Virus record (IMG/VR): IMGVR_UViG_3300027971_000189
Location: 1 to 26,698 of that record
Direction: 5' to 3' (one strand)
DNA from: a virus
Length of the DNA: 26,698 bases
Shown: in pieces, positions 1 to 26,698 of the stretch
Layout of the letters: every line of letters starts with the position of its first letter
Position numbering within the stretch: the first letter of the stretch is position 1
Notes under the pieces: generated by a model
Told to the model about the DNA's origin: nothing
Database searches by the model: none
Seen by the model: only the letters and a program-made list of their open reading frames with translations
Made by a program: the position numbers and the translations under genes

Positions 1-1078
1 CAATTCTATCAACTAAAATTAATGTGTTGCCTGATTCTTTGACCCTACCTGCTAACTCAGCAATTTTGTTCATTCGTTTTTCATCGCTGGTTAGATATTT
101 CAATTCGCTTTGGTAGTTACTAAACTCCACACCATCTTGTAATTGTATAATGTTAACGTGGCACATAGAAAGCACACCCATTTCTTGCAATGTGCTAGCG
201 GCTAGTTGATTAATCACCGGGCCAATGCTAACATTTAACGATGTTGATTCATGCAAGGCCTTAGGAATAGTTCCTGTCAATCCCCAACGTAATGGTATAT
301 GGCTCATTACTCCTGTCAATAATGTTTTTAATACTTCTGCTTTAGCTTGATGAACCTCATCTACAATGATACAAACAACACCTTCAATAAAGTCACCAAT
401 TGAAACCTCTGCTTCGCCTGCTTTGGTATTCTTTAACATATTACCTAAACTTTGCCATGTGCAAATTGTGTGTGTTTTATCATACTCTTTACGTCCACCA
501 TAGTAAACACCAACATCAAGGCCTAAATTAATGTAATCATTTTCTGTTTGTGTAACAAGACTTGTATTTGGTACAATTACAATACTACGACCATATTGCT
601 CAACACTATAACTTAGTGCCGCTGTCATAATTGTTTTGCCCGCGCCAGTTGCAATCTCTTGCAATGATTGTGGATTCTTTAAAAAGTTATTGACAATTTC
701 AATTTGATAATCACGCAATACAATTGGCTGACCTGCTACTGGATGATTTTTAGGCCACACTTTATGCTTAAATGTTTCTTCTGAAACTTCGTTAAATGAA
801 AAGGTAGTTTGATATTGTCGTATATCTTCTAACTCAATATCGTATCCTGCACTATCTATCAGTGGCAATATATCTGGTAATAGATTAACATAACTACTAC
901 CTGCTAGGCTAAAGAAACTTTGTTTGCCGTTCCACCTACCTAATCGGACACTAGGCAAAAACCTTGCTCCCGGCACTTCAAATTCAAATTTCTTCATTAA
1001 AGCCTTACGTTCGGCTAATTCCAAACCTTCAATTTTTACATTGACTTCATCTTTAATGATTAGTTTACATTGCTTCAT
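1..1078 (-). CDS. uvsW: UvsW-like DNA/RNA helicase (5' part, runs off window)
   Basis: Superfamily 2 helicase. In T4, UvsW unwinds branched DNA and R-loops and drives the switch to recombination-dependent replication. The frame opens with ATG at 1078 (MKQCKLIIKDEVNVKIEG) and stays open for 359 codons to the window edge, so the C-terminus is missing. Visible motifs are a Q-motif-like LRDYQ near residue 121, Walker A ATGAGKT at about 143-149, motif II VDEVH near 237-241, and a motif III-like GLTGT. The roughly 100 residues before the helicase core match the small N-terminal domain of T4 UvsW in position. The start codon overlaps the stop of the upstream gene (ATGA), and the end of that gene supplies a GAGG ribosome binding site, so the two are probably translationally coupled. 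The family call is strong; the name UvsW rests on motif layout and phage context. Confidence 0.9.
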   Translation of the reverse strand, partial: MKQCKLIIKDEVNVKIEGLELAERKALMKKFEFEVPGARFLPSVRLGRWNGKQSFFSLAGSSYVNLLPDILPLIDSAGYDIELEDIRQYQTTFSFNEVSEETFKHKVWPKNHPVAGQPIVLRDYQIEIVNNFLKNPQSLQEIATGAGKTIMTAALSYSVEQYGRSIVIVPNTSLVTQTENDYINLGLDVGVYYGGRKEYDKTHTICTWQSLGNMLKNTKAGEAEVSIGDFIEGVVCIIVDEVHQAKAEVLKTLLTGVMSHIPLRWGLTGTIPKALHESTSLNVSIGPVINQLAASTLQEMGVLSMCHVNIIQLQDGVEFSNYQSELKYLTSDEKRMNKIAELAGRVKESGNTLILVDRI

Positions 1079-2070
1079 TTAACCTCCACTGGTGTTGAGT
1101 CTACTATCTTTATATTTTTTCCAACCTTAGATATTTCTATTGTATCACGTATGGTTTTAAATCTTAATATAACCGGAAAATTATATTTCCTTTTAATTAT
1201 TGTATCTTCTAAAATTACATCTATCTTTGCTTTGACCAATTTATCTAATATATTTTTTACACATTCTATATACATATGTCCAAATTTAAATAAAAATACT
1301 GCATCACAGTTTATTTCTTTTAACCAAGGGACAATGTTTGATGTAGAATCTAATTCAACATCAACAAACATATTAGCCATAAAAACTTGTTTGTTATCTG
1401 TAGCATCATAAACGGATGGGTCAATAGTTACACCGTGGTATACTAATGTTGCAATTGTCTTAGAATCAGTATTTAATACCATGTCACCTAGTGCTTCATC
1501 AAGGTAACCATTAGTAGCGACAATCATTAAGTTGCCATTAACAGTAAGCAATGTTGGTTGCCAATACTTAACCGTTTCGTATTCTTTTACCTTTTCTAAA
1601 ATAGATTGTGTAACATTACAGTAATGAATTTCTTTAAAAAATTTAGGTATGGTTGTTGTTAATAACCTTAATTGATAGGCTCCATAATTAGATTCGTATT
1701 GTCTTGATTCTTTATCCCATACAAAAGTGTTACTTGGTTGATTTCTAAAGGCTTGAATAAAATTCTTGTTATATGGACACTTGAAAAATATCTTGTCGTT
1801 CTCTATGGAAACATGCCCGGCCGTATATTGAATTGAACTTTCAATTACCTTTTTATTCCATGGTAGGTAAATAAGTTTGTCAACATCTAATTCATGTTTT
1901 AAAAATTGCCTACGATATTTGAAAACAATTTTATAAAACAATTCCACTTGATTAGTGGTTATTTGATTTAAGACCTGTAGGCTTTCAACGAATCGTTTAT
2001 CAAACCTACTAAGGTTGATATCCTTCATCATAAAATGAACCACATGTTCGGCTGTTTTTAACTCTACCAT
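1075..2070 (-). CDS. Unknown protein with a possible HARP-like segment, next to UvsW
   Basis: 331-residue protein with no catalytic motif that I recognise. It is AT-rich, with many Lys, Asn and Ile codons. Residues around 80-135 (a run of FFKCPYNKNFIQAFRNQPSN followed by WDKESRQYESN) recall the pattern of the HARP/SMARCAL1 N-terminal domain, which accompanies SNF2-type annealing helicases. The resemblance is by eye only. The gene overlaps uvsW by 4 nt (ATGA), so the products may work together on branched DNA. The ATG at 2070 has no Shine-Dalgarno sequence, but a TTGCAA-N17-TATAAT promoter ends 6 nt before it, which fits a leaderless mRNA. It is separated from the upstream ATPase gene by two hairpins. 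Coding is secure; function is unknown. Confidence 0.8.
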   Translation of the reverse strand: MVELKTAEHVVHFMMKDINLSRFDKRFVESLQVLNQITTNQVELFYKIVFKYRRQFLKHELDVDKLIYLPWNKKVIESSIQYTAGHVSIENDKIFFKCPYNKNFIQAFRNQPSNTFVWDKESRQYESNYGAYQLRLLTTTIPKFFKEIHYCNVTQSILEKVKEYETVKYWQPTLLTVNGNLMIVATNGYLDEALGDMVLNTDSKTIATLVYHGVTIDPSVYDATDNKQVFMANMFVDVELDSTSNIVPWLKEINCDAVFLFKFGHMYIECVKNILDKLVKAKIDVILEDTIIKRKYNFPVILRFKTIRDTIEISKVGKNIKIVDSTPVEVK

Positions 2071-2076
2071 TTTTAC

Positions 2077-2105
2077 ATTATATAATATATACTACGAACT
2101 TGCAA
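2077..2105 (-). promoter_or_regulatory. Candidate sigma70 promoter giving a leaderless mRNA
   Basis: TTGCAA at 2105-2100, a 17-nt spacer and TATAAT at 2082-2077. The spacing is the same as in the strong promoters elsewhere in the window, but the -35 box is imperfect and the sequence is very AT-rich, so other -10 registers are possible. Only 6 nt separate the -10 box from the ATG at 2070, so transcription would start at or next to the start codon. Confidence 0.45.
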
Positions 2106-2111
2106 GCATAA

Positions 2112-2138
2112 AGGAAAAAAGGGATCGAAATCGATCCC
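2112..2138 (-). terminator. Rho-independent terminator after the AAA+ ATPase gene
   Basis: On the minus strand GGGATCG-ATTT-CGATCCC forms a 7-bp stem (8 bp with the inner A-T pair) followed directly by TTTTTTCCT. This is a classical intrinsic terminator. It lies about 40 nt after the stop codon of the ATPase gene and just before the promoter of the next gene. Confidence 0.8.
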
Positions 2139-2141
2139 TAT

Positions 2142-2160
2142 AAAACTTGCTATTAGCAAG
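2142..2160 (-). terminator. Second hairpin, possible tandem terminator
   Basis: On the minus strand CTTGCTA-A-TAGCAAG (or a 6-bp stem with a 3-nt loop) is followed by TTTTATA. It sits 16 nt after the ATPase stop codon and directly upstream of the stronger terminator, so termination here may occur in two steps. The stem is short and the U-tract modest. Confidence 0.45.
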
Positions 2161-2176
2161 CGGAGCATTAATCAAT

Positions 2177-3208
2177 TCATGCTTTCATACATGTAGTACG
2201 TGCAAGATTCTTCCAATTAGCCGGGCTAATCTTTACCAAATCAGCAATCTTCAAACTCATACGCAAGGACACTTCACGCAATTTTGTATGATTGTCCCAC
2301 ATGAAATCAAGAACTTCAGTAGCCTGAACTTCATCAAAATCATAGTCTTTGAACAAACCACCATCAGCATCACGATGGACCTGCTTGATACGCAACATTT
2401 TGTCACGTTCGCTGTCAATCGTCAAATCAAGAAAGTGACAACGACTTTGCAATGCTTCCAAATGATCCTGCAATTTCTTGCTTTTCACATTATCAAACTT
2501 CAAGTTTGTAATGAAAATTGCACTGCCATTAAAGTGAAACATGTTTGGGATACCTTCTTCACGTAGCAAACGTGAATCACTGTTCCAGCAAATCTTGCGA
2601 GTCTTACCTGAATCAAGAGCCGCTTTAAGAATGTTCAATGCCAATTCATCACTAAACACGCTATCGCAGTCATCAAAAATCAATACATTCTTACTGTCAC
2701 TATATTTGTACAATTGTGCGTACAAACCAAGTGCAGTCATTGCTCCCTTAACAATATTGAAACGGACCTTCTTGCCAGCAATCTTGTCAAACATGCTAGC
2801 CTTTTCCATTTGTGTTTCAACACCATATGACTTACCGACACCCGGGGGGCCTGCAACAATCATAGCACGAATGTCACCACTGATACATGCACGGGCCATT
2901 TCATCAAGAATACTGAAACGTTCAGCAATACGATCCATTGCCACTTCTTCAGTCTCGGCGGGCACTTCTGCCTTTGTTTTAAATTCTATCGCTTTACTCA
3001 CCACTTGTTCTCCATTCAAAAATTCAATATCATCAATACAATCTACTTTTACTTTAACTTCATTAATAGCAATAGCAAACTGCCCCTCATTTTTTACAGT
3101 AACATAGTTACCTTTTTTACCTGTCTGAAATCCCTTGACAAGTGTAAACACTTCACCTGCAACTGGCTGATTGCGATAAGAACCAGAAAGAATGCGAATC
3201 GTTGACAT
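2177..3208 (-). CDS. Stand-alone AAA+ ATPase
   Basis: 343-residue P-loop ATPase. The N-terminal ~90 residues are a separate basic, beta-rich-looking region of unknown role. The AAA+ core has Walker A GPPGVGKS at 120-127, Walker B NVLIFDD at 174-180, a sensor-1 Asn in FITN at 235, a candidate arginine finger at R256 (LQSRCHF) and a sensor-2-like LREVSLR near 310. It belongs to a class of single-core AAA+ ATPases seen in phages and plasmids; it is neither the MoxR-type protein at the other end of the window nor a clamp loader. The substrate cannot be read from the sequence. It is a single-gene transcription unit: a perfect sigma70 promoter lies upstream, GGAG precedes the ATG by 9-10 nt, and two hairpins follow. 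This suggests strong early expression. Confidence 0.85.
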   Translation of the reverse strand: MSTIRILSGSYRNQPVAGEVFTLVKGFQTGKKGNYVTVKNEGQFAIAINEVKVKVDCIDDIEFLNGEQVVSKAIEFKTKAEVPAETEEVAMDRIAERFSILDEMARACISGDIRAMIVAGPPGVGKSYGVETQMEKASMFDKIAGKKVRFNIVKGAMTALGLYAQLYKYSDSKNVLIFDDCDSVFSDELALNILKAALDSGKTRKICWNSDSRLLREEGIPNMFHFNGSAIFITNLKFDNVKSKKLQDHLEALQSRCHFLDLTIDSERDKMLRIKQVHRDADGGLFKDYDFDEVQATEVLDFMWDNHTKLREVSLRMSLKIADLVKISPANWKNLARTTCMKA

Positions 3209-3241
3209 ATTTATTTGCTCCGTTAGTTAATCTATACAAGT

Positions 3242-3270
3242 ATTATAAGCCCAAATCGATTTATTGTCAA
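3242..3270 (-). promoter_or_regulatory. Consensus sigma70 promoter P1 for the AAA+ ATPase
   Basis: Perfect TTGACA (3270-3265), 17-nt spacer and perfect TATAAT (3247-3242). The spacer contains AAATCGATTTGGG, shared with the other early cassettes. GCCCAAA before the -35 box and TTTGGGC at the end of the spacer form an inverted repeat around the -35 region. The leader ends in AACTAACGGAGC, a diverged version of the leader of the 57-nt cassettes. Confidence 0.9.
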
Positions 3271-3280
3271 ATTTTGGGCC

Positions 3281-3298
3281 TGTTGTTTTTTCACAACA
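3281..3298 (-). other. TGTTGT/ACAACA stem-loop at a gene end
   Basis: On the minus strand TGTTGT-GAAAAA-ACAACA forms a 6-bp stem. The stop codon of the 84-residue gene lies inside it. There is no U-tract after it, so it is not a standard terminator. Related TGTTG...CAACA stems precede two other promoter cassettes (near 4554 and 5136). Confidence 0.45.
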
Positions 3299-3545
3299 CT
3301 TCTGCTGTAGCAAAATTGTTTTGTTTGCGAATATTCTCAATATGAGCATCGATAATTGCTGGCTCTGTACTAAGCGGCATTTCACGAAAAAACAACACTT
3401 TACCTAGCATTACTTTACCTTTATTATTTGTCTTTGTAAAGTCACTTGCGGCAATCAGTAAACAAATTTCTTCATTACTATAGGGACGTTTTTTAACTGA
3501 AACTTTAAAATACAAAGTATTAATAGCAACAGAATTGAACTTCAT
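3291..3545 (-). CDS. Unknown small early protein (84 residues)
   Basis: I do not recognise this protein. A longer reading from TTG at 3587 would begin inside the promoter, between the -35 and -10 boxes, so it cannot be the start. I chose ATG at 3545 (MKFNSVAIN) because AAAGGTG lies 5-6 nt upstream and the ATG is downstream of the expected transcription start. The protein is basic in its first half (KKRPYSNEE, KTNNKGK) and has no predicted membrane segment. It is the only gene between promoter P2 and the TGTTG hairpin, so it is probably made from a short mRNA. Confidence 0.7.
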   Translation of the reverse strand: MKFNSVAINTLYFKVSVKKRPYSNEEICLLIAASDFTKTNNKGKVMLGKVLFFREMPLSTEPAIIDAHIENIRKQNNFATAEVL

Positions 3546-3574
3546 ACATGCACCTTTCATTGATTGATACATGT

Positions 3575-3603
3575 ATGATACTCCCAAAACGATTTATTGT
3601 CAA
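3575..3603 (-). promoter_or_regulatory. Sigma70 promoter P2 for the 84-residue protein
   Basis: Perfect TTGACA (3603-3598), 17-nt spacer and TATCAT (3580-3575). The spacer reads ATAAATCGTTTTGGGAG, a close variant of the P1, P3 and P5 spacers with one arm of the AATCGATT palindrome altered. Its leader is unlike the 57-nt cassettes and uses AAAGGTG instead of CGGAGC. Confidence 0.85.
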
Positions 3604-3608
3604 GTTTT

Positions 3609-3779
3609 TTAGGAATTGACCGTATTAAAGGGGCTTAAATCCTCATCTTCTTGAACCGAATCCAGTACATCATATACAAAAGTCAATGGAATATTCAACC
3701 TAACCGAGACCGAAACCGGGCTAAAACCCTCATCCAACATATCCCGAATTTCCATATCCAACTCAGCCATTTTTGACAT
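3609..3779 (-). CDS. Small helix-turn-helix-like protein (56 residues)
   Basis: Starts MSKMAELDMEIRDMLDEG and ends FNTVNS at TAA 3611-3609. The core EIRDMLDEGFSPVSVSVRLN, followed by IPLTFVYDVLD, has the residue pattern of a helix-turn-helix (short helix, G turn, recognition-like helix), as in small DNA-binding or resolvase C-terminal HTH units. The rest is a short acidic tail. AAAGGA lies 6 nt before the ATG at 3779 and the gene begins 9 nt after the 70-residue gene, so it is the last gene of the P3 operon. If it binds DNA, the palindromic AATCGATT in the neighbouring promoters would be an obvious target; that link is speculation. Confidence 0.75.
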   Translation of the reverse strand: MSKMAELDMEIRDMLDEGFSPVSVSVRLNIPLTFVYDVLDSVQEDEDLSPFNTVNS

Positions 3780-3788
3780 CTTTATCCT

Positions 3789-4001
3789 TTAAAGTTTAGC
3801 AATCAATTGATTGTGAATCAGGTCCATTTCATCCTGTTCCACGTAAAAATCTGTAGTAGGGTCATAGTACTGACCTTCCTTGTTATCGTAATACAGGACA
3901 CGTCCTGAGAAATTGAAGGGACCTTCAAGACCCTTGCGAGGACCGTACTTGGTACGCATTTGATCCATTTGAAATTTGTCTGCAACAACCTTGTAACCCA
4001 T
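3789..4001 (-). CDS. Unknown small protein (70 residues)
   Basis: Starts MGYKVVADKFQMDQMR and ends HNQLIAKL. The ATG at 4001 is preceded by GAGGAG at good spacing, and the gene begins 10 nt after the stop of the 155-residue gene, so it is the second gene of the P3 operon. It has several Tyr and Asp residues (YYDNKEGQYYDPTTDFY) but no motif that I recognise. Base composition is richer in G and C than that of the recombination genes nearby. Confidence 0.75.
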   Translation of the reverse strand: MGYKVVADKFQMDQMRTKYGPRKGLEGPFNFSGRVLYYDNKEGQYYDPTTDFYVEQDEMDLIHNQLIAKL

Positions 4002-4011
4002 AGCTTACTCC

Positions 4012-4479
4012 TCAAGCGGCTTTGTTAAAGTATTCATTAAGTTGTTTGTCGGTCAGTATCTGACCATCACGCATAGTGAAAACTGCACGGTAGTTATCAC
4101 GCTCACCGCCGGGGAGCATATCATACTCTTCGGTCTTGCGTTGAATTTCACGGCGCATGTAACCGTACTCATCGTTCTCTATGTTGCGGGTAGCAATCCA
4201 ACGTCCACCAACATAACGGAGTTCGAACGGGGTTTCCCACTCTTGGGCTACCTTGTCACCGTCATCGGCGATGTACCAGTCGACCACATACTCCTCAAAA
4301 CCCTCGTTACGTACCTCAATGAGGGCCGTTAACGTCGGGATACCTGACTCTTTAACCTTAAGAACTTGAGCCGGGGTAAGATTGGGCACAACATAAACGT
4401 CACCGCCCTTGAACTTCCAGTAGGGGGTGAGGGCAGAACCGTAGTTTTCGCGGATTTGAGTGTTGATGACGATTTTCAT
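4012..4479 (-). CDS. Conserved phage protein of unknown function (155 residues)
   Basis: Starts MKIVINTQIRENYG and carries YWKFKGGDVYVV near residue 20. This N-terminus recurs in small proteins of many large phages, as far as I recall, but no function is assigned. The rest is rich in charged and aromatic residues (EEYVVDWYIADDGDKV) and ends EYFNKAA. It is the first gene after promoter P3, and CGGAGC lies 5 nt before the ATG. The P3 leader is identical to that of P5. GC-rich codon use (for example GCCGGGGTA, ACCGCCGGGG on either strand) contrasts with the AT-rich genes on both sides. Confidence 0.8.
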   Translation of the reverse strand: MKIVINTQIRENYGSALTPYWKFKGGDVYVVPNLTPAQVLKVKESGIPTLTALIEVRNEGFEEYVVDWYIADDGDKVAQEWETPFELRYVGGRWIATRNIENDEYGYMRREIQRKTEEYDMLPGGERDNYRAVFTMRDGQILTDKQLNEYFNKAA

Positions 4480-4483
4480 ATCT

Positions 4484-4540
4484 GCTCCGTTGTTTAACTG
4501 TTTAAGTCTCTATTATAGACCCAAATCGATTAATTGTCAA
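4484..4540 (-). promoter_or_regulatory. Sigma70 promoter cassette P3 (57-nt unit, identical to P5)
   Basis: Perfect TTGACA at 4540-4535, 17-nt spacer with TTAATCGATTTGGG, perfect TATAAT at 4517-4512, then a leader ending ACAGTTAAACAACGGAGC. All 57 positions match 5074-5130. Just upstream, CCCAAATTTGG pairs with the spacer's TTTGGG as an inverted repeat around the -35 box. It drives the 155-, 70- and 56-residue genes. Confidence 0.95.
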
Positions 4541-4560
4541 CCAAATTTGGGGTGTTGTTT

Positions 4561-4830
4561 TTAAGCAACATCCTGCTCTGCGTACTCAAAAAGAATGTAT
4601 TTTGCACGATTCAGGGCTTGACGGGCGTCCTCGGCTCGCATGGAATCAACCTCGCCGTACTCCAAATTAATCATTTCCTGAACATCAGACAATAGACTGG
4701 CAACCATCATTGCAGGGGTAGTACGCTTTAAACGCTCACCAACTACTTTACGCATACCGGCCTCGGTCACACCGTACATACGAACTTCACGCTTTTCCTG
4801 CTCTGTCAAACTGTTGTAAACTGCTGTCAT
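4561..4830 (-). CDS. Unknown small protein (89 residues)
   Basis: Starts MTAVYNSLTEQEKREVRMYG and ends LFEYAEQDVA. It looks mostly alpha-helical, with TEQEKREVRMYGVTEAGM and a second half of Ala/Arg/Asp-rich helices (RAEDARQALNRAKYILFEY). I recognise no domain. It is a single gene behind promoter cassette P4, with CGGAGC 6 nt before the ATG. The 4554-4571 region at its 3' end contains a weak TGTTG...CAACA stem before P3. Likely an early host-directed protein by context, but the function is unknown. Confidence 0.75.
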   Translation of the reverse strand: MTAVYNSLTEQEKREVRMYGVTEAGMRKVVGERLKRTTPAMMVASLLSDVQEMINLEYGEVDSMRAEDARQALNRAKYILFEYAEQDVA

Positions 4831-4835
4831 ATTTC

Positions 4836-4892
4836 GCTCCGTTGTTTAACTGTCTAAGTATCTAGTATAACACCAAACCCAATTACTGTCAA
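4836..4892 (-). promoter_or_regulatory. Sigma70 promoter cassette P4 (diverged 57-nt unit)
   Basis: TTGACA at 4892-4887, 17-nt spacer and TATACT at 4869-4864, followed by the shared leader ACAGTTAAACAACGGAGC. It has the same length and layout as P3 and P5 but substitutions in the spacer (GTAATTGGGTTTGG), which break the AATCGATT core. The TGA stop of the upstream 59-residue gene (4891-4889) lies inside the TTGACA box. Confidence 0.92.
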
Positions 4893-5068
4893 CCAAAATA
4901 CTGATTTTTGTCTTCTTGGCGCATCATCAAGACACCGCAACCTGCAATGCCCAGTCCAAGCAAGCCGATAAGCACACAATCTAACAATGGGCCGTCGTTA
5001 TCCATACCGCCCACAGCACCAAAAGTCAGAATGAATCCGGTGACCATCAAAAATGCATATGCTCTCAT
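4889..5068 (-). CDS. Small membrane protein (59 residues, two membrane segments)
   Basis: Starts MRAYAFLMVTGFILTFGAVG, followed by a short polar loop (GMDNDGPLLD), a second hydrophobic segment CVLIGLLGLGIAGCGVLMM, and a polar tail ending QEDKNQYFG. This is a two-span hairpin with a short loop and possibly both ends in the cytoplasm. Small proteins of this type occur in many phage early regions, and the function is unknown; a holin is possible but unlikely given the early-type promoter. CGGAGC lies 5 nt before the ATG at 5068. Its TGA stop is embedded in the -35 box of promoter P4, so transcription units here are packed with zero spacing. Confidence 0.8.
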   Translation of the reverse strand: MRAYAFLMVTGFILTFGAVGGMDNDGPLLDCVLIGLLGLGIAGCGVLMMRQEDKNQYFG

Positions 5069-5073
5069 GTTTC

Positions 5074-5130
5074 GCTCCGTTGTTTAACTGTTTAAGTCTC
5101 TATTATAGACCCAAATCGATTAATTGTCAA
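5074..5130 (-). promoter_or_regulatory. Sigma70 promoter cassette P5 (57-nt unit, identical to P3)
   Basis: Perfect TTGACA at 5130-5125, 17-nt spacer with AATCGATT, perfect TATAAT at 5107-5102 and leader ACAGTTAAACAACGGAGC. Identical over 57 nt to 4484-4540. It drives the small membrane protein and probably reads into P4. A strong hairpin lies just upstream. Confidence 0.95.
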
Positions 5131-5135
5131 GAAAC

Positions 5136-5161
5136 CCAGTGTTGTAAAAATACAACACTGG
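5136..5161 (-). terminator. Strong stem-loop between the uvsX-uvsY block and the early array
   Basis: CCAGTGTTGTA-TTTT-TACAACACTGG on the minus strand: an 11-bp perfect stem with a 4-nt loop, 7 nt after the stop codon of the upstream gene. It is followed by GTTTCTTGAC, not a clean U-tract, so termination efficiency is uncertain. It may instead protect the 3' end of the mRNA. Its TGTTGT/ACAACA core recurs at the other cassette borders. Confidence 0.55.
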
Positions 5162-5168
5162 CCGGCGG

Positions 5169-5981
5169 TTAGAGGGCTGTGAAATCAATTTCCCAATTTT
5201 TAATATGGAAATAATTGATATTATCTCTTTCTTTATACCTAAAATTACCAATTATTGGAATATTAGTTTGTTCGAAAAAATGATTCCATAAATGTGTTAA
5301 TTGATTATCTAATGGAACTTCTATTTTAGATAATCTACCTTCATTATCTTTTAACCAATATTCGGTAAACTTGGCATTTCGTTTTTTAACAGTTAATTTA
5401 GTAACTGGAGTTAATCGTAAACTATCTATTTTATATTTTGGTGAATCAAACTGTTTTGTGGATTCAAAACAAATTTCATCGAATCCAATATCATATTCGT
5501 AAAATTCAGGTAAACGATATACTAATGGTAAAATAGATTCTTTAAAAATTTTACCATCACCATGAATAAAAGAATTTAAATCTTTTCTAAAGGATGTTAA
5601 TTTTTGATCCTTTAATGTAAGCACCATTATTTTTTTACTATAATAGCTACGAATACTTGATGCAAGTTCTCTATCTTCTGGTTCAATAGATTGAAACAAA
5701 AGATTATCAGTTAGATGTTGTGGTCTAGGAAAAGTATTATTATTATTTTTCTTTCTCAATCTATGCCACACCACACTTAATACTAGAATATCTTCTTCTG
5801 ATTCTATTACTTCATATTTTTTAGTGCGGTTAGAAACCCCAAATAAAGAATGGCGTTCAGCAACAGAAATATTACCAATTGAATTGATAGATAGTTGTGT
5901 CATTGGTGCTATATTCCCTAGTGTGATTACATCGGGTCCAAGTGAAAGTCCAGCCATAGTATTATTAATTGGATAACTCAT
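5169..5981 (-). CDS. Unknown AT-rich protein downstream of the UvsY-like gene (270 residues)
   Basis: An upstream in-frame extension to 6038 exists, but I chose ATG at 5981 (MSYPINNTMAGLSLGP) because it overlaps the stop of the UvsY-like gene as ATGA, the arrangement used throughout this genome. The N-terminal ~40 residues are rich in Gly, Ser, Asn and Ile, and the remainder is strongly basic with many Lys/Arg (VWHRLRKKNNNN, KLTVKKRNAKF). No catalytic motif is seen. Codon use is markedly richer in A and T than in the small genes next to it, which could mean different ancestry. It shares a transcript with uvsX and the UvsY-like gene, so a role in DNA metabolism is possible. Confidence 0.75.
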   Translation of the reverse strand: MSYPINNTMAGLSLGPDVITLGNIAPMTQLSINSIGNISVAERHSLFGVSNRTKKYEVIESEEDILVLSVVWHRLRKKNNNNTFPRPQHLTDNLLFQSIEPEDRELASSIRSYYSKKIMVLTLKDQKLTSFRKDLNSFIHGDGKIFKESILPLVYRLPEFYEYDIGFDEICFESTKQFDSPKYKIDSLRLTPVTKLTVKKRNAKFTEYWLKDNEGRLSKIEVPLDNQLTHLWNHFFEQTNIPIIGNFRYKERDNINYFHIKNWEIDFTAL

Positions 5982-6433
5982 ATAATTATATCTTCCATTC
6001 CTGCAGTTCGTAATCTTACAATATGTCCCATCTGCCATTGTTTAGCTTCAAGGCCCTTCATAATACCAAGCCAACGATTGCGTAGTAATGCTACTTCGTT
6101 AATCAATACTTCCATATCAATTACTTCATCTTCACCTTCAGCATACTTTTCAGCATCACGGCTTGTCAATGCTCTATTATACGCTTCTAAATATTTTTGA
6201 AAATGTTTTCGGCGAATCTTCTTTAATTGAATATTCAAGTAGTTGAGTACCGCTTCTACTTCTTGCAGTTGATTAAATCTATGCTCAGTAGTACCCGGAA
6301 TAGCGGCAATGTTCTTTTCAACATTGCCGCTAACCTTTACTTCATTTTTAGCAGATATTAACTCTGATTCATAATAAGAAATAAAATCAGGTAGAACTGC
6401 CAAGTCAACCGTGATACGTGTGTACCAGTTCAT
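5978..6433 (-). CDS. uvsY: UvsY-like recombination mediator
   Basis: 151-residue, highly helical, charged protein. T4 UvsY (137 residues) loads UvsX onto gp32-coated single-stranded DNA. The C-terminal half here has the same order of elements as I recall for T4 UvsY: a basic helix (KKIRRKHFQKYLEAY), an Arg/Asp/Glu-rich linker (RDAEKYAEGEDEV), then a Trp-containing helix (LLRNRWLGIMKGLEAKQWQM) and a terminal basic helix HIVRLRTAGMED. Length and position fit: uvsX is two genes upstream. The ATG at 6433 directly follows the TAA of the acidic gene. The call is based on pattern and neighbourhood, not on alignment, and sequence identity must be low. Confidence 0.6.
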   Translation of the reverse strand: MNWYTRITVDLAVLPDFISYYESELISAKNEVKVSGNVEKNIAAIPGTTEHRFNQLQEVEAVLNYLNIQLKKIRRKHFQKYLEAYNRALTSRDAEKYAEGEDEVIDMEVLINEVALLRNRWLGIMKGLEAKQWQMGHIVRLRTAGMEDIII

Positions 6434-6700
6434 TTAATCCCAGTCATCGTGGTCGTCATCATTGAAATCATAGTCATCGAAATCTTCATCAAGTGCATCA
6501 TCAGTAATAAGATTTTCATCAGCATAACCCTTTAAGGCTTTTGTGATTTCTTTATCTTTAAAAGCACCATTAATGTCTTCTATTTCAAAGTTATTTTCTA
6601 TCAAATAGTTGACTAATGTATCTGCGGCTTCTGCACGGTCATATGGACCAATATGCTCACGCAACACTTCCCAAATTTCTGATACCAAATTTAAACCCAT
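6434..6700 (-). CDS. Small protein with an extreme acidic tail, between uvsX and uvsY
   Basis: 88 residues. The first ~60 form a helical module (ADTLVNYLIENNFEIEDINGAFKDKEITKALKGYADE), and the last ~25 are almost all Asp/Glu with aromatic residues (DEDFDDYDFNDDDHDDWD). Proteins of this shape accompany recombination genes in T4-like cyanophages, as far as I recall. An acidic tail could mimic DNA or bind a basic partner such as UvsY or gp32-related surfaces; that is inference. It starts 3 nt after the uvsX stop and abuts the UvsY-like start, so the three are one operon. Confidence 0.8.
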   Translation of the reverse strand: MGLNLVSEIWEVLREHIGPYDRAEAADTLVNYLIENNFEIEDINGAFKDKEITKALKGYADENLITDDALDEDFDDYDFNDDDHDDWD

Positions 6701-6703
6701 CTT

Positions 6704-7765
6704 TTATGCCTCCTCGTCAGATGTTACATTACTTATCTTTGATGTTGCTTTTTGACTATACTCACTCATTACTTTGTCCAAGCAACCGTCAGTGTTTGCT
6801 TCCCATGCTTTACGAAACTTTTTAATGATTTCACCATCAAGTGTCGTATACACTAAACTGTTACCTTCTTTCTTAACAAGTTCAGCCTTCTCAATCATGT
6901 CAAGCATACCTGAATAAGGACTCATACCTGTTTCATAAGGAATCTTAACCTGCACACTTTCAAATGGTTTTGCATAGCGAGTTTTCATAATCTTACATGC
7001 CGCACGAATACCTCGTACCTCACTAATCTTATTACCATCTTCATCTTCTTTAAGTTTCAATTTCTTCATAGCAACAACAATACTTGAAGCATAAACGAAA
7101 CCTTGTCCACCACTGATTTTATCATCTGGGTCAAACATATCCTGACTTGCGTATGTGTGATTAGTAGCAACTAATCCAATACCTAAGCTACCGAACATGT
7201 TAACACAGTTGCGAACAAGTGCTGTTAGTGCTTTAGGTTTACGACCCATGTCACCCTTCATATCACCTGCTTCAAACTGATTAACGTCAGTTGGTGTCAA
7301 TAGCATACCCAATGAATCAACGATAAACAATACTTTTGGTCGTTCTGATTCTGGCATTGCTTTGTAATCTTTGACGAACATAGAAATAGTTTTACCTACT
7401 TCGTCAATCATTGCCATGTTAAGTTTCAACAACTTACTTTCGTCAGTACTTACACCCAATGCGTGTAGCCATGCTTCATCCAATGCATTCTCTGAATCAA
7501 TTAAGACTACAAAGATGCCTTGTTCTTGTGCGTGTCTAACGAGGTTTCCTGAGCAGATAAAACTTTTTCCCGCTCCTGACTCTCCGGCAAAGACAGTAAC
7601 TTTACCAAGAGGTACGCCTTTATTAAAATCACCGCTAATGAGGTAGTTGAGAGCATAATTTCCTGTTGAGATCCAATCAGTAGGGTCGTTAAACCCAATT
7701 GATAGACCGTCGATACTTTTTGTTATTTCCTTACGGAATTTGCCTACATCAAATGGTTTCGTCAT
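6704..7765 (-). CDS. uvsX: UvsX RecA-like strand-exchange recombinase
   Basis: 353 residues, close to the T4 UvsX length (about 390) and to RecA. It forms filaments on single-stranded DNA and drives homologous pairing. Walker A GESGAGKS at 61-68; a RecA-type VVLIDSENALD near 87-96 with the catalytic Glu; Walker B-like VLFIVDSLG near 145-152; DNA-binding loop region around QFEAGDMKGDMGRKPKAL; and GLVATNHTYASQDMF, as in the RecA loop 2 region followed by ISGGQGFVYASS. The gene follows a 63-residue gene with a 1-nt gap and precedes the acidic and UvsY-like genes, forming the recombination operon. Confident call. Confidence 0.97.
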   Translation of the reverse strand: MTKPFDVGKFRKEITKSIDGLSIGFNDPTDWISTGNYALNYLISGDFNKGVPLGKVTVFAGESGAGKSFICSGNLVRHAQEQGIFVVLIDSENALDEAWLHALGVSTDESKLLKLNMAMIDEVGKTISMFVKDYKAMPESERPKVLFIVDSLGMLLTPTDVNQFEAGDMKGDMGRKPKALTALVRNCVNMFGSLGIGLVATNHTYASQDMFDPDDKISGGQGFVYASSIVVAMKKLKLKEDEDGNKISEVRGIRAACKIMKTRYAKPFESVQVKIPYETGMSPYSGMLDMIEKAELVKKEGNSLVYTTLDGEIIKKFRKAWEANTDGCLDKVMSEYSQKATSKISNVTSDEEA

Positions 7766-7766
7766 C

Positions 7767-7958
7767 TTAACTGTCCAAATCCATTGTATTCCATTCTTTA
7801 ACTACATCAAGAACTTCCTCTTCTGAATTACATACAATCTTACAGTGTGTCCAATCACTTTCATCATTACGACCGCCTACTTCAACCATCCAACCATTGT
7901 CATAACGATTGATAGTGATTGATTCATTTACTTTATCTAATTTGCTTAATTTTGACAT
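7767..7958 (-). CDS. Conserved small phage protein (63 residues)
   Basis: Starts MSKLSKLDKVNESITINRYD; the centre NGWMVEVGGRNDESDWTHCK looks like a small beta-hairpin fold followed by a helix (EEEVLDVVKEWNTMDLDS). I believe similar small proteins are common in large phages, but I know of no function. AAGGAAAAC precedes the ATG, and the stop lies 1 nt from the uvsX start, which suggests coupled translation with UvsX. Confidence 0.8.
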   Translation of the reverse strand: MSKLSKLDKVNESITINRYDNGWMVEVGGRNDESDWTHCKIVCNSEEEVLDVVKEWNTMDLDS

Positions 7959-7972
7959 AATAGTTTTCCTTA

Positions 7973-8203
7973 TTATCTGTTTAATCCAATATTATACACA
8001 CTAAATGGTTGATTATCAAGTATCTCGGGACATTGATCAGCCATACGGTCAATTTCATAATCGCTAGGAAAGTGCCTAAGTGCTGTTCTAGCCTTATCTC
8101 TGACCAAACTAGGAACACGGGGAGTACGACCCGGATCACATAGTTCTTCTAATAGTTTTTTACCCTGCTTTAAGGCACGATATCTTTCGTCTGGTAATGT
8201 CAT
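7973..8203 (-). CDS. BPSL0761-like small protein (76 residues)
   Basis: Starts MTLPDERYRALKQGKKLLEE, continues CDPGRTPRVPSLVRDKARTA and LRHFPSDYEIDRMADQCPEI. The order MTxPDER...LPRVP...VR..A..LLRHYPS is what I recall for the BPSL0761 family of short proteins from Burkholderia and related bacteria and their phages. The function of the family is unknown to me. AGGAG lies 7 nt before the ATG. It follows gp32 across a strong palindrome. A beta-proteobacterial host would fit, but one small gene is weak evidence. Confidence 0.7.
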   Translation of the reverse strand: MTLPDERYRALKQGKKLLEELCDPGRTPRVPSLVRDKARTALRHFPSDYEIDRMADQCPEILDNQPFSVYNIGLNR

Positions 8204-8219
8204 GTTATTCTCCTGTATA

Positions 8220-8239
8220 GGGAGGGTATATACCCTCCC
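8220..8239 (-). other. Perfect 20-bp GC-rich palindrome between gp32 and the next gene
   Basis: GGGAGGGTATATACCCTCCC is a perfect palindrome (8-bp stem GGGAGGGT/ACCCTCCC with ATAT loop in RNA). On the minus strand it is followed by TATACAGGAG, so there is no U-tract. Likely roles are 3'-end stabilisation or processing of the abundant gp32 mRNA, or partial termination. Confidence 0.6.
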
Positions 8240-8247
8240 CTCTCTAC

Positions 8248-9222
8248 TTAAGCAGGCTTATTCTGACGGGCCCGAATTAGCGCCAATATATCTTGTGCCT
8301 TGTCACCAGCTGGTGCTTTAGGAATTGAGATAGGCTCAGCCGAAGCAACAGACTCATCGTCTTCAATTGCTTCTACGGGTTTATGATCAACCTTGGCTTC
8401 AGTAGCAACTGCTTGGCTACCATTACCAACAGGTGCTTCTAGCCCATATGGACGATAGTATGATCCCCAACGATCATTGTCATATGGTTGACCATCTACT
8501 GAAGCATCAAACATTTCTTTGATAATACGCAACTCAGCCTCATTTGGCTTTTTAGGCAAAAACTCAGTAAGATTGAAAAGACCATGGGCTTCAATAGCAT
8601 CTTGTTCAGCCTGAGTCAAGGCACTTTCTTTACGTGCCCAATTTGAAGTTGAATAATCAGCATAACCACCTTTGCTAGCTTTCTTGATGTTAAAATCAAG
8701 ACCACGCATATAGTCAGTTGGCAATTCTTCCATTTCAGGATCCATCAATGAAGATTTGATGATAGTAAAGATTTGCGGGGAGATAATGAGCCTACGAATA
8801 GGATTCGCGGGAACTTTGTCATCACCAATTGGGTTTTGACGTACAAACCCTTGAAACAAGTATGAACGCTTTTTCCAATATTTGTTAGCCATTTCTTTAA
8901 GAGTCTCGTCCTTGTACCATGGACGAATCTCTGCTAGAATAGGACAAGAATCTCCATACATTTCTAGGCATGGCACTTGTACTTCAACACGTTTGGAATC
9001 GGTACTACCTTTTACACCATTAAAGGCAAGTTTAATAATTTGACGTTCTACCCAAAAGAACGTATTTGAAGGATTCGCATCTGGTAGGAAACGAACGGTA
9101 GCTGTCGTACCTTCGTCTGCGTTCCAGTGGGGATAAATTGAATTATCTGATTGGGTATTAGAACCCTTAGCTTTGTTTTCTTGTGCTTGAATACGCTGTC
9201 TAATTTCTTGAAGTGTGGCCAT
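8248..9222 (-). CDS. 32: gp32-like single-stranded DNA-binding protein
   Basis: 324 residues (T4 gp32 has 301). It coats single-stranded DNA and organises replication and recombination. The T4-type OB-fold signature is visible: YPHWNADEGTTATVRFLPD near residue 30, FFWVERQIIKLAFNG near 55, and the zinc-region motif CLEMYGDSCPIL near 85-97. In T4 this region ends CPxC; here the last Cys is replaced by Leu, so the zinc site would be incomplete or use other ligands. The C-terminal third contains acidic, flexible sequence (AIEDDESVASAEP) but the last residues (LALIRARQNKPA) are basic, unlike the acidic tip of T4 gp32. AAGGAG precedes the ATG at good spacing. It has its own promoters and a structured leader. 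Confidence 0.93.
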   Translation of the reverse strand: MATLQEIRQRIQAQENKAKGSNTQSDNSIYPHWNADEGTTATVRFLPDANPSNTFFWVERQIIKLAFNGVKGSTDSKRVEVQVPCLEMYGDSCPILAEIRPWYKDETLKEMANKYWKKRSYLFQGFVRQNPIGDDKVPANPIRRLIISPQIFTIIKSSLMDPEMEELPTDYMRGLDFNIKKASKGGYADYSTSNWARKESALTQAEQDAIEAHGLFNLTEFLPKKPNEAELRIIKEMFDASVDGQPYDNDRWGSYYRPYGLEAPVGNGSQAVATEAKVDHKPVEAIEDDESVASAEPISIPKAPAGDKAQDILALIRARQNKPA

Positions 9223-9247
9223 TTTATTTTCTCCTTATATAAAAATT

Positions 9248-9290
9248 GAGATGGTCTCTTTGTTTACTATTCGCCGCATGCCAATGCGAC
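9248..9290 (-). promoter_or_regulatory. Structured leader of the gp32 mRNA (possible autoregulatory element)
   Basis: On the mRNA, GTCGCAT-TGGC-ATGCGGC (9290-9273) and GAGA-CCA-TCTC (9258-9248) form two hairpins whose loops UGG and CCA are complementary, allowing a loop-loop contact. Between the second hairpin and the ATG is an unstructured A/U-rich stretch with the ribosome binding site. T4 gp32 represses its own mRNA by binding from a 5' pseudoknot into such an unstructured region; the parallel is inference. Confidence 0.45.
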
Positions 9291-9302
9291 TAACACATCG
9301 TA

Positions 9303-9331
9303 AGTATAAGATACTCACAGCGACATGTCAA
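9303..9331 (-). promoter_or_regulatory. Sigma70 promoter P6 for gp32
   Basis: Perfect TTGACA (9331-9326), 17-nt spacer and TATACT (9308-9303). The start of transcription would be near 9296, giving a leader of about 75 nt. The spacer is unrelated to the early-cassette spacers. Confidence 0.88.
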
Positions 9332-9334
9332 TAT

Positions 9335-9343
9335 ATATTTATC
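9335..9343 (-). promoter_or_regulatory. Possible late promoter box upstream of gp32
   Basis: GATAAATAT on the minus strand matches the T4-type late box (ATAAATA core) and lies just upstream of the sigma70 promoter, next to the palindrome CCCATATATGGG. Dual early and late transcription of gene 32 is known in T4. Confidence 0.4.
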
Positions 9344-9354
9344 CCATATATGGG

Positions 9355-9381
9355 AAACCGCACTTTTTTGTGCGGTTTTTT
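9355..9381 (+). terminator. Intrinsic terminator, best in plus orientation
   Basis: AAACCGCAC-TTTTTT-GTGCGGTTT followed by TTTAG on the plus strand: 9-bp stem and a run of six T. It lies 7 nt past the stop codon of the minus-strand 929-residue gene, but on that strand only TTTCCC follows the stem. It may act in both directions, with antisense transcription stopped best. Confidence 0.75.
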
Positions 9382-9387
9382 AGAAGT

Positions 9388-12177
9388 TTATTTACCCAAT
9401 AATCGTTTGATAGTATCTAGGTCTTCTTGACCTTCAAATGTTTTACCAATTGATCCCATACTACTATCATCTTCCCCTTCAGTCATTACTTGGTCAATAA
9501 GTTTTTTACCACCGTACAATACGGCTAATAGCATACCTAATGGTATTGCATATTTAGCCGCAGCCGCTGCTAGATCACCAATAGTTTTACCATCGATTGC
9601 ATTACCAAGAATGGTAGTTAATGCGCTTGCTGCGGATGTTGCATCAGTATAAACTTTATTCAGTCCTTGAGGAATTGATTTACCAATCTCATCTGCCATA
9701 GAATAAATACCGGCCCCTAGTCCAACTTTACCTGCATTTTGAGCTGTTGATTGTGCTGCTGACTTACCAAGTTCTAAAGCACCTTTACCAACTCCAGTGG
9801 CTGCTTTACCAGCCACTTCAGCACCGGCTTTTCCTGCGGTAGATGCCATACGGCCTAATGCAGGACCTGCACGAGACAATAATGGTAATAATGCTCTTGC
9901 GCCAGCCGCTAATGCAGGTGCAAGAAAGGCAAACTCATTAAGTTGGTCTTCAGATAATTTATTGTCATCGGCTGAATCTCTTCCCATCATTTGTCCTGCG
10001 GTTCCTCCTGCAGCACCACCTAAAACTCCACCAAGTGCGGCTCCTGCTGGACCGCCGGCTAATGCTCCCAAAGCTGATCCAGCTAATGCGCCGCTGGCTC
10101 CGCCTAATGTGCCACCTGCTAATTCTCCTGCTACACCTTCGCCCAATAATCGTTTGATAGTATCTAGGTCTTCTTGACCTTCTCTAATACTTTCACCACC
10201 AACCAATTTGCCTACAGCGCCCTGTGGGCCAACCTTTTCATATGGGCCCAATTGTCCAACACGCTTTTGGTTAGCATCAAGGTCTTCCGCCACACCTTTA
10301 TGGTCAGTCTTGTCTACTGACATTATTTTATTAGTGCCGTCACCCATATATAATTGATTGTTAAATTTGTAGTATAACTTATTGGGAGTTGGTCCAAATT
10401 GACTTGGGTCCCCGGGATCTTTTCCATCCATCTGTAGAGCAAGACTACGCATCAATACAGCAAGTACCCTAAGCGGTTCGTTAAATTTTGCTGTATATGG
10501 GTCTTGTTTAGTTCCTGAGCCGCCTTCTATTGTTCTATTCCAAAGTTCTCCATCTTTTGCAAAAATATTATCGGAGTTGAAAAATTTGCTCTCTTTCATA
10601 TCTTGGGATTCAAACGGTATAATTGGTTTCTTTCCAACTTTAGGAATACCGCCAGCTGGGCTAACTCTAGTTGCTAGTCTATTACCTAAACTTTTTACTT
10701 CTTTACTGGTATCTGTGAAACTAGGATTCATATCATAAAACTTTTTTTGTTTTTCATTCATCCAACTAGTATCTAAACCTTTTTCCACCATATCTTCTCT
10801 GACTAAACTACCTTTGGTAACTCTTTCAATGTCTCGCTTGATTTGTGCTTTTTGTTCCAAAGTCTGTGCTTGGTCATATTTCACAGCCATTTTTTGTAGT
10901 ATGGCTTCATCTTCACTACTAATATATGCTCCCAATGCACCTACGATTCCTAAACCAGCTAAGAACTTTCTTATAGCTCCCTTGCCTTCATCAAGCTCAG
11001 ATTCAGGAATTCCCATTGGATTGGACGACGTTTCACCTTCTTTTAATCCTAAATTCATAGCTGCAAGATACGCTCTAAGGGTTTCTTTTTCTTGAGAAGT
11101 TAATGGTTTACCTGATTGTAATTTACTTTTTAATAAACGAATATAACCGGTATCATCACCTTGTTTATATTCATTTATTATGCTATCAGCCCACTCTTCT
11201 AATTGATTGATTTCTTTCATTTCACTTACCTTTTTATATAATTTAGAAAGAATTGGCATTACTGACTCAATTCTAGGATCAATTGTTTCTTGAACAAATA
11301 GCTCGTTAAGACTAACTTCTTCTGTAATTTCTTCACTTAGGATAGGTTGCCATGATTCAAAGTATGCATTATAACCACGACGGCCGATCATTCTGCTTAG
11401 TGTTTCTCTTAATGCCTGATAATGATTAACACCCTCTTGTATCAATATATTGGTAGATTCATTAAACTGTTTATTTTTAGTGGCTCTAACAAAGCCAGCC
11501 ATTTTTGTATATTCTTCTACAAGTGAAGTAATATGACGACCTCTATCATCATAAGGTGAACCACCTTCAGCAATATGTCTAGCATATACTTTGGCTATAC
11601 CAGGCTTGTTACTTGGCACAGCAAATCTTTCACCCATTGTGTTTTCTACAAATATCTTATCTATATTACGATACCTTTGCTCACCTTCACCAATTTGGCG
11701 AGTATGCTGAATAATTATCTTAACATTGGGCACAGCATCACTATAGCTACCTCTTTTACCCATTGGATAATAACTCTCACCTAAATTTTCTTTTTCTTTA
11801 TTATATGTTCTTTGAGCCATATCCTTAGATAAATGATTTTTATTTTTCAATTCAAAATCTAGTTGCTTACGTTGTGACCACTGCTTAAGCATATTTCTAA
11901 AACTTGACCAACTATCACTAAATTCAGTTCCTGAGGTATTAGTATCAGGGCTATCTTCTATTTCATCGCCATAATATAGTACTAAATTTCTACTGTTGTC
12001 AATAGTAACATAAACTTTACCATATGCTTTACCATCTTTTTCAAAAGTAAATCTGAAAATATCGGCTTCTTCAGGTGATGTAGTTTTTTCTTCGGAATCC
12101 AATGGAGTTACGTCGTCGTATCTTACGGTTAGTAAATCATAAAGGCCACGGTTAAGAGTATCAGTTTGTATAGGCAT
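9388..12177 (-). CDS. Large unknown protein (929 residues) with glycine-zipper region
   Basis: I do not recognise a family. Residues 1-300 look globular and charged. A hydrophobic Gly/Ala segment lies near 405-425 (RKFLAGLGIVGALGAYIS). After residue ~690 comes a long Gly/Ala-rich stretch with GxxxG repeats (GGTLGGASGALAGSALGALA and on), further Ala/Gly helices, and a likely membrane segment near the C-terminus (AIPLGMLLAVLYGG). The peptide EGQEDLDTIKRLLG occurs twice, before the Gly-rich part and at the very C-terminus, because of a 41-nt exact DNA repeat. Glycine zippers and amphipathic tails are typical of membrane-inserting or DNA-ejection proteins, so an internal virion protein is my best guess. 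A late box lies 8 nt upstream of the ATG; no clear Shine-Dalgarno is seen. Confidence 0.88.
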   Translation of the reverse strand: MPIQTDTLNRGLYDLLTVRYDDVTPLDSEEKTTSPEEADIFRFTFEKDGKAYGKVYVTIDNSRNLVLYYGDEIEDSPDTNTSGTEFSDSWSSFRNMLKQWSQRKQLDFELKNKNHLSKDMAQRTYNKEKENLGESYYPMGKRGSYSDAVPNVKIIIQHTRQIGEGEQRYRNIDKIFVENTMGERFAVPSNKPGIAKVYARHIAEGGSPYDDRGRHITSLVEEYTKMAGFVRATKNKQFNESTNILIQEGVNHYQALRETLSRMIGRRGYNAYFESWQPILSEEITEEVSLNELFVQETIDPRIESVMPILSKLYKKVSEMKEINQLEEWADSIINEYKQGDDTGYIRLLKSKLQSGKPLTSQEKETLRAYLAAMNLGLKEGETSSNPMGIPESELDEGKGAIRKFLAGLGIVGALGAYISSEDEAILQKMAVKYDQAQTLEQKAQIKRDIERVTKGSLVREDMVEKGLDTSWMNEKQKKFYDMNPSFTDTSKEVKSLGNRLATRVSPAGGIPKVGKKPIIPFESQDMKESKFFNSDNIFAKDGELWNRTIEGGSGTKQDPYTAKFNEPLRVLAVLMRSLALQMDGKDPGDPSQFGPTPNKLYYKFNNQLYMGDGTNKIMSVDKTDHKGVAEDLDANQKRVGQLGPYEKVGPQGAVGKLVGGESIREGQEDLDTIKRLLGEGVAGELAGGTLGGASGALAGSALGALAGGPAGAALGGVLGGAAGGTAGQMMGRDSADDNKLSEDQLNEFAFLAPALAAGARALLPLLSRAGPALGRMASTAGKAGAEVAGKAATGVGKGALELGKSAAQSTAQNAGKVGLGAGIYSMADEIGKSIPQGLNKVYTDATSAASALTTILGNAIDGKTIGDLAAAAAKYAIPLGMLLAVLYGGKKLIDQVMTEGEDDSSMGSIGKTFEGQEDLDTIKRLLGK
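9395..9435 (-). repeat. 41-nt direct repeat, copy 2 (C-terminus of the 929-residue gene)
   Basis: Identical to 10142-10182. Encodes the C-terminal EGQEDLDTIKRLLG. The copies are 747 nt apart, a multiple of three and in the same reading frame, so recombination between them would delete 249 codons cleanly. Confidence 0.97.
10142..10182 (-). repeat. 41-nt direct repeat, copy 1 (before the glycine zipper)
   Basis: Identical to 9395-9435 and in the same frame. Encodes EGQEDLDTIKRLLG directly before the Gly/Ala-rich region. Confidence 0.97.
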
Positions 12178-12184
12178 AGTAATA

Positions 12185-12193
12185 GTATTTATC
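12185..12193 (-). promoter_or_regulatory. Late promoter box for the 929-residue gene
   Basis: GATAAATAC on the minus strand, T4-like late core ATAAATA, 7-8 nt upstream of the ATG at 12177. It lies between the terminase stop and this gene. The start of transcription would be at or very near the start codon, so the leader would be minimal or absent. Confidence 0.6.
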
Positions 12194-12200
12194 TGAATTT

Positions 12201-13748
12201 TTAATTTAATACCGCAAAAAATGGGAGCGGTGCTATAAACTCGTCATGGTCTCTCATATGTGATTCTAATTCATAATGATAGTCACCCAGTTGTTGTAGC
12301 ATACGAACAACTAGTAAAGTACTCATTACCAAGTCATCTTGGTCGCCTATTTTGGCCGCATAGCTTCCGCCACTGGCTATAAACGTTTTTAATTCTGATA
12401 TTAAACTTCTACTATTAATTTGTAATTTTTTACTTTCTAATAGAGTTTTAAATTTAGCACAGGCAGCTAATTTTACTTTATGTGAAGTATTAAATCCTTT
12501 ACGTTTTTTACCAGGTTCACTTAAAAATATACCACTGATATTTGATTCACCATATTCATTGATTGATACTAGTGCTGCTTCACCTATACTATTATTTTCT
12601 ATTGAATAATAAAGGTTGTTGGGTTCATTGGTACATTCTACAATATATTTGTTAATCTGTGCTAACAATTTAACTTGGTTAGGAATGTCAGTTTTATTGT
12701 GTTTCCACTCTCCAATTTGTTTAGTAGTATTTGCTTCAAAGATTTGAATCGCTGCAGGGTCTCCACCAGTTCCCAAGCTAGGATCTAAACCAACAACATA
12801 TATGTTACCTTTCTCTGGTTTTTTATACCAACGAACTTGGCCCATTCTTTGTATAGGTTCTATACCTGTTAATTCAATCAGTGTATTTGGATTGATAAGA
12901 GTTTCATCTGCGATAATAAATTCCCCGCCGATTTCTCGATTAAATCTATCTTCTCCCAATTGGGCTTTCATCTCATCAGCCCATTTTTGGTCCCTACCTG
13001 GTTGCTCATGCCAATATGCTCTATAGGCTTTAAAGCCATTGACTCCTAGTTCAGTTTGATTACCGTATGAATCTTCTGTTTTATTAGCACCTTTCCAAAT
13101 AAGAGCAAACTGGTCTTCATCACTATTGGGTGTGCTGGTGATAATTGCTTTACCACCGGTTGATAGAGTAGGAGTAATAGAAGTCCAAAATAATTCAGCA
13201 ATACTAGGTCTAACGAATGCAAACTCATCGAGGTAAAGTAGTGTGATAGACATACCTCGACCAGTATTTTCTGTAGTAGTTGCTGATACTATACGACTAC
13301 CATTCTCAAAGTCTAATGAACCTTTATTGTATGTAGTAACACCTGCTTTAATATGATCAGGACAGTTTTCATATGCATACCTCACGCGGTTCATAATCTC
13401 TTGTGCGCCGGTATACTTATGTGCTGCTATAAGAATAGTAGAGTCAGGATTAAACATGGCATACCAAAGTAAATATCCTGCTGCACTGGTACTTTTACCA
13501 CTTTGACGAGGCATCAAGCTAATACTAAAACGATAGTTATGATATGTATGAATTAACCGTTCTTGATAAGCCCATGGGTGATAAACCATGCTGCCTTTGG
13601 TAGGATGTTGTATGTAAAAGAAGTTATCCATGAAATATAGATAACCGGTTACTGGATCACAACACTTGATAAAATCTTCTAATTGTTTTTGTGTTGCGAA
13701 CTTGGTTTTTACATACGGTGTTTTTACTAATGTAGAAGTTCCGCTCAT
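12201..13748 (-). CDS. 17: gp17-like large terminase (packaging ATPase and nuclease)
   Basis: 515 residues (T4 gp17 has 610). It cuts concatemeric DNA and pumps it into the prohead. ATPase half: Walker A MPRQSGKST at 79-88, Walker B LLYLDEFAF at 170-178 with the catalytic Glu, and coupling motif ITSTPN at 204-209. Nuclease half (RNase H fold): candidate metal-binding acids D322 in VVGLDPSLGTGGDP, E384 in YYSIENNSIGE and D471/D472 in IGDQDDLVMS. It lacks part of the N-terminal extension of T4 gp17. It begins 21 nt after the stop of the 89-residue gene that sits where T4 has the small terminase. Confident call. Confidence 0.96.
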   Translation of the reverse strand: MSGTSTLVKTPYVKTKFATQKQLEDFIKCCDPVTGYLYFMDNFFYIQHPTKGSMVYHPWAYQERLIHTYHNYRFSISLMPRQSGKSTSAAGYLLWYAMFNPDSTILIAAHKYTGAQEIMNRVRYAYENCPDHIKAGVTTYNKGSLDFENGSRIVSATTTENTGRGMSITLLYLDEFAFVRPSIAELFWTSITPTLSTGGKAIITSTPNSDEDQFALIWKGANKTEDSYGNQTELGVNGFKAYRAYWHEQPGRDQKWADEMKAQLGEDRFNREIGGEFIIADETLINPNTLIELTGIEPIQRMGQVRWYKKPEKGNIYVVGLDPSLGTGGDPAAIQIFEANTTKQIGEWKHNKTDIPNQVKLLAQINKYIVECTNEPNNLYYSIENNSIGEAALVSINEYGESNISGIFLSEPGKKRKGFNTSHKVKLAACAKFKTLLESKKLQINSRSLISELKTFIASGGSYAAKIGDQDDLVMSTLLVVRMLQQLGDYHYELESHMRDHDEFIAPLPFFAVLN

Positions 13749-13769
13749 ACAATTATTTAGTAACGGGTA

Positions 13770-14039
13770 CTATTTGGAAAAAGGATCTTCGCCTGTAAGA
13801 TGTGGTTTTGCAAACATAACTTTGAACCAAGCTTGATCACCAGGTTTGATATTATTCTCACGAATATATTGTGCTTTTTTAGCATTTAGTTCATGGTCTA
13901 CGGTTGCTGATTCACCAGTAATTTTACCAGCTCCACTTAATCTTTTTAAATCGTCAAGAGACATGTCCTTCTCAGGAACTGTGTCCCTGAGTTTAGAATA
14001 ACTACGCTGTATTTTTGCTTGTTGGAATGGATCGAACAT
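13770..14039 (-). CDS. Small protein in the position of the small terminase (89 residues)
   Basis: Starts at ATG 14039 (MFDPFQQAKIQRSYSKLRD) two bases after the stop of the fibre gene; an upstream in-frame TTG at 14057 would overlap the fibre gene and has no ribosome binding site. The N-terminal half is helical and basic, the middle has MSLDDLKRLSGAGKITGESA, and the C-terminus is KPGDQAWFKVMFAKPHLTGE. The position directly before the large terminase is that of gp16 in T4, but gp16 is about 164 residues and I see no clear DNA-binding motif. I treat the small-terminase role as possible only. Confidence 0.7.
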   Translation of the reverse strand: MFDPFQQAKIQRSYSKLRDTVPEKDMSLDDLKRLSGAGKITGESATVDHELNAKKAQYIRENNIKPGDQAWFKVMFAKPHLTGEDPFSK

Positions 14040-14041
14040 AA

Positions 14042-16750
14042 TTAATTCAAATACCAAGTTGTACCCACATAAGTAGCAATTATTATTTGACCCTGTTGAC
14101 TAGGTTGATTACCGACTACTGTAGCAGGACTTTGTGCGGCAATAGTAGTGCCAGGGTTGCCTGTGTGAACTGCATCGGCAATTTGATATTGACGACCGGT
14201 TGAAGCACCGTTTGCTGCGTTGGGTAATGTGATAGTTTTATTTTTAGTTGTAGTACCAATCCAATAATCACTATTAGTTGCGGTGTAGTTTACTGCTGTT
14301 AAGTGCGTACCAACTGTCCAACCACTAACATTTATAGCACCGTTAGCATCACGCACTACAATTGTATTTGCTGTATTTGCTGTAGTAGCATCTGTAATGA
14401 TGGTAGCCGTATTACCTACAGTAGTTGCTGCAATATGATTGCTACTATTTAATGCATTGGGTAATATAGTAGTAATTGCACCAACACCAGGATTAACTAC
14501 CCAACTTAAAGTATTTGACCCGTTAGTCTGTAAAATATAATTAGCACCACCACCTGCTATATGTAGGTTTGCTACAGAACCAATATTAACGTTGCTGGCA
14601 TTAGCAAAGTTAACCACACCATTGCTTGTCAAGCCAGTTAGTGTACCTACACTAGTTATATTTGGTTGAGCATTTGTATAAACAGTACCTGCAACAAGAG
14701 CATTTGCAACTTGACCTACAATGTTACCAGCTGGTAAACCTGTTAGTCGGCTACCGTTACCAATAAAGTAATTTGCTTGAGAATTGCCCGGCGTTACCAA
14801 ACCAGTATTACTGATTGTTAGAACAATGTCATTGCTTGTAGTACCACCTGCTACAAACTTAATAGTTTTTGCTGCCGTGTCAGTACCAATGACTAGATTG
14901 CCCTTATTCATGTACAAATAACCATCATTTGCTAATGTGCTACTGAATGCCGGATCAGTATAGTTACTGCCATTAATACCTAAATCAATGAAATGATTAC
15001 CATCATCACCTATGTCATTTACTAAAACTAAGTCACTTGATGCTTGTGTACCAAGACTATGATTTTGACTTATGATTTGACTATAACTGTTGACATTGGC
15101 ATCTACTTGAACATAGGCATTTGGATAGTCTAATGCTTCGTTTAATAATCCAAAATGTCCACCGTTCTGAACATTTAAGAAATCAATGCTGGCGTTGGCT
15201 GCGTTAAAATCCAATGTTGTTAAATTAGCTCCGTCGGTGTTCCATGCATTGTTTGGTAAGTCATAAAGAATACTTACTTTGTAACTTGAACTATTGTTAC
15301 CAAGAACAATACCACCCTGATCAATCTGACTGTTACTTGTTGAGTTAGCTGCCAAGTATAATACTTTGCTATCTAGGTTAGCACTGTTAGCAGTGGTTGT
15401 CGTACCGTTGACTGTTAAGTTACCGGTAATTGTTAAGTTAGCAAAAGTCAAGGTTGAACTTGTGTTCAAATCCTGCGGGGCACTGATGTTGAAATTTTGT
15501 CCACCTAAATCAGTGACAATGATTCTGTTTGCTGTACCGGTGATGCTCTGTACACCGATAGCGTCTATACCAACATCACCTACTGTAGTAGTTTGCGATA
15601 GGCCAACACCAACTGTTACACTGGTAACTGCGCTGGTATCATTGAAGGCTGTATTTTGGTAAGTATTATCAGCAAAGGTAATACCACCGTTACCAGGCAG
15701 TGTTAAATTGCCATCTGTACCAAAATTCCATATATTACCATTGGAAATAATGTTGATATTTGAATCGGAACTTACGTTAGCGTTTCCGGCTACATCTATA
15801 ATAATATTACCAGGCGTTGTTAGGTTGCCATCTAGTCCAAATTGCCAAGTGTTGAATACTATGCCAGCATTGCCTACACTGGTTTGTACATAGGCTCCGT
15901 CATCCTGGGCATAGAATTGTTGATAACCTGTGTCACCGTTGGTAATACCGGCTGCCTGTCCCGGAGCACCTGAGATAAATCCATTAATAATTGTAGAGCC
16001 ATCTGGTAATGTTAAATTACCAGCTACACCAAAGTTCCAAGTATTACCAACTTCAGTACTAGTATTGCCTACAAATAAGTTTAATCCGTTTCCTACAGCA
16101 TCATCAACTGCTATAATGCCACTTGGTGGCATTATTAATCTACCTACAGTGTCACTATCAAATAAGAATGTATGACCTTTGGATTTGATATAAACGTTTC
16201 CACCAGCATCTAAGGTAAGATCATCAGATAAAGGACTAATAGTTGAATTAGCCGGTACAGTTAAATTACCGGTACTGTCAAAAATCCAACTATAACTGTT
16301 GATATTGACTTCTAAATTACCATTTGGGTTCTCTATGTTAGCATAACTGGTATCATTAAAAATTTTATTAGTATTAATATCAGTAAGTTGTGACCCGTTA
16401 CCTATAAAATAACTAGCGTTGACATTTCCTGCTAGATTGGCATTGCTGCCATCAAAAATAAAATTAGCAGAACCATAAAAGTTCCCATCGCCGTTATTAA
16501 TTTGTACTGCATTTACTGGACCGCCTGGTTGACCATTACCAACAGGTCCGTTAATTAGAAATCCACCGGGGGTATTGCCATCACTATAATAGAATGCATT
16601 TAAGTCAGGGTTCCACCAAATACGGCCTTCTTGACCTACAAAATTTGCTGCATTAGCAGTAGCTTCCTGTACATTGCCGTCTACGAAGTTATCACGGCTA
16701 GTAAATAGTTTCTGAATAAAAACTGTATTGTTGGTGTTACCATTACTCAT
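14042..16750 (-). CDS. Repetitive fibre-like virion protein (902 residues)
   Basis: Asn/Gly/Thr/Ser-rich, low in charged residues and free of Cys, as in phage fibres. At least five degenerate repeats of the pattern WxFGxxGNLTLPxxGxI lie at about 153-170, 193-212, 238-255, 301-318 and 341-357. YFIGNGSQLT (about 114-123) recurs later as YFIGNGSRLTGLP. The N-terminus (RDNFVDGNVQEATANAANF, then GRIWWNPDLNAFYYSDG) may attach to the virion. The C-terminal domain (from about 800; NKTITLPNAANGASTGRQYQ and ending TYVGTTWYLN) may be a receptor-binding or trimerising tip. AAGGAG lies 6 nt before the ATG. A tail fibre or virion decoration is likely; the exact role is unknown. Confidence 0.85.
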   Translation of the reverse strand: MSNGNTNNTVFIQKLFTSRDNFVDGNVQEATANAANFVGQEGRIWWNPDLNAFYYSDGNTPGGFLINGPVGNGQPGGPVNAVQINNGDGNFYGSANFIFDGSNANLAGNVNASYFIGNGSQLTDINTNKIFNDTSYANIENPNGNLEVNINSYSWIFDSTGNLTVPANSTISPLSDDLTLDAGGNVYIKSKGHTFLFDSDTVGRLIMPPSGIIAVDDAVGNGLNLFVGNTSTEVGNTWNFGVAGNLTLPDGSTIINGFISGAPGQAAGITNGDTGYQQFYAQDDGAYVQTSVGNAGIVFNTWQFGLDGNLTTPGNIIIDVAGNANVSSDSNINIISNGNIWNFGTDGNLTLPGNGGITFADNTYQNTAFNDTSAVTSVTVGVGLSQTTTVGDVGIDAIGVQSITGTANRIIVTDLGGQNFNISAPQDLNTSSTLTFANLTITGNLTVNGTTTTANSANLDSKVLYLAANSTSNSQIDQGGIVLGNNSSSYKVSILYDLPNNAWNTDGANLTTLDFNAANASIDFLNVQNGGHFGLLNEALDYPNAYVQVDANVNSYSQIISQNHSLGTQASSDLVLVNDIGDDGNHFIDLGINGSNYTDPAFSSTLANDGYLYMNKGNLVIGTDTAAKTIKFVAGGTTSNDIVLTISNTGLVTPGNSQANYFIGNGSRLTGLPAGNIVGQVANALVAGTVYTNAQPNITSVGTLTGLTSNGVVNFANASNVNIGSVANLHIAGGGANYILQTNGSNTLSWVVNPGVGAITTILPNALNSSNHIAATTVGNTATIITDATTANTANTIVVRDANGAINVSGWTVGTHLTAVNYTATNSDYWIGTTTKNKTITLPNAANGASTGRQYQIADAVHTGNPGTTIAAQSPATVVGNQPSQQGQIIIATYVGTTWYLN

Positions 16751-16759
16751 AGTAACTCC

Positions 16760-17137
16760 TTAAACGTCTAAAGGTTCGTCATCGCCTAATGCATCCAGTA
16801 CTACTGGATTAAGCCCAGCATTCTTTTTTATAAGCTCTAGTTCATCATATGAATGAGACTTTGGATCTTGTTCATCACACTCCTCATCATCATATACGCT
16901 TTCAACACCAGTGGCTTTCTTTAATAATTCTATTTTCAGTTGCAATGGAGGAATCATAATATCATCAGGTTGATGTGCTAAATCATCATCACAACCATAA
17001 TCATCAGCCATTTCAACTTCAGGCTCTTGAGGCATTATTCTAGGTGATAATCTACCAGGGGCACCAATTGGTCTTTCTGATTGCTGTTTTGCATCAATCA
17101 TGTCGGCTAAGTTACGTAATATCTCACTAGGTTTCAT
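16760..17137 (-). CDS. Unknown acidic protein (125 residues)
   Basis: N-terminal helix MKPSEILRNLADMIDAKQQ, a Pro/Arg-rich linker, then strongly acidic stretches (DDYGCDDDLAHQPDD; YDDEECDEQDPKSHSYDELE) and the tail DALGDDEPLDV. It looks largely unstructured. No catalytic motif. It is the first gene after the terminator/late-promoter element at 17175-17202 and is followed 9 nt later by the fibre-like gene, so it is probably late and could be a chaperone or minor virion component. AAAGGA precedes the ATG. Confidence 0.75.
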   Translation of the reverse strand: MKPSEILRNLADMIDAKQQSERPIGAPGRLSPRIMPQEPEVEMADDYGCDDDLAHQPDDIMIPPLQLKIELLKKATGVESVYDDEECDEQDPKSHSYDELELIKKNAGLNPVVLDALGDDEPLDV

Positions 17138-17174
17138 ATTGTATTCCTTTATGTAATTTTACGGCTAGCCATAA

Positions 17175-17199
17175 AAATACTCTCATATAGAGAGTATTT
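17175..17199 (-). terminator. Terminator hairpin after the methyltransferase gene
   Basis: On the minus strand AAATACTCTC-TATAT-GAGAGTATTT, a 10-bp perfect stem, runs into a T5 tract (TTTTTATGG). It lies 6 nt past the methyltransferase stop. Its 5' arm overlaps a late promoter box. Confidence 0.7.
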
Positions 17200-17202
17200 A
17201 TC
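17194..17202 (-). promoter_or_regulatory. Late promoter box nested in the terminator hairpin
   Basis: GATAAATAC on the minus strand, identical to the box upstream of the 929-residue gene. It overlaps the 5' arm of the hairpin at 17175-17199. Transcripts starting here would lack the full hairpin and would read the acidic protein, fibre and terminase genes. Confidence 0.6.
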
Positions 17203-17205
17203 GTT

Positions 17206-17895
17206 TTATTTTATGTCTAGAGGCCTAGCTTTAGTGGCCAATATGCAAAAAAACCTTTCTTTAACAGGAGTAGTTTCACCTTCATCATTGGGAATTTCTA
17301 AATTAAACTCTAATATATTAAAGGTATCAACATTGAATCCAGTACGATCAAGCAATGCTGATAGCTGAGCAGCACCAAAAATACTATAATGGTTCAAATT
17401 ATATTCGTGTTTTCTCTCACAGTCAGGAGCAGGTACTTCAATATAAATCTTACTATTTTGTTTTAGAACCCTGTTATATTCCATTAAACTGAATATTGGA
17501 TATGGGCTATGCTCTAGTGCATGTCTAAGAAATATAAAATCTACGCTTTCATCATAATAACCCTGTTCTTGTGGTAAAAATGATAAGTCATATTTTTTAA
17601 TAGTATGCCCTTTACTTTCACAAAGGCTAACGTCATTAGGACTAAGTGTTACCCCAACTAAATTTGTGTATTCCCTAGCTTTCATTTCATCTAGGAAATA
17701 ACCCGGGCCACATCCCAAATCTAAGATTAAAGCATCTTTAGGTAAATTTAATGGGTCAACATAATTTTTTACCATTTCGCCTGTAAGCTGTTTATGGTAA
17801 CCACTTTCGCCTTCATCATATAGGTGACATTGGTAAAGATAGTCATTATAAAACTTAAGTTTTACTAGGTCTAGGGTGTTATTAATATCAATCAT
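17206..17895 (-). CDS. SAM-dependent methyltransferase (class I)
   Basis: 229 residues. Motif I LILDLGCGPGYFL near residues 57-68 binds S-adenosylmethionine; a motif II-like acidic region follows (NLVGVTLSPNDVSLC), then DESVDFIFLRHALEHSPYP near 115-135 and IYIEVPAPD near 150, the usual order of the methyltransferase type 11/23 group. The HALEHSPYP segment resembles small-molecule or sugar/lipid methyltransferases; I see no DNA methyltransferase DPPY or NPPF motif. It may modify a glycan or protein. It lies among late virion genes. The start codon is inside a hairpin (17891-17937) whose loop holds a late-type box and the AAGG ribosome binding site. Confidence 0.85.
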   Translation of the reverse strand: MIDINNTLDLVKLKFYNDYLYQCHLYDEGESGYHKQLTGEMVKNYVDPLNLPKDALILDLGCGPGYFLDEMKAREYTNLVGVTLSPNDVSLCESKGHTIKKYDLSFLPQEQGYYDESVDFIFLRHALEHSPYPIFSLMEYNRVLKQNSKIYIEVPAPDCERKHEYNLNHYSIFGAAQLSALLDRTGFNVDTFNILEFNLEIPNDEGETTPVKERFFCILATKARPLDIK

Positions 17896-17937
17896 TGAGA
17901 ACCTTATAATTTATACAAATTACTTATTCTCAATGAT
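17891..17937 (-). promoter_or_regulatory. Hairpin hiding the methyltransferase start codon
   Basis: ATCATTGAGAA (17937-17927 read on the minus strand) pairs perfectly with TTCTCAATGAT (17901-17891): 11 bp with a 25-nt loop. The ATG at 17895 lies in the 3' arm and AAGG in the loop next to it. Read-through transcripts would fold this way; a transcript begun in the loop would not. Confidence 0.65.
17908..17915 (-). promoter_or_regulatory. Candidate late promoter box inside the start-codon hairpin
   Basis: TATAAATT on the minus strand differs from the T4 late consensus TATAAATA by one base. It lies in the loop of the 17891-17937 hairpin, 12 nt upstream of the ATG. Confidence 0.5.
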
Positions 17938-17947
17938 GAGTGTTGAT

Positions 17948-18340
17948 TTATTTTCTTTTGTAACCAGCAAAGGGCTTATGTGGGCTTACTTTATTAATAA
18001 AGTCCGGTTCTCTTCTGTCATCATCTGTTGCTGATTGAACTGGGGTACCGATAGAAGTATAAGCATGGTGCAACATATCATGCTCTTCTTTAGTGTAAGG
18101 AGCAGCCATATTACTTCTACCAACCCAACTTTCTCCAGTTGGTTCATGACTAAATGCTTTTCCATTTGAACTTGCAACTGCCATCATAGCACGATTTAAA
18201 TCATAAGTTCTATCAGCAGTACCGGCTACTCTATGAATCATGCCCATAACCGATTTTGCATCTGAATGCAATTTACCTTTTTTCTTACCATGCGATCCAT
18301 CGTCTGCTGTAGCTTCAAATATAAATTCTGTTGCTCTCAT
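17948..18340 (-). CDS. Putative internal head protein with capsid-targeting N-terminus (paralogue 3)
   Basis: 130 residues. Starts MRATEFIFEA and ends PHKPFAGYKRK. In T4 the internal head proteins begin MKTYQEFIAE and are cut by the gp21 prohead protease after that Glu; MRATEFIFE|A fits this rule. The middle part (SWVGRSNMAAPYTKEEHDML and HHAYTSIG) is basic and His-rich, and differs from the two paralogues next door. The ATG at 18340 overlaps the preceding stop (ATGA). I infer a DNA-bound protein packed in the head and injected with the genome; no enzymatic motif is visible. Confidence 0.75.
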   Translation of the reverse strand: MRATEFIFEATADDGSHGKKKGKLHSDAKSVMGMIHRVAGTADRTYDLNRAMMAVASSNGKAFSHEPTGESWVGRSNMAAPYTKEEHDMLHHAYTSIGTPVQSATDDDRREPDFINKVSPHKPFAGYKRK

Positions 18341-18699
18341 CTTGCATATCCTTTAAACGGTTTTATTGGGCTAGGCTTATTTTCAGGTGAAAATTCATAC
18401 CCAGATGACATTGGCACTGCTTTTTTTCCACCAGGAATATTAATATATCCTAATGCTTTATTTATTATTGATCCATCTTCATACTGTGTTGACACTATAG
18501 CATTTTCACTAAAAGGACTTTCCCCTGAAAACTCACCATCATTTCTTTTCTGACCATCCCTAACTTTATCCCAATCACCTTCCTCACTTCTAGCTCTAGC
18601 GATAGCGACCCCAAATCTATAAATTTGATAAGGATCTCCTGAAGTTAAATCAGGGATGATGAACAAATTTCTTTCAGTAATGAATTCTTTTGCTCTCAC
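18337..18699 (-). CDS. Putative internal head protein with capsid-targeting N-terminus (paralogue 2)
   Basis: 120 residues. Starts MRAKEFITERN and ends PSPIKPFKGYAR. Shares with the next paralogue the order IPDL...DPYxxYRFxVAIAxA, then a charged stretch, PFxExxIV, and the C-terminal PxKPFKGY. EFITE|R matches the (L/I)xE cleavage rule of T4-type prohead proteases. It overlaps both neighbours by ATGA. Function as injected or head-internal protein is inferred from the N-terminus only. Confidence 0.75.
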   Translation of the reverse strand: MRAKEFITERNLFIIPDLTSGDPYQIYRFGVAIARARSEEGDWDKVRDGQKRNDGEFSGESPFSENAIVSTQYEDGSIINKALGYINIPGGKKAVPMSSGYEFSPENKPSPIKPFKGYAR

Positions 18700-19079
18700 C
18701 TTTTGTAACCCTTAAATGGCTTCATTGGGCTAGTTTTGGTAACATCGCTAGTTTCTTCACTTTTGGGTGTACTTACCCTCTTTTTACCTTTCATACCCAT
18801 AGCTTTAAGTGCATCATCAATGTAAGGCCCTACATCATGGCCATATGATACTACGATTTCGCTTTCACCAAATGGTCCTTCTCTAGACATACTGCTAACA
18901 CCATCTTGTTTACGTTTTTCAGCGCCTTTTGCACCTGCAATTGCTACTGAAAATCGGTACTGTAGGTAAGGATCTTGATTTGGTAATTCAGGAATTATAT
19001 AAGTGGCAGGAAGAGCACCTGCTTGAGCAGGTACTAATTTTTCTTGTAAACTCTCAGTAATGAATTCATGTGCTCTCAT
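18696..19079 (-). CDS. Putative internal head protein with capsid-targeting N-terminus (paralogue 1)
   Basis: 127 residues. Starts MRAHEFITESLQEK and ends TSPMKPFKGYKR. EFITE is nearly the EFIAE of the T4 capsid-targeting sequence. The body has IIPELPNQDPYLQYRFSVAI followed by basic residues (KGAEKRKQDG), PFGESEIVVSYG and GMKGKKRVS. It is a clear paralogue of the 120-residue neighbour and shares both ends with the 130-residue one. It overlaps the upstream fibre-like gene by ATGA, so all four genes are translationally coupled. Confidence 0.75.
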   Translation of the reverse strand: MRAHEFITESLQEKLVPAQAGALPATYIIPELPNQDPYLQYRFSVAIAGAKGAEKRKQDGVSSMSREGPFGESEIVVSYGHDVGPYIDDALKAMGMKGKKRVSTPKSEETSDVTKTSPMKPFKGYKR

Positions 19080-19615
19080 ACTTGCTCTGTAGTTATAAAC
19101 AATTCATTTTCTGTAGACATGTCAAATCCTTCTACGTAACCATCTAGCTGTAGATTTAGACCAGGAATATCAACACCAATAAAAGTAACCTGAGAAGAGA
19201 TAAAATGTAGTAAAGTAGCGTTTCCAATAGGATTGACTAGTACACGGACGTTAGAATTGAACACATCCATATCATAATTAGTAATTGCATTTCCATTAAT
19301 GGTAGTACCATAACCGGTAAATCTTACACTAGCATTATCATTTGTAATCTGTGCTGAAAGCGTAATGTCTTGGCTATCTGATGTTAATGGGTTACTTGAT
19401 CTAATTTGAAGCATGGCCTGTGTAAAGGTTGCAACAGGAGCAGTATAAATTACTTGATTGGCAGAATTTCCTATAGAATACGCAGTGGACGTACTAAACG
19501 TGGTGTTGAATAAACTGGTAAAATTATTGTTTATTTTAGCGAAAGCCGTACGTAACGGATCACCTTGTCCATCGTTAGGAGATGTACCTATATTAATGAT
19601 TTCTTGTGTAGACAT
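19076..19615 (-). CDS. Fibre-like virion protein (179 residues)
   Basis: Starts MSTQEIINIGTSPNDGQGDP followed by LRTAFAKINNNFTSLF. The pattern IxIGxxxNDGxGDxLRxAFxKxNxNF is a widespread N-terminal module of phage tail-fibre and structural proteins. The remainder is Asn/Thr/Ser-rich beta sequence ending ENELFITTEQV. The length suggests a short fibre, decoration or adaptor. GAGG lies 9 nt before the ATG and is partly within the stem of a hairpin that also holds a late box. It heads the operon with the three putative internal head proteins. Confidence 0.82.
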   Translation of the reverse strand: MSTQEIINIGTSPNDGQGDPLRTAFAKINNNFTSLFNTTFSTSTAYSIGNSANQVIYTAPVATFTQAMLQIRSSNPLTSDSQDITLSAQITNDNASVRFTGYGTTINGNAITNYDMDVFNSNVRVLVNPIGNATLLHFISSQVTFIGVDIPGLNLQLDGYVEGFDMSTENELFITTEQV

Positions 19616-19625
19616 AATTCATAAC

Positions 19626-19644
19626 CTCATAATGTATTTATGAG
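19626..19644 (-). promoter_or_regulatory. Late promoter nested in a hairpin over the ribosome binding site
   Basis: On the minus strand CTCATAA-ATACA-TTATGAG forms a 7-bp stem directly after the o-spanin stop codon. The late box ATAAATAC (19641-19634) spans the 5' arm and loop, and the 3' arm contains GAG of the GAGG ribosome binding site of the next gene. A late transcript would begin in or after the 3' arm and lack the 5' arm. Confidence 0.6.
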
Positions 19645-19920
19645 TTATTTTTGATTTACATCTTCAAATATTTTTTTCTGTTCAGTATACCATTCTTGCC
19701 AACCTTCAACTTTGGTTGCACAATTATAGTATGTTACATAGTTTTCTACTACTGTTTTTAACATGTCTGTAATTGCTACCTTATCACTATTTTCTACAGG
19801 CTTTAATGGTTCACATTTTTCTGATAATGCTGTGGGGTATGGAGGAAATTTACGCTCTATAGGAACAGGTGTGGCAGCACAGGCTGATAATAGTAATATC
19901 AATGGTATTAACTTTTTCAT
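19645..19920 (-). CDS. o-spanin (outer-membrane lipoprotein, Rz1-like)
   Basis: 91 residues. Lipoprotein signal: MKKLIPLILLLSAC with lipobox LSAC and lipidated Cys14. The mature part begins AATPVPIERKFPPYPTAL, Pro-rich as in o-spanins, and continues with a helical, charged segment (EGWQEWYTEQKKIFEDVNQ). It would sit in the outer membrane and join the i-spanin to fuse the two membranes at lysis. Its ATG overlaps the stop of the upstream i-spanin gene (ATGA), the usual separate-gene spanin arrangement. Good call from lipobox plus partner. Confidence 0.8.
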   Translation of the reverse strand: MKKLIPLILLLSACAATPVPIERKFPPYPTALSEKCEPLKPVENSDKVAITDMLKTVVENYVTYYNCATKVEGWQEWYTEQKKIFEDVNQK

Positions 19921-20384
19921 TTCTTCTCTCCCGAAGATTGATTAGTTAAGTTTATAACTTTGTTATGTTGCTCAATAATTTCTTGTGGTACTGGGCAGTT
20001 TTCTATATACTTGATAATCTCTTCTTTTTTAACGATTTCTTTATCAATATATTTGATTATATCATCGCCCTTTTGTTTAATTACTTTGGTTTTGTTGACA
20101 ATCTTTTCTTGTATTTCTACTGTTTTTTCTACAGCTTTAGTTTCAGATACAGCAACTTTGGCTTCAACTTCTTTTACTTTCATCTGCCATAGTCGTTCAT
20201 TTTCTAACCCGCCTTCTAAGTATAAGGCAAGAGTTAGTACTAATATACTGATAATCTGAATAGGGAGTTTATATTTACCTATGAATGGTATAAACCCTAA
20301 TACGAACCCTAGTATTACTCCAAAAATACCAACTGACAATAAAACATGTATGGCATAACTAGGTAAAACAGATAATATCCACAT
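19917..20384 (-). CDS. i-spanin-like inner-membrane protein with coiled coil
   Basis: 155 residues from ATG 20384 (MWILSVLPSYAIHVLLSVGI); an in-frame TTG at 20405 would add 7 residues but has no ribosome binding site. The first ~65 residues hold two to three hydrophobic spans (VGIFGVILGFVLGF; PIQIISILVLTLALYL), more than the single anchor of lambda Rz. Then comes a long charged heptad-rich helix (about 70-150, KVKEVEAKVAVSETKAVEKT and on), expected in the periplasm. With the overlapping lipoprotein gene it forms a Rz/Rz1-type pair. The extra spans could mean a combined holin-like function. A GATAAATAT late-type box lies 5 nt before the ATG. Confidence 0.72.
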   Translation of the reverse strand: MWILSVLPSYAIHVLLSVGIFGVILGFVLGFIPFIGKYKLPIQIISILVLTLALYLEGGLENERLWQMKVKEVEAKVAVSETKAVEKTVEIQEKIVNKTKVIKQKGDDIIKYIDKEIVKKEEIIKYIENCPVPQEIIEQHNKVINLTNQSSGEKK

Positions 20385-20388
20385 GCAT

Positions 20389-20397
20389 ATATTTATC
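20389..20397 (-). promoter_or_regulatory. Possible late promoter box for the spanin genes
   Basis: GATAAATAT on the minus strand, the same box as upstream of gp32. It is only 4 nt from the ATG at 20384, so an mRNA started here would be leaderless or would begin inside the gene. Weak on its own. Confidence 0.35.
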
Positions 20398-20410
20398 TGC
20401 CTCAAATAAT

Positions 20411-20659
20411 TTAATCAAATTTTAACTTGAAAAAAGTGTACTTTTCTCTGGGCAATTTAGCGGTAACACAATACCTATAACCAAATGTATCATGATCCAG
20501 GTGTCTATGCCAAGTTGGTAGTTCTATAGAATTTTCCATAATCCACTTACCCTTTTCTGTTTGTTGAAATTCCCAAAGGGGTTGAGCGGCATAGATATCA
20601 GGATCTTCAGCATCACCTACACTGAAGTAATGTACTTTAGTTTCTATATAGTCTTTCAT
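20411..20659 (-). CDS. Conserved phage protein of unknown function (82 residues)
   Basis: Starts MKDYIETKVHYFSVGDAEDP and contains PTWHRHLDHDTFGYRYCVTA followed by KLPREKYTFFKLKFD. Rich in aromatic and His residues. No domain that I recognise, though similar short proteins seem common in T4-like phages. The ATG overlaps the thyA stop (ATGA), so it is made with thymidylate synthase. Confidence 0.78.
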   Translation of the reverse strand: MKDYIETKVHYFSVGDAEDPDIYAAQPLWEFQQTEKGKWIMENSIELPTWHRHLDHDTFGYRYCVTAKLPREKYTFFKLKFD

Positions 20660-21570
20660 ATTGCCATCTCCGCTTTAATTGGCCCGTGACTATTATATCC
20701 TTCTAGGTGAATATCATTCATAGTCATTGTAAAAATGTCTGTTTTTTCTACAGGCAACATTAATGTAGGTAATGGCAATGGTTCGCGGGATAGTTGTTCT
20801 TTAACTTGTTCTATATGGTTTTTATAGATATGAGTATCACCGGTGCTAATAACTAATTCACCTACTTTATAGTCACAATGATGAGCAATTAAATGAGTGA
20901 GTAGGGCATAACTAGCAATATTAAATGGGAGACCCAAGAAAACATCCACTGACCTCTGATACATGTGACAAGACAATTCACGATTTTTATTTACATAAAA
21001 TTGACTCATCATATGACAAGGTGGCAATGCCATTTGATCTAGTTCACCTGCATTCCAAGCACTAAGAATATGTCTACGACCATTGGGATCTTCAATCAAT
21101 CCTTTGATAAGATTTGCCAATTGGTCAACCGATCTTTCTAATACGGTCGAATCGTAATGTGTTTTATCAAGCTTGCCATGCTGTACATAATGCTTAGAAG
21201 ATTTAATAGTATTAACTTTCCAATCTCGCCATTGTACTCCGTATACTCTTCCTAAATCGCCCTCAAATTTAGCCCGATTTTTCCAATAAGGTGCTAGTGC
21301 ATTAGGAGTCCAAATAGTAACAGTACCATCTCTAGTACCATGTGTAATTTCGGCCAAACGCCTCTCAGAGGACGAACCTTCAATAAACCACAATAGTTCT
21401 CCAACAACCGCCCTCCATGCTAGTTTTTTAGTAGTAATAGCAGGAAATCCTTTTCGCAAATCAAATCGTAGTTGTCTACCAAAGACTGATAGTGTACCTA
21501 CACCAGTCCTATCATCTTTATCTTCACCGTTCTCTAGTATGTCTTTAAGTAAATCTAGATATATTTGCAC
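20656..21570 (-). CDS. thyA: Thymidylate synthase
   Basis: Makes dTMP from dUMP with methylene-tetrahydrofolate. 304 residues from the chosen GTG at 21570 (reads (M)QIYLDLLKDILENGEDKDDR). A TTG at 21582 is the alternative and would overlap folA. The protein has DDRTGVGT near 19-26, the catalytic Cys in ALPPCHM at 185, RRHILSAWN with the phosphate-binding Arg near 165, QRSVDVFLGLPFNIASY near 205-221 and the end GPIKAEMAI, as in T4 and bacterial ThyA. The initiation codon is not ATG in either reading, which may lower its translation relative to folA. Confident on function. Confidence 0.96.
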   Translation of the reverse strand: MQIYLDLLKDILENGEDKDDRTGVGTLSVFGRQLRFDLRKGFPAITTKKLAWRAVVGELLWFIEGSSSERRLAEITHGTRDGTVTIWTPNALAPYWKNRAKFEGDLGRVYGVQWRDWKVNTIKSSKHYVQHGKLDKTHYDSTVLERSVDQLANLIKGLIEDPNGRRHILSAWNAGELDQMALPPCHMMSQFYVNKNRELSCHMYQRSVDVFLGLPFNIASYALLTHLIAHHCDYKVGELVISTGDTHIYKNHIEQVKEQLSREPLPLPTLMLPVEKTDIFTMTMNDIHLEGYNSHGPIKAEMAI

Positions 21571-21572
21571 AT

Positions 21573-22046
21573 TTATTTCCAATAGTCAGGGTAATCTCGT
21601 TCCCAAATTTCATATGCATGGTCACTATGGACCTCTTCATGAGAAATTCTAAACTCGCTATGTAATTTTCTTAAGTCTATAAAAGTATCGCAGGCATATT
21701 CAACAAAGGTAGTAGTCAAATGAACTTTAGTAATTTGTTCCCAGCAGGATTTAATCAAATTAGCGCCGCCCATTATCCAAGGATCATGTAAGTACTTAAA
21801 GTCATCTAACTTAGTAATTACTTTAATAGAATCAGGTACTTCAAGCGGTCTTGAAGTTATTACTACATTGTACCTATTGGGTAACGGTTTAATTGGAAGA
21901 CTATCCCAAGTATTACGGCCCATGACTATAGTTTTGTCTTGTGTTAGTCTTTTGAAGCGTAGCAAATCACCTTCGATTTTACTCCAAGGTAATTTGTTTT
22001 TGTAACCTATGCCACCTTTTGGATCACAAGCCACAATCAAATTCAT
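21573..22046 (-). CDS. folA: Dihydrofolate reductase
   Basis: 157 residues, close to bacterial DHFR. Regenerates tetrahydrofolate used up by the adjacent thymidylate synthase. Motifs: LIVACDPKGGIGYKNKLPW at 3-21, acidic catalytic D27 in EGDLLRFKR, IVMGRNTWDSLP at 40-51, VVITS, and IMGGANLIKSCWE with the GG nucleotide-binding turn. The ATG at 22046 overlaps the stop of the 98-residue gene (ATGA), and the stop lies 2 nt from the thyA GTG. Confidence 0.95.
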   Translation of the reverse strand: MNLIVACDPKGGIGYKNKLPWSKIEGDLLRFKRLTQDKTIVMGRNTWDSLPIKPLPNRYNVVITSRPLEVPDSIKVITKLDDFKYLHDPWIMGGANLIKSCWEQITKVHLTTTFVEYACDTFIDLRKLHSEFRISHEEVHSDHAYEIWERDYPDYWK

Positions 22047-22339
22047 AGGCCGTTAAGTAATCTATCAGTTTCAGGTTGAACTGTATCGGCAATACTTTGA
22101 ACATTCAGAATAAATTCTACGCTGGTTACCAAATCATCTAATTCAGTTAATCTTTTATTAACCAAATCTTCTACTTGTTCTGGTTCTAAACCTTGATTTA
22201 AAAATTTCTCAATATTCAGAGTTTGCTGTTTCTTCCCTATTAACTTAATTACTACTTTTTTAATAAAACCAATAGGGATTTTTTGTTTTTCTACATCTTC
22301 AAGGATGTGTTCCCATTTTTCAATAAATTCAGGTGACAT
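22043..22339 (-). CDS. Conserved T4-like phage protein (98 residues)
   Basis: Starts MSPEFIEKWEHILEDVEKQK, followed by IPIGFIKKVVIKLIGKKQQT, NIEKFLNQGLEPEQVEDLVN and the end QSIADTVQPETDRLLNGL. All-helical with a basic centre. I believe this protein is conserved in T4-like cyanophages, but I know of no function. Its ATG shares a base with the stop of the upstream gene (TAATG), and it overlaps folA by ATGA. Confidence 0.8.
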   Translation of the reverse strand: MSPEFIEKWEHILEDVEKQKIPIGFIKKVVIKLIGKKQQTLNIEKFLNQGLEPEQVEDLVNKRLTELDDLVTSVEFILNVQSIADTVQPETDRLLNGL

Positions 22340-23019
22340 TATGCAACCACTTTAGCTCTTGATTTCTTTACTTTTGGTGCCGGGGTCTCTACCACAATCG
22401 ATGCTTCCCCAGTAGGTGATACATTAGGATCAAGTGACCTTGCTTCTGCCTTTAAACGTTTTGCTTCAGTCATAAGGCCTTGTGCTTCACTTTCCATCTT
22501 AATTGCTTGATCCAATCGCTGTTTAGCTAATTGTTGATCACCTAATGCATCACCGCTTGGTTGAACAGGTGGATTTTGTGGTCCGCGCATCTTTCTGATA
22601 ACTTCAGACTTGGTTTGCATTCCCATGCTCTTATCCATTTCAGCTAATCGTTTTACAGCCTCTTCACCCTGTTGCATTTCATCTAAAATCTTATTCAATT
22701 CATCTAGTCTAATCTGAGTATTAGGTTGAGGAGTCATTACAATTTGAGCAGTTTGAACCTTTTTCAATTGTCCTTCAAGGTGAAGAGTTTGCAAAATAGG
22801 TTTACCATCTTTGGTATAGGTACGATGTAATGCATCAGCTAAATTTTGACTATTCTGTCCAATATCACTTTCAATACATTTAATAAGTGGATCATGAATA
22901 TGCATATTCAACGTTTCTGTATATGTGACTAAACACATATGTGATTCACCGGGTACTTCGCGGAAGATTACTGCAACCTTACGATCACCATGTTTTCCAA
23001 CATGTCTTAAAAAACTCAT
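22339..23019 (-). CDS. Conserved T4-like phage protein with basic C-terminus (226 residues)
   Basis: Starts MSFLRHVGKHGDRKVAVIFR with a compact N-terminal domain (~1-105; EVPGESHMCLVTYTETLNMH, LADALHRTYTKDGKPILQTL). A helical region follows (RLDELNKILDEMQQGEEAVK), then a Pro/Ala/Glu-rich linker and a Lys-rich end (PKVKKSRAKVVA). A protein with this N-terminus is conserved in T4-like marine phages as I recall, sometimes called structural; I cannot confirm that. AAGGAG lies 8 nt before the ATG. A 22-bp palindrome lies about 35 nt upstream. Confidence 0.8.
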   Translation of the reverse strand: MSFLRHVGKHGDRKVAVIFREVPGESHMCLVTYTETLNMHIHDPLIKCIESDIGQNSQNLADALHRTYTKDGKPILQTLHLEGQLKKVQTAQIVMTPQPNTQIRLDELNKILDEMQQGEEAVKRLAEMDKSMGMQTKSEVIRKMRGPQNPPVQPSGDALGDQQLAKQRLDQAIKMESEAQGLMTEAKRLKAEARSLDPNVSPTGEASIVVETPAPKVKKSRAKVVA

Positions 23020-23054
23020 ATCATATTCTCCTTGATTATGTGATTATTTAATTG

Positions 23055-23076
23055 ATTTTTACTGTACAGTAAAAAT
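23055..23076. other. Perfect 22-bp palindrome between two genes
   Basis: ATTTTTACTGT followed by its exact reverse complement ACAGTAAAAAT. It starts 4 nt after the stop of the 78-residue gene. On the minus strand the stem is followed by CAATTAAATAA, so the terminator resemblance is poor. The symmetry suits a dimeric DNA-binding protein; the core CTGTACAG resembles, but does not match, a LexA box because the half-sites have no gap. Confidence 0.6.
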
Positions 23077-23079
23077 TTA

Positions 23080-23316
23080 TCAAGACCAAGCCAACTCATA
23101 AAGAATTGCTTCTTTAGGGTCTTCAAATGCAGGAACAAATTTCTTATTTCTTGTTATATAATCACTAGCTTCAATTAATGCGAACCTACCTCGAAGGTTA
23201 TTAAGAATCCAAAATTTAGATTCTTCGGTAACATGGGTACTAGTCGTAACGAAATGTGGAGGTTTGAAAGAAACTTCCCTAGTACTAAACCAAGTTGTAA
23301 AATCAATATCCGTCAT
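23080..23316 (-). CDS. Unknown small protein (78 residues)
   Basis: Starts MTDIDFTTWFSTREVSFKPP and ends DPKEAILYELAWS. Mixed alpha/beta character and no motif. Its ATG overlaps the stop of the 135-residue gene (ATGA). It closes the small-gene run that begins with the VWA gene. Confidence 0.75.
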   Translation of the reverse strand: MTDIDFTTWFSTREVSFKPPHFVTTSTHVTEESKFWILNNLRGRFALIEASDYITRNKKFVPAFEDPKEAILYELAWS

Positions 23317-23720
23317 TGAGTTAGTGTGGCTAGCATTTTATATTTTTCATACGCATCTAGTACTGCGGGTGAAGAGTTTGTATTGGTTGGCACTACTTCT
23401 AACCAAAGGTCTTGAAAAGCAAAGGTAATAGGTAAATACTGACCATCTGAATACAGCCTGGGTTGGTGAATCCTACCTGAATTATAAAGTTTACCAGCTA
23501 AGTCTGAGACAGTTTCAAAATCAAATCTTGAGAAGTCGTACCTTTGAGAATTCCTAGCGTACTGATTACCTTCGTCATAATACAACTTAATTACCCCAAC
23601 ATACTGCTCATAGGTTTCACACTTAGTCCTAGTAATAATCATCAAAACTTGGTCCTCAGACACTTCGCCCCTTAGGATACTTTGTAAGCAACCGCCCAAA
23701 CTAGTACCAATATATATCAT
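23313..23720 (-). CDS. Unknown phage protein (135 residues)
   Basis: Starts MIYIGTSLGGCLQSILRGEV and contains ITRTKCETYEQYVGVIKLYY and YDFSRFDFETVSDLAGKLYN, followed by a YLPITFAFQDLWLEV beta segment and the tail AYEKYKMLATLTQ. I think similar proteins occur in other large phages; no function known to me. It overlaps both neighbours by ATGA, so it is translated as part of the VWA-led operon. Confidence 0.78.
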   Translation of the reverse strand: MIYIGTSLGGCLQSILRGEVSEDQVLMIITRTKCETYEQYVGVIKLYYDEGNQYARNSQRYDFSRFDFETVSDLAGKLYNSGRIHQPRLYSDGQYLPITFAFQDLWLEVVPTNTNSSPAVLDAYEKYKMLATLTQ

Positions 23721-23950
23721 AGTGAATTTTCTTTTTTGATAAGGTTATAAACTACTAACAACCTATCTAATACATCATTTAATGATGGATTTGTTTTTGC
23801 TAATTCTCTTATATCTTTCCAAACTTCGGCTTGCTCTTGTTCATTGATACGAGACCAAGCCTTTTCACTCATTGATATTAACACTCTTTCTGTAGATCCC
23901 GCTTTCCTAGCATATATAGTTTCCCCCTTATCGGGGGATTCATATATCAA
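23717..23950 (-). CDS. Unknown small protein, probable TTG start (77 residues)
   Basis: The frame is open well upstream but there overlaps the VWA gene. I place the start at TTG 23950, just after the VWA stop, because GAGGA lies 5 nt upstream. The first in-frame ATG is at 23872 (51 residues, MSEKAWSRINEQEQAEVWKD) and has no good ribosome binding site. The protein is helical and charged, ending LLVVYNLIKKENSL. It overlaps the next gene by ATGA. The gene is likely real; the start is uncertain. Confidence 0.6.
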   Translation of the reverse strand: MIYESPDKGETIYARKAGSTERVLISMSEKAWSRINEQEQAEVWKDIRELAKTNPSLNDVLDRLLVVYNLIKKENSL

Positions 23951-23951
23951 A

Positions 23952-25235
23952 TCAATCCTCAGTATAAATTGCGAATGTACCGAACGGGGGATTTGGATCC
24001 TTGTCACCGTGAATGATCCATGTAGTATCACAGTAGTCAGGGTCTCCCCAGCTACCACCAGGGTAGCCATCTGTGAACACAATCAAACGCTTGGGTACAA
24101 TTGCGTTTTCTTTAAGATAACTAAAGATACAATCAAAATCAGTGCCACCTCCACCAACTGGTTCATATGAATCAATTGTATCCAAGTTTTCGCTAGTAAA
24201 GTCCTGTGGGTTATAAGTTTCTGTATCAAAACAGAATACATGCACTCGGTATCCATCAAATGCATCCATCATACCGGCAATCTCACCCAAGAATGCCTGA
24301 GCTTGTTTATCAGTAATAGACCCTGACATATCAAGACTAACTACAACATCAATTTCTTCACCCGGGGTCATGCCAGGCATGATAGCATCCATGTGCCAAC
24401 CGCGACGATTGGGACGCATAAAACTAAAGTCGGTGCGAATGGCACTTGTCAAGTTAGTTTGAATCAATTCACGCCAAGGCATTACTGGATTAGTATGTTG
24501 TTTGATTAGCCGCTCAACACCTTTAGGAATAGAACCTGCCTCAGCACCTTGTGCAGCATTGATAATAGCCTGCTTTACTTCTTGGCGAACACGTTCACGT
24601 TCCTCAGGGCTCATCTTAGGACGCTTTTTGCCCTTACCGCTACCATCAACCTCTTCGCCTTCACCATCATGGGATTCCTCACCTTCCATATGATCATCAA
24701 TCATTTGGTCGATCAAATCCTCGACATTAATCTTTTCTACCTTATCGTAAAGGTCATCATAGATTTCTTCGGCTGACTTACCGTCATATTTTGCTTCGTA
24801 CAAGCAAGGAACCGTTTTGATGAATTCCCCGACCTTATGCCGTTTCAGATCGGCATTAACGGCGTAGTCATCAGCAATGTTCCAAAGTTGGGGATCACGG
24901 GTGCCTCGACGACCAATATGATCATATACTATATGTAGTACTTCGTGCCCCACCAAGAATTCAACTTCCTTGGGCTTGAGCATCATAATGAACCGAGAAT
25001 TGTAGTATAACTTCAAACCGTCGGTTGCGGCCGTAGAGCACCATTCATCAGCGTTGACCAATTGCATCCGAGTCGCAAGGTTGCCAAAAAATGAATGACG
25101 GAGAAGCAGACCAATGCGGGCAGTTACCAACCGCTCACGGGCATTGAAGTCTACTTTGGCATCGGTAGGACCGACCAAGTTTTCAAATTTTTTACTGCGT
25201 TTGCGCTTTTTAGTTGGGGCAATAACGTCGCTCAT
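23952..25235 (-). CDS. VWA-domain protein with putative metallopeptidase domain (MoxR partner)
   Basis: 427 residues. A GTG at 25241 is in frame, but AAAGGAG is correctly spaced only for ATG 25235 (MSDVIAPTKKRKRSKKF). The N-terminal domain has a zinc-type HEVLH at 97-101 within LVGHEVLHIVYDH, and WNIADDYAVNADL downstream, the order of the DUF2201 putative metallopeptidase domain. Then an acidic/basic linker (about 180-215). The C-terminal von Willebrand A domain has MIDAS residues DMSGS at 302-306, T365 in GGGGTDFD and D389 in FTDGYPGG. Proteins of this type work with MoxR ATPases as metal-dependent chaperones or assembly factors; the MoxR gene is directly upstream. It has its own promoter. 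Confidence 0.88.
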   Translation of the reverse strand: MSDVIAPTKKRKRSKKFENLVGPTDAKVDFNARERLVTARIGLLLRHSFFGNLATRMQLVNADEWCSTAATDGLKLYYNSRFIMMLKPKEVEFLVGHEVLHIVYDHIGRRGTRDPQLWNIADDYAVNADLKRHKVGEFIKTVPCLYEAKYDGKSAEEIYDDLYDKVEKINVEDLIDQMIDDHMEGEESHDGEGEEVDGSGKGKKRPKMSPEERERVRQEVKQAIINAAQGAEAGSIPKGVERLIKQHTNPVMPWRELIQTNLTSAIRTDFSFMRPNRRGWHMDAIMPGMTPGEEIDVVVSLDMSGSITDKQAQAFLGEIAGMMDAFDGYRVHVFCFDTETYNPQDFTSENLDTIDSYEPVGGGGTDFDCIFSYLKENAIVPKRLIVFTDGYPGGSWGDPDYCDTTWIIHGDKDPNPPFGTFAIYTED

Positions 25236-25263
25236 CTTCACTCCTTTATCGTATATATGCTAT

Positions 25264-25293
25264 ATTGTAACATACACCGTATTTAATTGTCAA
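25264..25293 (-). promoter_or_regulatory. Sigma70 promoter P7 for the VWA gene
   Basis: Perfect TTGACA (25293-25288), 18-nt spacer and TACAAT (25269-25264). The -35 box lies 2 nt beyond the terminator of the MoxR gene, so the two genes are insulated from each other and separately controlled. Confidence 0.82.
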
Positions 25294-25325
25294 ATAAAGA
25301 AAGGGGAGGAGACTCCCCTTTCTTT
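25294..25325 (-). terminator. Strong intrinsic terminator after the MoxR gene
   Basis: AAAGAAAGGGGAG-TCTC-CTCCCCTTTCTTT on the minus strand: a perfect 13-bp stem with a 4-nt loop, followed by ATTTG. The TAA stop codon of the MoxR gene overlaps the base of the stem. The T-rich 3' arm may serve as part of the U-tract. Confidence 0.8.
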
Positions 25326-26424
25326 AGTTACCTGCTTCTACGATATACTTGCCGTACTTCTTGTGGAAGTCATCAAAATGTTTCAACTGACTGGGTTCGA
25401 TCGGAAGACGATACGTTTTCAGAGCAACCTTCGCACCCATCACAACCAACTCAGTTTCAAAGTTAGCCATGATATAGCTGAAGAAATTATCAGCCATTTC
25501 GTGGAACTGTTTGGTGTTGACACGTTTATTGTCCAATGCGTCCTTCAATTCATAGCACAGGCTAATCGTGAGGGAGTACATTGCTGACACTTCCTTGACA
25601 CGTAGTTCCTTGATCTTACCTGCGAGAATATCACTAGGCTCGGGCATCTGACCTGCAACCTTACGATGTGCCATAAACTTAACAGCAAGACCTTCACCAA
25701 CACTACCTGCTACCAAGTTGAACAGGGTATCAGAGTCCGTATCCTCTTCATCATTCAGCAAATCGCTGACAAAGCACCAGCTACGGGGTGTAGCGAATGC
25801 GCGGCTAGAGGATTTTGAATCAAAGTCATAGAGATCCTGCTTAGCGAACGACAGATAACCAACCACATCCTTGTGAATGCCTTTGTTAACTGCCCAGTTC
25901 TGCCAAGAAGCGAAATCGGGGCGCATTTCAATATGCAAAAACCGATTAGCAAGGGGCATGGGCATACGATAAGTAACACCTTTGTCACTATCACGGTTAC
26001 CTGCCGCAACAATAACCACGTTATCAGGAAGCTTGTACTTACCAACACGGCGATTGAGAATCAACTGATACCCTGCAGCCTGTACAGCAGGGGCAGCCGA
26101 GTTCATCTCATCCAAGAACAGAACCACGATTGGATACTGACTAGCAAGATCCTCGTCAGGGAGATCAACTGGGGGAGCCCAGTCCATCTTACCAATGTCT
26201 TTATTGAAGAAGGGAATACCACGAATGTCAGTGGGTTCCATTTGTGCCATACGCAAATCAATCATAAAACCACCGAGCTCCTCGGTGATTTCGGAAACTA
26301 CCTCACTCTTACCGATACCGGGAGGACCCCAGAGAAACACGGGACGCTTGACCTTGAAAGCCTTGAGAATTGCCTTACGGGCCTGAACACTAGTAACGGT
26401 GAGATTGTCAGATACTTGAGCCAT
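25324..26424 (-). CDS. MoxR-type AAA+ ATPase
   Basis: 366 residues. Walker A GPPGIGKS at 33-40, Walker B VVLFLDEMN at 100-108, sensor 1 in VAAGNRD at 141-145 and a candidate arginine finger R161 in PLANRFLHIE. The MoxR-type inserts QMEPTDIRGIP (61-71) and RVGKYKLPDN (126-135) are present. The C-terminal 190 residues are helical and specific to this group. MoxR ATPases act with VWA proteins to remodel or metallate target complexes; the VWA partner is the next gene. GGAG lies 7 nt before the ATG. It has its own consensus promoter and a strong terminator, so it is a one-gene transcription unit. The target in this phage is unknown. Confidence 0.92.
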   Translation of the reverse strand: MAQVSDNLTVTSVQARKAILKAFKVKRPVFLWGPPGIGKSEVVSEITEELGGFMIDLRMAQMEPTDIRGIPFFNKDIGKMDWAPPVDLPDEDLASQYPIVVLFLDEMNSAAPAVQAAGYQLILNRRVGKYKLPDNVVIVAAGNRDSDKGVTYRMPMPLANRFLHIEMRPDFASWQNWAVNKGIHKDVVGYLSFAKQDLYDFDSKSSSRAFATPRSWCFVSDLLNDEEDTDSDTLFNLVAGSVGEGLAVKFMAHRKVAGQMPEPSDILAGKIKELRVKEVSAMYSLTISLCYELKDALDNKRVNTKQFHEMADNFFSYIMANFETELVVMGAKVALKTYRLPIEPSQLKHFDDFHKKYGKYIVEAGN

Positions 26425-26458
26425 TTCTTACTCCTGTTGAAAAAACTACGATAAAAAG

Positions 26459-26487
26459 ATTATAGCAACTGCCTGAATTAATGTCAA
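26459..26487 (-). promoter_or_regulatory. Consensus sigma70 promoter P8 for the MoxR gene
   Basis: Perfect TTGACA (26487-26482), 17-nt spacer and perfect TATAAT (26464-26459). The TGA stop of the upstream 37-residue gene lies inside the TTGACA box, as in promoter P4. The spacer (TTAATTCAGGCAGTTGC) lacks AATCGATT. Confidence 0.9.
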
Positions 26488-26597
26488 GCAGAGGTTTTAG
26501 TGATTGTGCCTTGGTACAATAATTGATACATTTCAGCCATGCTTTGCAAATAGAACTGCATGACCTTACCAGTTGGGGTAGTTAAAGTGAATGTCAT
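26484..26597 (-). CDS. Very small protein (37 residues)
   Basis: Starts MTFTLTTPTGKVMQFYLQSM and continues AEMYQLLYQGTITKTSA. Its ATG overlaps the stop of the preceding gene (ATGA), and its stop lies within the -35 box of promoter P8. The packing supports a real gene, but the size and lack of a clear ribosome binding site leave doubt. Amphipathic helix possible; function unknown. Confidence 0.55.
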   Translation of the reverse strand: MTFTLTTPTGKVMQFYLQSMAEMYQLLYQGTITKTSA

Positions 26598-26698
26598 TTG
26601 AAATATCCATAAGGGATGCCAACAGTGTAGCAAAGGTACTCATCGTCACCATCGGTATCCTCAGCCTCGTGAATCCAGCGCAGTGCCATTGCACGGTC
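26594..26698 (-). CDS. Unknown protein, C-terminal fragment (runs off window)
   Basis: Only the last 34 codons are in the window: DRAMALRWIHEAEDTDGDDE then YLCYTVGIPYGYFK and TGA. The frame is open to the window edge. The internal ATG at 26689 has no ribosome binding site, so the true start is probably outside. No function can be assigned. Confidence 0.55.
   Translation of the reverse strand, partial: DRAMALRWIHEAEDTDGDDEYLCYTVGIPYGYFK

Follow-up and report, generated by a model that had tools for sequence, protein, structure and literature searches.

In phage T4, the first 10 residues of the internal protein IPIII direct it to the prohead core, the protease gp21 removes this tag, and ejection delivers internal proteins into the host (PMC9026906, PMC3012670, PMC9391042). 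Packaging needs no more than these 10 residues, of which residues 8 and 10 govern processing (PMC9026906). Once in the host, IPI acts as an inhibitor of a restriction enzyme, and on one wild strain the phage requires IPIII (PMC9026906, PMC3012670, PMC9391042). It has been proposed in the T4 literature that the rule of one tag for many cargoes is general (PMC9026906). The jumbo phages SPN3US and phiKZ contain many head-loaded proteins, whose N-terminal propeptides are trimmed after Glu (PMC5694885), and polyvalent-protein effectors of the ART-PolyVal type are predicted to be injected with the DNA (PMC5512222).

Injected proteins act before phage gene expression and are hard to predict. A recognisable short tag would list candidates for host takeover or counter-defence in jumbo phages without cultured hosts, and it would allow a test of whether T4-type jumbo phages in general follow the T4 rule. 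Here we describe three tandem genes in a 26,698-nt viral record (a 26.7-kb fragment, referred to as the window, meaning the whole stretch analysed). They probably encode internal head proteins of the T4 type in a jumbo phage, which would be packaged by means of a tag, cleaved by a gp21-type protease and ejected with the DNA.

Organization of the three-gene array

The terminase encoded in the window is nearest to those of the jumbo phages PA5oct (~49% identity) and Phosso (~48%), and is more widely T4-like. The three genes are located at the position given in the earlier note, on the minus strand, with starts following MRAxEFIxE and ends following SPxKPF(K/A)GYxR. The features are listed below, with an arrow at the predicted cut.

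18696-19079, minus strand: gene 1, an ORF with ATG start, 127 aa, MRAHEFITE↓S...SPMKPFKGYKR; 80 relatives kept and included in the family alignment
18337-18699, minus strand: gene 2, an ORF with GTG start, 120 aa, M/VRAKEFITE↓R...SPIKPFKGYAR; 47% identity to gene 1
17948-18340, minus strand: gene 3, an ORF with ATG start, 130 aa, MRATEFIFE↓A...SPHKPFAGYKRK; 26% identity to gene 1
19053-19079, minus strand: N-terminal tag of gene 1, MRAHEFITE, predicted to serve as a capsid-targeting propeptide, with the cut after Glu9
18673-18699, minus strand: N-terminal tag of gene 2, M/VRAKEFITE
18314-18340, minus strand: N-terminal tag of gene 3, MRATEFIFE
18699-18731, minus strand: C-terminal segment of gene 1, SPMKPFKGYKR, family-specific basic tail with motif matches confined to the family
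18340-18372, minus strand: C-terminal segment of gene 2, SPIKPFKGYAR
17951-17986, minus strand: C-terminal segment of gene 3, SPHKPFAGYKRK
19076-19615, minus strand: upstream overlapping gene, its N-terminal part like a baseplate wedge/tail-fibre connector protein (PHROG matches)

Each of the three genes shares 4 bases with the gene upstream of it, which for gene 1 is the connector-like gene. In a six-frame translation of the whole window, both end motifs are seen in these three ORFs only. A probable spanin pair, composed of an inner-membrane protein and a small lipoprotein recognised by eye, is located just upstream of the tagged array (19645-20405).

The three proteins align from end to end, those of genes 1 and 2 being 47% identical and that of gene 3 26-28% identical to the others. 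This full-length alignment identifies them as paralogues, not as a constant frame around unrelated payloads. The middles, described in the earlier note as strongly diverging, remain recognisably related, and its idea of a variable-payload cassette is half borne out, since the three middles are homologous.

A family of small proteins in uncultured jumbo phages

Gene 1 gave 219 matches in IMG/VR, of which the best 80 were kept, on contigs of up to 524 kb. Three viral scans and a 72-member profile yielded 185 distinct complete family ORFs, all from uncultured viral contigs. The loci mostly contain two or three members (range 1-3 in a first survey, in which some arrays were truncated at contig ends). 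A terminase gene is found in 47 of 54 long loci at a median distance of 1.5 kb. In addition, a homologue of the gp9/gp10-like upstream neighbour is present in 35 of these 54 loci, usually adjacent, with a median distance of 0 to the array.

Searches of Pfam, PHROGs and PDB sequences with the 72 members returned chance-level or weak unnamed matches only. Searches of cultured phage records gave no relatives above chance, and none were found in bacterial or archaeal genomes, so prokaryotic genomes provide no hint of the host. The AlphaFold model is composed of helices and coil at low confidence (pLDDT 68, pTM 0.36), a level at which no fold argues for any function, and a Foldseek search with the predicted structure gave no significant match.

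The N-terminal tag is shared by unrelated proteins

The tag is kept in 181 of the 185 complete unique family ORFs. A DNA pattern for MRAxEF has 45 matches in ten related contigs, and the pattern M-R-x-x-E-hydrophobic-hydrophobic-x-E has 35 in five contigs, against 0 for either pattern reversed; the matches are therefore not due to chance. Moreover, the codons of the tag vary synonymously, indicating that selection acts on the peptide.

Elsewhere in these jumbo-phage genomes, the same tag opens proteins that bear no relation to the small family. After removal of the first 12 residues, 44 tagged proteins fall into 11 sequence clusters, and the starts in the ten clusters other than the small family show no detectable similarity beyond the tag. 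Pfam domains among the tagged proteins comprise ART-PolyVal together with GNAT, GNAT, GH19, DUF6321 and LRV. An exact tag specific to each lineage was considered and rejected, as MRARDFLTE, MKPSEFINE and MKINEIITE occur mixed on one contig.

This portability bears on whether the shared ends reflect ancestry only, the start being a conserved N-terminal helix of a paralogous family without a targeting role. Homology does extend along the entire length of the three proteins and of the wider family, as such a reading would have it. Ten clusters with nothing but the tag in common, together with an information content of 3.6 bits per column in residues 1-9 of the family versus about 2 in its core, make it scarcely credible.

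No description of the tag in jumbo phages was found in the open-access literature, and that one tag covers so wide a range of cargo in these phages may be new. If the reading as a packaging tag is true, reading the tag in a genome would by itself suffice to list which proteins the phage injects.

The tag resembles a prohead-protease site

In the family, position 5 of the tag is E (rarely D), position 7 is I, V, L or M and position 9 is E, whereas position 8 is free; position 10 (P1') is mostly G, S or A. The T4 protease gp21 requires a hydrophobic residue at P3 and Glu at P1 and leaves P2 free. The tag pattern fits such a site, with the cut predicted after Glu9. The protease gp21 itself (PF03420) is present in five of six related contigs, as is full-length gp23 (PF07068); this co-occurrence is read from the related contigs, the window being a 26.7-kb fragment. 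Their head genes follow the T4 order of portal, core-like, protease, scaffold and capsid, and gp23 has the sequence KKQLLAE↓SSAGTT close to its N-terminus (site predicted). The 11 unrelated clusters, the signature of a hydrophobic P3 and Glu P1, and the presence of gp21 and gp23 in relatives agree with the earlier suggestion of a T4-type capsid-targeting N-terminus.

Four of the 185 members are untagged. Two of them (in L032 and L034) are fused behind another protein, and two (in L282 and L283) have a longer N-terminus. The untagged members keep a hydrophobic-x-Glu before the mature part (VNE↓G, IYE↓A, IRE↓G), which is suggestive of a retained cleavage site, although the remnant of an old tag would look alike. 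In the two fusions (L032:7476-8366 and L034:5774-6508), the family domain is located behind another protein, ParB-like/DUF6321-like in one and metalloprotease-like by eye in the other. These fusions are possibly polyproteins separated by the prohead protease.

The N-terminal motif might instead recruit the proteins to the tail, the membrane or an infection-time compartment without any proteolysis. The array adjoins tail-like and lysis genes, and head localisation in these phages is deduced from sequence, both of which leave room for such a destination. We nevertheless regard it as very unlikely, since a free P2 between a fixed P3 and P1 is the signature of a protease, T4 loads its heads by a tag of this kind, and tagged genes are found directly beside gp23 as well, with three of them adjoining this major capsid gene in the contig L141. 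The tandem tagged genes of L141 (L141:188-1904, G001), which begin MRINELLNE, MRITEIITE and MRINEIINE, are kinase-like by eye.

Tag-like starts in T4 and PA5oct

A pattern with the T4 spacing, run against T4 itself, returned ipII, ipIII and 61.1, and 0 when reversed, which is in line with the likeness to T4 N-termini drawn previously; the pattern misses ipI and is thus incomplete. Both ipII and ipIII begin MKTYQEFIAE. The uncharacterised T4 61.1 (NC_000866.4:18966-19130) begins MKTFKEFIKE, resembling a capsid-targeting sequence.

PA5oct is a cultured relative in whose record virion proteins are flagged by ESI-MS/MS. Five of its seven tag-like annotated starts are MS-positive, against 93 of ~445 genes overall, under an expression widened post hoc. 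The corresponding Fisher test (p = 0.005; 0.012 with one alternative start) is partly circular because the expression was loosened after the N-termini had been seen. With a stricter expression, two of three annotated starts are virion proteins. The MS-positive tag-like proteins are gp333 (MKINDIITE, adjoining the portal), gp246, gp104, gp105 and gp279; no member of the small family was found in PA5oct. The virion mass spectrometry of PA5oct weakly favours packaging, in part post hoc.

The C-terminal segment

The pattern S-P-x-x-(P/A/G)-F-x-G-(Y/F) has seven matches in five jumbo contigs, and all seven lie in small-family arrays. A general second signal at the C-terminus was rejected on this ground, and the constant C-terminal signal proposed in the earlier note is not supported. 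In the family, FxG(Y/F/W) occurs in 155 of 185 members and an S-P-like element in all 185. In more distant members, only the SP element and a basic tail are left, the FKGYKR being replaced by endings such as SKKKKNKYGV. The last 13 residues have a median net charge of +4, compared with -3.5 for the rest of the mature protein. On the simplest reading, the C-terminal motif is the basic tail of the family domain. Lysines of the T4 internal proteins contact DNA phosphates (PMC3012670), and by analogy a DNA-contact role is possible for this tail.

Comparison with known head-loaded proteins

Like T4 IPII, IPIII and IPI, the family members are small proteins with an N-terminal tag of about 10 residues that ends in hydrophobic-x-Glu, their genes lie side by side, and a gp21 protease is encoded in the same kind of genome (here, in related contigs). 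They differ from the T4 proteins in that the tag has nine residues, MRAxEF(I/V/L)xE, and that the family shares a C-terminal SPxKxFKGYxR segment, which is absent from other tagged proteins; moreover, we infer their packaging and cleavage from sequence. Homology to IPI, IPII or IPIII was not detected: the 72 members gave no notable PHROG or Pfam match, and tblastn gave no match in T4. In its sequence features the family matches the T4-type tagged internal proteins; by the tests used, it is not homologous to the T4 proteins. T4 internal proteins are described as basic, whereas the mature family proteins are not uniformly so (median pI 7.9), which counts against reading them as internal head proteins.

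Similarity to T4 Alt and the polyvalent-protein effectors is found in other tagged proteins of the same phages, which carry ART-PolyVal and GNAT domains. In contrast to Alt and the polyvalent proteins, the enzymes here are separate tagged proteins of moderate size, and the three window proteins contain no recognisable enzyme domain. The ejection proteins of SPN3US and phiKZ are likewise head-loaded proteins of jumbo phages with propeptides ending in Glu (predicted in the present case), but their propeptides mostly exceed 100 residues and the phages belong to another lineage, whereas that of the family is short and T4-like (PMC5694885).

Proposed route and role of the proteins

The T4-like route is the simplest account in view of the portability of the tag, the site signature and the machinery in relatives. 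Residues 1-9 (MRAxEFIxE) would act as a capsid-targeting sequence and bind the prohead scaffold core. A gp21-type prohead protease would then cut after Glu9, so that the head would contain mature proteins of ~111-121 residues, whose basic C-terminal tails may contact the packaged DNA. By analogy with T4, the proteins are probably ejected with the DNA into the host at infection. A role of the mature proteins early in host takeover or counter-defence is suggested by analogy only.

Packaged and cleaved proteins could also function within the head, as parts of the core or in DNA condensation, with no role in the host cell. Such a function would suit the charge of the C-terminal tails, the position of the array, which stays at one place by structural genes and the terminase in many phages, and the observation that T4 IPIII also affects head morphogenesis (PMC9026906). 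We consider it unlikely, because tandem paralogues with diverging cores and one to three copies per locus look more like evolving effectors, and the same tag is found on clear enzyme cargo such as the ADP-ribosyltransferase and GNAT proteins. Beyond the preferred reading of the three genes as ejected internal proteins, a common nine-residue, protease-removed code might deliver at least 11 unrelated protein types in uncultured jumbo phages, the small family, ADP-ribosyltransferase/GNAT and GH19 proteins among them, with the basic tail of the small family retaining a link to the DNA during ejection. We advance this broader proposal tentatively, the balance being somewhat against it.

Other proteins with possible links to the head

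Several small proteins in related contigs (L144:3851-4258 and 4470-4811; L145:5508-5855; L146:5549-5848) contain diverged pieces of gp23 in their N-terminal parts, and most of them share the C-terminal ending ..RFRDxKDYxWFxLRW. Two of the pieces correspond to residues 43-108 and 50-99 (33-35% identity, E 5e-7 and 7e-6; PF07068 E 2e-12 and 2.6e-7), and a further piece to residues 322-349 (50% identity, E 0.005). The first segment coincides in position with the Gol peptide of T4 gp23. These small proteins are possibly capsid-peptide mimics. Two window ORFs, 23080-23316 and 20411-20659, end similarly by eye (AFEDPKEAILYELAWS and YTFFKLKFD) and may belong to the same gp23-mosaic family.

The 929-aa predicted virion protein of the window (9388-12177) contains EGQEDLDTIKRLLG twice, once inside and once at the C-terminus. 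A 95-aa ORF (13770-14057) has LDDLKRLSG, and in related phages the gp22-like scaffold proteins end in IDIKRLAGL. The likeness among these three sequences may represent a second head-assembly motif.
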